DNA of 64,000 bases from Actinomadura hallensis (GTDB lineage: Bacteria > Actinomycetota > Actinomycetes > Streptosporangiales > Streptosporangiaceae): positions 1,798,001 through 1,862,000 of the forward strand of contig NZ_VFPO01000001.1 in assembly GCF_006716765.1 (NCBI RefSeq), in the 5' to 3' direction. Positions 1-64,000 of this stretch are shown in pieces (the stretch's first letter is position 1; every line of letters starts with the position of its first letter). The notes below the pieces were generated by a model. It saw only the letters and a list, made by a program, of their open reading frames with translations. It was not told the DNA's origin and did no database searches. A program made the translations under genes and the position numbers.

Positions 1-1314
1 CGCGGGCGCGGCGCAGCGCAGGGCCGTCAGGCGCGCGTGCTCGCGTTCGGCGACGGCGGCGAGCAGCTCCCGGTCCTCCTTGGCCGACCACGACGCGTCC
101 AGGATGACCGTCTCGCCGAGGCGGAGCAGCCGCGTGGCGCGCTCGGCCAGCTCGCCGTAGGTGCGCCTGCTCCACTCCGGGGTGTAGATGCCGGTGCCGT
201 ACGGGGCGGCGGCCGACTCCTCGGGCGGGATGCCCGCGAGCTCCTTGCGGACGCGGTCGCTGCTGATCAGCGAGCAGCCGAGCCGGTCGGCCAGGGCGCC
301 GGCCAGCGACGTCTTCCCGGTGCCGGGAAGCCCGCCCACCAGGATGAGGCCGACCTCTCCGGCGCGCAGGTGGCGCAGCGCGACGCCCGCGTACTGCCGC
401 GCCTCGTCGGCGGCCTCCGGGACGCCCTGCCCGTAGCGCAGGGCCGCGACCTTCGCGCGCACGAACGCCCGGTAGGCGACGTAGTGGTGGCGCAGCGAGG
501 GCGGCGCCGGGTCGGCGGCGAAGCCGGCGTACCAGTCGACGAACCGCTCGGCGAGCACGGGCGCGCCGAGACGTTCGAGGTCCATGGCGAGGAACGAGGC
601 GTCGTCGAGGCCGTCCAGGCTGCGCAGCCTCTCGTCGAACTCCAGGCAGTCGAGGACGCGCGGGCCGTCGTCCAGGCAGAAGATGTCGCCGGCCAGCAGG
701 TCGCCGTGGCCGTCGACCACGCGGCCGTCGGCGATGCGCGCGTCGAACAGCTCCTTGCGTCCGGCGAGGAACGCGCGGGCGAGGTCCTCGATCTCGGTGG
801 CCGCGGCGCCGTCGATCGCGCGGTCGTGGAAGGGGCGCACCTGCTCGAAGCTGTCGTTCCAGCGGCCGAGGATCGCGTCGCGGGATCCCTCGGCGGCGAT
901 CCGGGGGCCGCGCGGCGCCTCGGCGTGCCAGGCGGCCAGGATCCGGGCGGTGTCGCGCAGGGCGTCCTCGACCGGTTCGCCCGCCTCGACGAGCGTGGAC
1001 AGGCGGCGGTCCGGCGGCATCCGCCGCATCACGACCAGATGGTCGCCGACCTCGCCGTCCGGTTTCAGGACGTCGGACACGCCGAGGTAGACGTCGGGGG
1101 CGAAGCGCCGGTTGAGCCTGACCTCCTCGTGGCACGCGCGTTCGCGCCGCTCCCGCGTGCTGAAGTCGAGGAACCCCATGTCAACGGGCTTCTTCAGCTT
1201 GTACGCACGGTCGCCCACGAAGAAGACGACGCCGATGTGGGTCTCGCTCACGGCCGCGGCATCCATCCGTTCGCCCTCCAGCATCTCGCGCTCCGCGCGG
1301 TCGACGGTGACCAT
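1..1314 (-). CDS. Bifunctional aminoglycoside-phosphotransferase-like / ATP-binding (AAA kinase) protein, 3' end cut by window edge
   Basis: About 438 residues are visible; the C-terminus lies beyond position 1. The N-terminal half has a kinase-like fold of the aminoglycoside phosphotransferase superfamily, with a VDGHGDL catalytic-loop motif followed by LDCLEFDERLR. The C-terminal half is a P-loop kinase domain with Walker A GLPGTGKTS and a downstream VILDASW strand. This two-domain layout matches the Rv2004c-type family, which I recall as a member of the M. tuberculosis DosR regulon. The substrate is unknown. The ATG at 1314 has a GAGGAGG-type ribosome site about 10 nt upstream. It lies divergently from the OsmC gene, next to a DevR/DevS system, which suggests a dormancy or stress role (inference). 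Confidence in the family is high, in function low. Confidence 0.85.
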   Translation of the reverse strand, partial: MVTVDRAEREMLEGERMDAAAVSETHIGVVFFVGDRAYKLKKPVDMGFLDFSTRERRERACHEEVRLNRRFAPDVYLGVSDVLKPDGEVGDHLVVMRRMPPDRRLSTLVEAGEPVEDALRDTARILAAWHAEAPRGPRIAAEGSRDAILGRWNDSFEQVRPFHDRAIDGAAATEIEDLARAFLAGRKELFDARIADGRVVDGHGDLLAGDIFCLDDGPRVLDCLEFDERLRSLDGLDDASFLAMDLERLGAPVLAERFVDWYAGFAADPAPPSLRHHYVAYRAFVRAKVAALRYGQGVPEAADEARQYAGVALRHLRAGEVGLILVGGLPGTGKTSLAGALADRLGCSLISSDRVRKELAGIPPEESAAAPYGTGIYTPEWSRRTYGELAERATRLLRLGETVILDASWSAKEDRELLAAVAEREHARLTALRCAAPA

Positions 1315-1489
1315 GGGCTCGCCGCCTCCTCGCCGATCACCTGCCCTGGGACCGGCCGTCGCTAACGGCCGGGGGCGAGGGTGTTCCGCGGGGCGGGCGC
1401 CCGTCGCGGGTCTCCGGGTCCGGCCTCCACGATCAGCGAATCATCCGGGGGCCGCGGTGCGCAGGGGCGACGGCCCCGCGACCGCTGGA

Positions 1490-1539
1490 CGAAGGTCCTG
1501 ACCGGGCTCGGGCCGCCCGCCCGCCCGAGAGGACCTTCG
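1490..1539. repeat. Large inverted repeat (stem-loop) in the divergent intergenic region
   Basis: Arms cgaaggtcct (1490-1499) and aggaccttcg (1530-1539) are perfect 10-bp complements. Inside them ctcggg and cccgag form a second stem. The element sits between the kinase/ATPase gene (minus, starting 1314) and the osmC-like gene (plus, starting 1611). It could be an operator or a transcript hairpin. The rest of 1315-1610 shows no gene. Confidence 0.5.
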
Positions 1540-1610
1540 CCCCTGAGCAGCGGGGGTCGGGGACCCCGATGCTGGTGGTAGGAAACCGAGATCGGTGAAG
1601 GGAGAAGCCG

Positions 1611-2024
1611 ATGGGCGAGATGACCGTGATCCACCGCGATGGCGACGCGTTCGCCGTCCTCGTCCGCGACCACGTCCTTCACGTGGATCAGCCGTACCGG
1701 GCGGGCGGCATGGACGTGGGGCCGACCCCGGTCGAGCTGTTCGTGGGATCACTGGCCGCCTGCGCCGCGTACTACGCCCGCCGCTACCTGAAGCTGCACG
1801 GGCTTCCCGCGGACGGGCTGGAGGTGTCCGCGGACTACGCCCTGAGCGCGGGCACGCCCGCACGGGTGACCCGCGTCGGCCTCCGGCTGCGGCCTCCCAT
1901 CCGGCTGGACGCGCAGACCGAGGAGGGCCTGCGGGCCGCCGTCTCGGCCTGCACCGTCCACAATTCGATCATCGATCCGCCGCGGGTCGGCGTCGACGTC
2001 GAGGCCGCGGTCCAGGCGGCCTGA
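1611..2024 (+). CDS. OsmC/Ohr family peroxide-reducing protein
   Basis: The 137-residue product has the usual OsmC length. Two family cysteines are visible, C51 in GSLAACAAYY and C114 in VSACTVHNS, as expected for thiol-dependent reduction of organic peroxides in the cytoplasm. The ATG at 1611 follows a GAAGGGAGA ribosome site. A cyclic-nucleotide-binding gene follows after 32 bp on the same strand, so the two are probably co-transcribed. The context (P-type ATPase, PPOX protein, DevRS) suggests a redox or hypoxia stress module. Whether it is a general OsmC or a YhfA-like variant cannot be told from sequence alone. Confidence 0.85.
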   Translation: MGEMTVIHRDGDAFAVLVRDHVLHVDQPYRAGGMDVGPTPVELFVGSLAACAAYYARRYLKLHGLPADGLEVSADYALSAGTPARVTRVGLRLRPPIRLDAQTEEGLRAAVSACTVHNSIIDPPRVGVDVEAAVQAA

Positions 2025-2056
2025 ACCGGCGGCGGAGCACAAGGGGGGTGACACGA

Positions 2057-2524
2057 GTGACCGGCATGACCGTCGCCGACCTCGGCCGGGAGCCGTTCCT
2101 GCGCGGGATGCGCGGCGCGGACCTGGCCAGGCTGGCGACCGCGGCACGGCCGGTGGAGATACCGGCGGGCCGCCGCATCCTCACGGAGTCCGCGCCGGCG
2201 GAGAACTTCTGGCTCGTCCGCGAGGGGACCGTGGACCTGGACCTGAAGCTGCCCGGGCAGGGGACGACCGTCATCGACACGCTCGGGCCCGGCATGGTGC
2301 TCGGGTGGTCCTGGATGTTCCGCCCGTACCGGTGGCGGTTCGGGGCGGTCGCGCGGACGCGGGTCGAGGCCGTCGAGTTCGACGGGCGCCTCGTCCGCAC
2401 GCTGAGCGCGGTCGACCCGTCCCTCGGCTACGAGCTGACGCGCCGCTTCGCCGAGGTGATGGCGGAGCGCCTCCAGTCGGCCCGCCTGCGCATGGCCGAT
2501 CTCTCCATGGCCCCCGCGGGCTGA
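2057..2524 (+). CDS. Stand-alone cyclic-nucleotide-binding domain protein (Crp-like, no HTH)
   Basis: The 155-residue product is a single cNMP-binding beta-roll: residues about 8-110 include EIPAGRRILTESAPAENFW and VREGTVDLDL, then LGPGMVLGWSWMF. The C-terminal helix ends around residue 150, so there is no DNA-binding winged helix as in Crp/Fnr. The canonical phosphate-binding cassette GE(L/I)A...R(T/S)A is replaced by GMVLGWSW, so cAMP binding is doubtful. GTG 2057 is chosen because GGGGGG lies 8 nt upstream; ATG 2066 would leave too long a spacer. It is probably an operon partner of the OsmC gene and a cytoplasmic sensor or adaptor. Such single-domain proteins also occur beside DevRS-type genes (recalled, not checked). 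Confidence 0.78.
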   Translation: MTGMTVADLGREPFLRGMRGADLARLATAARPVEIPAGRRILTESAPAENFWLVREGTVDLDLKLPGQGTTVIDTLGPGMVLGWSWMFRPYRWRFGAVARTRVEAVEFDGRLVRTLSAVDPSLGYELTRRFAEVMAERLQSARLRMADLSMAPAG

Positions 2525-2614
2525 ACTCGGACCCGTCGACTTCGCGCTGCCCCGGGATTCCCCCCTTCGCCCCCTCCCCTGGCTGACGGCCGTGTCGGCT
2601 CCCCCCACCCACCG

Positions 2615-5247
<2,633 letters not shown>

Positions 5248-5251
<4 letters not shown>

Positions 5252-5676
5252 ACCGGGGCGGTCAGGTCCCGCGCCGGGATGCGGCGCCCGTTGACGAGTT
5301 CGGGCCTGAGGCAGATGTAGCGGTCGCGCTCGCCGGGCGCCCAGGTCCGCAGGGGGAGCCGGTCGAGGCCCCGCACCTCCTCCGCGGCGGTGACGTGGCG
5401 GGCCGGGCCGACGGCGACGACCGACCAGCCGCTCTGCGCGTCGGCGTCGATCTCGTCGATCTCGAACGCGACGATGGTCCCGGTGGCGGCGGTGGCCAGC
5501 CGGGAGGCGCTCGACGTCTTGATCACGATGTCCGTGCCGTCGAACACGAAGTTGACCGGCTGGACGGCCGGGAGCGCCTGGTGGGTGAACACGATCCGGC
5601 CGATCGGGACGCGGGAGAGCAGCCTCAGGCACTCGTCCCGGTCGAGGATCTCCAGACCGCTGTGGTCGTGGTCCAT
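5248..5676 (-). CDS. Pyridoxamine 5'-phosphate oxidase (PPOX)-fold family protein
   Basis: The 142-residue product begins with LDRDECLRLLSRVPIGRIVFT and continues with the split-barrel pattern of PPOX-fold proteins (PAVQPVNFVFDGTDIVIKT, then GTIVAFEIDEIDADAQSGWSVVAVGPARHV). Members bind FMN or F420 and often act in redox chemistry; a true PdxH role is unlikely because that enzyme is longer. ATG 5676 is preceded by GAGAAGG with 8 nt spacing. It is the first gene of a two-gene operon with the P-type ATPase (4-bp ATGA overlap). A perfect DosR-like inverted repeat ends 36 bp upstream of the start. Confidence 0.85.
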
Positions 5677-5711
5677 GTCCACAGCCTTCTCATTCGGGTG
5701 ACGAACCGGCA

Positions 5712-5725
5712 GGGACCTTGGTCCC
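5712..5725. promoter_or_regulatory. DosR/DevR-box-like operator upstream of the PPOX-ATPase operon
   Basis: GGGACCTTGGTCCC is an inverted repeat of two 6-bp arms around TT. The same 14-mer, in the opposite orientation, lies in the devR-devS intergenic region. The DosR consensus is TTSGGGACTWWAGTCCCSAA; the two changed bases are compensatory and keep the symmetry. It is 36 bp upstream of the PPOX start codon. Confidence 0.72.
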
Positions 5726-5777
5726 GGCGAACGGCCCTCCGGGGCGGGTCCCCGTCCGCGCGCCGGGCGGCGGGGGA

Positions 5778-8320
<2,543 letters not shown>

Positions 8321-8358
8321 CCGGGCGGGGACGCCGCGTCGCGCGGCCCGAAGAGGCC

Positions 8359-8541
8359 TCAGGACCCGGTGAAGTCGTCGCGGGACAGGCCCTTCTCCGC
8401 CATCCGGTCCTCCAGCTCGGCGCCGAGCTCCCGGCGCGTGTCGGGCTCCCGCCTGGGCTCCTGCTCGGGGTTCCCGCCCGGCTTCGTCACGACCTGGTCC
8501 GTGTCGTCGGTCTTCGGCGTGTTCTCCTCGGGAGTCGTCAT
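8359..8541 (-). CDS. Small acidic hypothetical protein (60 aa)
   Basis: A 60-residue, hydrophilic, Glu/Asp/Arg-rich protein with no membrane segment or recognised domain. The ATG at 8541 follows a GGGGCGGAG ribosome site. It is convergent with the DevS-like kinase and ends 38 bp from it. The short helix near the C-terminus (LGAELEDRMAEKGLSRDDF) is the only obvious structure. It could be a small stress protein; there is no evidence for function. Confidence 0.5.
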   Translation of the reverse strand: MTTPEENTPKTDDTDQVVTKPGGNPEQEPRREPDTRRELGAELEDRMAEKGLSRDDFTGS

Positions 8542-8611
8542 CTCCGCCCCTCGTCGTCGACTGCCGCCGGCGCCTGTCGGGGCACCGGCATCGGCCGGGC
8601 TACCCGGCGAG

Positions 8612-8686
8612 GCCGCGGTCTAACGGACAAGGCGTGCTCTTACGGGCAGGGCGCTGTCTGACGGTCAGGGCGCGGTCTACCGGCTC
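8612..8686. repeat. Degenerate tandem repeat, about 19-bp period, four copies
   Basis: Four imperfect copies of a unit like gcggtctaacggacaag occur at 8612-8631, 8632-8649, 8650-8668 and 8669-8686, each with a (g/c)tct-acgg core. They cover the gap before, and the last 10 bp of, the minus-strand gene ending at 8677. This could be regulator-binding iterons or slipped-strand duplication. Confidence 0.45.
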
Positions 8687-9162
8687 GCATGGGCGCGGCC
8701 GGTACGGGAACGGCCCCGGCCCGCGGTTCTCCCTCCCGTGTTCTCCGCGCGGTGCAGGGCGGACGCGATCTCCTCCAGGCGGCGCGCCGCGGCGGGGGAG
8801 TCGGCGAGGGTGAGGGTGAGCCCCGGGTGGCGCAGCAGGCCCGTGGGGTCCACGCCGCGGATGGGCCGGTGGAACCGGATGCACACGCCCTGCTCGGCGC
8901 TGGTGCCCAGGGTGAGCCCCCGGTCGGCCCACGACACGCGCACGCCCGCCACCTTCCAGGTGGCGTAGGGGCCGGTGACCTCGGCGCCGGTGATGTTCTC
9001 CAGTGGCGTGCGGATCGTCCAGGGCCCGAAGCGGACGACGAGCCTGGACGCGGTGATCAGCGCGTAGGCGGTGCTGGGACGGACTCCCATCAGCGACAGC
9101 GGGCGCTGCAGCCGGCGGTCGAAGGCGAAATCGAAGCGTTCGGCCTCGGATATCGAAGGCAT
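8677..9162 (-). CDS. Conserved hypothetical protein (161 aa)
   Basis: The 161-residue product is mostly beta-strand-like (TAYALITASRLVVRFGPWTIRTPLENITGAEV, written here in parts: RLVVRFGPWTIRTPLENITG), resembling a PH-like barrel with a basic C-terminal tail. It has no signal peptide or membrane helix. The pattern of a strand reading 'PWTIRTPLENI' then 'GVRVSWADRGLTLGTS' is familiar from actinobacterial hypothetical proteins, but I cannot name a function. Its start, ATG 9162, follows GGGGGGAGCC. The gene upstream on the same strand starts 858 bp away and ends 132 bp away. Confidence 0.65.
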   Translation of the reverse strand: MPSISEAERFDFAFDRRLQRPLSLMGVRPSTAYALITASRLVVRFGPWTIRTPLENITGAEVTGPYATWKVAGVRVSWADRGLTLGTSAEQGVCIRFHRPIRGVDPTGLLRHPGLTLTLADSPAAARRLEEIASALHRAENTGGRTAGRGRSRTGRAHASR

Positions 9163-9294
9163 GGTGGCTCCCCCCGTTGAGCGGTTGTGGTGCGATGACT
9201 ACCCGTACTGGCCCCGGCTAGCGGCGGCGGAACGAGAAACTTGCGTAACGTTCGCGGTCCGCGCGTTCACCCTCCGCCGCGGTCCGCAGGCCGG

Positions 9295-10020
9295 TCACGG
9301 CCCGTCGACGCGCCCGGTGGATCTCCGACGGATCGACGCCGTCCCGGCCGCGTCCGCCCCGGCGGCCATCGGCCCGGCGGCCGTCCCGCGCGCGGCGAGT
9401 GCGGAGAGCGTGAGCGCCTCCATCCGGCGGCACGCCCGCCGGTAGAACTTCTCCTGCATGTACCGGCCGAACACCGCGAAGCCGAGACGCACGACGGGGT
9501 TCGGGTCCGACGACCCCTGCGAGAAGGCGTGCACGTGGAACTCCACCTCGCCGGTGTCGAGCCACTTGCGCACCTCCTGGTCCATCTGGCCGCGTTCGAG
9601 GTGCCCTTCGAGCGTCCGGTAGTTCCACCCGTACACCCTGGCCCGGCGGCCGTCGTCCTCGACGACGCCGTCCACGACGTCGCCGATCCGCAGCCCCAGA
9701 TAGAAGCGCAGCCCGTAGAACCGGGCTTCGAGGAGCATGTCCCGGCCCGGCTCCGGCGGGCCCGAGTGGAGGATCTCCCGGATGATGGCCGGGTCGGCGT
9801 ACTGGTAGTCCCGCACGAGGTCGCGGGCGGTCTCCCACGGTCCCCCGGGGACCGGCGGCCCGGGCGGCTCGGACGGCAGCGGCTGCCGGTAGTCGTCCAC
9901 GTGCCAGCCGCTCTCGGGACGGTGCACGTCGTGCTCGCCGGGATCGAAGTTGAGGGCCCGGCGCCCGAGGTCGGTGTGCAGGCGCCGCATGTGCCGCTGG
10001 ACGAACCTCGACCTTTTCAC
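9295..10020 (-). CDS. DUF1990 family protein
   Basis: The 241-residue product has a DUF1990-type core (about 75-205) with DMLLEARFYGLRFYLGLRIG, YGWNYRTLEGHLERGQM and a segment ending FYRRACRRMEAL. These proteins have an SRPBCC-like lipid-binding fold (family knowledge). It lies 14 bp downstream of a second gene with a DUF1990-like N-terminal half on the same strand; the two share the TLxGHLExG motif. They form an operon that is divergent from the carotenoid genes, so a role with hydrophobic pigment or lipid is an attractive guess. The C-terminal 35 residues are low-complexity Ala/Gly/Arg. ATG 10020 has a GGAAGG-like site upstream only if the two genes are co-transcribed. Confidence 0.75.
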   Translation of the reverse strand: MKRSRFVQRHMRRLHTDLGRRALNFDPGEHDVHRPESGWHVDDYRQPLPSEPPGPPVPGGPWETARDLVRDYQYADPAIIREILHSGPPEPGRDMLLEARFYGLRFYLGLRIGDVVDGVVEDDGRRARVYGWNYRTLEGHLERGQMDQEVRKWLDTGEVEFHVHAFSQGSSDPNPVVRLGFAVFGRYMQEKFYRRACRRMEALTLSALAARGTAAGPMAAGADAAGTASIRRRSTGRVDGP

Positions 10021-10034
10021 GGGAAGGACCTCAT

Positions 10035-11521
10035 CTAACCGACTTCACCGGCGGGCGGTCGCGGGCCGGACGCGCATCGGCGGTACGGCGGTCGGCGGCC
10101 TGGACGTCCCTGTAGGTGCGGCCGCGCACCTGCTGCAGCAGTCCCGAGGGAGGCAGGTCCCTGATGGGATGCCGGGCGGGATCGAAGCGCATCGGCGCGG
10201 TCTCGTCGCTCCGCACCGGGCCCGTGAGCCGCAGTTCGCCGAACCGCTCCCACCCGCCGAACTCGGTCGCCACCACCAGGTCGAACAGCAGCGGGCCCCG
10301 TTCCAGCGCGTGCGCGAGGTCCGCGGGGCGGGCGGGGACGGGTCCCGTCCGCGCCGCGGCGCCGAGCAGCACGCGCTGGTCACCGGCCCGGTAGGGGAGC
10401 AGGGAACCGTAAAAGGCCGGGCTCCACCTGGTCATGGGGTACAGCAGGCGGCGGCCGAGCAGGGAGGTCCCGGTGGTGGCCAGCAGCAGCTCGGCGATGG
10501 CGCCGTCCTCGGCCGCGGCTCCCCCGCCGGGCCCGCCGGCCGCCTCCTCGGCGGTCTCCGGCTGCAGCCAGCGCAGCGCCAGGCCGAGCACGTCCGGCAG
10601 CGGGGCCGGCAGTCCCGCCGCCCGGGACAGCCTGGCCGTCCCCCGCAGTTCGGCGGCGCGGTCCAGCAGCGGGACGCCCCAGTACCGCGATGTCCCGTGC
10701 AGATCCAGGACGGCGTCGACCACGAGCCCCCGCGGGTGCAGGGGCCGCCCGCCGCGCAGCCGCGCGGCCAGCGCGAAGGTCCGCGCGAACGCCGCCGTCA
10801 CCGCCCGGGTGACCGGCGCCCCGCCCTGCCCGGGGACGTCCGCCCGCTCGGTCTCGACCATCACCTTCCCGGCCGCCCGGCCGCCCGCGAGCTCGGCGAC
10901 CCGGCCGCAGAAGTGCGTCCACATGTGGAGCTGCATCTCCTTCGCGATGCCCACGCTCGCGTAGAGGACCGCGGCGAGCCGGTCGCCGCTGCGCGCCCAC
11001 GACTCGATCGTGAAGAGGATGTCGCCGTTGCCCGCGTCCGCCGCCCGGAACTCGATCTCGCCGGCCTCCAGGTGCCCCTGCAGCGTCGCGAACCGGAAGG
11101 ACGTGGCGGTCTTCTCCACCACCCGGACCGGGCAGTTCCACGGGCCCGGCATGTGGACGAGATACTCGTCCCCGGTCTCCAGGGACCCCGGCGCTCCCGA
11201 GATCTTGTCGAACACCGCGACCTCCACCGGCGAGGCGGCGTTGAGGTCCGCCCCGAGCCGCTCCATCAGCCCCGCCGCGGTCAGCGGGCTGCCGGTGATG
11301 CGGACGAGGTAGCGCCGCTGGTAGACCGGCCCCACGCCCTGCCGCGCGTCCTGGACCCGGTCCCCTTCGTGGCGCGGGACCTGCCCCACCTCCGACAGCG
11401 CTTCCGTGCTGATCCTGCGGCGCGGCGTCCGTCGGGAGCGCAGTACCCACCGCCACGCCGCGATTCCCATTCCCGCGGGCCAGCGCACCGCCCGCACGCG
11501 CCGCAGCCAGCGTCCTCGCAC
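10035..11521 (-). CDS. Fusion: DUF1990-like domain plus catalase-like domain (496 aa)
   Basis: The N-terminal part (about 70-225) is DUF1990/SRPBCC-like: EVAVFDKISGAPG, FATLQGHLEAGEIEF, FTIESWARSGDRL. The C-terminal part (about 255-450) starts HPRGLVVDAVLDLHGTSRYWGVPLL and continues RLSRAAGLPAPLPDVLGLALR, the pattern of the catalase-like superfamily; the catalytic His and heme Tyr of true catalases are not evident, so catalase activity is doubtful. Annotation pipelines sometimes label such C-terminal domains 'phosphodiesterase'. GTG 11521 is used because GGAGG lies 6 nt upstream. The gene is first in an operon with the single-domain DUF1990 gene and divergent from the carotenoid cluster across 169 bp. 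Confidence 0.72.
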
Positions 11522-11690
11522 CGCTTCCCTCCGAGATGTTCGCCGTCGCCGGCCCGCTCGACGTCCCGGGGGGTGACGCGGCGGGGCCTACCCGGCCTGA
11601 CCAGGCCGAACCATCCGCGCGGGGGTCACATGGTCGCCGTCTCACCGGGAACAAGCGCAGCGGTGGCGGCGCCTGGCGAGAAGGACGGTC

Positions 11691-12494
11691 ATGGGGGAAG
11701 TGCGCGGGCGGTGGGCCGGGCGGCGCGTGCGCGGCGCCCGGCCTGGTCGGCGGCGGCCGGGGGCCTGGGCGCTCGCCGGGGCCGGGCTCCTCGCCGCGAT
11801 GGTGGTCGCGCAGGTCGTGTCGGGCCTGCGCCCGGAGCCGGTCCGGCTGACGAGCGTCATCGTGGTGCTGCTGGCGGCGAGCGCCGTGGCGTTCCTCGCG
11901 GGACGGGACGGCGCCGGGCGCGCGGCCGGGGCCTTCGGCGCCGCGGCGGCCGCGGGGTACGCGGCGGAGTGGATCGGCGTCCGCACCGGCGTGCCGTTCG
12001 GGGAGTACTCCTACACCTCGCTGCTGCGCCCCCGGCTCGGCGGGGTCCCGGTGATCGTGGCGGTGGCCTGGGGCGGCATGGGGCTGGCCGCGCACGCGGT
12101 CGCCACCGCGATCGTCCCGGGCGGCGGGATCGGGCGGTGGCTGACCGGCGCGGCCGCGCTGACGGCGTGGGACCTGTTCCTCGACCCGCAGATGCTCCGG
12201 CTGGGCCTGTGGACGTGGGCGGGCGAGGGAGCCTACCGGGGCGTCCCGGTCAGCAATTTCGCCGGCTGGCTGGTGGTGTCGCTGCTGGTCGTGGGAATGA
12301 TCGACCTGATCGTCGGGCGGAGGGGCGCGGCCGCGTCCGGGGGGCTCGTCGCGATCTACGGGGTGATGACGGTGATGGAGACGCTGGCGTTCGCGGCGGT
12401 GTTCGAGCCGCCGGACCGGCTGGTGGCGCTGGCCGGCGGGGCGGCGATGGGGGCGTTCGCCGCCCTGGCGTGGAGGCGCGGATGGCCGAGGTGA
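11691..12494 (+). CDS. cruF: Carotenoid biosynthesis protein, CruF-type 1',2'-hydratase family (DUF422)
   Basis: The 267-residue integral membrane protein has about seven hydrophobic segments. It carries motifs of the CruF/bisanhydrobacterioruberin-hydratase family: AEWIGVRTGVPFGEYSY, TAWDLFLDPQM and VPVSNFAGW. Members add water to a psi end of acyclic or monocyclic carotenoids, making a 1'-hydroxyl that can be glycosylated. It is first of three plus-strand genes and overlaps the next one by 13 bp. ATG 11691 has GAGAAGGACGG upstream. With no cyclase in view, lycopene-like acyclic carotenoid is the likely substrate (inference). Confidence 0.83.
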   Translation: MGEVRGRWAGRRVRGARPGRRRPGAWALAGAGLLAAMVVAQVVSGLRPEPVRLTSVIVVLLAASAVAFLAGRDGAGRAAGAFGAAAAAGYAAEWIGVRTGVPFGEYSYTSLLRPRLGGVPVIVAVAWGGMGLAAHAVATAIVPGGGIGRWLTGAAALTAWDLFLDPQMLRLGLWTWAGEGAYRGVPVSNFAGWLVVSLLVVGMIDLIVGRRGAAASGGLVAIYGVMTVMETLAFAAVFEPPDRLVALAGGAAMGAFAALAWRRGWPR

Positions 12495-13954
12495 TCGTGG
12501 TCGGCGGCGGCGTCGGCGGGATGACCGCCGCGCTGCTGCTGGCGCGCGGCGGCCACCGGGTCCGGCTGTACGAGAGGCTGGACCGGCTCGGCGGGAAGCT
12601 GGCCGAGCGGCGGCGCGACGGCTTCGCGTTCTCGCTGGGGCCGTCGCTGCTGACGCTCCCGGGCGTCTTCCGCGAGCTGGGCGTCGAGCGCCGGGCGGCC
12701 GAGCTGGACGAGCTGTGCCGGTACCGCTTCGCCGACGGGTCCGAGCTGCGCGCGTACCGGGACCCGGACCGGATGGCGGCGGAGGTCGACCTGCTCGCCC
12801 CGGGGGAGGGCGCCGCCTGGCGGGACTTCCACCGGTGGGCCGCGGGCTGCCTGGAGGCGTCCCGCCGCACGTTCTTCGCGGGACCGCTGGGCCGCCGTCC
12901 CGAGCGGGCCCGGCTCGGCGACCTCCTCGCGGTCGCGCCGGGCCGGACGCTGCACGGCCTGGCCCGGCGGTACTTCCGCGACCGGCGGCTGCGCCAGTAC
13001 GTCGGCCGCTACGCGACGTACGCGGGGTCGAGCCCCTTCCGGGCGCCCGCCGCGCTCGGCTGCGTCCCGGCGATCGAGCACGGGGACGGCGGCTGGTACG
13101 TGCCGGGCGGCCTGCCCCGCCTCGCCCGCGACCTGGCCGGCCTGCTGATCGACGCGGGCGTCGATGTCCGCACCGGCGGCGAGGTCACGGCGGTGATCGC
13201 GGACGGGACCGCGGTGTCGGGAGTGACGCTGGCGTCGGGCGAGCGGGTGCGCGCCGACGCCGTGGTGGTGAACGCCGACGCCGCCGCGCTGTACGGCAGG
13301 CTGCTGCCGGACCGCCGCCGGATGCGCCGCCTCGCCCGGCTCGGCCCGTCCTCCTCGGCGTTCCTGGTGCTCGCCGCGGTGGAGGGGCGCACGCCCGGGC
13401 TCCCGCACCACTCCATCGCCTTCTCCGGCGACCACCGGCGGGAGTTCGGCGACGTCTTCGGCCGGCGGGTGCCGCCCCGCGACCCGACGATCCACATCGC
13501 CTGCTCCGCGGTGGACGACCCGTCGCAGGCGCCGCCCGGCGCGGAGAACTGGGTGCTGCAGGTCAACGTCCCCGCGGGCGACCCCGGCCGCTGGCCGATC
13601 ACCCCGGACGCCTACCGGGACCTCGTGCTGGAGCGGCTGGCGCAGCGCGGGCACGACCTGTCGGGGCGCCTGCGGTTCACGGAGACGTTCACCCCCGCGG
13701 ATCTGCGCGACCGGTACGGCGCGTGGGGCGGGGCGATCTACGGCACCGCGTACCGGGGCGTGCTCTCGCCGTTCCGCAGGCCGGGCAACCGGGGCCCGCG
13801 GCGCGGGCTGTACCTGGTGGGCGGGTCGGCGCATCCGGGCGGCGGGCTGCCGCTGGTCGCGATGGGCGGCCGGATCGTCGCCTCCCTGGTCGAGGAGGAC
13901 TTCCCGGCGCGGGCGGCCGCCCCGGCCGCGCGGTCCGCGACGAGGGCGCGGTGA
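12482..13954 (+). CDS. CrtI/CrtD-type FAD-dependent carotenoid desaturase
   Basis: The 490-residue product starts with a Rossmann FAD motif (VIVVGGGVGGMTAALLLA) then YERLDRLGGKLAERRRDGF, SLGPSLLTLP, and ends with LYLVGGSAHPGGGLPLVAMGG, the usual phytoene-desaturase-family C-terminal FAD motif. Because a second CrtI homologue sits with crtB at 18475-19917, this copy likely acts later, as a CrtD-type 3',4'-desaturase on the CruF product (inference). ATG 12482 lies inside the end of the CruF gene (13-bp overlap in another frame), indicating coupled translation. The glycosyltransferase gene follows 7 bp downstream. Confidence 0.85.
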   Translation: MAEVIVVGGGVGGMTAALLLARGGHRVRLYERLDRLGGKLAERRRDGFAFSLGPSLLTLPGVFRELGVERRAAELDELCRYRFADGSELRAYRDPDRMAAEVDLLAPGEGAAWRDFHRWAAGCLEASRRTFFAGPLGRRPERARLGDLLAVAPGRTLHGLARRYFRDRRLRQYVGRYATYAGSSPFRAPAALGCVPAIEHGDGGWYVPGGLPRLARDLAGLLIDAGVDVRTGGEVTAVIADGTAVSGVTLASGERVRADAVVVNADAAALYGRLLPDRRRMRRLARLGPSSSAFLVLAAVEGRTPGLPHHSIAFSGDHRREFGDVFGRRVPPRDPTIHIACSAVDDPSQAPPGAENWVLQVNVPAGDPGRWPITPDAYRDLVLERLAQRGHDLSGRLRFTETFTPADLRDRYGAWGGAIYGTAYRGVLSPFRRPGNRGPRRGLYLVGGSAHPGGGLPLVAMGGRIVASLVEEDFPARAAAPAARSATRAR

Positions 13955-13961
13955 GGGCCGG

Positions 13962-15263
13962 ATGCGGGCGAAGACCGCGCTGACGGTGCTGCAGGGAGCG
14001 GCCGCCGGGGTGGTGGCCGCACGGCTGGCACGCGGCCGCGACCGGCCCCCGCGGCTCGCCGCGGGCGTCTCCGGGCCGCCCCGGGAGCCGGTGTCGGTGG
14101 TGGTCCCGGCCCGCGACGAGGAGGCCCGCATCGAGGGCTGCATCCGTCCCCTGCTCGCGGACCCCCGCGTCGCCGAGGTGATCGTCGTGGACGACGAGTC
14201 GCGCGACGGCACCGCGCGGCTCGCGGCGGATCTGGGCGCGGCGGTCGTCCGGGGAGCGCCTCTCCCGGACGGGTGGGTCGGCAAGCAGTGGGCGCTGCAG
14301 CAGGGCGTGACGGCCGCCGCGGGACCCATCGTGATCGTGCTGGACGCCGACACCCGGCCGGAACCGGGGCTGTGCGCCGAGCTGGCGGCGCTGCTCGACG
14401 CGTACGACCTGGTGTCGGCCGGGCCGCGTTTCGTGTGCGACGGGACCGCCGAGCAGGCGTTGCACGCGTCGTTCCTGGCCGGGCTCGTCCACCGGTTCGG
14501 GCCGATCGGCCCGGCCGCCGCACCGGCCCGGCTCCTGGTCAACGGGCAGTGCATGGCGTTCCGGAGGGAGCCGATGCTGCGGGCCCGGGGGTTCGCGCGG
14601 GTCCGCGGCCACCTCACCGACGACGTCGCGCTCGGGCGGCTGCTCGCCCGGGACGGCTGGAAGGTCGCCTTCCGCGACGCGGGAGCGCTGCTGCGGGTCG
14701 ACATGCACGACTCGGCCGCCGGCGTCTGGCGCGAATGGGGACGGTCGATCGCGCTGCGGGACGTGACCGCGCCCGGCGCGCTGGCCGCCGACCTGGCGGT
14801 CGTCTGGCTGACCCTCGCCCTGCCCGTCCTGCGGCTGGGGGCGGGACGTCCGACGCTCCTGGACCTCGGGCTGCTCGCCCAGCGGCTCCTCCTGGTGAAG
14901 GCGCTGCGCGGCAGCTACGCGCGTCCCGGCGCGGGCCTCGCGCTGTCCCCGCTGCTCGACCCGCTGACCGCGGTGCGCCTGACCTGGTCGGCGCTGCGCC
15001 CGGCGCGCACCTGGCGCGGCCGCGTCTACGACCGCCGGGCCGTCTCGCCCCGCCCCGTCGGACGCGGCCCCGTCGTACGCGGCCCCGGCGGGCACGGACA
15101 CGGCGATGCGGGACACGATGATGTGGGCCTCGCCGGCATCAGGCGCCCCGCCGTCCCGCGGGGTGCCGTTCCGCGCCGGGCCGGGATGCGCGGGGACGTC
15201 ACGCCCGGGGCCGGGACGCGCGGCGTCCCGCCAAGGCCGCCTGACCGAAACGCAGCCCGATGA
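13962..15263 (+). CDS. Family 2 glycosyltransferase of the carotenoid cluster
   Basis: The 433-residue product has a GT-A fold: SVVVPARDEEARIEGCI (about 45-61), VDDESRDGT, a DxD motif in VLDADTRPEP, and GHLTDDVALGRLL. Two to three hydrophobic segments near 270-310 suggest membrane association, as in CruC-like carotenoid glycosyltransferases. It should transfer a sugar to the hydroxyl made by the CruF homologue (inference). The last 65 residues or so are low-complexity Pro/Gly/Arg, and the gene's end overlaps the convergent plsY by 65 bp, so the tail may be a read-through extension. Start ATG 13962 is 7 bp after the desaturase stop. Confidence 0.82.
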   Translation: MRAKTALTVLQGAAAGVVAARLARGRDRPPRLAAGVSGPPREPVSVVVPARDEEARIEGCIRPLLADPRVAEVIVVDDESRDGTARLAADLGAAVVRGAPLPDGWVGKQWALQQGVTAAAGPIVIVLDADTRPEPGLCAELAALLDAYDLVSAGPRFVCDGTAEQALHASFLAGLVHRFGPIGPAAAPARLLVNGQCMAFRREPMLRARGFARVRGHLTDDVALGRLLARDGWKVAFRDAGALLRVDMHDSAAGVWREWGRSIALRDVTAPGALAADLAVVWLTLALPVLRLGAGRPTLLDLGLLAQRLLLVKALRGSYARPGAGLALSPLLDPLTAVRLTWSALRPARTWRGRVYDRRAVSPRPVGRGPVVRGPGGHGHGDAGHDDVGLAGIRRPAVPRGAVPRRAGMRGDVTPGAGTRGVPPRPPDRNAAR

Positions 15264-15825
15264 GGCACATCAACGCCCCGGTGCACGCGACGTGCTCGGC
15301 GGGCGCGAAGAGGAGCTGCAGCGCGGGCAGCGAGAACACCGCGGCGCGGGCGCCCCACGCGAACGAGCGCAGCGCCAGGCCCGTCCCGGCCAGCACCGCG
15401 AGGCCGAGCACGAACGCCGGCGGGCAGATCACCGCGAAGCCGCCCGCGAAGGCGAGGATCGACCGGCCGCCCCGCAGCCCCGCGAACACCGGCCACGCGT
15501 GGCCGATCATCGCGGCGCCGACGGCGGCGTACACCGGTGCGACGCTCGCGCCGGTCACCGTCCCGAGCGGGCCGGTCTCACCGCCGCCCGCTGCGAGCCC
15601 GACGAGTCCCGCCAGCGTGCCCTTCAGCAGGTCGCCCGCGAACACGGGGACGGCCGCCCGCCAGCCGAGCTGCTCCATCATGTTCCAGAAGCCGGGGTTG
15701 CGGTCGCCCGCCTCCCGCGGGTCGAGGCCGTGCGCGCGCCCGACGAGCACCGCGACCGGCACCGAGCCGAGCAGGTAGCCGCCGATGGCCGAGACGAGCA
15801 CGGGAGCCGCCGAAACCAGGGTCAT
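15199..15825 (-). CDS. plsY: PlsY family glycerol-3-phosphate acyltransferase
   Basis: The 208-residue membrane protein shows PlsY hallmarks: [31 protein letters not shown] (the GNPGATN-like loop, here with changed residues), [20 protein letters not shown]. PlsY transfers acyl groups from acyl-phosphate to glycerol-3-phosphate. The altered second loop ([10 protein letters not shown]) differs from the canonical G(S)GNxGATN, so substrate change is possible. Start choice is uncertain: ATG 15825 overlaps the divergent CrtA-like gene start by 41 bp; an in-frame GTG near 15801 would shorten that overlap. It sits with plsX in a carotenoid cluster rather than in a housekeeping locus. Confidence 0.78.
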
Positions 15826-16516
15826 CGCCTCGTTCCACCTCGTCAGGTACGCGGGTGTGGACGCCATGCGGTACATGGCGTTCGACCGGCCGGTGCTGCG
15901 CCGCACCGCCGGGCTGCCGTTCTGGCGGCTGCTCGGCACGGGCCGCGGCCGGTCCATGAGCCTGGGCGCGGACCTGCGCCGCTGGGCGCTGTTCGCCGTG
16001 TGGGACGGGGAGGCCGCGCTGACGGAGTTCCTCGCGTCCTCGCCGGTGGCCGCGCGGTGGCGGGAGGAGGCGGAGGAGTCCTGGCACGTGCGGCTCGCCC
16101 CGATCGGGTCCCGCGGCCGGTGGGGCGGCCGCGACCCGTTCGCCTCCGCCGCCGTGGCCGCCCCGGCCGAGCGCGTGCCGGTGGCCGTGCTGACCAGGGC
16201 GTCGATCCGTCCCTCCCGGCTGGCGGCGTTCTACCGCTCGGTCCCGGGCGTGGACCGGGAGCTGCGCCGCCAGGACGGCTGCCTCGCCTCGATCGGGGTG
16301 GGGGAGTGGCCGCTGGCCCGGCAGGCGACCTTCTCGCTGTGGGAGGACGAGGCCGCCGTCGCCCGCTTCGCCTACCGGGGCGGCGCGCACCGCGCCGTCA
16401 TCGGGCGGGTGCGCGACGAGGACTGGTACTCCGAGGAGCTGTTCGCACGTTTCGTCCCCTACGGGAGCCAGGGCACGTGGGACGGCCGCGACCCGCTGCG
16501 CGCGGCGCGCGGCTGA
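15785..16516 (+). CDS. CrtA-like spheroidene monooxygenase family protein
   Basis: The 243-residue product matches the CrtA-like pattern: [48 protein letters not shown], then [15 protein letters not shown] and [24 protein letters not shown]. CrtA enzymes oxidise C-2 of acyclic carotenoids. It is the only plus-strand gene between plsY and plsX. ATG 15785 is the only ATG/GTG that keeps the conserved N-terminal strand, so the divergent starts with plsY overlap. It converges on plsX with a 5-bp gap. Its presence supports a keto-xanthophyll product (inference). Confidence 0.82.
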
Positions 16517-16521
16517 CGGCC

Positions 16522-17562
16522 TCACGCGACCGGCCCCGTTGGGGCCCGGCCGTCCGGGGCGCGACCCTCCGAGGCGGGACCGAACGGAGTGCGATCGTCC
16601 CGGGCTCCGCCGCCCGGCGGGAATGGCTCGCCCACCGCGGCCAGCTCGGATGCGACCACGCACGCGCGCGCCACGGCGGCCGCCCCCGACGACCCGTGCG
16701 CCACGACGACCGTGCCGGTCAGGCCCAGCAGGGCGGCGCCCCCGTGCGTGTCGGGCGAGTAGAGCCGCGCGACCTCGTCCAGCCGCCCGGAAGGGGCGAT
16801 CCCGGCCGCGGCGACCATGCCCAGGACCGTCCGGACGCAGCCCTCGATGTTCTTCAGCACGACGTTGCCGGTGAATCCGTCCGTCACGACGACGTCGACC
16901 GTCCCGGCCAGCACGTCGTGTCCCTCCACGTTGCCGTGGAAGCGGACGGGCGCGCTCGGCAGCAGCCCCGCCGCCGCGCGGGCCAGCCGGTTCCCCTTGG
17001 CCGGCTCGGCGCCGATGGACAGCAGCCCGATCGACGGGTCGGCCACGCCGAGGACCGTGCGCGCGTAGGCGGCGCCCAGCTGGGCGAACTGCGCCAGCAT
17101 CTCCGGGGTCGGGTCGGAGGTGCCGCCCGCGTCCACCAGCACGGTCGAGCCGGACGGCGTCGGCAGCGCCACGGCCAGCGCCGGGCGCAGCACCCCCTCC
17201 CGCCGCCCGAAGGCCCGGACCGCGCACGCCACCACGGCCCCCGTCGACCCGGCCGACACGAACGGGCCGCCCCGCCGCCGGGCCAGCTCGCATCCGGCCA
17301 GCAGTCCCGACCCGGGCCGGGCGGCGCCCGCGCCGCGCTCGGTCATCGGCACCGCCTCGTCCGCGTGCACGACCTCCAGTTCGCCGGAGCCGCCGTTGCG
17401 CCGCAGCTCGCGCCGCACGTCGTCCGACCGCCCGACGAGGACGACCGGCACGCCGTGCTCCCGCCGCGCCGCCAGCGCCCCCGGAACGGTCGCCGCCGGA
17501 CCGTGGTCGCCGCCCATGGCGTCCAGCACCACCGGACCCGCCCGGCTTCCCGGCGCGCCCAT
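16522..17562 (-). CDS. plsX: PlsX family acyl-ACP:phosphate acyltransferase
   Basis: The 346-residue product has the PlsX signature: VVLDAMGGDHGPAATV near the N-terminus, SAGSTGAVVA, SIGAEPAKGN, FHGNVEGHDVLAG, VVTDGFTGNVVLKNIEG and HGSSGAAAV. PlsX makes acyl-phosphate from acyl-ACP for PlsY. Its start codon lies 1 nt after the crtB stop, so it is in a crtI-crtB-plsX operon. In actinobacteria the housekeeping plsX normally sits with rpmF and rnc, so this is probably a specialised paralogue feeding acyl groups to carotenoid or lipid modification (inference). The C-terminal 30 residues are low-complexity. Confidence 0.88.
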   Translation of the reverse strand: MGAPGSRAGPVVLDAMGGDHGPAATVPGALAARREHGVPVVLVGRSDDVRRELRRNGGSGELEVVHADEAVPMTERGAGAARPGSGLLAGCELARRRGGPFVSAGSTGAVVACAVRAFGRREGVLRPALAVALPTPSGSTVLVDAGGTSDPTPEMLAQFAQLGAAYARTVLGVADPSIGLLSIGAEPAKGNRLARAAAGLLPSAPVRFHGNVEGHDVLAGTVDVVVTDGFTGNVVLKNIEGCVRTVLGMVAAAGIAPSGRLDEVARLYSPDTHGGAALLGLTGTVVVAHGSSGAAAVARACVVASELAAVGEPFPPGGGARDDRTPFGPASEGRAPDGRAPTGPVA

Positions 17563-17563
17563 C

Positions 17564-18478
17564 TCAGGCGCCCCGCTCGAGCTCGGCGACCCGCCGTTCG
17601 GCGCGTCCGGCGGCGGAGGCGGCCAGCAGGTGCCGCGCGAAGATCGCGGCGCGGCGGCGGCGCGGCACCCGCGCCCGCCCGCCGAGCACGTCGTGCCCCG
17701 CCCGGGCGATCTCGTCCAGGATCCCGCCGTACAGCTCGTAGGCGGCGCGGATGCACGGGCGGGACGACGGCGTCAGCAGCCTCAGGCCGTCCAGGGCGCG
17801 GCGGTAGTGGTCGCGGGCCCGCTCCGCCTCGAAGGCGATGAGCTCCCGCAGCGCCCGGCGGGAGCTGCCGGTGCGGAGGTCGTCCTCGGTGACCCCGAAA
17901 CGGTCGAGGTCCTCCTGCGGCAGGTAGACGCGGCCGCGCCCCAGGTCCTCGGCGACGTCCCGCAGGAAGTTCGTCAGCTGGAACGCCCGCCCCAGCTCGC
18001 GGGCGGGCTCGCGGGCCTGCTTCGCGGCGCCCGGGACGGTCTCCAGCACCGGCAGCATCATCAGCCCGATCGCCGCGGCCGAGCCCTCCATGTACGCCAG
18101 CAGGTCGTCGTAGGTGGCGTACCGCGTGACGGTGAGGTCGCCGCGCATCGACCGCAGGAAGGCGTCGATGTCGGCGCGCTCGATGCCGAACGAGCGGACG
18201 GTGTGCGCGAACGCGGGCAGCACGGGATCCCCCCGGAGCTCCTCGCCCGCGAGGGTCGCGCCCAGCCGCCGGGCCACCCCGTCCAGGGCCTTCTCCCGTT
18301 CCTCCGCGTCCTCCTCGCCGCACGAGTCGACGATGTCGTCCACATGCCGGGTGAACCCGTACAGGGCGTGCACGTGGCGCCGCTTCCACTGCGGCAGCAG
18401 CAGCGTGGCCAGGTAGAACGAGCGCCCATGACGGGCGTTGAGGCGGCGGCAGTGCTCGTAGCTCGCGGTCAGCGTCAT
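17564..18478 (-). CDS. crtB: Phytoene synthase (squalene/phytoene synthase family)
   Basis: The 304-residue product has both Asp-rich motifs of the family: DDIVD (47-51) and the second motif in QLTNFLRDVAEDLGRGRVYLP (written in parts: NFLRDVAEDLGRGRVYLPQ). It should condense two GGPP to phytoene, the first committed carotenoid step. The start ATG 18478 overlaps the crtI stop (ATGA), and plsX follows 1 nt downstream, so crtI-crtB-plsX is one transcription unit. No GGPP synthase gene is in the window, so GGPP must come from elsewhere. Confidence 0.92.
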   Translation of the reverse strand: MTLTASYEHCRRLNARHGRSFYLATLLLPQWKRRHVHALYGFTRHVDDIVDSCGEEDAEEREKALDGVARRLGATLAGEELRGDPVLPAFAHTVRSFGIERADIDAFLRSMRGDLTVTRYATYDDLLAYMEGSAAAIGLMMLPVLETVPGAAKQAREPARELGRAFQLTNFLRDVAEDLGRGRVYLPQEDLDRFGVTEDDLRTGSSRRALRELIAFEAERARDHYRRALDGLRLLTPSSRPCIRAAYELYGGILDEIARAGHDVLGGRARVPRRRRAAIFARHLLAASAAGRAERRVAELERGA

Positions 18479-19917
18479 CGGCGTCCTTCCAGGATGCGGG
18501 CGGCGGCGAGCCGCCCGGAGATCAGCGCCGTGGGGACGCCCACACCGGGCGCGGTGTACATCCCGGCGAAGTGCAGGCCGGGGACGCGGCGGCTGCGCCC
18601 GGCGGGCCGGAACCAGGCCGTCTGGCGGAACCGGTGGTCCAGCGCGAACGGCGTGCCCGCCGAATGGCCCAGGCGCGCCCAGTCCCGCGGGTCGAACGTC
18701 AGCCGCGGCGCCCCCGCCAGGTCGCCGTACCCGAGACCGGCCAGCCGCCCGAGCAGCCGCCGCTCCAGCCGGGGCCCGAGCCGCTCCCAGTCGGCGCCGC
18801 TCACCAGGTTCGGGACGGGTTCGAGGACGCTCAGCGTCGCGGGCTCGGCGCCGGGATGGGTGACCATCAGGCTCGGGTCCGGCTGCGGCCGCCCGCCGGC
18901 CAGCGCGGAGAAGCCGCCCGCCCACTCCTTCCCGAAGTGCAGCGTGTGGTGCGCCTGACCGGGCAGCGGACGGTCGAGCCCGACATGCACGACCAGGCAG
19001 GACGGCGAGTACCGCGGGCGCCGCAGCCGCCAGTCGCCCGCCGCCTCGGGCAGCAGCCCCCGGTGCGCCCGCGCGAGGTCGCAGGCGACGACGACCTCGC
19101 CCGCCGCGACCCGCTCGCCGCCGTCCAGCCGGACCGCCGCCACCCCGGACGCGTCCGTCTCGACCCGCTCGGCCCGCACCCCGTACCGGAAGACGGCGCC
19201 CGCCTTCTCCGCCACCGTCGCCAGCGCCCTGGGAACGGCGTGCATGCCGCCGGTCACGGGGAAGTACACCCCGCCGACCGTGTCCATGTGCGCGACGACC
19301 GCGTAGATCGCCAACGCCCTCCCTGGAGGCAGCCCGACGTACAGCGCCTGGAACGTGTGCGCCTTGATGAGCCGCTCGTCGGTCAGGCTGCTCGCCACGA
19401 ACCGGTCCAGGCGCCGGAAACCGCCCGCCGCCGCCAGCCGGAGCAGCGCGACCGGGCGGGCCATGCTCCGCAGCCGGGTCACGTCCGCGTCGATGAACGA
19501 CGACCACTCCGCCTCGAACATCGCGCCGAGCCGCCGCCGGAACCGCACGTACCGCGCCGCCTCCGCCGGCCCGCACAGCTCGCGGACGTTCCCGGCCATC
19601 TCCTGCTCGCCCGCGACCACGTCCAGCCGCGAGCCGTCGTGGAACGACAGGCGGTAGAACGGGTCGAGCCGCCGCAGCGGCAGCACGTTCCCGAGGTCCT
19701 CCCCGGCCGCGCCGAACGTTTCCGCCAGCACCTGCGGCATGGTCAGGACCGACGGCCCCGTGTCGAACCGGTACGGCCCGGCCTGCGCGGACCCGCAGCA
19801 CCCGCCCGGCTCGTCCCGCGCCTCGACCACCACGACGTCGCGTCCGGCCGCCGCGAGATGGACGGCCGCCGACAGCCCGGACAGCCCCGCCCCGACCACG
19901 ACGACTCGCCCGTCCAT
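18475..19917 (-). CDS. crtI: Phytoene desaturase CrtI
   Basis: The 480-residue product opens with VVVVGAGLSGLSAAVHLAAAG (FAD Rossmann motif; here VGAGLSGLSAAVHL) and ARDEPGGCCGSAQAGPYRFDTGPSVLTMP, and ends with the family C-terminal motif GLHFAGMYTAPGVGVPTALISG. CrtI converts phytoene to lycopene or a related polyene at the membrane. It is the first gene of the crtI-crtB-plsX unit (ATGA overlap with crtB). ATG 19917 follows GGGGGCG; the promoter is in 19918-20092, which holds no gene. No clear light- or LitR-type operator was recognised. Confidence 0.9.
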   Translation of the reverse strand: MDGRVVVVGAGLSGLSAAVHLAAAGRDVVVVEARDEPGGCCGSAQAGPYRFDTGPSVLTMPQVLAETFGAAGEDLGNVLPLRRLDPFYRLSFHDGSRLDVVAGEQEMAGNVRELCGPAEAARYVRFRRRLGAMFEAEWSSFIDADVTRLRSMARPVALLRLAAAGGFRRLDRFVASSLTDERLIKAHTFQALYVGLPPGRALAIYAVVAHMDTVGGVYFPVTGGMHAVPRALATVAEKAGAVFRYGVRAERVETDASGVAAVRLDGGERVAAGEVVVACDLARAHRGLLPEAAGDWRLRRPRYSPSCLVVHVGLDRPLPGQAHHTLHFGKEWAGGFSALAGGRPQPDPSLMVTHPGAEPATLSVLEPVPNLVSGADWERLGPRLERRLLGRLAGLGYGDLAGAPRLTFDPRDWARLGHSAGTPFALDHRFRQTAWFRPAGRSRRVPGLHFAGMYTAPGVGVPTALISGRLAAARILEGRR

Positions 19918-20092
19918 CGACGCCCCCTACACGGGCCGTGCAAGCCCGCCGTTGCCTCGTTCGCAGACCCGGTGGCGAGGTACCCGCCTCCGACCTGCAC
20001 AAGCGCGCATGAAACGAACTTTGCCGCCTCCCGCCGTTCGCATGGGCGCACACGGCGACTACGGCGACACGGCGGCGGGTACGGGCGACCCC

Positions 20093-20326
20093 ATGGGGGG
20101 AGACAAGGACGACGAACCGGCCGTGGGCGACGAGGTCGCCTGGCGGAGCCACGGCTCCACGGCGGAGGGCCGCGTCGAGGAGAAGGTCACCGACCGCCGC
20201 GAGGAGGCCGGCCGCACCGTCGCGGCGTCACCGGAGGAACCCCAGTACGTCGTGCGCAGCGACAAGAGCGGGAAGAAGGCCGTCCACAAGGGCTCGGCGC
20301 TCCGCAAGCGGAAAGGCTCGAAGTGA
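20093..20326 (+). CDS. DUF2945 family (hypervirulence-associated TUDOR-domain) protein
   Basis: The 77-residue product matches DUF2945 throughout: VGDEVAWRSHGSTAEGRV then EPQYVVRSDKSGKKAVHKGS and ALRKRKG. The fold is a small Tudor-like barrel; the function is unknown. ATG 20093 is picked because it leaves a typical short N-terminus; the in-frame ATG at 20042 would add 17 residues, and neither has a strong ribosome site. It overlaps the next short frame by GTGA. In actinobacteria DUF2945 genes are often next to DUF3140 genes (recalled), which fits the remnant that follows. Confidence 0.72.
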   Translation: MGGDKDDEPAVGDEVAWRSHGSTAEGRVEEKVTDRREEAGRTVAASPEEPQYVVRSDKSGKKAVHKGSALRKRKGSK

Positions 20327-20403
20327 ACTCCGACGCCGAGACGGCGGGCGAGTTCGGCGAGGCCGTGGACATGACGGCCAAGGAACCGGCCACGACCCGC
20401 TGA
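20323..20403 (+). pseudogene. Truncated DUF3140-like remnant (26 aa)
   Basis: GTG 20323 overlaps the DUF2945 stop. The 26 residues contain EFGEAVDMTAKE, resembling the N-terminal part of DUF3140 proteins (EF..(V)NMT..EL..WL). The frame ends at 20403 just where the conserved WL would follow, so this looks like a truncated copy. It could also be a real very short gene. Confidence 0.35.
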
Positions 20404-20404
20404 A

Positions 20405-21097
20405 ATGACCGCCCACCCGCGTCCCCGCTCAGCGGCGTCCAGCAAGCTGCTGGACCCGCCCGTCGACCGATCCCTCATCGACCCCCTCGCACCCCACGTC
20501 GACTGGGTGCCGATGAGCCCCGAAATCGACGACATCGACGGCTGCGTGTTCGACTCGGACCCCCTGCCCCTCACCGAGCGCCTGCCCGCCGAACAGCACG
20601 CGCGCCTCAGCGACCCCACCGCCCGCGAACACTTCATCGAGGGCCTCTTCGCCCACGCCCGCCTCCGCGAACTCTTCACCGGCGACTGGCGCGCCCGCGA
20701 CCTGGTCACCTTCCACAGCCGCCACAAACTGCAGATCCTCGCCCACGACCCCGCGGCCTACCGGACCCTGGGCCGCATCGTCGCCGACGCCGGCACCCGC
20801 CCCCGCGACGACCTGGAACGCGACTACCGCCGCCATTTCAACGGGGCCTTCGCCGTCCGCCCTTCACGGGGCCGCCACACCAACGCGCTCCTGCACGTCC
20901 TGGGTCCGCTGACCGCCCGCCTGGACCCGTCCCAGCGCAACGAGATCGTGGCCGCGATCGACCTGTACCACCAGGACCAGGCGCCCCTCAGCGGCCCGAT
21001 GAACCTCCTCCGGCACCACGCCGAAGCAACGGGCCACACCTACCTGGCGCAACAGACCTACCTGGACCCGTACCCCGCCGAGCTGCGCGACCTCTGA
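20405..21097 (+). CDS. DUF1722 (YbgA-like) family protein
   Basis: The 230-residue product carries the DUF1722 domain from about 75 to the end: EHFIEGLFAHARLRELF, LVTFHSRHKLQILAHDPAAYRTLG, GRHTNALLHVLG, LLRHHAEATG and a terminal YLDPYPAELRDL. Here the domain is not preceded by DUF523 as in many homologues; the first 70 residues are unrelated. Function is unknown; E. coli YbgA lies by the photolyase gene and DUF1722 has been linked to DNA-repair loci, but no photolyase is present here. ATG 20405 begins 1 nt after the preceding short frame and lacks a clear ribosome site, so the start is tentative. Confidence 0.8.
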   Translation: MTAHPRPRSAASSKLLDPPVDRSLIDPLAPHVDWVPMSPEIDDIDGCVFDSDPLPLTERLPAEQHARLSDPTAREHFIEGLFAHARLRELFTGDWRARDLVTFHSRHKLQILAHDPAAYRTLGRIVADAGTRPRDDLERDYRRHFNGAFAVRPSRGRHTNALLHVLGPLTARLDPSQRNEIVAAIDLYHQDQAPLSGPMNLLRHHAEATGHTYLAQQTYLDPYPAELRDL

Positions 21098-21101
21098 CGC
21101 C

Positions 21102-21554
21102 TCACTCGCCCGGCACGGCGGTGTGGTCGGGCAGCCCGTGCGTCCGCCGCCGCTCCTTCATCTCGGCCTCGTAGACGTGCCGCCGCCCCTCCATGAGCCG
21201 GTCCCGCACGTCCTCCTCGATCCTCCGGAACGCCTTGTAGTACCCGTCGTCGTACTCCTCGACGATCTGGAACGTCCACCGCCCCGACAGCACGTTCCGC
21301 CCGATCAGCTCCCGCTCCACCGCGTCCGCCAGGTCCCCGTGCCCGGCCTCCCGCAGCAACCGCACGGCCTCGTCCAGCTGCCCGTCCGCCCGCCCGGTCA
21401 GCTGGTGGAACGCGTAAAGATGCCCCCGAGCCTGCTCCGTGGTCTCCAACGCCTCCGAAACCCGCCCGGCCGCCGCCACGACCTCGTCGGAAGCCCCCTC
21501 CGGCCTCCGATGCCGCACCTCAGGGCCCTCCGGGACCCCCACCTCTCCGACCAT
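21102..21554 (-). CDS. Conserved hypothetical protein (150 aa)
   Basis: A 150-residue, largely helical, charged protein with central SEALETTEQARGHLYAFHQLTG and LADAVERELIGRNVLSGRW, then QIVEEYDDGYY. It has no signal or membrane segment. I recognise it only as an actinobacterial hypothetical of this length. It converges with the DUF1722 gene with a 4-bp gap. ATG 21554 is the first start; no strong ribosome site is seen. Confidence 0.65.
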   Translation of the reverse strand: MVGEVGVPEGPEVRHRRPEGASDEVVAAAGRVSEALETTEQARGHLYAFHQLTGRADGQLDEAVRLLREAGHGDLADAVERELIGRNVLSGRWTFQIVEEYDDGYYKAFRRIEEDVRDRLMEGRRHVYEAEMKERRRTHGLPDHTAVPGE

Positions 21555-21733
21555 GAGCCGTCAGTACCACCGACCCCCCCACCCAAACGTCCCGAACGAC
21601 CTCCCACACCCCGATTACCTCGCGCGCGTCGTCCCGCCAATCGACCAGCCCTCGTGCACGACACCACTATCCGCTGGCGACCCACCACTCCGTCCTGCCA
21701 AGATCCATCCGGCTGCAGTGAGAGGAGGACGGG

Positions 21734-22183
21734 ATGGACGATCCCGCAGTATGGACGGCCATCCCGGTTCTGGCATGGGGCGTACTGCTGGGTCAATTCT
21801 GGCTCTATAAAAGATACTGTTCATTCCTGGTGCGCACAGCGGGAAAGAGCGTCGTCGGGGCGGCCGCCCTCACGCTGGCCGTACACGTCGTACCCATGAC
21901 GCTGTTCGCAGTGACCGCAGTCCTGATCCATGATCTGGTTCTACCGACCTCCCCAATCTGGCTCGCCGTCCTCCTATACGTATTGGCCGGCATCGTTTAT
22001 TCACCGCTGGTCGGCCTAGCGATGCCAGGGCGGCACTGGCCGCCCTACGAGACCATCCGCCCCGCCCTGGAAGAAGCCGGGGCGACACTAGGCCAAGAAC
22101 GGGCGATCGCGTGGATAGGCGGCCTGCTGAGCTTCCCCGGAATGACCACCATCCTGGTAGGAGCCCTAGTCCTATTCGACTGA
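21734..22183 (+). CDS. Small integral membrane protein of unknown function (149 aa)
   Basis: The 149-residue product has about four hydrophobic segments (near 8-22, 40-66, 75-95 and 127-147) and no recognised domain. ATG 21734 is preceded by a strong AGAGGAGGACGGG ribosome site. Codon use is less GC-biased than its neighbours (tat aaa aga tac, cta, gta), and the surrounding 21.6-24.5 kb is also lower in GC, which may mean recent acquisition. No function can be proposed. Confidence 0.65.
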   Translation: MDDPAVWTAIPVLAWGVLLGQFWLYKRYCSFLVRTAGKSVVGAAALTLAVHVVPMTLFAVTAVLIHDLVLPTSPIWLAVLLYVLAGIVYSPLVGLAMPGRHWPPYETIRPALEEAGATLGQERAIAWIGGLLSFPGMTTILVGALVLFD

Positions 22184-22206
22184 CCGGCCGGCCACGTCGG
22201 GACGGT

Positions 22207-22327
22207 TCACCAGTCCCGGGTGGAGATCAGCTCCTCCGCGTCCGCGGTCGCGGCATTGGTGAGGGCGTACAGAGCCTCCAAATTCGACGGCTGCTCAGCC
22301 TCGATCCGCTCACACAGCCGCAAGAGT
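22207..22327 (-). pseudogene. DUF5713-like remnant with internal deletion
   Basis: The minus strand encodes LRLCERIEAEQPSNLEALY then ALTNAATADAEELISTRDW and a stop at 22207-22209. In DUF5713 proteins, as I recall them, a similar 'LEALYxLTxAAT' segment is separated from the C-terminal 'EELIATRxW' by about 40 residues; here they are fused. No upstream part is present. This looks like a 5'-truncated, internally deleted gene. The rest of 22184-22419 shows no gene. Confidence 0.45.
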
Positions 22328-22419
22328 TGTCAGGTTGATTGCGGCGGGTCGTCCGTGCCGAGGACACAAACGACTCGTCGCGCTTGACGATGGGAGTGCC
22401 AGCGGTTGTTGCCGGGCGG

Positions 22420-22608
22420 TCAGCGGGCCGGGGCGGCGGACTGGACGGCCGTGCGCAGGGCCGCGCGGGTCAGCAGGAGGATGGGGCCGTCCGGGTTCTT
22501 GCTGTCTCGCACCGCCACCGCACCGGACACCCCAGCCAACTCGACGCACTCACCGCCGTTGCTCAGGCTTCGGCGGGCCTTACGCCACTCGGCGTTCCTC
22601 AAGTCCAT
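22420..22608 (-). CDS. DUF397 domain protein
   Basis: The 62-residue product is a typical DUF397 protein: AEWRKARRSLSNGGECVELA, then VAVRDSKNPDGPILLLTRAA. Such small proteins pair with XRE regulators (as in the whiJ/bldB-type loci of Streptomyces) and probably modulate them. Its start overlaps the end of the XRE gene by 10 bp, so the two are translationally coupled. Confidence 0.88.
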   Translation of the reverse strand: MDLRNAEWRKARRSLSNGGECVELAGVSGAVAVRDSKNPDGPILLLTRAALRTAVQSAAPAR

Positions 22609-23399
22609 CGTTCTTCGGCCACCTTCCTGATGAAGTCTCGCGACATGTCCCCGGGAAGCGCTCTGTTCCGGATATCAGCCAGGACACGTGAGACCTCGGC
22701 AAGGTCCGCGGGGTCATCTGTCGTGAGCCCTCGTATAGCGGTCTCTATGTACGCTATGCGGCTCGTATCGGCCATCGTAGCCAACACGAAGCTGCTTCCG
22801 TTTCCGGCGTGTTCGCCGCTTCCGAGGACGACCTGGACCGTCACGTTGGGACGCTCGCTGAGGGCGATCAGGTGCTCAAGCTGCTCCCTCATCACCTCGG
22901 GGCTGCCGACGGACCGGTGGAGTGCTTGCTCGTCAACCAGGAAGGTCACGATCGGAGCGTTCTCCTTGTCGAGGATCTTCTGCCGTTCCAGCCGCGCCGC
23001 TACAGCCTCTTCGTTGCCCTTGAGGAGCGCCTTGGCGTATGCCGGGGTCTGGGCAAGACCAGCTATCACGCAGAGCTGGTAGCACGTGAGTTCGATCGCG
23101 TCGCCTTCGATCTGCGGCCAGTCGAACCAGATCGGGACGGGATGCCCGTCCTTGTTCAAGTCCTCCCAGAGGCTGATCAGCGCGCTCCCGGCTTCCAGGT
23201 AGTCGTCCACGATTTCCGCGAACGAGCGACTTGCGCGCCTCTTCCCCGCCTCAATCCGGCTTACCTGTGCGCCGCTCAGGTTCGTCAGGTGAGCGATGGT
23301 CTCCTGCTTGACCCCCTTGCCCTCGCGCATCCGGCGCAACTGACGGCCGAATGCGACGAGGGCGGGCGACTCCTGGGGCCGCTGACGACGTGGAGGCAT
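22599..23399 (-). CDS. XRE-family helix-turn-helix regulator with DUF5753
   Basis: The 266-residue product has an N-terminal HTH (about 18-75) with VKQETIAHLTNLSGAQVSRIE and a C-terminal DUF5753 region (about 90-260) with TPAYAKALLKG, RLERQKIL and ERPNVTVQVVLG. This is the WhiJ-like class, acting with a DUF397 partner. ATG 23399 has GAGAGGG about 8 nt upstream; longer in-frame starts lack a ribosome site. The divergent gene at 23537 encodes an RsbW-type ATPase, completing the usual three-gene arrangement. Confidence 0.9.
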   Translation of the reverse strand: MPPRRQRPQESPALVAFGRQLRRMREGKGVKQETIAHLTNLSGAQVSRIEAGKRRASRSFAEIVDDYLEAGSALISLWEDLNKDGHPVPIWFDWPQIEGDAIELTCYQLCVIAGLAQTPAYAKALLKGNEEAVAARLERQKILDKENAPIVTFLVDEQALHRSVGSPEVMREQLEHLIALSERPNVTVQVVLGSGEHAGNGSSFVLATMADTSRIAYIETAIRGLTTDDPADLAEVSRVLADIRNRALPGDMSRDFIRKVAEERWT

Positions 23400-23536
23400 G
23401 GCTCTTACCCTCTCTGTGGCACTTACCAGCCAGATTGCTCTATTGCCAGCGCTCGCCAAGCTAATTAGGCAAGCCAATCTTAGCCCGGTTAGTGGCTCAA
23501 TGTGTGGTGAAGAGCACGCACAGTGAGGAGAGAACC

Positions 23537-23938
23537 GTGGGCGGTGCGGCCGAGAACGAGATGGTGGTGAAGCAGGACCTCAGGGTCGTCTCGGAGGTCC
23601 GGAGATTTGTCCGGCTCATATCGGGTCAGTGGGACATGGACGACTTCGTGCCGTGTCTGGTGGCCAGCGAACTCGTGACCAATGCGCTGCGGCACGCCTC
23701 CGAGAAAGACGGCGATGTCATCCTGCGCCTGGGCCGGACCGAGGACGGGGCGCTGTGGATGGAGGTCCAGGACGCCAGTTACGAGCTGCCGCACCTTCGC
23801 GAGGCCGACGTCATCAGCGAGGTCGGGCGGGGCCTGTTCCTGGTGGACCAGTACTGCCGCTGCTGGGGTGTGCGCGCCCTGGCCGGCAACGCGGGCAAAG
23901 TCGTCTACGCCGTCATCGACGCCGCCTATCCCTCATGA
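23537..23938 (+). CDS. ATP-binding protein, RsbW/SpoIIAB-like (HATPase_c)
   Basis: The 133-residue product is a lone HATPase_c domain: LVASELVTNALRHA (N-box, about 38-51), MEVQDASYELPH (G1-like), GRGLFLVDQYCRCWGV (G2). Such proteins are anti-sigma or regulatory kinases. GTG 23537 follows GAGGAGAG; the ATG-like start 15 codons upstream lacks a ribosome site. It is divergent from the XRE-DUF397 pair, a common actinomycete trio with developmental or antibiotic roles in Streptomyces (family knowledge). Confidence 0.85.
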   Translation: MGGAAENEMVVKQDLRVVSEVRRFVRLISGQWDMDDFVPCLVASELVTNALRHASEKDGDVILRLGRTEDGALWMEVQDASYELPHLREADVISEVGRGLFLVDQYCRCWGVRALAGNAGKVVYAVIDAAYPS

Positions 23939-24249
23939 CGCTCCTGGTGGAGACCGGCAGAAGGACAGCCTCCTCCGAATCCCCATGCTCGCTCCTCCAT
24001 CCCGTCCGGGCATGATCCGCAGCGGTGACCCCAGCCGGGCGCTGCGGCGCACAAGTTCGCAGCCTCAGGACCTGGGTCTGCTCCGGCACGGCGACCGTGG
24101 GCGGACCTGGGCCTGCCAGCGCAATGGAGAGCCTCGAAAACCGCTGGAAGTACGCCGACTCAGCCGCGCAGACAGCCACCGGAGGCACCGGCGAGCCAAG
24201 CAGGCGCTATCCCTCGCCGTTGCCGTTCGGTGACACCTAGTCTCGGGCA
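23939..24249. other. Intergenic stretch with no convincing gene
   Basis: About 310 bp between the ATPase gene and the Uma2 remnant. Frames are open but show no conserved motif, ribosome site or consistent codon bias. It is likely decayed sequence belonging to the same remnant region. Confidence 0.5.
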
Positions 24250-24577
24250 GAGTATGAGGCGCTGCCCGAAGCCCTCCCGATCCGTGTGAGTCTCATCTAC
24301 GGAGAGCTCGCTGAGGGGCCCCGGCTCCGCCCGGTCCAGCATCGCGCGGCTTTTAACGACTCGATCCAGGACGCCGCTCCGATGCCTGGCACGTCGAAGT
24401 GAACGTGGACGTCCTCCCGGATGACGACGAGGTGGAGCGGGCCGCCCATCGTCGTGTACTCCGCCGGGCACGACGTCTACGAAGACGACCCATTCCGGCC
24501 GACTTGGCCGCGCTCGTCGTCGAGGTGCCCCCACGACCACGCCTTGCGAATGCCCGCCCACAGCCAACGGCCACGGC
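24250..24577 (+). pseudogene. Frameshifted Uma2-family endonuclease remnant
   Basis: Pieces of a Uma2-like protein appear in order but in different frames: EYEALPEALPIRVSLIYGEL then PVQHRAAFNDSIQ (from 24250), VEVNVDVLPDDDEVERA (about 24397), PPIVVYSAGHDVYEDD (about 24441), and LAALVVEVP (about 24507). Uma2 proteins (PD-(D/E)XK fold) show EYEALPE...VELIYGE, a HQRA helix, PDIVVYDA and LVVEVVSP in that order. At least two frameshifts make this a pseudogene. It ends at the stop of the convergent HTH-deformylase gene. Confidence 0.6.
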
Positions 24578-26071
24578 TCAGCGGTAGGTCCAGGCTCGAC
24601 CGGTACCTCGGTAGTCCTCGACGGGGATCGGGTGGACGCCCTCACCCATCCGGTCGGTGTAGAGCCGTCCATACAGGTGGTCGATCTCGTGCCCGGCCAG
24701 ACGCGCGAGCGCGGCGTTCAGGACGGCCACCACCTGCCGCCCGTCCAGCCGAGTGTGGGCGACTTCCAACCTGAGCGGACGGGGTACAAGGCCGCGGACG
24801 TCGAAGAAGCTCAGGCAGCCCTCATACTGCTCGTCGGTTTCGGCTGATGCGCTGATCACACGGGGGTTGAGCAGCACGAGCGGTTCGGCGTCCGGGTCGG
24901 GCGGCGCGATGACGGCGGCGGCGCGGCCGATCCCGATCTGCGGGGCCGCCAAGCCCATACCCTTGCCGAACACGTGATGTTCGCGGACTCGCTGCATCGC
25001 GGCGAACAACTGGTCGACGACGTCGTCGGCCTCACCGGCCTCGGCGGGCAGATCGAACGGGCGTGCGGTGGCGGCCAGGATCGGTTCGCCGCGCTGGACG
25101 ATGCCGGCGGCCGTCATCCGGTCGCTGGCCGTGCGCAATCGGGGACGGTGCTGCTCAATGTCGTCATCGCGGCTCCGGAACCGCCATTCCAGCCGGTAGC
25201 GGGCGCCCATCGGCGGATCCTGGGTGGCCCAGGAGAACACCAGCCGATCCCCGTCCTCGCTGCGGGTGATGGGAGTGCGCAGTGGGACGGCCTCTGCGGT
25301 GGTGGAGGTCTCGGTGCCCCACACCACCGGGTCCAGTCCGGCAGGGAACACCAGCTCGACCGACAGGCGCCGGGTAGGCAGGCGGACCGCGCGTTGGAAC
25401 CACGGGCCCCACCGCCCGTCGTCGACCTGGTAGCCGTACTCGATGGTCGAGTGCTGACCGGGGTAGAGGGGGAATCGTCCGCGGTCGTTCTCCAGGCACA
25501 GCCATGCCTCTTTGAAGGAGTCGCGGTCCTGTTTGGGGCGCCAGCTCATGGGCTCTCCGTCGCAGGACGCGGTCAGCGCGAGTTCGTCCCAGGTGAGCGG
25601 CCGGGCCCGGTACAGCGCGTTGGACCGGTCGGGTCGGCCGGGGTGGCGGTCGACGCTGATGCGAATCAGGTAGCGGGTGACCGGTTCAGCGCCGCCGTTG
25701 AACAGACGGCGCCGCTGCATCGGCCGGTATACCGTCCCGTCGTACTCCAGCCGGGCATGGTCCTCCTCCACCACGAGGCCGTCGGCGTCGCTCGCACCGG
25801 CGCCGGCAGCTCGGAGCGGCCCGTCGCTCCGCCACGCCTGCCACAGTGCGCCACCGGCACTGAGCACGCTGTCGGCCTTCCGGGCGAAGTCCTCGCTGGC
25901 CGGGTGACGTCCCGCCTCCACATGGCTGACGTACGAGGGGTCGAAGCCCATCGCGGCGGCCAGCTTCTTCTTCGACATCGCCCGCTGTTCGCGCCACCGA
26001 GTCAAGGCCGCGCCAAAGGCGGCTCTTCGGGGGGACGGAGGCTCCGGCCTGTCGGCGGGCTGCTGGGCCAT
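24578..26071 (-). CDS. XRE helix-turn-helix / peptide deformylase fusion protein
   Basis: The 497-residue product joins three parts. Residues 14-75 are an XRE HTH (KKKLAAAMGFDPSYVSHVEAG). Residues about 105-300 are a beta-rich middle domain (RRLFNGGAEPVTRYLIRI, WLCLENDRGRFPLYPGQ, RAVRLPTRRLSVEL). Residues about 323-480 are a complete peptide deformylase: motif 1 GMGLAAPQIG (371-380), motif 2 EGCLS (417-421, metal ligand Cys419) and motif 3 HEIDH (461-465). All catalytic residues are present, so N-formyl-Met removal is possible, but DNA binding on the same chain suggests a sensor or a dedicated processing role (inference). ATG 26071 follows GGAGAGGA. It is divergent from a 34-residue peptide gene and a PIMT-like methyltransferase. 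Confidence 0.87.
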   Translation of the reverse strand: MAQQPADRPEPPSPRRAAFGAALTRWREQRAMSKKKLAAAMGFDPSYVSHVEAGRHPASEDFARKADSVLSAGGALWQAWRSDGPLRAAGAGASDADGLVVEEDHARLEYDGTVYRPMQRRRLFNGGAEPVTRYLIRISVDRHPGRPDRSNALYRARPLTWDELALTASCDGEPMSWRPKQDRDSFKEAWLCLENDRGRFPLYPGQHSTIEYGYQVDDGRWGPWFQRAVRLPTRRLSVELVFPAGLDPVVWGTETSTTAEAVPLRTPITRSEDGDRLVFSWATQDPPMGARYRLEWRFRSRDDDIEQHRPRLRTASDRMTAAGIVQRGEPILAATARPFDLPAEAGEADDVVDQLFAAMQRVREHHVFGKGMGLAAPQIGIGRAAAVIAPPDPDAEPLVLLNPRVISASAETDEQYEGCLSFFDVRGLVPRPLRLEVAHTRLDGRQVVAVLNAALARLAGHEIDHLYGRLYTDRMGEGVHPIPVEDYRGTGRAWTYR

Positions 26072-26199
26072 GGCCCGATCCTCTCCATTCCGGGATGAGG
26101 GTGTGAATGAATCGTGAATGAGGTTCCGTCAGCGTGGCGTCACCGACTGTATCGGGGGTCTCCTCGTCTGCGAGGACGACTTCGAGGAGGTGCAGCACC

Positions 26200-26304
26200 A
26201 TGGGTAAGCACGAGGACCCCGCCGAAAAGAACGGCCACAAACCGGACAAGCCCATTCCGCCGCCGAACAAGGACGACAAGGGCGACGGTAAACGGGGGAA
26301 GTGA
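26200..26304 (+). CDS. Small charged Lys/Asp/Pro-rich peptide (34 aa)
   Basis: ATG 26200 is preceded by a textbook GAGGAGG at 9 nt. The 34-residue product begins MGKHEDPAEKNGHK and has KPIPPPNKDD near the middle and a Lys/Gly/Asp end. It has no hydrophobic segment, Cys, Ser or Thr, so it is not a lanthipeptide core. It lies 7 bp before the PIMT-like gene and is divergent from the HTH-deformylase fusion. It could be a substrate peptide for the methyltransferase (Asp/Asn content) or simply a small conserved protein. I do not recognise it. Confidence 0.62.
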   Translation: MGKHEDPAEKNGHKPDKPIPPPNKDDKGDGKRGK

Positions 26305-26311
26305 TCGGCCG

Positions 26312-27424
26312 ATGGGAGACGTCATGCAGCGCGTCGAGGCGCTGATCGAGCGGCTGGCCGCCGCCGGGTGGCTGACGCAGGACCGCGTCCGGGCGGCGCT
26401 GCATGACGTCCCCCGGCACGTGTTCGCGCCGCCGGTGGCTTGGACCGGAGACAGCGACCGAGTGAGCAAGGAGGCCGATCCCGAAGGCTGGCTCGATCTG
26501 GTCTACGGCGACGACGCGATCATCACCCAGCTCGACGACGGCGCGACCGATCTCACGACCGGTGCGGGCCGCTTCACCTCGTCGTTGTCCGCGTCGAGCA
26601 CCGTGGTGTCCCTCCTGGAGTTGCTGGACGTCGAGCCGGGGCATCGGGTGCTGGACGTCGGCACCGGTACCGGTTGGACGGCCGCGCTGCTGTCGCGCCT
26701 GGTCGGCTCGGCGAACGTCACCAGCGTGGAGGTCGATCCGGCGGTGTCGGCGCGGGCCGCCGCCAACCTCGAGCGGGCCGGCGTTGCGCCTCGGCTCATC
26801 GTGGGGGACGGCGCTCACGGTTGGGCACTGGGAGCACCCTACGACCGGGTGCACGCCACCTGCGCGGTAGCCCGCGTGCCGTATGCGTGGGTGGAGCAGA
26901 CCCGCCCCGGTGGGGTGATCGTGACGCCCTACGCCCCAGGGTTCGGGTCCAGCCATGAACTGCGGCTCGTGGTGATGCCGGACGGCACCGCCGTGGGCCG
27001 GTTCACCGGCTACGCCTCGTACATGATGATGCGGACGCAGCGCCGCCCCGAATGGGGCGCCCCTGACCGGCACGGGGACCGGTCCACGACCGACATCGAC
27101 CCCCGGACCATCGGCTACGCCCCGGCGGGCGCCGACCTGGCGATGGGGGCGGCGCTACCGGGTGTGTGCGCCAGGGGCGCACACGACGGCGCCGCCTACA
27201 CGCTGCGCCTGTGGAGCGCGGACGCCTGGGCTGAAGCTCACTACCGGCCCGACCGCGACTCCTTCGACGTCGAACAGGGCGGAGACCGGCGCCTGTGGGA
27301 TCTGGCGGTGTCGGCCTACTTCGACTGGATCGCCCACCGCAGTCCTGGCCGCGACCGCTTCGGGCTGACCGTGACACCCGCCGGCGACCACGTCTGGCTG
27401 GACCATCCCGGCGACATCATCTGA
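26312..27424 (+). CDS. PIMT-like protein methyltransferase (TgmC/FxLD-system type)
   Basis: The 370-residue product has an N-terminal PIMT-like region (RVRAALHDVPRHVFAPP), motif I VLDVGTGTGWTAALLSRL (SAM binding), EVDPAVSARAAANL, and ATCAVARVPYAWVEQTRPGG, followed by a 170-residue C-terminal extension absent in housekeeping PIMT. I recall this layout from methyltransferases of actinobacterial RiPP systems (ATP-grasp 'TgmC' or FxLD types). No ATP-grasp or lanthipeptide synthetase is near, so the system is incomplete or different. ATG 26312 and ATG 26324 are both possible; the second has GGGAG at 6 nt. Confidence 0.82.
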   Translation: MGDVMQRVEALIERLAAAGWLTQDRVRAALHDVPRHVFAPPVAWTGDSDRVSKEADPEGWLDLVYGDDAIITQLDDGATDLTTGAGRFTSSLSASSTVVSLLELLDVEPGHRVLDVGTGTGWTAALLSRLVGSANVTSVEVDPAVSARAAANLERAGVAPRLIVGDGAHGWALGAPYDRVHATCAVARVPYAWVEQTRPGGVIVTPYAPGFGSSHELRLVVMPDGTAVGRFTGYASYMMMRTQRRPEWGAPDRHGDRSTTDIDPRTIGYAPAGADLAMGAALPGVCARGAHDGAAYTLRLWSADAWAEAHYRPDRDSFDVEQGGDRRLWDLAVSAYFDWIAHRSPGRDRFGLTVTPAGDHVWLDHPGDII

Positions 27425-27486
27425 CCCTGGCAGCCCTCCGCGCGGCTGGTGGAGCAACCGGTCCCCGGCTGTTCAGTTCGGGGACT

Positions 27487-27855
27487 TCATCTCTCGATGT
27501 TCGTCTTGGCCTTGGCGTAGAGGGGTATCCGCAGAAACCGCCGTGCTCTTCCTCGTTTGCCGCGCAGGCCGGTCAAGGCCGCCACGCGGCGGAGCGACCA
27601 CGGCGTGAGGAAGAACGCGACCGCCCCGGCCGACATGCTCGCCGCCGCGATCGACCAGCATGCGACATCTCCTGCCGGCTGCCCCGTCCAGTTCCACCAC
27701 CGTGTCTCACCCAGACCGTCCAACCCGTAATAGACGAGATGAAGCGCGTTGGCGGCGGCCACGGCGGCGCCACGTCCAACAACTGCGTGACCGTCGCCGC
27801 CGCCAGCGAGGCGAGCCCCGTGCCGAGGTACCGGATGCCCCAGTTCATCGCGCAC
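27487..27855 (-). CDS. Possible small membrane protein, perhaps frameshifted
   Basis: The 122-residue frame has hydrophobic stretches near AAVAAANALHLVYYGL and SIAAASMSAGAVAFFLTPW. Its first 35 residues look unnatural, while the next frame starts with a good membrane helix, MNWGIRYLGTGLASLAAATVTQLL (written in part: GIRYLGTGLASLAAATVTQL). A single frameshift near 27770 would join that helix to the 'HLVYYGLDGLGE' part, giving a plausible 4-helix-type protein. Either a pseudogene or a wrong frame; no family is named. The stretch 27425-28031 holds nothing else but the tRNA terminator. Confidence 0.35.
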   Translation of the reverse strand: MRDELGHPVPRHGARLAGGGDGHAVVGRGAAVAAANALHLVYYGLDGLGETRWWNWTGQPAGDVACWSIAAASMSAGAVAFFLTPWSLRRVAALTGLRGKRGRARRFLRIPLYAKAKTNIER

Positions 27856-27985
27856 GCTGGCAGCGGTCCTGCGGGGGCAGCGTCCTCGGACGTCTCGTCA
27901 TGGGGCGAGATCGGTCGGGACGAGAAGATCGCGATGCGGGCGTGGACGAGGTAGTGGACGTTCGGAGGAGACCTTGGGAACTAGT

Positions 27986-28023
27986 AAGGCCCAGGGGAGC
28001 TGGAGGCTCCGGCCTGGGCCTTT
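27986..28023 (-). terminator. Terminator hairpin of tRNA-Gly
   Basis: aaggcccagg and cctgggcctt pair, with an inner ggagc/gctcc stem. It lies just downstream of the minus-strand tRNA-Gly 3' end. Confidence 0.6.
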
Positions 28024-28031
28024 GTGGTGAG

Positions 28032-28102
28032 AGCGGGCGACGGGAATCGAACCCGCGTTGCCAGTTTGGAAGACTGGGGCTCTACCATTGAGCTACGCCC
28101 GC
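28032..28102 (-). tRNA. tRNA-Gly (anticodon TCC)
   Basis: Read on the minus strand, a 71-nt cloverleaf starts GCGGGCGTAGCTCAATGG and ends with CGCCCGCT. The acceptor stem GCGGGCG/CGCCCGC, anticodon loop CTTCCAA (TCC) and T-loop GGTTCGAATCC are all intact. The discriminator base is U, as usual for bacterial tRNA-Gly. CCA is not encoded. Confidence 0.95.
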
Positions 28103-28244
28103 GAGCGGGTGGAGAGCGCTGCGGCCCTCGATCACCACCCCGTAGCGTACAGGGTTCTGCGAGTGGACGTGGCCGGGTGGGGCGGCCCGATATTGGGGCG
28201 GCGGGCGGTCCTGCGGGGGACTAGACTTCTCGCGTCGTCGTGTG

Positions 28245-28318
28245 CGGGCTGTGGCGCAGTTTGGTAGCGCACCGGCTTTGGGTGCCGGGGGTCGTGGGTT
28301 CAAATCCCGCCAGCCCGA
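28245..28318 (+). tRNA. tRNA-Pro (anticodon TGG)
   Basis: A 74-nt cloverleaf starts CGGGCTGTGGCGCAGTTTGG. The acceptor arms CGGGCTG/CAGCCCG pair, the anticodon loop TTTGGGT gives TGG, and GGTTCAAATCC is the T-loop. The C1 start is typical of tRNA-Pro. CCA is not encoded. It is divergent from tRNA-Gly, 142 bp away. Confidence 0.95.
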
Positions 28319-28472
28319 CGGGAGTCCCGAGCAACCGCCGGTGCCGTGAGGTGCGTCCGGCGGTCGGCTCGCGGGACGTGGCTCGGCCTCGGGACGGTGT
28401 CCCGAGCGGCGACTCCGATGAGGCGGCCTCACGACGTGTTCATCGTCTCGGTGCAGGGTGCGCCGAGGCTGA

Positions 28473-29159
28473 CTATGCGGTGTCGATGAGGGCGGGCAGC
28501 GCGTCCAGGGTTGTGATGCGCGCGACGTCCAAGCCGTTCGGCGGGAGCGCCCCGGAGCGGTCGAGCCACACGCCGGTAAGGCCGGCGGCCTCGGCGGCCT
28601 GTGCGTCGTCGGCCAGACGATCCCCGACGTAGGTCGCGGTGGGCGGCTCGACTCCGAGCACCGCGCAGGCCGTCCGGAAGATCCCGGGTGAGGGCTTGGC
28701 GGCGCCCGCCTCGCTGGACGCCACCACGTGGGGGAGGAGTCCGGCGAGACCCGTCCGTTCGATCTTCCTGCGCTGCTGCGCCGCGTCCCCGTTGGTGATC
28801 ACACCAAGTGGCAGGCCGCGTTCCGACAGCTTCTCCAGAACGCGTTTCACCTCGGGAAACGGACGCCAGGCCCTCTCATACGCCGCCAGGAAACCGACGA
28901 ACCAAGCGTCGGCGCGTGCGTCGTCCCAGTCCCCGAGACCCAGTTCCCTGGTCAGCGTGGTGATCCGGACGCGGCGCTGGGCGGTGAAGCTCAGCTCCCC
29001 CGCGAGATACCGGGCGAAGGACTCCTCGCCCAGCTCCTTCCAGCGCGGGACGAGCCATGCCGGGTCCGCGTCCGGGAACGACCAGGTGATCGCCTCGGCC
29101 GCCGCGCCTTCGTGGTCCAGGAGCGTCCCGTCCAGATCGAACAGGACGGCGGCGGTCAT
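28473..29159 (-). CDS. HAD-superfamily hydrolase
   Basis: The 228-residue product has all HAD motifs: FDLDGTLLD (Asp nucleophile near residue 8), ITNGD (motif II), a conserved Lys in AGAAKPSPGIF, and YVGDRLADDAQAA (motif IV). The cap lies between motifs I and II, as in YjjG/haloacid-dehalogenase-type phosphatases (subclass I). The substrate is likely a small phosphorylated metabolite such as a nucleotide or sugar phosphate. The start ATG overlaps the stop of the upstream alpha/beta hydrolase (ATGA), so they form an operon. Confidence 0.9.
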   Translation of the reverse strand: MTAAVLFDLDGTLLDHEGAAAEAITWSFPDADPAWLVPRWKELGEESFARYLAGELSFTAQRRVRITTLTRELGLGDWDDARADAWFVGFLAAYERAWRPFPEVKRVLEKLSERGLPLGVITNGDAAQQRRKIERTGLAGLLPHVVASSEAGAAKPSPGIFRTACAVLGVEPPTATYVGDRLADDAQAAEAAGLTGVWLDRSGALPPNGLDVARITTLDALPALIDTA

Positions 29160-29980
29160 GCGAGGAAGCCGGTGAGCGCGGCGGTCAGTTCGGCCGGTGC
29201 GTCCTCCTGCACCAGGTGACCGGCGCCTTCGATCGGGTGGAGGCGCGAACCCGGAATGAGGGCGGCCAGCTCGTGGCCCTTGGCGACGGGTATCCAGGTG
29301 TCTGCGGCGCCCCAGCAGATCAGGACGGGGAGCGCCAGTTCGGCGTAGCGGCCCTGGATCTCGTCCGTGTACCGCTGGTCGGCCTGGGCGATCTGCCGGT
29401 AGAAGGCCGGCTGTCCGGCGTCCCCTAGCCAGGGGTCCACGAGCGCCTGCAGGACGGCCGGGTGCAGGCCACGGTGGCTTGCGGACGACACGTACTCCCG
29501 TACGAGCGCCCCATGCAATGGAGGGGGAAGCTGCTCGAACACCTCCGCATTGGCCCCGACCAGCCGGAAGAAGGGGGAGCCCCAGGGAGCTAGGGCCACA
29601 GGGTCGACCAGGGCGAGCGCACGGTAGCGAGCGCCGTGCAGAAGATGCGCTCGAAGGGCGACGGCCCCACCGAAGTCATGCGCAACGACGGACGGCTCCT
29701 GCAGCCCCCAGTGGGCCAGCAGTTCGGTGAAGACGTCGCCCTGCGCGGCCAGCGACACGTCCTGACCATCGCTCATCTCGGACGTCCCGTAGCCCGGCAT
29801 GTCCCAGACGTACACGCGATGGGTCGTCGCCAAAGCGCGCGCGATCCCGCGCCACACGTAGGAGAAGAACGGCGTGCCGTGCAGCAGCACGACGGGGTCT
29901 GCGTGGGGCTCCCCGAGCACGTCCCACCGAACCTCACCGGATCCGCTCCGGTACGTCCTGCCCAGCTTCCAGTCCGGCAC
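29156..29980 (-). CDS. Alpha/beta-fold hydrolase with Asp nucleophile
   Basis: The 274-residue product has the oxyanion motif HGTPFFSYVWR (about 34-44), nucleophile elbow VVAHDFGGAV with Asp102 in place of Ser, acid in CWGAADTWIP and catalytic His in EGAGHLVQEDAP. An Asp nucleophile in this context is typical of epoxide hydrolases and haloalkane dehalogenases rather than esterases. The substrate is unknown. It is the upstream gene of a two-gene operon with the HAD hydrolase. ATG 29980 follows a GATCGGAGCTG stretch (GGAG, 4-5 nt). Confidence 0.88.
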   Translation of the reverse strand: MPDWKLGRTYRSGSGEVRWDVLGEPHADPVVLLHGTPFFSYVWRGIARALATTHRVYVWDMPGYGTSEMSDGQDVSLAAQGDVFTELLAHWGLQEPSVVAHDFGGAVALRAHLLHGARYRALALVDPVALAPWGSPFFRLVGANAEVFEQLPPPLHGALVREYVSSASHRGLHPAVLQALVDPWLGDAGQPAFYRQIAQADQRYTDEIQGRYAELALPVLICWGAADTWIPVAKGHELAALIPGSRLHPIEGAGHLVQEDAPAELTAALTGFLA

Positions 29981-30032
29981 AACAGCTCCGATCGTCGATC
30001 ATGACCGACGGTACTGGCTCCGGGCATGGAAC

Positions 30033-30067
30033 GGGCCCCTGACCACGTCCGGGGTGGTCAGGGGCCC
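30033..30067 (-). terminator. Terminator hairpin downstream of the chitinase gene
   Basis: A perfect 14-bp stem, gggcccctgaccac with gtggtcaggggccc, and a 7-nt loop. It lies 51 bp past the chitinase stop; no U-tract, as is common in actinomycetes. Confidence 0.75.
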
Positions 30068-30117
30068 GACGTCTCGGCCGCCGCAAGGGGGTGGGAGGCT
30101 CCCCGACGACGAACGGC

Positions 30118-31956
<1,839 letters not shown>

Positions 31957-32001
31957 GATGCTCCGTTCGTTCGGCCCCCGGGCAAACAGGAATCCCCGCG
32001 C

Positions 32002-32028
32002 AACTCTTAGGAAAGTTTCCTAAGAGTT
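32002..32028. promoter_or_regulatory. Perfect 27-bp palindrome (operator) upstream of the chitinase gene
   Basis: Arms aactcttaggaaa (32002-32014) and tttcctaagagtt (32016-32028) are exact reverse complements around one G. It lies 45-72 bp upstream of the chitinase ATG, where a repressor would block the promoter. The TTAGGAAA/TTTCCTAA core resembles palindromes I recall upstream of actinomycete chitosanase and other glycoside hydrolase genes (ROK-type repressor sites). No ROK gene is in the window. Confidence 0.7.
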
Positions 32029-32373
32029 GGGCCAGATCGTAACCGGGTGGAACGCTGCGTTCAAGGGGCCGCGGACGGCCCGCGCGCGCCCGCCCCGCTG
32101 GTCTAAGCGGTTGCCTGGGGACGTACGGCCGGACGCTCCGAAAAGAATCTTCACGGCGGCCGGAACGCGAGGCAGAGCCGCAGGAGCGGCTCGACGGCGC
32201 CCACGGCCGCTGGACCCTTCCGCCGACGACCATGGGAGACGGTTCTACCCTTCCTCTGCCGGGAACGGTTCGCCGTCGGTGACCGGGGACGAATCGACGC
32301 GGTGTACGAGACAACGAGACCCGTTCCCTGGACAATGCACGCTGACATCCAGGGGAGAAAGCGAATCCAAGCT
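32029..32373. other. Divergent intergenic region between chitinase and tex
   Basis: 345 bp with no gene. It holds a DasR-like half site CTGGTCTA (32098-32105) with a poor right half. Nothing else stands out. Confidence 0.4.
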
Positions 32374-34827
32374 GTGACAGCGACCACCAGCCACACGTCC
32401 ACCGGCAAGACGGCCACCGGCCGGGAGGGCGGCCAGACCGAGGTCCGGCCCATCACCCAGCGCATCGCCGAGGAGATCGGCGTCGGCGAGGGACAGGTCC
32501 GGGTCGCGGTGGACCTGCTCGACGGCGGGGCGACCGTCCCGTTCATCGCCCGCTACCGCAAGGAGGCGACCGGCGCCCTCGACGACACGCAGCTCCGCGC
32601 GCTGGAGGAGCGGCTGCGCTACCTGCGGGAGCTGGACGAGCGGCGCGCCGCGATCCTGGAGTCGATCGAGTCGCAGGGCAAGCTCACCGACGAGCTGCGG
32701 GCCCGCATCGTCGCGGCCGACTCCAAGGCGCGGCTGGAGGACATCTACCTGCCGTACAAGCCGAAGCGGCGCACCAAGGCGCAGATCGCCCGCGAGGCCG
32801 GCCTCGAACCGCTCGCCGACCTGCTGCTGGACGACCCGTCCCACGACCCGCAGACCGCCGCGGCCGGCTACGTCGACGCGGACAAGGGCGTCGCCGACGC
32901 GGCCGCCGCGCTGGAGGGCGCGCGGGCCATCCTCGTCGAGCGGTTCGCCGAGGACGCCGACCTCATCGGCGCCCTGCGCGAGCGCATGTGGAACCAGGGG
33001 CGGATCGTCTCGCGGGTCCGCGAGGGCAAGGAGGAGTCGGGCGCGAAGTTCTCCGACTACTTCGACTTCGCCGAGCCGTTCGCGAAGCTGCCCTCGCACC
33101 GCGTCCTCGCCCTGTTCCGCGGGGAGAAGGAGGAGGTCCTCGACCTCGACCTGGAGCCGGAGGAGGCCCCCGAGGAGCCGGGCGCCCGCAGCTCCTACGA
33201 GGTGGAGATCGCCCGCCGTTTCGGCGTCGTCGACCAGGGCCGCCCGGCCGACAAGTGGCTGTCGGACACGGTCCGCTGGGCGTGGCGCACCCGCATCCTC
33301 GTGCACCTCGGCATCGACATGCGCACCCGGCTGCGGCAGGAGGCCGAGGCCGAGGCGGTCCGGGTGTTCGCCGCGAACCTGCGCGACCTGCTGCTCGCCG
33401 CGCCCGCCGGGAGCCGCGCGACGATGGGCCTGGACCCGGGGCTGCGCACCGGCGTGAAGGTCGCCGTCGTCGACCCCACCGGCAAGGTCGTCGCGACCGA
33501 CACCATCTACCCGCACGAGCCCCGCCGCAGGTGGGACGAGTCGATCGCGACGCTCGCCCGCCTCGCCCGCGAGCACGCCGTCGAGCTGGTCTCCATCGGC
33601 AACGGCACCGCGTCGCGGGAGACCGACAAGCTCGTCGCGGACCTGATCGCCCGGCACCCCGAGCTGAAGCTCACCAAGATCATGGTGTCGGAGGCCGGCG
33701 CGTCGGTGTACTCGGCGTCCGAGTACGCGGCGCGCGAGCTGCCCGGCCTGGACGTCTCGCTGCGCGGCGCGGTGTCGATCGCCCGCCGCCTCCAGGACCC
33801 GCTCGCCGAGCTCGTCAAGATCGACCCGAAGTCGATCGGGGTCGGCCAGTACCAGCACGACGTCTCCGAGGTGAAGCTGTCCCGCTCCCTCGACGCCGTC
33901 GTCGAGGACTGCGTGAACGCCGTCGGCGTCGACGTCAACACCGCCTCCGCGCCGCTGCTGACCCGCGTGTCGGGCATCGGCGAGGGGCTCGCGGAGAACA
34001 TCGTCGCCCACCGCGACGCCCACGGCCCGTTCCGGACCCGCGAGGGGCTCAGGGCCGTCCCGCGCCTCGGCCCGAAGGCGTTCGAGCAGTGCGCGGGCTT
34101 CCTGCGCATCCCCGGCGGGGACGACCCCCTCGACGCGTCCAGCGTGCACCCGGAGGCGTACCCGGTCGTGCGCCGCATCCTGGACGCGGTCGGCGGCGAC
34201 ATCAAGGGACTCATCGGCAACACGGCCGTTCTCCGCTCCCTGGACCCCGGCGACTTCGTGGACGACACGTTCGGGCTGCCGACCGTCACCGACATCCTCG
34301 CCGAACTGGAGAAGCCGGGCCGCGATCCGCGTCCGGCGTTCCGGACGGCGGCGTTCAAAGAGGGCGTCGACAAGATCGCCGACCTTGAGCCCGGCATGAT
34401 CCTCGAGGGCGTGGTCACCAACGTCGCCGCGTTCGGCGCGTTCGTGGATGTGGGGGTCCACCAGGACGGCCTGGTCCACATCTCCGCGATGTCGGACAAG
34501 TTCGTGTCGGACCCGCGGGACGTGGCCAAGCCCGGCGACATCGTCCGGGTCAAGGTCCTGGACGTCGACCTCCAGCGCAAGCGCATCTCCCTCACGCTGC
34601 GCCTGGACGACGAGCCCGGCCGCCAGAAGCAGGGACGCGACAGGCAGGGCGGGTCCCGGAGGGGCGGTCAGCGCGACCAGGGCGGGGCCCGCCAGAACCG
34701 CGGCGGCCGCGGCGGGCAGCGCGGCGGCCGGGGCGGCGGCGACGTCCCCGGAGGCGCCATGGCCGACGCCCTCCGCCGGGCGGGTCTCGACAAAGGCCTC
34801 CCGGGCGCGGGCGGCGGCAGGCGCTAG
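32374..34827 (+). CDS. tex: Tex-family RNA-binding transcription accessory protein
   Basis: The 817-residue product has the Tex layout: N-terminal HTH-rich region ([25 protein letters not shown], quoted in part: [20 protein letters not shown]), a YqgF-like RNase H fold core (about 345-470) with [16 protein letters not shown], a helix-hairpin-helix pair ([16 protein letters not shown]-like; here [18 protein letters not shown]), and an S1 domain (about 675-745) with [20 protein letters not shown]. The tail is Gly/Arg-rich and probably binds RNA. GTG 32374 is chosen because homology begins soon after; the ribosome site is weak and an ATG at 32335 remains possible. Tex affects transcription and toxin expression in other bacteria (family knowledge). 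Confidence 0.92.
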
Positions 34828-34883
34828 GCCCGCGCAGGAGACGATTCCGGCCCTGTGCGCGCATCGGAGGGCCGGGGCGGGCG

Positions 34884-34905
34884 CCGGCCGGGGCTCCCCG
34901 GCCGG
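34884..34905. terminator. Hairpin between convergent tex and EamA-type genes
   Basis: ccggccgggg (34884-34893) pairs with ccccggccgg (34896-34905) around a very short loop. It lies in the 78-bp gap between two converging genes and may act for both. Confidence 0.55.
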
Positions 34906-36168
34906 TCAGTCGCCGGCGCCGCGCCAGCGCCCGTCCGAGCCCGTCTCGGTGGGACTCTGCGGGCGGACGGGCCGGCGCGGAGGCCGCGGCCCCGGAGCCT
35001 GCGGGTCGTGCGGGCCGCGGCCGAGCTCGTCCTGCGCGTGCGCGGAGCGCTGCCGCGGCACGGCCGGAGGCGCCGGCATCGGACCGCCGTCCCGCTCGCC
35101 CGCTCCGCCGTGCCACTGACCGGTCTGCCACTGACCGGTCTGCCACTGGCCGGTCTGCGCGAGCCCGCCGGCCCCGGGGCCGTCATGCGCGGGACCGCCG
35201 AGACCGCCGAGGTGCGGCGCGCCGGCCACCGCGCCTCCCGGCACCGAACCGCCGAAGGGGTCCCGCTCGGCAGTGGAGCCCTCCTCGGAGGAGTCGTTCG
35301 GCGCCTCCTGCACGGGCCGGTGCTTCGGGAACTGCAGGACCGCGATCACGCCCAGCGTCAGCGCGCCCAGCCGCATCGCGGAGTGCGGCCCGTCCTGCGG
35401 CCACGTCTCCCCGTACATGAACGTGCCCATCGCCAGCAGGTACGTCTTCGCGGCGACCGTCATCACGGTCGCCACGATCGACACGCGGCAGCGCTGGAAC
35501 GCCACGACCATGATCCCGAACCCGACGGCGGCGGCGACCACCGTCAGGTACGGCCACGGCGTCGCCACGATCCGCAGCGAGGTGGCGTCGGCGTGGTCGC
35601 TCCACCCTTTGATCGCCAGCTCGGCGGTGCCGACCGGGAAGCCCGACCCGAGCCCGTAGGCGATCCCGGTGATCGGGCGGGCGTGCCGGCCGTCCGGCCG
35701 GTGGTCCTCGAGGACGAGGATCACCACCGGGACCAGCACCGCGGGGGCGACCACCACCGCGACCTTCCACAGCGGCGCGCTCGCCGAGCCGATCGGCTCG
35801 TCCCCGCCGAGGGACGCGGTCAGCAGCAGGATCGCCGCGCCGATCAGCACCAGGCTCAGCCACTCGCGCGGGGTGAGCCGCTCGCCGAAGAAGACCAGCG
35901 CGATCAGCAGCAGCGGGACGATGCCGGACATGAAGATCGGAACCGCGGTCGACAACGGCAGCCTGCCGAGCGCGAGGATCTGCAGGCCGAGCCCGCCGAG
36001 CACGAAGCCGAGCGCGATCAGGAAGATCCAGTTGCTGACGATCGTCCAGGCCATGTGCAGGATGCGGTTGCCCCGCAGCGGGGCCATGCGGTCCGCCGCC
36101 AGCTTGAAGACGGCGAAGCCGAGGTAGTAGAGACCGGTCGCACTGAAGGCCGCTGCTGTCCCGTTCAT
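34906..36168 (-). CDS. EamA/DMT-type membrane transporter with low-complexity C-terminal tail
   Basis: The 420-residue product has about nine or ten hydrophobic segments in residues 1-285, in the pattern of the drug/metabolite (EamA) transporter superfamily, including PLSTAVPIFMSGIVPLLLIAL and GERLTPREWLSLVLIG (quoted in part). The last 135 residues are hydrophilic, Pro/Gly/Arg-rich and probably cytoplasmic, with three copies of QTGQW. The tail is unusual for DMT proteins. ATG 36168 is divergent from trigger factor across 324 bp. The substrate is unknown. Confidence 0.75.
   Translation of the reverse strand: MNGTAAAFSATGLYYLGFAVFKLAADRMAPLRGNRILHMAWTIVSNWIFLIALGFVLGGLGLQILALGRLPLSTAVPIFMSGIVPLLLIALVFFGERLTPREWLSLVLIGAAILLLTASLGGDEPIGSASAPLWKVAVVVAPAVLVPVVILVLEDHRPDGRHARPITGIAYGLGSGFPVGTAELAIKGWSDHADATSLRIVATPWPYLTVVAAAVGFGIMVVAFQRCRVSIVATVMTVAAKTYLLAMGTFMYGETWPQDGPHSAMRLGALTLGVIAVLQFPKHRPVQEAPNDSSEEGSTAERDPFGGSVPGGAVAGAPHLGGLGGPAHDGPGAGGLAQTGQWQTGQWQTGQWHGGAGERDGGPMPAPPAVPRQRSAHAQDELGRGPHDPQAPGPRPPRRPVRPQSPTETGSDGRWRGAGD
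35111..35155. repeat. Three tandem 15-bp repeats encoding QTGQW
   Basis: Units tgccactgaccggtc at 35111-35125, 35126-35140 and 35141-35155 (one base differs in the third), in the tail of the EamA-type gene. The period is five codons, so slippage keeps the frame. Confidence 0.8.
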
Positions 36169-36492
36169 CCCGGACGAGTATGGGGCTTCCGATCACGTAT
36201 GTCACTGCCCGTGCGGGACCGCTGACGCGGATTTCGCCGGTCTTGTGGGCGTCCGATGTCCGCACACGGCGCCGCTACCCCATAGACTTGACCGCGCGAA
36301 GGCGCGGAACCGTGTTCGGCGCGCCCGCGCCGCTGAGAGACTGACCGGCTGAGAGACGACGCGGACGGACCGGGCAACGGGCCCGTCGGCGTGACGGCCG
36401 AGGGGCTCGCAGGCGAAAGTTCGCAGGCAAAGAAGGAAGTACGCGTCGAACGCCGCGGCCGAGACAGCGCCCGATCAAGGAGACCTACCCCA
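36169..36492. other. Divergent intergenic region upstream of trigger factor
   Basis: 324 bp. TTGACC at 36298-36303 could be a -35 box for tig, but the hexamer 17 bp later (cgtgtt) is a poor -10. AAGGAG just before 36493 is the tig ribosome site. No gene is seen. Confidence 0.4.
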
Positions 36493-37974
36493 GTGAAGAC
36501 CGATGTCGAGGAGCTGACCCCCACCCGGGTCAAGCTCACCGTCGAGGTTCCGTTCGACGAGCTCAAGCCGAACCTCGACAAGGCGTACAAGGAGATCTCG
36601 CAGCAGGTGCGGATCAAGGGCTTCCGGCCCGGCAAGGTCCCCGCCCCGCTGATCGACAAGTACGTCGGCCGGGGTGCGGTCCTGCAGGAGGCGGTCAACG
36701 ACGCGCTTCCCGAGCTGTACGGCCGCGCCGTCGAGCAGTCCGAGATCTTCGTCCTCGGCCAGCCCGACGTCGAGGTGACCGAGCTGGACGACGGCAAGCA
36801 GTTCGCGTTCACCGCCGAGGTCGACATCCGGCCGAAGTTCGAGGTGCCCGACTACGACGGCCTGGAGGTCGTCGTGGACGACGCCGAGGTCACCGAGGAG
36901 CAGGTCGAGGAGACGCTCGGCAACCTGCGCGAGCGGTTCGCCTCCCTCACCAACGCCGACCGCCCCGCCGAGGAAGGCGACTTCGTCACCGTCGACCTCG
37001 TCGCCAAGATCGACGGCGAGGAGGTCGAGGACGCCTCCACCAGCGGCTACTCCTACGAGGTCGGCAGCAAGTCGGCCATCGAGGGCCTGGACGACGCGCT
37101 CGTCGGCATGTCCGCCGGCGACGAGAAGACGTTCACCGGAACCCTGGCCGGCGGCGAGCGCGCCGGCGAGGAGGCCGAGATCACCGTCACGGTGCAGAGC
37201 GTCAAGGTGAAGAACCTGCCCGACCTGGACGACGAGTTCGCCCAGCTCGCCAGCGAGTTCGACACCATCGAGGAGCTGCGCGACGACGTCCGGGTCCGGC
37301 TCGGCCGCCAGGTGAAGATGCAGCAGCTGTCCCAGGCGCGCGACAAGGCCCTCGAGGCGCTGATCGAGAAGATCGACATCCCGCTCCCCGACCGGGTCGT
37401 CGAGGAGGAGATCAGCCGCCGCAACCAGCAGCTCGAGCAGCAGCTGCAGATGGCGGGCATGACCAAGGAGCAGTACCTCTCCGACGAGGAGAAGACCGAG
37501 GAGGAGTTCGACGCCGAGGTCGCCGACGCCGCGCGGCTGGCCGTCAAGGGCGGGTTCGTCCTCGACCAGCTCGCCGTGCAGGAGGAGCTCAACGTCGAGA
37601 ACGAGGAGCTCAGCGAGTACGTCGTCTCCCAGGCGATGCAGATGGGCGTGCAGCCGCAGCAGCTCGCCGACTACCTCACCCAGAACAACCAGCTCCCGGC
37701 GATCGTGTCGGAGGTCCTGCGCAACAAGGCGCTGAACCTCGTCGTCGAGCACGCCACCGTGAAGGACGAGTCCGGCAACGTCATCGACGTCGACGCCGTC
37801 CAGCGGGAGCTGAGCGGCGAGACCGTCCGGGCCGAGGACGGCGAGAGCGCCGAGAGCGCCGGCGACTCCGCGGACGCCGGGGAGGCGTCCGAGAAGGAGG
37901 CCGGAGCCGCTGAGGGCGCCGCTGAGGAGGCCCCGGCCGCCGAGGCGAAGGACGCGCAGGGCAAGGAGTCCTGA
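36493..37974 (+). CDS. tig: Trigger factor (ribosome-associated chaperone/PPIase)
   Basis: The 493-residue product shows the ribosome-binding signature RIKGFRPGKVPAPLI near residue 38, the FKBP-like PPIase domain (about 160-245), and the helical C-terminal substrate-cradle domain (to about 440). The last 50 residues are Glu/Ala/Ser-rich, an acidic tail common in actinobacterial homologues. GTG 36493 has AAGGAG at 9 nt. A strong terminator follows, so tig is monocistronic even though clpP1-clpP2-clpX lie next on the same strand. Confidence 0.96.
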   Translation: MKTDVEELTPTRVKLTVEVPFDELKPNLDKAYKEISQQVRIKGFRPGKVPAPLIDKYVGRGAVLQEAVNDALPELYGRAVEQSEIFVLGQPDVEVTELDDGKQFAFTAEVDIRPKFEVPDYDGLEVVVDDAEVTEEQVEETLGNLRERFASLTNADRPAEEGDFVTVDLVAKIDGEEVEDASTSGYSYEVGSKSAIEGLDDALVGMSAGDEKTFTGTLAGGERAGEEAEITVTVQSVKVKNLPDLDDEFAQLASEFDTIEELRDDVRVRLGRQVKMQQLSQARDKALEALIEKIDIPLPDRVVEEEISRRNQQLEQQLQMAGMTKEQYLSDEEKTEEEFDAEVADAARLAVKGGFVLDQLAVQEELNVENEELSEYVVSQAMQMGVQPQQLADYLTQNNQLPAIVSEVLRNKALNLVVEHATVKDESGNVIDVDAVQRELSGETVRAEDGESAESAGDSADAGEASEKEAGAAEGAAEEAPAAEAKDAQGKES

Positions 37975-38003
37975 GCCGTCCTGGACGTTCTCCGAAGCAC
38001 CGA

Positions 38004-38045
38004 GTACGGCCCCGCACCCGAACGCCGGGTGCGGGGCCGTACTTT
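38004..38045 (+). terminator. Rho-independent terminator of tig
   Basis: A perfect 16-bp stem, gtacggccccgcaccc (38004-38019) with gggtgcggggccgtac (38027-38042), a 7-nt loop and a short T run. Confidence 0.9.
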
Positions 38046-38139
38046 GAGCGCCCGGAAACGGGGGAGGGGAAGTGGCCCCCGGGACGCCCGCGCGCCGGCG
38101 GAGATGCCGGGACTGTCCGGGACGTCCGGCGGCGCACGG

Positions 38140-38156
38140 GTACGCCCCTGGCGAAA
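38140..38156. promoter_or_regulatory. ClgR-like operator upstream of clpP1
   Basis: GTACGC-ccctg-GCGAAA differs at one base from the recalled Streptomyces ClgR box GTTCGCN5GCG. ClgR activates clpP1P2 in actinobacteria. It lies about 85 bp upstream of the clpP1 start. Confidence 0.55.
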
Positions 38157-38239
38157 AGGCGGCCCCCAGGGCTTAAGCGGCCCTCCGCGCGCGTTAATGT
38201 CCAATCATCCGAACCGATAAAAGGACCGGAGGAACACCG

Positions 38240-38878
38240 GTGAGCATGCCTCCGACTTTCGACGAGTCGTCGCGGATCCAGGCGCGGGTCGCCGAGGCGC
38301 CCCTGTTGCCTCTGGGCGACCAGCTGTTCGCGCGGCTGCTGCGGGAGCGGATCGTCTTCCTCGGCCAGCAGGTCGACGACGACATCGCCAACCGCATCTG
38401 CGCAGAGCTGCTGCTGCTGTCGGCCGAGGACGGCCGCCGCGACATCACGCTCTACATCAACTCGCCAGGCGGCTCCGTCACCGCCGGTATGGCGATCTAC
38501 GACATCATGCAGTACGTCCCGAACGACATCGTCACGGTCGGCATGGGCCTCGCCGCCTCGATGGGCCAGTTCCTGCTGTGCGCCGGGACGCGGGGCAAGC
38601 GCTACGCCCTGCCGCACGCCCGCATCATGATGCACCAGCCGTCCGGCGGCATCGGCGGAACGGCCTCCGACATCAAGATCCAGGCCGAGCAGATGCTCTA
38701 CGTCAAGCGGACGCTCGCCGAGAAGATCGCCGAGCACACCGGGCAGACGCTCGAGCAGATCGAGCGCGACTCCGACCGCGACCGCTGGTTCACCGCCGAC
38801 GAGGCCAAGGACTACGGGTTCGTGGACCACGTGGTGCTCAGCGCCAACCAGGTGCCCTCCGAGGGCCCCGTCTCCTGA
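38240..38878 (+). CDS. clpP1: ATP-dependent Clp protease proteolytic subunit 1
   Basis: The 212-residue product is a standard ClpP serine protease: Ser107 in GLAASMGQF, His132 in MMHQPSGG, plus the Asp region. It forms a tetradecamer with ClpP2 and takes substrates from ClpX or ClpC. GTG 38240 follows GGAGG at 7 nt. clpP2 begins 29 bp after the stop, in the same operon. In mycobacteria both subunits are needed and form mixed rings; that is expected here. Confidence 0.96.
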
Positions 38879-38907
38879 CGACCTTCTTTCCGAATCGGAG
38901 GCACACA

Positions 38908-39591
38908 GTGAGCGACCTCATCCGACCCGGCTTCGGCGATCTGCTGCCCGGCGACGAGCCGCCGATGCCGGCGCGCAGCCGCTACATCATTCCGTCGTTC
39001 GTCGAGCGCACCACGTACGGGGTCAAGGAGATGAACCCGTACAACAAGCTGTTCGAGGAGCGCATCATCTTCCTCGGCGTGCAGATCGACGACGCGTCCG
39101 CCAACGACGTGATGGCGCAGCTGATCACGCTGGAGTCGATAGACCCCGACCGCGACATCAGCATCTACATCAACTCGCCCGGCGGCTCGTTCACCGCCAT
39201 GACGGCGATCTACGACACGATGCAGTTCGTCAAGCCCGACATCCAGACGGTCTGCATCGGCCAGGCCGCCTCCGCCGCCGCGGTGCTGCTCGCGGCGGGG
39301 ACGCCGGGCAAGCGCGCCGCACTGCCGAACTCGCGGATCCTGATCCACCAGCCCGCGACCGAGGGCACCTACGGCCAGTCCAGCGACATCGAGATCCAGG
39401 CGCGCGAGATCATGCGCATCCGCGAGCTGCTGGAGGCCATCCTCGCCGAGCACAGCGGCAAGCGCATCGACCAGGTCCGCAAGGACATCGAGCGGGACAA
39501 GATCCTCACTGCGGAGGAGGCGAAGGAGTACGGTCTCATCGACGACGTCTTCGCCAGCAGGAAGCGCAGAGCCGAGGTAGTGTCGTCCTGA
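38908..39591 (+). CDS. clpP2: ATP-dependent Clp protease proteolytic subunit 2
   Basis: The 227-residue product has Ser122 in [10 protein letters not shown] and His147 in RILIHQPA. The N-terminus is about 15-20 residues longer than in ClpP1, as in other actinobacterial ClpP2. GTG 38908 has CGGAG at 8 nt. It is the second gene of clpP1P2; clpX follows after 174 bp and may have an added promoter. Confidence 0.96.
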
Positions 39592-39765
39592 GACGGCACA
39601 AGGACGAGTGGAGTCCCCGAGCCCGGGCGACACACTTCCGGGCGAGGGGCTTTCCAAGTCCGCTGGAGGCGGTAACGTCGATTCCAACGTCGAGAGCCTT
39701 CGGGACGCAACCGAGCTGCGCCGCATCCTTCGAGGCGGGCGGCCCCACGAAAAGGAGACAGCCGG

Positions 39766-41040
39766 GTGGCACGCATCGGCGACGGTGGTGATCTGCTGAA
39801 GTGCTCGTTCTGCGGTAAGAGCCAGAAGCAGGTCAAGAAGCTCATCGCGGGTCCGGGCGTGTACATCTGCGACGAGTGCATCGATCTCTGCAACGAGATC
39901 ATCGAGGAGGAGCTCTCCGAGACCTCCGACCTCAAGTGGGACAACCTGCCCAAGCCGCGGGAGATCTACGAGTTCCTGGACTCCTACGTCATCGGGCAGG
40001 AGACGGCGAAGAAGGCGCTGTCCGTCGCCGTCTACAACCACTACAAGCGGATCCAGTCGGGCGACACCGGCAGGGACGACCCCGTCGAGCTGGGCAAGTC
40101 CAACATCCTGCTGCTGGGCCCCACCGGATCGGGCAAGACGCTGCTCGCGCAGACCCTCGCCAAACTCCTCAACGTGCCGTTCGCCATCGCGGACGCCACG
40201 GCGCTGACGGAGGCCGGGTACGTCGGGGAGGACGTGGAGAACATCCTCCTCAAGCTGATCCAGGCGGCCGACTACGACGTCAAGAAGGCCGAGACCGGGA
40301 TCATCTACATCGACGAGGTCGACAAGATCGCCCGCAAGAGCGAGAACCCGTCGATCACCCGGGACGTCTCCGGCGAGGGCGTACAGCAGGCCCTGCTGAA
40401 GATCCTGGAGGGCACCACCGCGAGCGTCCCGCCGCAGGGCGGCCGCAAGCACCCCCACCAGGAGTTCATCCAGATCGACACCACGAACGTGCTGTTCATC
40501 TGCGGCGGCGCGTTCGCCGGGCTGGAGAAGATCGTCGAGGCGCGGATCGGGAAGCAGGGGATGGGCTTCGGCGCCCAGATCCGCTCCAAGTCCGACTTCG
40601 AGGAGCAGTCGGCGATCTTCGCCGACGTGATGCCGGAGGACCTGCTGAAGTTCGGGCTGATCCCCGAGTTCATCGGCCGGCTCCCGGTGATCACCTCCGT
40701 CCACAACCTCGACCGCGACGCCCTGATCAACATCCTCACCGAGCCGAAGAACGCGCTGGTGCGCCAGTACCACCGCCTCTTCGAACTCGACGGCGTCGAC
40801 CTGGAGTTCACCGACGACGCACTGGAGGCGATCGCCGACCAGGCCATACTCCGCGGCACCGGGGCCCGCGGCCTCCGCGCCATCATGGAGGAGGTCCTGC
40901 TCTCGGTGATGTACGAGGTGCCGAGCCGCCAGGACGTCGCCCGCGTGGTCATCACCCGCGAGGCCGTCCTGGAACACGTCAACCCGACCCTCGTCCCCCG
41001 AGACCGCCCCAAGCGCGAACCCAGGGAGAAGTCCGCCTAG
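39766..41040 (+). CDS. clpX: ATP-dependent Clp protease ATP-binding subunit ClpX
   Basis: The 424-residue product has the N-terminal zinc-binding domain (Cys13, Cys16, Cys35, Cys38), Walker A GPTGSGKT (118-125), Walker [11 protein letters not shown], pore loop region GYVGED, sensor and the C-terminal small domain. It unfolds tagged substrates for ClpP1P2. GTG 39766 follows AAAGGAG at 9 nt. Two terminator-like hairpins follow the gene. Confidence 0.97.
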
Positions 41041-41091
41041 GAGACCTATGCCCGCCAGAAGCGCGGGCCGAGGGGCAGACGTCTGTGTCAT

Positions 41092-41141
41092 CCAGGGGGC
41101 GACCCCCTGGAACCCCCGGTGTGGGGGCTCCGCCCCCACAC
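41092..41141 (+). terminator. Tandem terminator hairpins after clpX
   Basis: First stem ccaggggg/ccccctgg (41092-41110), second stem gtgtgggggc/gcccccacac (41119-41141). Paired GC hairpins like these are common actinomycete intergenic terminators. Confidence 0.75.
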
Positions 41142-41467
41142 CCCCTCCGCCTCGCCACCGTGCTCAGCACGGGAACGGGCAGGACGACCAGGCGAAGTCG
41201 GTGACGCCCGAAAGGGCGGATCACCAATGGACGACTCGGCGAAGTCCGCGCACGGGCCAGAGCGCGCTTCGGTCTCCAGGGTTCTCGGCCCTCGGAGGCA
41301 GCATGTGCGGTGGGCCCGCAACCTCAGCCCCGCACGCGAGCGCGTGGCCTGACGGTGGTGCGATGCCGGAGGCGAGTTCCACCGGAAGAGCGCGAAGCGA
41401 TGCCGTGCTCGCACAGGTCGGGTCACGGAGCGAGCCGTCAGGCGAGCGCAACGGGCCTGACCTGCGA
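41142..41467. other. Intergenic stretch without a convincing gene
   Basis: 326 bp between the clpX terminators and the convergent response-regulator gene. Short open frames are present but have no ribosome site or recognisable motif. Confidence 0.5.
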
Positions 41468-42124
41468 CTAACGCGGCGTCGATTCGCCGAGGCCGGCTTC
41501 GCGGGCTACCACGATCGCCTGGGCGCGGTCGGCGACGTGGAGCTTCATGAAGATGTTCGAGACGTGGTTGCGGACCGTCTTCTGGCTGAGGTACAGCGTC
41601 CCGGCGATCTCCGCGTTGCTGCGGCCCTGGGCGATCAGGGCGAGGACCTCGCGTTCCCGGTCGGTCAGCTCGGGGAACACCGCGCGTCTCGGGTCGGGCA
41701 TGTCGGTGAAGTAGGTCAGCACCCGGCGGGCGATCTCCGGGCCGTAGATGGCCTCGCCCGCCGCGACGGCCTTCACCGCGCGGGCGATCTCCTCGGCGCC
41801 CGACTCCTTCAGCAGGTAGCCGCGGGCGCCGGCGCGCATCGCCGCGAACACCGAGTCGTCGTCGCGGAACATCGTCAGCACCAGCACGCCGATGCGGGGG
41901 CTGGTGCGGGTGATGGTGCGGGTGGCCTCGATCCCGTTGCCGCCGGGCATGTGCAGATCCATCACGACGACGTCCGGCTGCAGCTCGGCCGCCATCCGCA
42001 CCGCCTCGGGGCCGTTCTCGGCCTCGCCGACCACCTCCACGCCCAGCGCGTGCAGCAGGCCCTTGAGGCCCTGCCTGAACACCGGATGGTCATCGGTGAT
42101 GAGAACACGGATGTTCTCGCTCAT
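41468..42124 (-). CDS. NarL/LuxR-family response regulator
   Basis: The 218-residue product has a receiver domain with acidic pair D11-D12, phospho-acceptor Asp56 (VVVMDLHMPGGNG), and conserved Lys in LLKES, then a LuxR HTH (about 150-210) with LTDREREVLALIAQGRSN and QKTVRNHVSNIF. It is coupled with the histidine kinase upstream by an ATGA overlap. Target genes are unknown; unlike the DevR-like regulator it has no nearby palindromic box that I can see. Confidence 0.92.
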   Translation of the reverse strand: MSENIRVLITDDHPVFRQGLKGLLHALGVEVVGEAENGPEAVRMAAELQPDVVVMDLHMPGGNGIEATRTITRTSPRIGVLVLTMFRDDDSVFAAMRAGARGYLLKESGAEEIARAVKAVAAGEAIYGPEIARRVLTYFTDMPDPRRAVFPELTDREREVLALIAQGRSNAEIAGTLYLSQKTVRNHVSNIFMKLHVADRAQAIVVAREAGLGESTPR

Positions 42125-42918
42125 CTGCGCCCGTCCTTCCCCAACGAAGGACGATGGTACCGGGCGGCGGTCTCCGCGGTGGCGAGCGGAAGCCGCGCCG
42201 AGACGATGGTCCCGCCGCCGTTGCGGGACGTGATCGAGCAGTGGCCGCCCACCTCGGCGGCCCACTCCTTCATCGCGGCCAGGCCGCGCCGCGACCCCTG
42301 CCCGCCGTTGCGGGCGGCGTCGGGCAGGCCCGGCCCGGTGTCGGCGACCACGACGCGCAGCTCGGAGTCCCGCGAGAGCCGCACCGTCGCGGTGCTCCCC
42401 GGGGCGTGCAGCCGGACGTTGGTCAGCGCCTCCTGCACGATCCGGTACGCCGCCACCTCGACGGCCGCGGGCAGCTCCAGGTGCTCGCCGTCGAACCGCA
42501 CGTCGACCCGGCCGCAGCAGCCCTCGGCGAACGACTCGATGGCCGCGACGAGCCCGAGGTCGTCGAGCGCGGGCGGGCGCAGCCCGTGCGCCAGCTCGCG
42601 GATCTCCCCGACGGCCCGCGCGAGCCGGTCGCGGACCTCGGCGAGCAGCGGGTCCGTCCGCTCCGGTTCGACGGCCAGCGTGATGCGGGCCGCGTCCAGC
42701 GACATCGCGATGCTGGCCAGCGTCGGCCCGAGCCCGTCGTGCAGGTCGTGCCGCAGCCGCCGCCGCTCCTCCTCCCGGCTGGCGAGGATCCGCTCCCGGG
42801 AGCGCTGCAGGTCGGCGGTCAGGCTGCGAAGGTGAGGGAGGGTCGCGGCACGCGCCGCCACGGCCCCCGCGGTGAACGCGCCGGCCAGCACGGCGACGCG
42901 TGCCAGTACCGCTCGCAT
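42121..42918 (-). CDS. Minimal HisKA_3 sensor histidine kinase
   Basis: The 265-residue product has one hydrophobic N-terminal helix (about 5-28), then a HisKA_3 domain with phospho-acceptor His60 (RRRLRHDLHDGLGP), and HATPase_c (ADTGPGLPDAARNGG, GLAAMKEWAAEVGG). There is no extracellular or GAF/PAS sensor domain, so sensing is by the membrane helix, by a partner protein, or lost. ATG 42918 has GGGAGAGGG about 5-6 nt upstream; an in-frame start at 42966 would add 16 residues. It forms an operon with the response regulator. Confidence 0.88.
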   Translation of the reverse strand: MRAVLARVAVLAGAFTAGAVAARAATLPHLRSLTADLQRSRERILASREEERRRLRHDLHDGLGPTLASIAMSLDAARITLAVEPERTDPLLAEVRDRLARAVGEIRELAHGLRPPALDDLGLVAAIESFAEGCCGRVDVRFDGEHLELPAAVEVAAYRIVQEALTNVRLHAPGSTATVRLSRDSELRVVVADTGPGLPDAARNGGQGSRRGLAAMKEWAAEVGGHCSITSRNGGGTIVSARLPLATAETAARYHRPSLGKDGRR

Positions 42919-43046
42919 CCCGTCCCTCTCCCTTCGCGACCCGGTGCGGCCGATGTTTTCCGCCACCCTTTCCGGTGGGGCGACCCGGTGTCAGGTGACC
43001 TGTGTCCCGACCCTCACGGGAAAACGCTCTCCCGGGCCGGGGCGGG

Positions 43047-43826
43047 TCAGCTTTCCACGTCCTCCCGCAGGTCGCGCATCACCTTCCGCAGTCCCGCGAT
43101 CTTGTACTCCGGCGGCTCGAGCCGGCCGGTCCGTGCCAGCGGCACCACCAGGGCGAACGACGTCCTGGTCGCCCAGCCGCAGATCGAGGTGTTGCTGTAG
43201 GCGCCCTGGGCGGTCGCCGTCACGCGCGCGCAGAAACCGGTGCCGTCGCCGCCCGCATCGGAGATCTCATGGAACGTGGCCATGACGCGGGTGGTGCGCG
43301 TGCTGAGCGCATTGGTCAGGTGGAAGGCGAGGCTCCGGCGCATGCTGAGGCTGTCCTTGCGGTCGTAGTCGCCGCTGAAGCCGACCAGCATGAACCTGAG
43401 GTCGCGCTTCCGGTACACGCCCCTCACGAAGTCGGCGTCGCTGGGGGTGGTGGTGCTGCGGATCACCCGGCGGAGCTCGTCCGCGAACCGGTCGGCCTGC
43501 TGGTCGCGGCCGCGCTCGAGGACCATGCCGCCCGCCGTGGGCGGGGTGGACAGCTCGTGGTCGGTGGTGACGTAGTAGACGCCGACCGCGCCGAGGACGA
43601 GCAGGAGCACCAGCGCGAACGCGCCGGCCAGCACGCCGATCACGCAGCCGGGTCCCCGCTTGCGGCGTTGCCCGCCCGGCGGCGGGACGGGCATGCCGGG
43701 CGGAGGCACGGGCGCGCCCGGCCCGGGAGGCGCGGGCGGCGGCCCCGGCACCCCGGGCGGACCGGGCGGACCGGGCGGGCCCGCGGGTCCGGGGGGACCG
43801 GGCGGCGGGGGGTTCCAGTTGCTCAT
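43047..43826 (-). CDS. Membrane-anchored protein with collagen-like Pro/Gly N-terminus
   Basis: The 259-residue product has a Pro/Gly-rich cytoplasmic N-terminus (1-50; repeated GPP and PPG), a basic patch (RRKR), a single membrane helix (about 61-86), and an extracellular domain of about 170 residues. That domain has two Cys, in FCARVTAT and ICGWATRTS, likely a disulfide. The end of the domain is similar to that of the gene at 46855-47868 on the other side of valS. No function is known. ATG 43826 follows an AGGAGG site on the minus strand. Confidence 0.72.
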   Translation of the reverse strand: MSNWNPPPPGPPGPAGPPGPPGPPGVPGPPPAPPGPGAPVPPPGMPVPPPGGQRRKRGPGCVIGVLAGAFALVLLLVLGAVGVYYVTTDHELSTPPTAGGMVLERGRDQQADRFADELRRVIRSTTTPSDADFVRGVYRKRDLRFMLVGFSGDYDRKDSLSMRRSLAFHLTNALSTRTTRVMATFHEISDAGGDGTGFCARVTATAQGAYSNTSICGWATRTSFALVVPLARTGRLEPPEYKIAGLRKVMRDLREDVES

Positions 43827-43950
43827 GAGCCTCCTTGTCCTGATGCCGTGCGCCGACGCGCCGTGGGAGCGTGCCCAAGCGAGTCGATTATGGGACGCGG
43901 GAGCCGTCCGGGGCGTTCTGCGGCGACGGAATAGCGGGTGCCTCCCGTCG

Positions 43951-43986
43951 TCCGTGCTCGTCCGTGCTCGTCCGCGCTCGTCCGCG
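43951..43986. repeat. Tandem 10-bp repeats upstream of valS
   Basis: The unit tccgtgctcg occurs three times (third as tccgcgctcg) with a partial fourth. It lies in the 284-bp gap between the collagen-like gene and valS, followed by two copies of gacgcgccgccggac. Confidence 0.7.
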
Positions 43987-44110
43987 TCCCCGGACGCGCC
44001 GCCGGACGGCCTGGGGACGCGCCGCCGGACCCGCCGGGCACCTTGATCGTTTACGGTGCTTCCGGGTACCTGGAAGTTCGGGCCCCCGCGTCCCCGTAGA
44101 ATCTGCTGGC

Positions 44111-46732
44111 GTGACACAGCCCAGCACTGAGCGCGGCCAAGGGGCCGCCGAGGACGTCGACCTGCCCACCCAGTACCGACCGGCCGAAGTCGAAGGCCGG
44201 CTCTACGAACGGTGGGTATCGGAGGGGCTGTTCACCGCCGATCCGCACCGCAACCCGGACCGGCCGTACTTCTCGATCGTGATCCCTCCGCCGAATGTCA
44301 CGGGCTCCCTGCACATGGGGCACGCGCTCGACCACTCGATCCAGGACGCCCTGGTCCGCTGGCACCGCATGCGGGGCCACGAGACCCTGTGGCTGCCCGG
44401 CATGGACCACGCCGGCATCGCCACCCAGAACGTGGTGGAGCGCGAGCTGGCCAAGGAGGGCCTGTCGCGGCACGACCTCGGGCGCGAGGCGTTCATCGAG
44501 CGGGTGTGGGAGTGGAAGGCCGAGTCCGGGGGCCGGATCCTCGGGCAGATGCGCCGGCTCGGCGACAGCGTCGACTGGACGCGCGAGGCGTTCACGATGG
44601 ACGAGCAGCGCGCCAACGCCGTCCGGACGATCTTCAAGCGGCTGTTCGACGACGGCCTGATCTACCGGGCCGAGCGCATCATCAACTGGTGCCCGCGCTG
44701 CCTGACCGCCCTGTCCGACATCGAGGTCGAGCACGAGGAGGTCGAGGGCGAGCTCGTGTCGCTGCGCTACGGGTCGGGCGAGGACGAGATCGTCGTCGCG
44801 ACCACGCGCGCGGAGACGATGCTCGGCGACACGGCCGTGGCCGTCCACCCCGAGGACGAGCGGTACGCGCACCTGGTCGGCCGGGAGATCGAGCTCCCGC
44901 TGACCGGCCGCCGCATCCCGATCGTCGCCGACGAGCACGTGGACCCCGAGTTCGGCACCGGCGCGGTGAAGGTGACGCCGGCGCACGACCCCAACGACTT
45001 CGAGATCGGCCGCCGCCACTCGCTGCCGTCCCTGACGGTCATGGACGAGCGCGGCGTCGTCACCGCGCCCGGCCCGTTCGAGGGGCTGGACCGGTTCGAG
45101 GCGCGCCCGGCGGTCGTGGCGGCGCTGCGCGAGCAGGGCCGCATCGTCAAGGAGATCCGCCCGTACACGCACTCGGTCGGGCACTGCCAGCGCTGCTCCA
45201 CGGTCGTCGAGCCGCGGGTGTCGCTGCAGTGGTTCGTGAAGGTCGAGTCCCTGGCGCGGGCCGCGGGCGACGCCGTCCGCGACGGCCGCGTCACGATCAA
45301 CCCGCCGGAGATGGCGGCCCGCTACTTCGAGTGGGTCGACAACATGCACGACTGGTGCATCAGCCGGCAGCTGTGGTGGGGGCACCGCATCCCGGTCTGG
45401 TACGGGCCGAACGGCGAGACCGTCTGCCCGGCGCCGGGCGAGGAGCCGCCCGCCGGGTGGACGCAGGACGGCGACGTCCTCGACACGTGGTTCTCCTCGG
45501 CGCTGTGGCCGTTCTCCACCCTGGGCTGGCCCGACGACACGCCCGACCTCAAGCGCTTCTACCCGACGTCGGTGCTGGTCACCGGCTACGACATCCTGTT
45601 CTTCTGGGTCGCCCGGATGATGATGTTCGGGCTGTACGCGATGGACGGCGTCCAGCCGTTCGACACCATCGCCCTCCACGGGATGGTCCGCGACCAGTAC
45701 GGCAAGAAGATGTCGAAGTCGTTCGGGAACGTCATCGACCCGCTCGACTGGATCGACGAGTACGGCGCCGACGCGACCCGCTTCACGCTGCTGCGCGGCG
45801 CGCACCCCGGCGGCGACGTCCCGGTGGCGGAGCAGTGGGCGCAGGGCTCGCGCAACTTCTGCAACAAGCTGTGGAACGCGACCCGGTTCGCGCTGATCAA
45901 CGGCGCGCACGTCCGCGGGGAGATGCCGGAGAAGCTGTCCACCGTGGACGCGTGGATCCTGTCGCGCCTCCAGTCCGTCATCGCCGAGGTGGACGCGCAC
46001 CTGGAGGGCTTCGACTTCGCCAAGGCGTGCGAGACGCTGTACCACTTCGCGTGGGACGAGGTCTGCGACTGGTACGTGGAGCTGGCGAAGGTGCAGCTGG
46101 CCGACGAGCGGGCCGAGGCGACGCGCCGCGTGCTGGGCGAGGTCCTCGACAAGCTGCTGCGGCTGCTGCACCCGGTGATCCCGTTCGTCACCGAGGAGCT
46201 GTGGACGTCGCTGACCGGCGGCGCCACCGTCGTCACCGCGCCGTGGCCGTCCGCCGAGCCCGCCCGCGCCGACCGGGAGGCCGAGGCGGTCGTCGAGTCG
46301 CTGCAGCGCCTCGTCACCGAGGTCCGGCGGTTCCGCGCGGACCAGGGACTGAAGCCGGGCCAGCGGGTCGCCGCGACGCTGGAGTGGGGCGACTCGCCGC
46401 TCGCGGCGCACGAGGAGGGAGTCCGGTCGCTGCTGCGGCTCACCGAGCCGGGCGAGGGCTTCTCGGCGACGGCGTCGCTGCCGGTGGAGGGCGTCACCGT
46501 CCGGATCGACACCGCGGGCGTCATCGACGTGGCCGCGGAGCGCAAGCGTCTGGAGAAGGACCTCGCCGCCGCCCGCAAGGTCGTCGACCAGACCACCCGC
46601 AAGCTCGCCAACGAGTCGTTCATGGCGAAGGCCCCCGAGGACGTCGTCGCCAAGAACCGGGAGCGCCTCGCGCAGGCCGAGGCCGACATCGAGCGGCTGG
46701 AGGCGCAGCTGAAGGCCCTCCCGGCGGGCTGA
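44111..46732 (+). CDS. valS: Valine--tRNA ligase
   Basis: The 873-residue product is a full-length class I synthetase: HMGH (68-71; HIGH motif), editing domain in the middle, [16 protein letters not shown] (533-537), DALVRW-type tRNA contacts and a C-terminal coiled coil (about 810-870) typical of ValRS. It charges tRNA-Val. GTG 44111 is chosen by homology; its ribosome site is weak. No T-box leader is seen. Confidence 0.96.
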
Positions 46733-46854
46733 CGCGGGAGCGCGGCGCGGGCCGTCGCCGGCGGGGACGGCGAACACTCGGCGCGTCCCGCCCGCCGCGG
46801 CTACGATCCGGTGGAGCCCGCGGGCTTTGCCGGACATGAACCATCGGGAGTGCA

Positions 46855-47868
46855 ATGGCCGAATCACCACCTCGGTCCGACATGCCGGACTCAGTGTCCG
46901 GTGACGACCTGGACGCGCCGCAGGTCGTCGAGGGCGGGGACGCTCCCGGGCGGGTCGCCGCCGCGCCGGCGCCCTGGGGCGATTCGCGCCCGTGGTGGTC
47001 GGCCGACGCCGGCGACGGGACGGGGCCGCACGCGATGCCCGGACACGCGAACGGTTCGGGAGCGCACCCGATCGTCGACGGTACGGGTCCGCACGGCGTG
47101 ATCCCGGACGGCACCGGCCCGCACGGCGTCGTCCACGGAGGAGGCACGGGTCCGCACGGCGTCGTCCGGGACGGTACGGGCCCGCACGGCGTCGTCGCCG
47201 GCGGCACCGGCCCGAACCGGACGGTCCCGCGCCAGGCGCCGCAGGGCGCGAAGCCCGCCGGGAAGCGCTTCCGCAAGCTGGTGCTCGTCGGCGGGGCGGC
47301 GGCCGTCGCGGCCGGTGTCCTCGCGATGGGGGCGCTGGTGTTCTGGCAGGGCGGTGCGGGGGGTGCCCAGCGGGACGCCTCCACGAGCGGAGCCTCGAAG
47401 TCCACGAGGGTGATCGAGGCGGGGGGCGCCGCCGGCGGCCTCGCCAAGGACCCCCTCACCCCGCCGCAGGCGAGCGCCGCTTACCCGTTCGTCGCGGGCG
47501 CGATCAAGGCCGCGGGGATCCCGGTCGCCGAACGCGGGCAGGCCGTCTACGGCGACCAGACCGCACGGCAGGTGAACGTCCTGTTCATGGGCGGGACGGG
47601 CCCGGTCGGCGACCCGGAGACCTTCCTGCAGAAGGTGCAGCCCACCACGTTCATCGCCGGGCAGGACGCCGACCCGGGGAACAAGGGCGGGAAGGCGGTC
47701 TGCGGGACGTTCGCGGTCCTCTCCGAGACGCACACGTTCTGCGCGTGGGCGACCGAGGACTCCTACGGCGTGGTGGCGTCGAACCGGGCCACGCTGAACC
47801 CGCAGTTCCCGCTGATCGCGGACGTCATGCGCCGGATCAGGAACGACGTCGAGCGGCCGAGGTCGTGA
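46855..47868 (+). CDS. Membrane-anchored protein with GTGPHGV repeats
   Basis: The 337-residue product has an acidic N-terminal region, a five-fold GTGPHGV-type repeat (residues about 75-121), a basic stretch, a membrane helix (about 141-164), and an outside domain of about 170 residues with two Cys (AVCGTFAV and TFCAWATEDSYGVV). The outside domain resembles that of the gene at 43047-43826: C, then CxWAT, then a Pro, then RxxRxDVE. ATG 46855 has GGGAG at 5 nt. Its 3' end overlaps the convergent Mur-ligase gene by 32 bp. Function is unknown. Confidence 0.72.
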   Translation: MAESPPRSDMPDSVSGDDLDAPQVVEGGDAPGRVAAAPAPWGDSRPWWSADAGDGTGPHAMPGHANGSGAHPIVDGTGPHGVIPDGTGPHGVVHGGGTGPHGVVRDGTGPHGVVAGGTGPNRTVPRQAPQGAKPAGKRFRKLVLVGGAAAVAAGVLAMGALVFWQGGAGGAQRDASTSGASKSTRVIEAGGAAGGLAKDPLTPPQASAAYPFVAGAIKAAGIPVAERGQAVYGDQTARQVNVLFMGGTGPVGDPETFLQKVQPTTFIAGQDADPGNKGGKAVCGTFAVLSETHTFCAWATEDSYGVVASNRATLNPQFPLIADVMRRIRNDVERPRS

Positions 47869-49039
47869 ACAGCCGCTCCGTGGCGGCGTCCACCACGTCG
47901 AGGACGAACCCGGTGAAGTAGCCGGTGCCGAGGACGACGAGGTTGTAGCCGAGGGTGGCGAGCGACTCGGGCGTGATCGCGTCGGCGTCGACGACGTCCC
48001 AGCCGCGGGGCAGCGCGCGGGTGAAGCGCAGGTGCGGCAGCGGCAGCCGCACGAACGTCACGGGCAGCACGCCCAGCTCGGCGACGGCCCCGTCGAGGTC
48101 CTTGTGGTCGGGGAGGCAGACCACGGCGTGGTCGATCGTGCCCCAGGCGCGCCGCGCGGCCTCGAGGGCGGCGGCGATCCCGGTGCGGTCGATGGCGGCG
48201 TCGACGAGCAGCCTCGTCGCCGATCCGGGCACGTCGTGCATGGACAGCCGCCCGGGCAGGGCCACCGACGCCAGCACCTCGCGGAGCACGGCGCCGGGGG
48301 GCTCGGTCGCGCCGGGGAGCCGCCGGGCCGCGGCGACGCCCAGTTCGCCGCTGACGCGTCCCAGCCCGCCGGGCAGCAGCTCCGGCGGGATCCCGCCGCC
48401 GCCCTCCTCGACCCGCTCGACGCCGCCGAGCACCTCGGCGACCTCGGGGGACTGGGGCGCCGACAGGACGACGGTGTCCGGGCCCGCCACGCCGAGCTTC
48501 TCCGCCGCGATCTCCGCCGGGGTGCCGCCGAGCACGCCGGCGTGCTCGAGGAGGACCGGGGTGATCGCGGCGACGTCCGGGGTGAACAGCGCGGCCTCGT
48601 CGGAGCGGCCGCCCATGCCCGCCTCCAGCACGATCGCGTCGGCGCCGGTGCGGCGCGCGTGCAGGACCCCGGCGAGGGTGAACAGGCCGGACGGCGACAG
48701 GTAGCCGCCCGAAGGCGGCGGGAGGGCGGCGACGGCCTCGTCCAGGGCGTCGGCCAGGGAGGCGAGCTCCGCCTCGGCGACGGCGCGGCCGTCCACCCGG
48801 ATCCTCTCCCTGTTCGAGCGGAGGGCGGGGCTCGTGACGGTGCACACGCGCAGCCCGGCGGCCGCGAGGAAGGCCGAGGCGTAGGTCGCCGCCGTCCCCT
48901 TCCCCTTCGACCCGACGACGGTCAGGACGGGAGCGTCGGGCGCGAGCAGGCCGAGGACGCCCGCGAGGGCCGCCGCCCGTGCGATGTCACGGGTCTCGCC
49001 CGGTCCGCGCCGGTCCCACTCCCGGAAGAACACGTCCAT
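47837..49039 (-). CDS. FolC-like Mur ligase family protein
   Basis: The 400-residue product has a Mur-ligase ATP site VVGSKGKGTAATYASAF, an omega-loop-like TSPALRSNRERIRVDGR, EAGMGGRSDEAALF and a late HKDLDGAV motif. It resembles FolC more than MurC-F, but the loops differ and the C-terminal domain is short. It is divergent from the true folC across 57 bp and ends inside the convergent neighbour (32-bp overlap). It may glutamylate another substrate than folate. ATG 49039 is the natural start. Confidence 0.78.
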   Translation of the reverse strand: MDVFFREWDRRGPGETRDIARAAALAGVLGLLAPDAPVLTVVGSKGKGTAATYASAFLAAAGLRVCTVTSPALRSNRERIRVDGRAVAEAELASLADALDEAVAALPPPSGGYLSPSGLFTLAGVLHARRTGADAIVLEAGMGGRSDEAALFTPDVAAITPVLLEHAGVLGGTPAEIAAEKLGVAGPDTVVLSAPQSPEVAEVLGGVERVEEGGGGIPPELLPGGLGRVSGELGVAAARRLPGATEPPGAVLREVLASVALPGRLSMHDVPGSATRLLVDAAIDRTGIAAALEAARRAWGTIDHAVVCLPDHKDLDGAVAELGVLPVTFVRLPLPHLRFTRALPRGWDVVDADAITPESLATLGYNLVVLGTGYFTGFVLDVVDAATERLFTTSAARRRS

Positions 49040-49096
49040 ACTTCCAGTGTGGTGCCCGACAAGACCACCGGCACCCGCCGAGTAGGCTCTGTGACC

Positions 49097-50518
49097 GTGA
49101 GCCAGGAATCCGAGCCGTCCGACTACCGCGGCGCCGTCGCCGCGATCATGGCCCGCGGGGTCGAGTGGGACATCGACCCCACGCTCGACCGGATCCGGGA
49201 TCTGGTCGACGTCCTCGGCGAGCCGCACCGCGCCTACCCGGTGATCCACATCGCCGGGACGAACGGGAAGTCGAGCACCGCACGGCTCATCGAGGCGCTG
49301 CTGCGCGAGCGCGGGCTGCGCACGGGGATGTTCACCAGCCCCGAGCTGACCACGCTGCGGGAGCGGATCGCGATCGACGGGGAGCCGCTCAGCGAGGAGC
49401 GCTTCACCGAGACGTTCCGGGACGTGCTGCCCTACGTCCAGCTCATCGACGGCAAGCACCCGGAGCGGCTGTCGTTCTTCGAGGTCCTCACCGCGATGGC
49501 GTACGCGGCGTTCGCGGACGCGCCGGTCGACGTCGCGGTGGTCGAGGCGGGCATGGGCGGCGCGTGGGACGCCACGAACGTGGCGGACGGCGCCGTCGCC
49601 GTGATCACCCCGATCGGCCTCGACCACACCCGCTACCTGGGCGACACGCTGGAGGCCATCGCCGGGGAGAAGGCGGGGATCATCAAGCCGCAGGCGGTCG
49701 CGGTGCTGGCGCAGCAGCCGCTGGAGGCGGCCGAGGTGCTGCTGCGCCGGGTCGTGGAGGTCGGCGCCGCGGCGGCGCGCGAGGGCATCGAGTACGGCGT
49801 CCTGCGCCGCGACGTCGCCGTCGGCGGGCAGCAGCTCAGCCTGAAGGGCCTCCACGGGACCTACGACGAGATCTTCCTCCCGCTGTTCGGCGAGCACCAG
49901 GCGAGCAACGCCGCGACGGCCCTGGCGGCCGTCGAGGCGTTCGCCAGCGGCGCCCCGACCGGGGGAGAGGCGGGCCTGGAGGCCGCGACCCGCATCGCGC
50001 CCGGGGACTCCTACCTCGGCGGCGAGGAGGGGCAGCTCGATCCGGCGCTGGTGCGCAGCGGGTTCGCCAAGTCGGCCTCGCCGGGACGGCTGGAGGTCGC
50101 CCGCACCGGCCCGACGGTCCTGCTGGACTCGGCGCACAATCCGGCGGGGATGGCCGCGACCGTCGCCACGATCACCGAGTCGTTCGGCTTCACCCGGCTC
50201 GCCGGCGTCCTCGCCGTCGCCGCCGACAAGGACGTCGCAGGCATCCTCGACCAGCTGGAGCCGGTCCTGGCCGAGCTGGTGGTGACCCGCAACTCCTCGC
50301 CCCGCTCGATGCCGCCCGAGGAGCTGGCCGAGCTGGCCGAGGGGGTCTTCGGCCCCGAGCGGGTCCACCTGGCGCCGCGCCTGGACGACGCGATCGACCG
50401 GGCGATCGGCCTCGCCGAGGAGACCGGCGAGTACCGCGGCGCGGGCGTCCTGATCACCGGATCGGTGGTCACCGCCGGCGACGCGAGAACGCTCCTGCGC
50501 GTGGCGGAAGGAGGGTGA
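49097..50518 (+). CDS. folC: Bifunctional folylpolyglutamate/dihydrofolate synthase
   Basis: The 473-residue product shows FolC signatures: HIAGTNGKSSTARLIEALL, TSPELTTLRERIAIDG, EAGMGGAWDATNV, ITPIGLDHTRYLGDTLEAIAGEKAGIIK (quoted in part) and LLDSAHNPAGM. It adds glutamates to (dihydro)folate. GTG 49097 and GTG 49091 are both in frame; neither has a clear ribosome site. DUF4233 follows closely, a usual actinobacterial arrangement, then MFS and ndk. Confidence 0.93.
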   Translation: MSQESEPSDYRGAVAAIMARGVEWDIDPTLDRIRDLVDVLGEPHRAYPVIHIAGTNGKSSTARLIEALLRERGLRTGMFTSPELTTLRERIAIDGEPLSEERFTETFRDVLPYVQLIDGKHPERLSFFEVLTAMAYAAFADAPVDVAVVEAGMGGAWDATNVADGAVAVITPIGLDHTRYLGDTLEAIAGEKAGIIKPQAVAVLAQQPLEAAEVLLRRVVEVGAAAAREGIEYGVLRRDVAVGGQQLSLKGLHGTYDEIFLPLFGEHQASNAATALAAVEAFASGAPTGGEAGLEAATRIAPGDSYLGGEEGQLDPALVRSGFAKSASPGRLEVARTGPTVLLDSAHNPAGMAATVATITESFGFTRLAGVLAVAADKDVAGILDQLEPVLAELVVTRNSSPRSMPPEELAELAEGVFGPERVHLAPRLDDAIDRAIGLAEETGEYRGAGVLITGSVVTAGDARTLLRVAEGG

Positions 50519-50526
50519 GCGCCGGT

Positions 50527-50871
50527 ATGAGCGCACAGAGGGGGGCGAACCCCGCGCGGAGGCTGTTCGCCACGATCCTGGCCTGCGAGGCCATCATGAC
50601 CGCGCTGGCCTTCCCGGTGGCGGTGTCCGTCATGAAGGTGGACGGCGCGACCGCCGGGGCGGTCTGCGGCGGCCTGGCCGTCGCCTGCCTGCTGGTGGCC
50701 GGGCTGCTGCGCCATTCGTGGGCGGTCGCGGTGGGGACCGTCCTTCAGGTGCTCATCATCGCGACGGGGTTCATGGTTCCGGCGATGTTCTTCCTCGGCG
50801 TCGTGTTCGGCGCCCTGTGGGCGACGGCGATTTGGATGGGACGCAAGGCGGCGTCCGTTCAGGCGCGCTAA
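50527..50871 (+). CDS. DUF4233 membrane protein
   Basis: The 114-residue product has four hydrophobic segments (about 13-32, 40-58, 64-82 and 85-105), as in DUF4233 proteins, which are found between folC and ndk in many actinobacteria. Function is unknown. ATG 50527 has GGAGG at 12 nt; GTG 50515 is too close to the site. It is probably in an operon with folC. Confidence 0.85.
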   Translation: MSAQRGANPARRLFATILACEAIMTALAFPVAVSVMKVDGATAGAVCGGLAVACLLVAGLLRHSWAVAVGTVLQVLIIATGFMVPAMFFLGVVFGALWATAIWMGRKAASVQAR

Positions 50872-50994
50872 ATTCGCGGGGGACGGCACCCCTTTTCATC
50901 CGCCGTTCCGGCGACTATTGATCGGCCAATTCGGGCAATCTTCCTTTTTGGGAAATGTGCGTTCGGTGGATGACGACCTGCGAAGGAGCGGGCC

Positions 50995-52626
50995 CTGTCC
51001 GAGAACGCCCTTCCCGAGAACGTCCCGTCCGCCGGCCGTCGCGAGCAGGCGCCGGCTTCGGACGCGCCGCCGGGCGACCCGCCGCCCGCGCGCCGGCCGC
51101 ACGAGGACGCGTCCCCCGGAGCGCCGCCGAGCGAGGAACGGCCGGGCGTCCGCCGGGAGGCCGGTGAGCGAGGGCGGCGCGCGACGCTCGCCGCGCTGCT
51201 CCCGGTGCTCACCGCGCTGCCCGCCGCCGTCCTGGTGATGCCCGACGCCGTCATCAACGTCGTCCCCGCCGCGGCGAGCGCGCTCGAACTCGGCGACGCC
51301 GGGATCCCCGATCTGCTGCGCGCCACCGGGCTGTCCCTCCCCGCCCTGGTGGCGACGGTCCCGCTCGCCGCCGTGGCCGCCCGCCGCCTGCCCGCCTGGA
51401 CCGTCCTCCTCGCGGGCGCGGCCGTCCTGCTGGCGGGCGTGGCCGGGGCGCGGCTCGCCGGGTCGGTGCCCCTCGTCGCGGCCGTCCGCGCGACGCAGGG
51501 CGTGGGAGCGGGCCTCATGCTTCCCGCCACCCTCGTGCTCGTGTGGGAACGCGGCGTCCGCAACCTGCGGGCCGTCTGGGCGGGCGTCTTCACAGGCATG
51601 CTCGTCCTCGCCATGCCGCTCGCCCTCGGCGCCGTCCCCGCGCCCGCCGGCGGCGCCGCCGTCCCCGACTGGCGGGTGGCGCTCGCCCCTTTCGCATGGC
51701 CTGCCGCGGTCGCCGTCGTCGCCGCCTGCGTCCACCCGCTCCTGCGCGGAGCGGTCCCGCGGACGCCGGCCGCCCAGCGGCCCGCCGACCGGGGCCGGCT
51801 GCTGCTCGTCTTCGTCCCCGTGGCGGGCTTCACCTTCCTCGCCGTCGTCGCCGCGCACGAGTGGTCGCCCGGCGCGCGGCTCGTCGTGGCCGCCGCCGCC
51901 CTTCTCTCCCTGCTGGGCCTGGCCGTCGCGGGCGACGGTGACGAGCACGGCGTGGACGGTGCGGACGGTGCGGACGGCGAGCGCGGCGGTCGCGGTGACG
52001 CGCGGGCGTGCGCGCTCGTCATGATCGCCGTCGGCCTGCTCTGCCACCCGGTCGCCGGTCCCCTGGCGGGGCTGGCCTCCGCCGCCGCGCCCGGGGACGG
52101 CCCGGCCGCGGTGCTCCCGTTCGTCCTCGCCGCCGCGGCCGCGGCCGCCGGGGCGTACGCCTCGGGCCGCATGGCGGAGCGCCGGGCCGTGCTGGGCGGG
52201 CACTGCCTGATGATCGCGGCCCTCCTCCTCGGCCTCGCCGCCGTCCCGCACCTGCCCTGGACCCTGCTGCCGCCGCTCGTGCCGCTCGGCGCCGGCGCCG
52301 GGCTGGCCCTCGCCGCCGTCCTGCGCGGGGCGGGCGCCGACGCCGCGCTCTTCGGCCTGGCGCTCGGGCTGCCGGCGCTGCTGGCCGGGCAACTGGCCGT
52401 GCTGTCGCTCCAGGCGTCCGAGCTGGAGCGGCTGCGCCCGGTGACCGAGGCGCAGCGCACGGGCGCGCTGCTCGGCGCCTACCGCCTGTGGCTCCTGACC
52501 GCCGCGGTGCTCGCCGTTCTGACGGTCGTCGGCTCCGTGCGCGCGGCGCGTCGCCGGCGCCCCCCGGCCCGGCCGGGCCGGGGCGACTCGCCCGGTAAGG
52601 CGGTGACCGTGCCTCGGGCCGGGTAG
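50995..52626 (+). CDS. MFS-type multi-span membrane protein with a probable CTG start
   Basis: The hydrophobic core (residues about 65-525) has around 12-14 helices and resembles MFS transporters. In front is a 60-residue Pro/Asp/Arg-rich hydrophilic leader. A conventional start would be GTG 51205, inside the first helix, with no ribosome site. The frame stays coding-like up to CTG 50995, which has GAAGGAG at 6 nt, and the nearest in-frame stop is at 50971; no ATG or GTG lies between. CTG 50995 is therefore the better start (543 residues). The substrate is unknown. It sits between DUF4233 and ndk. Confidence 0.65.
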
Positions 52627-52670
52627 TATTCGCGCGCTTGCACTATCCGAATTTCCGAGGAGAACTACCC

Positions 52671-53081
52671 GTGTCCGAGCGCACTCTCGTACTTGTCAAG
52701 CCCGACGGCGTCCGCCGTGGCCTCGTCGGTGAGGTCATCTCCCGCATCGAGCGCAAGGGCCTGACGCTCGTCGCGATGGAACTGCGCACCCTGACCCGGG
52801 AAACGGCCGAGTCCCACTACGAGGAGCACGCCAGCAAGCCGTTCTTCGGCGAACTGGTCGAGTTCATCACCGGCGGCCCGCTCGTCGCCATGGTCGTCGA
52901 GGGCCCGCGCGCCATCGAGGCGTTCCGCTCCCTGGCGGGCTCCACCGACCCGGTCAGCGCCGCGCCCGGCACCATCCGCGGCGACTTCGGTCTCCAGATC
53001 GGAGAGAACATCGTCCACGGCTCGGACTCGACCTACTCCGCCGACCGCGAGATCAAGCTCTTCTTCCCGGAACTGGGCTGA
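52671..53081 (+). CDS. ndk: Nucleoside-diphosphate kinase
   Basis: The 136-residue product has the NDK core: [16 protein letters not shown], catalytic His in the NIVHGSDS motif, and [12 protein letters not shown]. It balances NTP pools. GTG 52671 follows GAGGAG at 8-9 nt. A TAGTAT hexamer at 52624-52629 with GTGACC 15 bp earlier is a possible promoter, overlapping the end of the MFS-like gene. A strong terminator follows. Confidence 0.96.
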
Positions 53082-53089
53082 CCATGTAC

Positions 53090-53127
53090 CGGCCCGGGGG
53101 CCTGGCCCCCGGGCCGACAGTTTTTTT
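53090..53127 (+). terminator. Rho-independent terminator of ndk
   Basis: Stem cggcccgggggc (53090-53101) with gcccccgggccg (53105-53116), 3-nt loop, then a run of seven T. Confidence 0.92.
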
Positions 53128-53261
53128 AGCCGCCAGGGCTGGTCAGGGGGCGTTTCTTAGGCGACGCGCGGCGGCGCGCTTACTGCCCGGGGACGGGCCC
53201 GCGCGTTACGATGGACACGCCGCTATACACGCCCGTCAATCATGAAGGGCTCCCTTTCTTC

Positions 53262-54296
53262 ATGGGTAACAAGTTGTCGTTCCTTGGCCGTGACATGGCG
53301 GTCGATCTCGGTACTGCCAACACCCTGGTGTACGTGCGCGGGCGTGGCATCGTCCTCAACGAACCGTCGGTCGTGGCGATCAACACCAACACCGGGAAGA
53401 TCGTCGCGGTGGGCATCGAGGCGAAGCGGATGATCGGCCGCACGCCCGGCAACATCGTCGCGGTCCGCCCGCTCAAGGACGGCGTCATCGCCGACTTCGA
53501 CGTCACCGAACGGATGCTGCGCTACTTCATCCAGAAGGTCCACAAGCGCCGGCACTTCGCCAAGCCGCGCATCGTGGTGGCCGTGCCGAGCGGGATCACC
53601 GGGGTGGAGCAGCGCGCGGTGAAGGAGGCCGGCTACCAGGCCGGCGCCCGTCGGGTCTACATCATCGAGGAGCCGATGGCCGCCGCGATCGGCTCCGGCC
53701 TGCCCGTCTACGAGCCGACCGGCAACATGGTCGTCGACATAGGAGGCGGCACCACCGAGGTGGCGATCATCTCCCTCGGCGGCATCGTCACCAGCCAGTC
53801 CGTCCGCGTCGGCGGCGACGAGCTCGACCAGGCGATCATCTCCTTCTCCAAGAAGGAGTACTCGCTGATGCTCGGGGAAAGGACCGCCGAAGAGATCAAG
53901 ATGGCGATCGGGTCGGCCTACCCGGGCGGCGACGAGGAGCCGCACGCCGAGATCCGGGGACGCGACCTGGTCAGCGGGCTGCCGAAGACCGTCGTGATCT
54001 CCGCGGAGGAGGTGCGGCGGGCCATCGAGGAGCCGGTCAACGCCGTGGTGGACGCGGTGAAGACCACCCTCGACAAGTGCCCGCCGGAGCTGTCCGGCGA
54101 CATCATGGACCGCGGGATCGCGCTCACCGGAGGCGGCGCGCTGCTCAAGAACCTCGACGAGCGGCTGCGGGAGGAGACGGGGATGCCCATCCACCTGGTG
54201 GACAACCCGCTCGACTCCGTGGTGCTCGGCACCGGCAAGTGCGTCGAGGACTTCGAGGAACTGCGGCAGGTACTGGTTCCCGAGCCGAGGCACTGA
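53262..54296 (+). CDS. mreB: Rod shape-determining protein MreB
   Basis: The 344-residue actin homologue has phosphate 1 [13 protein letters not shown], connect 1, phosphate 2 [14 protein letters not shown] and the adenosine motif [11 protein letters not shown]. It forms cytoskeletal filaments directing cell-wall synthesis; in Streptomyces it works mostly in spore walls. ATG 53262 is chosen over an upstream in-frame ATG at 53211 because MreB proteins start near here. It opens the mreBCD-mrdA-rodA run. Confidence 0.96.
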
Positions 54297-54349
54297 ACAC
54301 CCCCCGAAGGACTAGGACCCGGGCGGACTAGGAAACGGGAGGTCGGTGG

Positions 54350-55366
54350 GTGAAGGACACCCGGCGCACCCGCGTGGTCCTCGCGGCGCTGCTCGTCGTG
54401 GCGCTCACGATGATCACCATTGACCATCGCGGCGGGGACGGCTCCCCGCTGCGCGGCCTGCGCGGAATCGGCGCGGCGGTGTTCGGCCCCGTGGAGCGGG
54501 CCTCGGCGTCCGTCGTCCGGCCGGTCGGCGACACGCTGGAGGCGATCGGCGACGCGCCGGGCCAGCAGCGCCGCGCCGACCGGCTGCAGCGGGAGAACCA
54601 GCGGCTGCGCGAGCAGCTGCGCGCCATGCGGCTCGACGAGGACAAGTCCGCGCAGCTCGAGCGGCTCCTCGGCACCGCCGGGATGGGCGGCTACAAGGTC
54701 CTCGCCGCGCAGGTGATCTCCGCCGGGCAGGGCTTCGAGGACACCGTCACGATCGACGCGGGCAGCCGCAGCGGCGTCAAGCGCGACATGACCGTGCTGA
54801 GCGCCGAGGGGCTGGTCGGCCGCGTCACCCGCGTCGGGCCCGCGACCGCGACCGTCCTGCTCGCCACCGACCAGACCTCCTCGATCGGCGCCCGGCTGGA
54901 AGGCTCCAAGGAGATCGGGATCGTGCAGGGCGGCGGCCGCCGCGGCCTCGGCGGCCAGAGCGAGACGCCGCTGCGCTTCCAGCTCCTGGACGCCGCCGCC
55001 CCCATCCACGTCGGCCAGCGGATCGTCACGCTCGGATCGCAGGGCCAGCGGCCCTACGTCCCGGGCGTCCCGATCGGCGTGGTCGAGCGGGTCGAACGCT
55101 CCACCGGCGGCCTGACCCGCACCGCCTACGTCCGGCCGTTCGTGCGCTTCACCAGGCTGGACGTCGTCGCGGTCGTCGTCGCGCCGCCGAAGAAGGACCC
55201 CCGGGACGCGGTCCTGCCCCCCAGGCCGAAACCGACCGCGACGCCGTCCGCGAGCCCCTCGTCGAGCCCGTCCGCCCGGCCGTCGCGGAGCCCGCGCGGC
55301 GGGACGCCGGAGACCCGGCCCAGCGGCTCGCGGAGCCCGTCCACAGAACCGAACGCGGGGGACTGA
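54350..55366 (+). CDS. mreC: Rod shape-determining protein MreC
   Basis: The 338-residue product has one N-terminal membrane helix (about 9-25), a coiled coil (about 73-105) and the MreC beta domain (about 115-275). A 55-residue Pro/Ser/Arg-rich tail follows. It links MreB with the elongasome across the membrane. GTG 54350 has GGGAGG at 7 nt. The next gene starts 2 bp after its stop. Confidence 0.93.
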   Translation: MKDTRRTRVVLAALLVVALTMITIDHRGGDGSPLRGLRGIGAAVFGPVERASASVVRPVGDTLEAIGDAPGQQRRADRLQRENQRLREQLRAMRLDEDKSAQLERLLGTAGMGGYKVLAAQVISAGQGFEDTVTIDAGSRSGVKRDMTVLSAEGLVGRVTRVGPATATVLLATDQTSSIGARLEGSKEIGIVQGGGRRGLGGQSETPLRFQLLDAAAPIHVGQRIVTLGSQGQRPYVPGVPIGVVERVERSTGGLTRTAYVRPFVRFTRLDVVAVVVAPPKKDPRDAVLPPRPKPTATPSASPSSSPSARPSRSPRGGTPETRPSGSRSPSTEPNAGD

Positions 55367-55368
55367 AC

Positions 55369-55968
55369 GTGCTGAACCCACCCGAGGCGTCGCCGGCCGG
55401 CCGCACCGCGGTGACCGCGGTGGTGATCGTGGTGGCGCTGATCCTGCAGGTGTCGGTGGCGAACCGGCTGCCGCTGCCCGGCGGCGTGCAGCCCGACCTG
55501 GTGCTGCTGGCCGTCGTGGCGCTGGCGCTGGTCGCCGGGTCGATGACCGGGATGGTCGCCGGGTTCCTGGCGGGCCTCGCCGCCGACATCATCCCGCCCG
55601 CCGACCACACGCTCGGCCGGTACGCGCTGGTCTACTGCCTGGTCGGCTACCTGTGCGGCGCCGCGTCCGCGGAGATGGACCGGCAGTCGGCCGTGCCGTT
55701 CTTCGCCGTCGCCGCGGGCGCCCTCGCCGGGACCGTCCTGTACGCGGGGACCGGGATGATGCTCGGCGACCCGCGCGCCGAGTGGGCCACCGTCTCCAGC
55801 ATGGTGCCGCTGCAGGTCCTCTACACCGTCCTCGCCAGCCCGTTCGTCGTGTGGGCGGTGCTGCGCGCCACCCGGCGGTACGAGCGCGGCGAACGATCCC
55901 GGGGGGACGGCCTCTCGGTCCCGGTCGCCCGGTACCGCGCGATGTCCGGCCGGGGTGGGGCGCTGTGA
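55369..55968 (+). CDS. mreD: Rod shape-determining protein MreD
   Basis: The 199-residue membrane protein has about five or six helices and the family motif LPLPGGVQPDLVLLAVVALAL (quoted in part: GGVQPDLVLLAVVALAL). GTG 55369 is 2 bp after mreC; the stop overlaps mrdA's GTG (GTGA), showing translational coupling. Confidence 0.92.
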   Translation: MLNPPEASPAGRTAVTAVVIVVALILQVSVANRLPLPGGVQPDLVLLAVVALALVAGSMTGMVAGFLAGLAADIIPPADHTLGRYALVYCLVGYLCGAASAEMDRQSAVPFFAVAAGALAGTVLYAGTGMMLGDPRAEWATVSSMVPLQVLYTVLASPFVVWAVLRATRRYERGERSRGDGLSVPVARYRAMSGRGGAL

Positions 55969-58037
55969 ACCCGCGCACCCACTTCCGCCTCGTCGTGCTG
56001 TACGTGCTGGTCGGCGCCCTCCTGCTCGTCCTCCTGGGACGGCTGTGGACGCTCCAGGTCCTGGAGGGCGACCACTACCGCGCCATCGCCGCCCAGAACC
56101 GCACCCGCGACATCGTCGTCCCCGCCGTGCGGGGCATGATCCTCGACGACCGGGGCCGTCCCCTCGCCCGCAACACCAGCTCCCTGGTCGTGTCCGTCGA
56201 CCGCACCACGCTGGGCCGGCAGGAGGACGGGGGCGAGGCGGTCCTGAAGCGGCTCGCGAAGGTGCTCGGGATGAGCCACGACGAGATCAACAAGCGGATC
56301 CGGCTGTGCAGCCCCACGGTCAAGCGGCCGTGCTGGCCCGGCTCGCCGTACCAGCCGATCCCCGTGCAGGACCACGCCGACCCCAAGCGCGCCCTGCAGA
56401 TCATGGAGCGGCAGGAGGAGTTCCCCGGCGTCACCGCCCAGGTCCAGCCGGTCCGCAACTACCCGAAGCCGGAGGGCGCCAGCGCCGTCCAGACCCTCGG
56501 GTACCTCCAGCCCGTCACCCAGGAGGAGCTCGACAAGCGCGACGGGCTGAAGGTCACCGGCTACAGCAGCGTCGACCTCGTCGGGCGCGACGGCCTGGAG
56601 GCGCAGTACGACAGGGTGCTGCGAGGCGAGGCCGGGTACCGCAGGGTCCTCGTCGACGCCCAGGGCCGCGTGACCGGCGTCGCGGAGAAGAAGGACCCCG
56701 TCCCCGGCAACCACCTCGTCACCAGCATCGACGCGGAGGTGCAGGGCGCCGCCGAGAAGGCGCTCAAGGAGGGCATCGAGGCCGCGCGCAGGGGCGGCCG
56801 GCCCGCCGACTCCGGCGCCGCCGTCGTCATGGACGTCCGCACCGGGCGGATGATCGCGATGGCGAGCTACCCGACCTACGACCCGAGCGTCTGGACGGGC
56901 GGCATCTCCCAGAAGAAGTACGACGAGCTCCTGGGCGAGAAGAACAACAGCCCGCTGATCTCCCGCGTGACGCAGGGGATGGGCCCGCCCGGCTCGACCT
57001 TCAAGGTGTCGTCGATGGCCGCCGCTGTGAACGCCGGCTACGACCTGCACGGCACTTACAACTGCCCCGGCTCGTACATGGTGGGCAGCCGCGCGTTCAA
57101 CAACTTCCAGAGCGCCAACCTCGGCTCGATGAGCCTCCACACGGCCCTGGTGAAGTCCTGCGACACGATCTTCTACCGGTTCGCGCACGAGATGTGGCTC
57201 AAGAACGGCGGCAAGAACGCCCCGCCGGACGCGAAGAACCCGATGGTGGAGACGGCCCGCGGGTTCGGCTTCGGCGCCAACACCGGCATCGACCTGCCGA
57301 ACGAGAGCGCCGGGCGGATCCCCGACGCGCAGTGGAAGCGCCAGTACTGGGAGGCGACGCGGGAGGAGAGCTGCCGGGGCGCCAAGCAGGGGTACCCGCA
57401 GGTCGCCAAGACCGACCCCGCCCGTGCCGCCTACCTCAAGGCCGTCGCCAACGAGAACTGCAAAGAGGGCTACGTGTGGCGCGCCGGCGACGCCGCGAAC
57501 CTGTCCATCGGGCAGGGCAACGTCATGGTGACGCCGCTGCAGCTCGTCCGCGCCTACGCAGCGATCGCCAACGGCGGGAAGCTGCACGTGCCGCGCATCG
57601 GCGTCGCGGTCGTCGGGCCCGACGGCAGGCTCGTCCAGGAGATCGACGCGCCGAAGCCGAAGCGGATCCCCGTGGACGGGAAGGTCCTGGCCTACATGCG
57701 CAAGGCGCTCGCCGAGGTGCCGACGGAGGGCACCGCCGGCGGGGCGTTCTCCGGCTTCGACCTGAAGCGCGTCGGGGTGGCGGGCAAGACCGGCACCGCC
57801 GAACGCTGGGGCCAGGAGGACATGTCCTGGTTCGCCTCGTTCGGCCCGGTGAAGGAGCCGCGCTACGCCGTGGTCGCGATGGTCTCCCAGGGCGGTTTCG
57901 GCGCGCAGACGTCCGCGCCGATCGTCCGGAAGATCTGGGAGGCCATGTACGGGACGGAGGATGACGAGCCCATCCTCGACGACGGGAAGCTCCCGACCGG
58001 CATTCCCAAGCTTCCCGGCTCCGGAACCGCCCCATGA
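55965..58037 (+). CDS. mrdA: Penicillin-binding protein 2 (class B transpeptidase)
   Basis: The 690-residue product has an N-terminal membrane helix (about 8-28), a PBP dimerisation domain, and a transpeptidase domain with SxxK at Ser344 (PPGSTFKVSS), SCD in KSCDTIFYR (the SxN-type motif) and KTGT (608-611). It cross-links peptidoglycan with RodA. GTG 55965 overlaps the mreD stop; rodA starts at 58034 with a 4-bp overlap. Confidence 0.95.
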   Translation: MNPRTHFRLVVLYVLVGALLLVLLGRLWTLQVLEGDHYRAIAAQNRTRDIVVPAVRGMILDDRGRPLARNTSSLVVSVDRTTLGRQEDGGEAVLKRLAKVLGMSHDEINKRIRLCSPTVKRPCWPGSPYQPIPVQDHADPKRALQIMERQEEFPGVTAQVQPVRNYPKPEGASAVQTLGYLQPVTQEELDKRDGLKVTGYSSVDLVGRDGLEAQYDRVLRGEAGYRRVLVDAQGRVTGVAEKKDPVPGNHLVTSIDAEVQGAAEKALKEGIEAARRGGRPADSGAAVVMDVRTGRMIAMASYPTYDPSVWTGGISQKKYDELLGEKNNSPLISRVTQGMGPPGSTFKVSSMAAAVNAGYDLHGTYNCPGSYMVGSRAFNNFQSANLGSMSLHTALVKSCDTIFYRFAHEMWLKNGGKNAPPDAKNPMVETARGFGFGANTGIDLPNESAGRIPDAQWKRQYWEATREESCRGAKQGYPQVAKTDPARAAYLKAVANENCKEGYVWRAGDAANLSIGQGNVMVTPLQLVRAYAAIANGGKLHVPRIGVAVVGPDGRLVQEIDAPKPKRIPVDGKVLAYMRKALAEVPTEGTAGGAFSGFDLKRVGVAGKTGTAERWGQEDMSWFASFGPVKEPRYAVVAMVSQGGFGAQTSAPIVRKIWEAMYGTEDDEPILDDGKLPTGIPKLPGSGTAP

Positions 58038-59218
58038 TCACGAATTCGGGCATCGGCTCCGTCGAGGGCTACGCGGAGCGCCGGCACTGGTCCAGCCGGT
58101 TCGGGGTGCTGCGGCGGCTCGACTGGCCGCTGCTGCTCGCCGTGGCGGCGCTGTCGGCGGTGGGCGCGCTGCTCGTGCGGTCGGCGACGTTCCAGCTGCT
58201 CAACGAGAACGGCGACGACCCGGAGGGCTTCCTCAAGCGGCACATCCTGAACCTGGCGATCGGGTTCGTGCTCGGCGGCGTCGCCACCCTCCTGGACTAC
58301 CGGCTGCTGCGCGCCTACGTGCCCATCCTGTACGGGGTGGCGTGCGTGGGCCTGGTCGCCGTCCTCAGCCCGCTCGGCGAGACGATCAACGGGTCGCACT
58401 CCTGGATCGTGCTCGGCGGCGGTTTCCAGGTGCAGCCGTCGGAGTTCGCCAAGGTCGGCATCGTGGTGCTGCTCGCGATGATCCTCGGCGAGCCGCGCGA
58501 CGGGGAGATCGGCCCCGGCGTCCGGGACGTGCTGCTCGCGCTGGTGCTCGCCGGGGTGCCCGCCCTGCTGATCATCCTGCAGCCCGACCTCGGCACCACG
58601 CTGGTCTTCGTCGCGGTGATGTTCGGGATGCTGGCGGTGTCCGGCGTCCGCAAGCGCTGGCTCGCCGGGCTGGTCGGCGTCGGCGCGGTCACGATCGCGG
58701 CGGTGCTGCTGTTCGGGCTGCTGGAGCAGTACCAGATCGACCGCTTCACCGCGTTCATGGACCCGGAGGCCGACCCGCGCGGCGCCGGGTACAACGCCCG
58801 GCAGGCCCGCATCGCGGTCGGGTCGGGCGGCCTGCTCGGCAAGGGGCTGTTCCAGGGCGAGCAGACCGGCGGCCACTTCGTCCCCGAGCAGCAGACCGAC
58901 TTCATCTTCACGGTCGCGGGGGAGGAGCTCGGCTTCGTCGGCAGCGCCGTCATCGTCCTGCTGCTCGGCGTGGTGCTGTGGCGGGGCCTGCGCATCGCGA
59001 CCCAGGCCGCGGACCTGTTCGGGACGCTGGTCGCGACGGGCGTCGTGTGCTGGCTCGGCTTCCAGACCTTCCAGAACATCGGGATGTCGATCGGCATCAT
59101 GCCGATCACCGGGCTGCCGCTGCCGTTCGTGTCCTACGGGGGTTCCGCCACGTTCGCGAACATGATCGCGTTCGGTCTGCTCCAGGCGGTCCACGTGCGC
59201 CGTCACGCCTTCGACTGA
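58034..59218 (+). CDS. rodA: Rod shape-determining protein RodA (SEDS glycosyltransferase)
   Basis: The 394-residue product has about ten membrane helices and SEDS motifs: QPSEFAKVG, LQPDLGTTLVF, ARQARIAVGSGGLLGKGLF (quoted in part), FVPEQQTDFIF and the catalytic-side EELGFVG. It polymerises lipid II with PBP2. ATG 58034 overlaps mrdA by 4 bp (ATGA). Confidence 0.95.
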   Translation: MITNSGIGSVEGYAERRHWSSRFGVLRRLDWPLLLAVAALSAVGALLVRSATFQLLNENGDDPEGFLKRHILNLAIGFVLGGVATLLDYRLLRAYVPILYGVACVGLVAVLSPLGETINGSHSWIVLGGGFQVQPSEFAKVGIVVLLAMILGEPRDGEIGPGVRDVLLALVLAGVPALLIILQPDLGTTLVFVAVMFGMLAVSGVRKRWLAGLVGVGAVTIAAVLLFGLLEQYQIDRFTAFMDPEADPRGAGYNARQARIAVGSGGLLGKGLFQGEQTGGHFVPEQQTDFIFTVAGEELGFVGSAVIVLLLGVVLWRGLRIATQAADLFGTLVATGVVCWLGFQTFQNIGMSIGIMPITGLPLPFVSYGGSATFANMIAFGLLQAVHVRRHAFD

Positions 59219-59285
59219 ACGGACCCGGGGCCGGGCGGCTGTAGGCTGGGCACTGATCCCACGTCCCCTGCACGGAGGATTCGTC

Positions 59286-61208
<1,923 letters not shown>

Positions 61209-61444
61209 GCGGCGCACCGGCCGACCGCGGCGGGCGCGCCCGGAATCGCGGCCGGGGCGCGCGCCGGTTCGGAGGAGTTCGCCTCGCCCGGGCGGCGCGA
61301 TGCCCGAAATCGGCCGCATGAACGCCCTGTACTGCGGGAGTCGCGGGCCGCGGGGCCGCCCGGAGGGCGAAAGAGCGCCGGGCGCCCCGTACTCTATAGG
61401 GAGACCTGTTTTTCGACTCGCAACGAGTAGGAAGGACCAGAACC

Positions 61445-62314
61445 CTGGCACCCAAGCCGGAGGGTCCGGCGCCGGCCCCCGTGATCCAGCGCCTGCGCGT
61501 CCGCTACGCCAAGCGGGGCAGGCTGCGGTTCACGAGCCACCGCGACATCTCCCGGGCCGTGGAACGCGCCGTCAGGCGCGCCGGGATCCCCGTCGCGTTC
61601 AGCGCCGGATTCACCCCCCACCCGAAGATCTCGTACGCGGGTGCGGCGGCTACCGGGGTGGCCAGTGAGGCCGAGTACCTCGAGATCGGGCTCACCGAGA
61701 CCCGCGACCCTGCGCGGGTGCGTGCCGATCTCGACGCGGCCCTGCCTCCCGGGCTCGACATCGTCGATGTCGTTCCGGTGCGGGCGGGAGCCGCCGGCGA
61801 CGCGCAGCCGAGACCGAGCGCGTTCGCCGACCGGCTCGAGGCGTCCGAATGGCGGATCAGGCTGGACGGCGTGTCATCCGAGGATGCCGCCGCCGCCGTG
61901 GCCGCCTTCATGGCCGCCCCCGAGATCGAGGTCGAACGCCTCACCAAGAAGGGGCGCCGCCGTTTCGACGTGCGCGCCGCCGTGTCCTCCTTCGAGCTGG
62001 ACCGGCGCGCCGCGCGGGAGGCGGATGCCCCTTGTGCGATACTTCGAATGGTTGTTCGGCATTCCACACCGGCCGTTCGACCCGACGACATCCTCACCGG
62101 ACTGCGCCAGGTCGCCGACCTCGCGCCGCCGTCACCGCCGCTGGTGACCAGGCTGGCGCAGGGGCCCCTCGACGCGGACACCGGTGGCCTCGCGGATCCC
62201 CTGGATCCCGACCGGGAGATCGGCCTGCCGTCCGGCGACGACGCCGAGACGGCCCGCGGCCCGCAGCGGCCGCAGCCCGGGGACGCCGCGAGCGCGGATG
62301 CCGTCAGCGCCTGA
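61445..62314 (+). CDS. TIGR03936 (DUF2344) family protein, probable CTG start
   Basis: The product has the family core RYAKRGRLRFTSHRDISRAVE and GFTPHPKISYAGAAATG. GTG 61481 is the first conventional start but lacks a well-spaced ribosome site. In-frame CTG 61445 has AGGAAGGA at about 8 nt, and the extra residues APKPEGPAPAPV resemble N-termini recalled for Streptomyces homologues, so CTG 61445 is favoured (289 residues). It pairs with the TIGR03960 gene upstream and precedes rne. The last 60 residues are low-complexity. Function is unknown. Confidence 0.88.
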   Translation: MAPKPEGPAPAPVIQRLRVRYAKRGRLRFTSHRDISRAVERAVRRAGIPVAFSAGFTPHPKISYAGAAATGVASEAEYLEIGLTETRDPARVRADLDAALPPGLDIVDVVPVRAGAAGDAQPRPSAFADRLEASEWRIRLDGVSSEDAAAAVAAFMAAPEIEVERLTKKGRRRFDVRAAVSSFELDRRAAREADAPCAILRMVVRHSTPAVRPDDILTGLRQVADLAPPSPPLVTRLAQGPLDADTGGLADPLDPDREIGLPSGDDAETARGPQRPQPGDAASADAVSA

Positions 62315-62521
62315 CCGTGAGACCGAAGCCGTGGCTGCACGGAACCGGTCCCGCAGGGTACGGCGGGCGCGCCCCCGACGACTTCGTCGTCAGCGCCGGA
62401 CCACCGTCCGGCGATGACGACGCCGACGACTGACGGAGAGCTCCCGTGCGGCGCACCGCACCGATCCGCCCCGGGCGGAGCGAAGCGGACGCGCCCGGGA
62501 GCCTGACGGGAGATTGCCCGC

Positions 62522-64000
62522 ATGCGTGAGAACGACGCCGACCCGGCCACGGCCGAAGGCACCGATAACGAGAACACCGAGCGCGACACCGGAACGGAGG
62601 CCGCGGAGAGCCGGGACGGCACCGAGCCACAGGACGGAACAGAGCAGGAAGGCACGGGACAGGAGGACGCGGAGCAGCAGGACGCCGAGCAGGAGGACGC
62701 CGAGCAGGAGAGCGCGGCCGTTCCCGAAGGCGCGGAGGCCGGGTCCGAGAGCGCTGTGACGTCGAGCCCGCGCCGGGCGCGCCGCCCGGCCGGCCCGCCG
62801 CCGGACCAGCAGAACGACGTCCCCGCCGAACCTCCGACCGAACCTCCCACCGAGGCACGGACCGCCGAGACGGCAGAGTCCGCCGGGGCCCGGACCGCCG
62901 AGGACGCGACCGGCGAGGACGCGACCGGCGAGGACGCGACCGGCGAGGGCGAGGCGCCGAAACGCACCGCCCGGACCCGCACCCGCACCCGGAAGGCCGC
63001 CGAGACGTCCGAGCCCGTCCCGATGACCGGCGCCGAGACCTCCCCCGAAACCGAGTCCGAGCCCGCCCCGGCCCCGGCGCCCGGCGAGGACGCCGCCGCC
63101 GAGCAGGCCGCCGAGGCTCCGTCGTCCCGCACCCGCACCCGCCGGCGTTCCGCGCCCGCCGCGCCCACGCCCCCCGCCGCGCCCACGCCCCCGGCCGCGC
63201 CCGAGCCGCCCGCCGTGCCCCCCGTCCCGGTGGTGCCGGAGGTCCCCATCGCCGGGACCGAGACCCAGGCGGGGCAGGTGTCCGAGACCGAGCCCGCGAG
63301 CGGCGTCGGCGTCCCCAGCGTCACGTTCCAGCCCCCGATGGTCGTCTTCCAGCCGCCGGAGCCGAAGCCCGAGCCCGCCGGCCCGCAGGACGACGCGGGC
63401 GGCGCCGACTCCGACGACCACGACCACGACGAGGCGGCCGACCGCCCGTCCGGCGAGGACGACACCGAGGACCGCCCGTCCCGCCGTCGCCGCCGCCGCG
63501 GCGGACGCGGCCGCGGCCGCAGTGCCAGGGACGGCTCCGAGGACGAGAAGGAGAGCGCGTCCGCCCCGGCCGGGTCCGACTCCGGGACCGACGAGTCCGC
63601 CGACGCGGGCTCCGGCAACGGGGCCGAGGGTGACGGCTCCAAGGCCGACCGGGCCAAGAAGGACAAGGACAAGGACAAGGACGCCAAGGGCAAGGAGAAG
63701 GACAAGGACAAGGAGTCCAAGTCCGAGGAGACCGAGCAGGACTCCTCCGCCGACGGCGGCGGGGACGGCGAGACCGGGACGAGCCGCCGCAGGCGGCGCC
63801 GCAGGCGCCGGTCCGGGACCGACTCCGACGCGAACGGCGGCACCGACGACCCGCCGAACACCGTCGTGCACGTCCGCTCCGCGCGCGCCGCCGAGACCCG
63901 CGCCGCCGAGGACGAGGTCCAGTCCGTCCGGGGCTCGACCCGCCTGGAGGCCAAGAAGCAGCGCCGCCGGGAGGGCCGCGAGCAGGGCCGCCGCCGCCCG
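62522..64000 (+). CDS. rne: Ribonuclease E/G, N-terminal part (cut by window edge)
   Basis: The open frame runs from ATG 62522 off the end (493 codons seen, no stop). What is seen is a very long low-complexity region: Glu/Ala/Thr-rich, RTRTRTRK, KDKDKDKD, R-rich stretches. It ends with STRLEAKKQRRREGREQ and GRRRP, the conserved lead-in to the RNase E/G catalytic domain in Streptomyces-type enzymes. GGGAGA lies at 9 nt from the start. Position after TIGR03960/TIGR03936 fits the usual rne-rplU-rpmA locus. The catalytic domain itself lies outside the window. Confidence 0.87.
   Translation, partial: MRENDADPATAEGTDNENTERDTGTEAAESRDGTEPQDGTEQEGTGQEDAEQQDAEQEDAEQESAAVPEGAEAGSESAVTSSPRRARRPAGPPPDQQNDVPAEPPTEPPTEARTAETAESAGARTAEDATGEDATGEDATGEGEAPKRTARTRTRTRKAAETSEPVPMTGAETSPETESEPAPAPAPGEDAAAEQAAEAPSSRTRTRRRSAPAAPTPPAAPTPPAAPEPPAVPPVPVVPEVPIAGTETQAGQVSETEPASGVGVPSVTFQPPMVVFQPPEPKPEPAGPQDDAGGADSDDHDHDEAADRPSGEDDTEDRPSRRRRRRGGRGRGRSARDGSEDEKESASAPAGSDSGTDESADAGSGNGAEGDGSKADRAKKDKDKDKDAKGKEKDKDKESKSEETEQDSSADGGGDGETGTSRRRRRRRRRSGTDSDANGGTDDPPNTVVHVRSARAAETRAAEDEVQSVRGSTRLEAKKQRRREGREQGRRRP

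Follow-up and report, generated by a model that had tools for sequence, protein, structure and literature searches.

A gene for a single-frame fusion protein and an operon of two genes, encoding a 34-residue peptide (MGKHEDPAEKNGHKPDKPIPPPNKDDKGDGKRGK) and a methyltransferase, diverge from a shared intergenic region in the order fusion, intergenic region, peptide, methyltransferase (Table 1). The window analyzed here, to which all coordinates refer, is the whole 64,000-nucleotide stretch of Actinomadura hallensis DNA. All three genes are real, with the coordinates given in a preliminary description of this DNA. The peptide frame is open as far as GTG 26134, and ATG 26200 was chosen as the start because of the GAGGAGG ahead of it and the same start in relatives. 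The methyltransferase ATG lies seven bases past the peptide stop codon.

Table 1. Genes, domains and regulatory features of the divergent locus
Feature	Coordinates	Strand	Basis or remark
HTH / M1-aminopeptidase-N-like / peptide deformylase fusion	24578..26071	-	Single open frame, 497 aa; proposed pathway-specific regulator
HTH_31 (XRE-type) DNA-binding domain, residues 18-82	25826..26020	-	Profile match
Beta-rich middle domain, residues 99-298	25178..25777	-	Predicted M1-aminopeptidase N-domain-like fold
Peptide deformylase domain, residues 321-476	24644..25111	-	Three motifs intact
Operator-like core TCATTCACGATTCATTCA	26104..26121	-	32 bp ahead of fusion start codon
Extended operator-like element	26096..26142	.	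Conserved columns in 16 upstream regions
Ribosome-binding site of peptide, GAGGAGG	26184..26190	+	Sequence
Likely imiditide / type I pamtide precursor, 34 residues	26200..26304	+	Predicted modified residue Asp25
PIMT-type aspartyl methyltransferase with C-terminal extension, 370 aa	26312..27424	+	Profile matches, locus comparison

The peptide-methyltransferase pair

The methyltransferase matches PCMT at residues 90-209 (E = 2.5e-33) and TIGR04188 over residues 11-361 (E = 3.9e-90; 302.8 bits, below the cut-off of 380). With 370 aa and a C-terminal extension, it has the architecture by which the available text of PMC10787088 defines imiditides, or type I pamtides, namely a PIMT homolog of >300 aa with a C-terminal extension. 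The precursor, too, has the features of this class, being short, immediately upstream, rich in Gly, Pro, Asp and Lys, and devoid of the four-Cys motif. A clean precursor was found directly upstream in 23 of 30 methyltransferase loci, the window included, which agrees with the earlier view of a RiPP-type PIMT-like enzyme with an extension. The other seven loci were left out of the precursor alignment; in this single MAFFT alignment of 23 sequences, one Asp column is invariant and corresponds to D25 here. One 93% relative of the window methyltransferase (G110) has no recognizable precursor.

The motif WXXXGXP is present in the last 40 residues in 24 of the 30 loci, and the window enzyme carries WIAHRSP, with Arg in place of Gly; because of this departure, we consider the pair, on its sequence features, a likely rather than a proven further member of the published class (PMC10787088, PMC13001092). 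The available text of the review (PMC13001092) describes the motif as conserved in the C-terminal domain and does not state it as a requirement. A role of the locus in anti-phage defense was rejected: PADLOC returned only partial methyltransferase-domain matches for the methyltransferase (mad2, E = 5.1e-17; MTase_II) and only generic HTH or control-protein matches for the fusion, and none of the phage records matched the fusion at E <= 1e-8.

Domain architecture of the fusion protein

The fusion combines a complete deformylase with an XRE-type HTH and a beta-rich domain, as had been proposed. HTH_31 (E = 2.3e-12; 47.5 bits, cut-off 27) and Pep_deformylase (PF01327; E = 1.1e-32; 113.2 bits, cut-off 22.8) both score above their Pfam cut-offs. 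The sequences GMGLAAPQIG, EGCLS and HEIDH correspond to the three deformylase motifs; in the alignment, these motifs and the metal ligands Cys, His and His are kept, and the predicted fold resembles solved deformylases with VIA Z-scores of 20-21. Three other deformylase matches are found in the same genome. Of 80 named loci, 69 retain all three motifs, and a pattern search found them degenerate or absent in five mobile-element copies (L211, L213, L215, L219 and L220), three of which adjoin integrase genes. The deformylase goes together with an HTH protein, either fused to it or split off as an overlapping gene; the L103 protein consists of the HTH and the middle domain, without a deformylase.

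The middle domain, between HTH_31 and Pep_deformylase, has no Pfam annotation: PF17852 alone was returned (E = 0.3), and DUF3857 (E = 0.083) for the relative L103, neither credible, and a sequence comparison with solved proteins gave nothing at E <= 1. Its structure model (pLDDT 94.4) is predicted to fold like the N-terminal domain of M1 aminopeptidases, which it matches along most of its length. Among the matches listed, VIA Z-scores range from 11.8 to 15.2, with 154-176 of 209 residues aligned; they include 7oci chain A (Z-score = 15.2; rmsd 2.9; 168 residues aligned), 3kd4 (Z-score = 13.7) and LTA4 hydrolase (Z-score = 12.6), the last also matched by Foldseek (E = 1.4e-7; TM 0.52). The combination of HTH, middle domain and deformylase is absent from the Foldseek lists, an absence that carries no weight.

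Distribution and gene neighborhoods

Relatives of the middle domain were identified in 344 stretches among 84,980 species genomes. The distribution is patchy, with any match in 29 of 250 family genomes. Fusion family members occur beside integrase genes and on 34 plasmid records, 15 of which were examined; many of these copies adjoin biosynthetic genes. The fusion is usually divergent from unrelated, mostly biosynthetic operons, and family scans of selected operon genes identified enzymes unrelated between loci. The nearest upstream gene within 500 bp was divergent in 63, parallel in 3 and not called in 14 of the 80 named loci, so that 63 of the 66 cases with a call are divergent, compared with 148 of 625 other genes; in these counts, fusion starts were extrapolated from alignment, so that some distances are negative, and the gene caller was crude (GC by codon position), missing Gfo/Idh in L148 and L151 (recovered by tblastn) and the methyltransferase and maturase start in L209. 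All 12 plasmid loci L106-L117 are divergent, and three further plasmid copies are truncated, among them L118, which is not divergent. One divergent plasmid operon encodes a hypothetical protein and MazF, and that of A. harenae (L209) represents another RiPP type, with an ATP-grasp peptide maturase and a PIMT-type methyltransferase.

Apart from the window, only two Actinomadura, A. latina and A. madurae, have the pair next to the fusion; both share the whole layout over about 2.8 kb at 92.4-92.6% DNA identity. In 19 of 20 stretches retrieved, several of which end at contig ends, the whole fusion or part of it was found and the pair was not, and a close homolog of the pair is missing from 78 of the 80 named loci, the exceptions being L145 and L147. 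A distant methyltransferase (37-39%) is encoded about 1.1 kb downstream of the fusion in L150 and 1.7 kb upstream of it in L209. Compared with Actinomadura sp. WMMA1423 and A. darangshiensis, DNA homology ends at 26189/26190, at the ribosome-binding site of the peptide; both retain the regulator and the intergenic region and have a different operon, which in A. darangshiensis consists of Gfo/Idh and DegT and faces a regulator with a 96% identical middle domain. On the co-occurrence data and these breakpoints, an obligate three-gene system is rejected; the fusion belongs to a separate mobile family. The co-occurrence put forward earlier as a check holds between the peptide and the methyltransferase and fails between the peptide and the fusion, and the view of an undescribed three-gene system is not sustained, the pair likely being of a published class (PMC10787088, PMC13001092) and the fusion mostly occurring without it.

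A conserved operator-like element

An operator-like motif, TCAYTCACGNTTCAYTCA, which was not part of the preliminary description, precedes the fusion gene with <=2 mismatches in 69 of the 80 named loci (49 exact) and is absent, as written, from the other 11. Of 31 upstream regions used for de novo motif discovery, 30 have a probable site. Thirteen of the named loci apparently coincide with earlier stretches, 12 of them being among these 31 sequences, and when the 13 are left out, the motif is present in 57 of 67 loci (<=2 mismatches). After a crude, ungapped redundancy filter, which left the close pairs of the window with L035 and of L049 with L050, it remained, with <=2 mismatches, in 16 of 27 regions and was absent from 11; it was found in none of 20 shuffles.

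The genome of the window has a single site (<=2 mismatches), the one between the fusion and the peptide. Across the 250 family genomes, 24 sites were found with <=1 mismatch, of which 13 lie just upstream of a fusion, one precedes a decayed remnant and 10 are away from any fusion, compared with 4 sites for a reversed control pattern. The motif tracks the recognition helix, being present (<=2 mismatches) in 64 of 67 loci with SH proteins and 5 of 14 with SK proteins, a count made on 96 of 133 loci with an HTH matching the pattern (81 after duplicate removal) and biased in favor of the association because the 37 excluded loci include several plasmid loci (L108-L111, L115-L117) with poor motif matches.

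In 16 upstream regions preselected for a good core match, the extended element reads TGA / TGA then TCA / TCA / TTCA / TCA / TCA, with several of these repeats 11 bp apart. From these sequence patterns, we infer that the fusion would bind a specific operator at 26096-26142. A search for a -10 box of the divergent operon gave no convincing hexamer, although two positions of the motif frame, -43 and -38, are invariant.

Interpretation

The probable reading, in our judgment, is a two-gene imiditide pathway placed under a mobile, autoregulatory transcription factor of HTH/M1-N/deformylase architecture that controls the divergent operon. The probable substrate of the methyltransferase is Asp25 of the peptide, and the methylated residue would close to an aspartimide (-18 Da), as the class does on the linear peptide, which may open to isoaspartate. 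The fusion would act as a one-component factor that binds the conserved element, activates or represses the divergent operon as well as its own gene, and retains the intergenic region when the operon is swapped; the divergent layout noted earlier holds, with the DNA-binding deformylase probably in control of the pair. Because the middle and deformylase folds both handle peptide N-termini, the signal is likely a peptide, plausibly N-formylated, and deformylation, if the domain is catalytic, would end or convert it. On this reading, the fusion would be a local autoregulatory factor that detects its signal through the peptide-handling domains; N-formyl peptides, as in the N-formyl-Met sensing suggested earlier, are a possible signal.

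That the deformylase instead deformylates or processes the 34-residue peptide, with the methyltransferase modifying it in an obligate three-gene maturation, would fit the adjacent, divergent genes of the three Actinomadura and the intact motifs; the occurrence of pair and fusion apart outside these three and the near-identical regulator facing Gfo/Idh and DegT in A. darangshiensis make it highly improbable, and because near-identical fusions face operons without the peptide, the modifying role suggested earlier for the deformylase is unlikely. Cluster-situated deformylases can confer immunity, as LydA does for lydiamycin (PMC12130866, available text), and many plasmid copies of the fusion adjoin biosynthetic genes, but the neighboring pathways are mutually unrelated among the operon genes scanned and the enzyme comes coupled to an HTH protein, so that a self-resistance deformylase shielding the producer from an inhibitor of the neighboring cluster is a very unlikely explanation.

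We consider it quite unlikely that the pair merely has an unrelated mobile gene, a selfish or mobile-element regulator, as a chance neighbor that exerts no control over it: the plasmid records, integrase neighbors and patchy occurrence would be expected of such a gene, but not the prevailing divergence, nor an element inside the shared intergenic region with homology ending at the ribosome-binding site of the operon. Also rather unlikely is a deformylase fold serving purely as a ligand-binding module, with catalysis dispensable and a non-formylated small molecule as the signal. The loss of motifs in some mobile-element copies and the lack of the domain in L103 point in this direction, but three motifs in 69 of 80 loci are more than expected for pure binding.

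Beyond the favored reading of an autoregulatory factor in front of an imiditide pathway, a broader proposal, on balance rather unlikely, is a previously undescribed family of N-formyl-peptide receptors. In such proteins, N-formyl-Met peptides, whether released by lysed neighbors or arising in the cell's own translation, would be bound jointly by the M1-N-like domain and an active deformylase. A dedicated operator would be switched in response and the signal removed by deformylation, and small antibiotic-like pathways would have such proteins as exchangeable front ends. N-formyl peptides are familiar as a signal mainly from animal immunity; should the deformylase domain act as a sensor, bacteria would respond to them at the level of transcription. 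Many small biosynthetic operons of actinobacteria, most of them unstudied, are marked by this regulator family and its motif, which could help to switch them on; a candidate regulator is thereby proposed for an imiditide pathway and for a graspetide-like one.

Comparison with known systems

Like the imiditides or type I pamtides (NmaA-NmaM, SpaA-SpaM), the pair consists of two genes, a short Gly/Pro/Asp/Lys-rich precursor with one invariant Asp and a basic C-terminus, followed by a PIMT homolog of >300 aa with a C-terminal extension. It differs in the length of the precursor (34 aa compared with about 45), the degenerate WXXXGXP and the dedicated candidate regulator in front; the main texts of PMC10787088 and PMC13001092 contain none of the terms deformylase, XRE, helix-turn-helix and regulator.

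The MmyB-like regulators, such as MltR, resemble the fusion in joining an XRE HTH to a sensor module, in being mostly actinomycete and in their link to specialized metabolism, but the MltR sensor has a PAS-like fold, whereas that of the fusion would comprise an M1-N-like domain and a complete metallo-hydrolase (PMC3406030, available text). The fusion shares the domain, the three motifs and the predicted fold with ordinary peptide deformylases (PF01327) and differs from them in being a predicted DNA-binding protein and in a conserved FFDVRG segment after EGCLS. We know of no regulator carrying a deformylase domain, and no paper among the literature matches listed described one or a regulator of imiditides. 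MocR/GabR and NrtR are one-component regulators with an enzyme-derived sensor, and the fusion resembles them in joining an HTH to an enzyme fold.

Fusion family and its distribution

The fusion (a 497-aa protein with HTH, beta-rich middle and peptide deformylase domains), the 34-residue peptide and the PIMT-type methyltransferase were all borne out by reading frames. Both the XRE-type HTH and the peptide deformylase scored above the Pfam cut-offs in a domain scan, and the genome contains three other deformylase matches.

The preliminary description had tied these genes into one system. The tie between peptide and methyltransferase held, with a clean precursor directly 5' of the methyltransferase in 23 of the 30 loci listed, the window included; the tie to the fusion did not, as 1 of 20 fetched stretches and 2 of the best 80 loci have the pair next to it (three species, with the window). 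The fusion is a distinct family. Of 250 family genomes, 29 have some fusion match; it is nearly full length in a single frame in 18 of them, interrupted by a stop in one case, and split into two pieces in one more. Plasmid records with a match numbered 34, of which 30 came from Streptomyces, 3 from Nocardia and 1 from Nonomuraea; phage records contained no fusion match. Among 84,980 species genomes, 344 stretches encode a relative of the middle domain, the best 80 of which were kept as named loci.

An alignment of 17 fusion proteins shows the deformylase motifs, and with them the EGCLSFFDVRG segment, to be near-invariant; 69 of the best 80 loci have all three motifs. A single fused protein is encoded in 31 of the 80, whereas in 45, by scripted assignment, the deformylase lies in a different frame. 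Of these 45, 39 (mostly from Streptomyces) encode it as a second gene with a four-base overlap with the HTH-middle gene, and L149 and L167 show an apparent frameshift or misreading. Searching by the third motif gave no deformylase match in three loci, and a contig end cuts one more. One protein consists of HTH and middle domain only. Five fusion copies (L211, L213, L215, L219 and L220) have degenerate or missing deformylase motifs; three of them adjoin integrase genes, and several carry a variant operator-like motif such as TCACTCACAGCTCACTCA.

Genomic placement and operator-like element

The fusion gene is placed like a regulator gene. Among the best 80 loci, 63 have a divergent gene as their nearest upstream neighbour within 500 bp and 3 a parallel one, with no such gene called in the remaining 14; for other genes of the same stretches, the divergent count is 148 of 625 (24%). 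All 12 plasmid loci L106-L117 are divergent (genes are split in L113, and L117 is shortened by a transposase gene); of three further truncated plasmid copies, one (L119) is divergent, another (L118) is not divergent, and the third (L120) is a deformylase remnant. The divergent operons mostly encode enzymes of specialised metabolism, yet are mutually unrelated (see table). The L209 methyltransferase scores above the TIGR04188 cut-off, and this operon is, judging from its genes, a graspetide-like RiPP cluster; by eye, the open frame preceding its maturase and methyltransferase resembles a graspetide precursor. Exceptions to biosynthetic neighbours are mobile-element settings, with an integrase beside L213, L215, L219 and, by reading of neighbourhoods, others, and a plasmid locus with hypothetical and MazF genes.

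Genes of the locus and operons divergent from fusion genes
Feature	Position	Strand	Content or occurrence
Fusion gene	24578-26071	minus	XRE-type HTH and complete peptide deformylase
Peptide gene	26200-26304	plus	34 codons
Methyltransferase gene	26312-27424	plus	
Divergent operon: imiditide pair			window
Divergent operon: glycosyltransferase-like genes, small kinase			39 of the best 80 loci
Divergent operon: QueD/QueE/FolE			three loci, two also with radical SAM and aminotransferase
Divergent operon: QueC/QueD/radical SAM			
Divergent operon: D-Ala-D-Ala ligase, PLP enzyme, M55 peptidase			
Divergent operon: Gfo/Idh, DegT			
Divergent operon: epimerase, DegT			
Divergent operon: radical SAM/SPASM, creatininase			
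Divergent operon: racemase, NRPS			
Divergent operon: methyltransferase, uracil-DNA glycosylase-like and AMP-binding genes			
Divergent operon: SAH-hydrolase-like, NUDIX			
L209 (Actinomadura harenae)	3971-6531		fusion divergent from ATP-grasp ribosomal peptide maturase (TIGR04187, E 2.3e-76) and PIMT-type methyltransferase

Motif discovery in 31 upstream regions yielded TCAcTCACGnTTCAcTCA; 30 of the regions have a probable site for it. Matches with up to two mismatches, located 14-35 bp ahead of the start codon (as chosen by script), occurred in 16 of 27 regions and in none of 20 dinucleotide shuffles; in the best 80 loci, 69 have such a match, 49 of them exact. The window's genome has one site at this threshold, 26104-26121, between fusion and peptide; 0.04 chance sites would be expected in the window at up to three mismatches. 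With at most one mismatch, the 250 genomes contain 24 sites (13 directly before a fusion, 1 before a decayed fusion and 10 elsewhere) and 4 sites for a reversed control pattern. Regions aligned on the motif show additional conserved triplets, TGA at -21 and -10 and TCA at 0, 4, 11, 15 and 23. Because several of these are spaced 11 bp apart, the element is likely a symmetrical multi-site operator. The motif accompanies 64 of 67 proteins whose recognition helix contains SH and 5 of 14 in which it contains SK, a count confounded by relatedness and omitted loci.

AnnnnA at 26159-26164 on the fusion strand corresponds to two bases, at -43 and -38 relative to the motif, that are invariant in 16 aligned upstream regions. 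An exact motif copy also lies just 5' of a 484-codon open frame, not a fusion relative, in L128 (G216). In a Streptomyces group (L087-L098) that shares the middle and deformylase domains but has a different N-terminal HTH-like region, the motif was not found at up to four mismatches in the stretches examined.

Exchange of operons among Actinomadura

DNA homology to the window spans 24573-27430 in A. latina (92.6%) and 24578-27408 in A. madurae (92.4%), but only 24578-26189 in A. darangshiensis (87.6%), 24578-26190 in Actinomadura sp. WMMA1423 (83.9%) and 24575-26164 in A. syzygii (78.0%). Since homology to A. darangshiensis and WMMA1423 breaks within the ribosome-binding site of the peptide gene (26184-26190), and both carry a Gfo/Idh-DegT operon at this place, the putative regulator and intergenic region are retained while the operon varies. 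In A. latina and A. madurae, the equivalent position holds DNA about 70% alike to the adjoining region 22420-23938, and A. darangshiensis has no such match; the exchanged island may therefore extend beyond the imiditide pair. This region encodes an XRE regulator bearing DUF5753 (E 6.4e-48), a protein matching DUF397 (E 2e-17) and a HATPase-like protein below its cut-off.

Probable imiditide pair

The peptide and methyltransferase very likely form an imiditide (type I pamtide) pair. Methyltransferase relatives are present in 151 of 250 family genomes (E ≤ 1e-40). Seven of the 30 listed loci were left out of the precursor alignment: L056, L058, L060 and L072 (no recognisable precursor), L062 (no Asp), L066 (truncated) and L069 (frame uncertain). 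Three residues are invariant across the 23 aligned precursors (a His close to the N-terminus, one Asp and one Gly), and 22 have a C-terminal Lys; their composition is 17.7% Gly, 14.2% Pro, 11.2% Asp and 18.3% Lys. Published accounts of the class describe a two-gene cluster, precursors of about 45 aa with 17.3% Gly, 16.8% Pro, 10.2% Asp and at least one conserved Asp, and a methyltransferase with a C-terminal domain (PMC10787088) that converts Asp through a methyl ester to aspartimide (PMC10787088, PMC13001092). By analogy, Asp25 is the predicted modified residue. The window's enzyme departs from the class motif, having WIAHRSP in place of WXXXGXP, which is found in 24 of the 30 listed loci.

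The L056 (G110) methyltransferase is 93% identical to that of the window, and in DNA comparison the two loci have in common just this gene, start to stop, and short repeats; no precursor was seen beside it. This pattern implies that the enzyme can move or persist alone. L056 also contains a truncated second copy of the methyltransferase start, with DUF397-region repeats on both sides. In L058, by eye, a second PIMT-like reading frame ends directly 5' of the methyltransferase, making a tandem pair instead of a precursor.

Middle-domain fold and comparison with known systems

Modeled alone (pLDDT 94.4), the middle domain has a predicted fold like that of the M1-aminopeptidase N-terminal domain (Z 12.6), an oligosaccharyltransferase chain that we take to be Ost1 (Z 15.2) and 3kd4, presumably a DUF3857-type protein (Z 13.7); Foldseek matched it to LTA4 hydrolase (E 1.4e-7, TM-score 0.52). 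The full-length model makes the domain order clear, but not the relative domain placement (pTM 0.49). Fold likeness alone does not demonstrate function. Because the M1-N-like fold and the deformylase both derive from proteins handling peptide N-termini, we prefer a peptide, possibly N-formylated, as the signal that the fusion would sense, with a non-catalytic small-molecule sensor as the second choice.

Among the matches listed from the open-licence literature, there was no deformylase-bearing one-component regulator. The imiditide pair is very likely a further member of an already known class; the proposed regulator is of a known kind as well, that of one-component regulators whose sensor derives from an enzyme, and with its deformylase it is a new variant.
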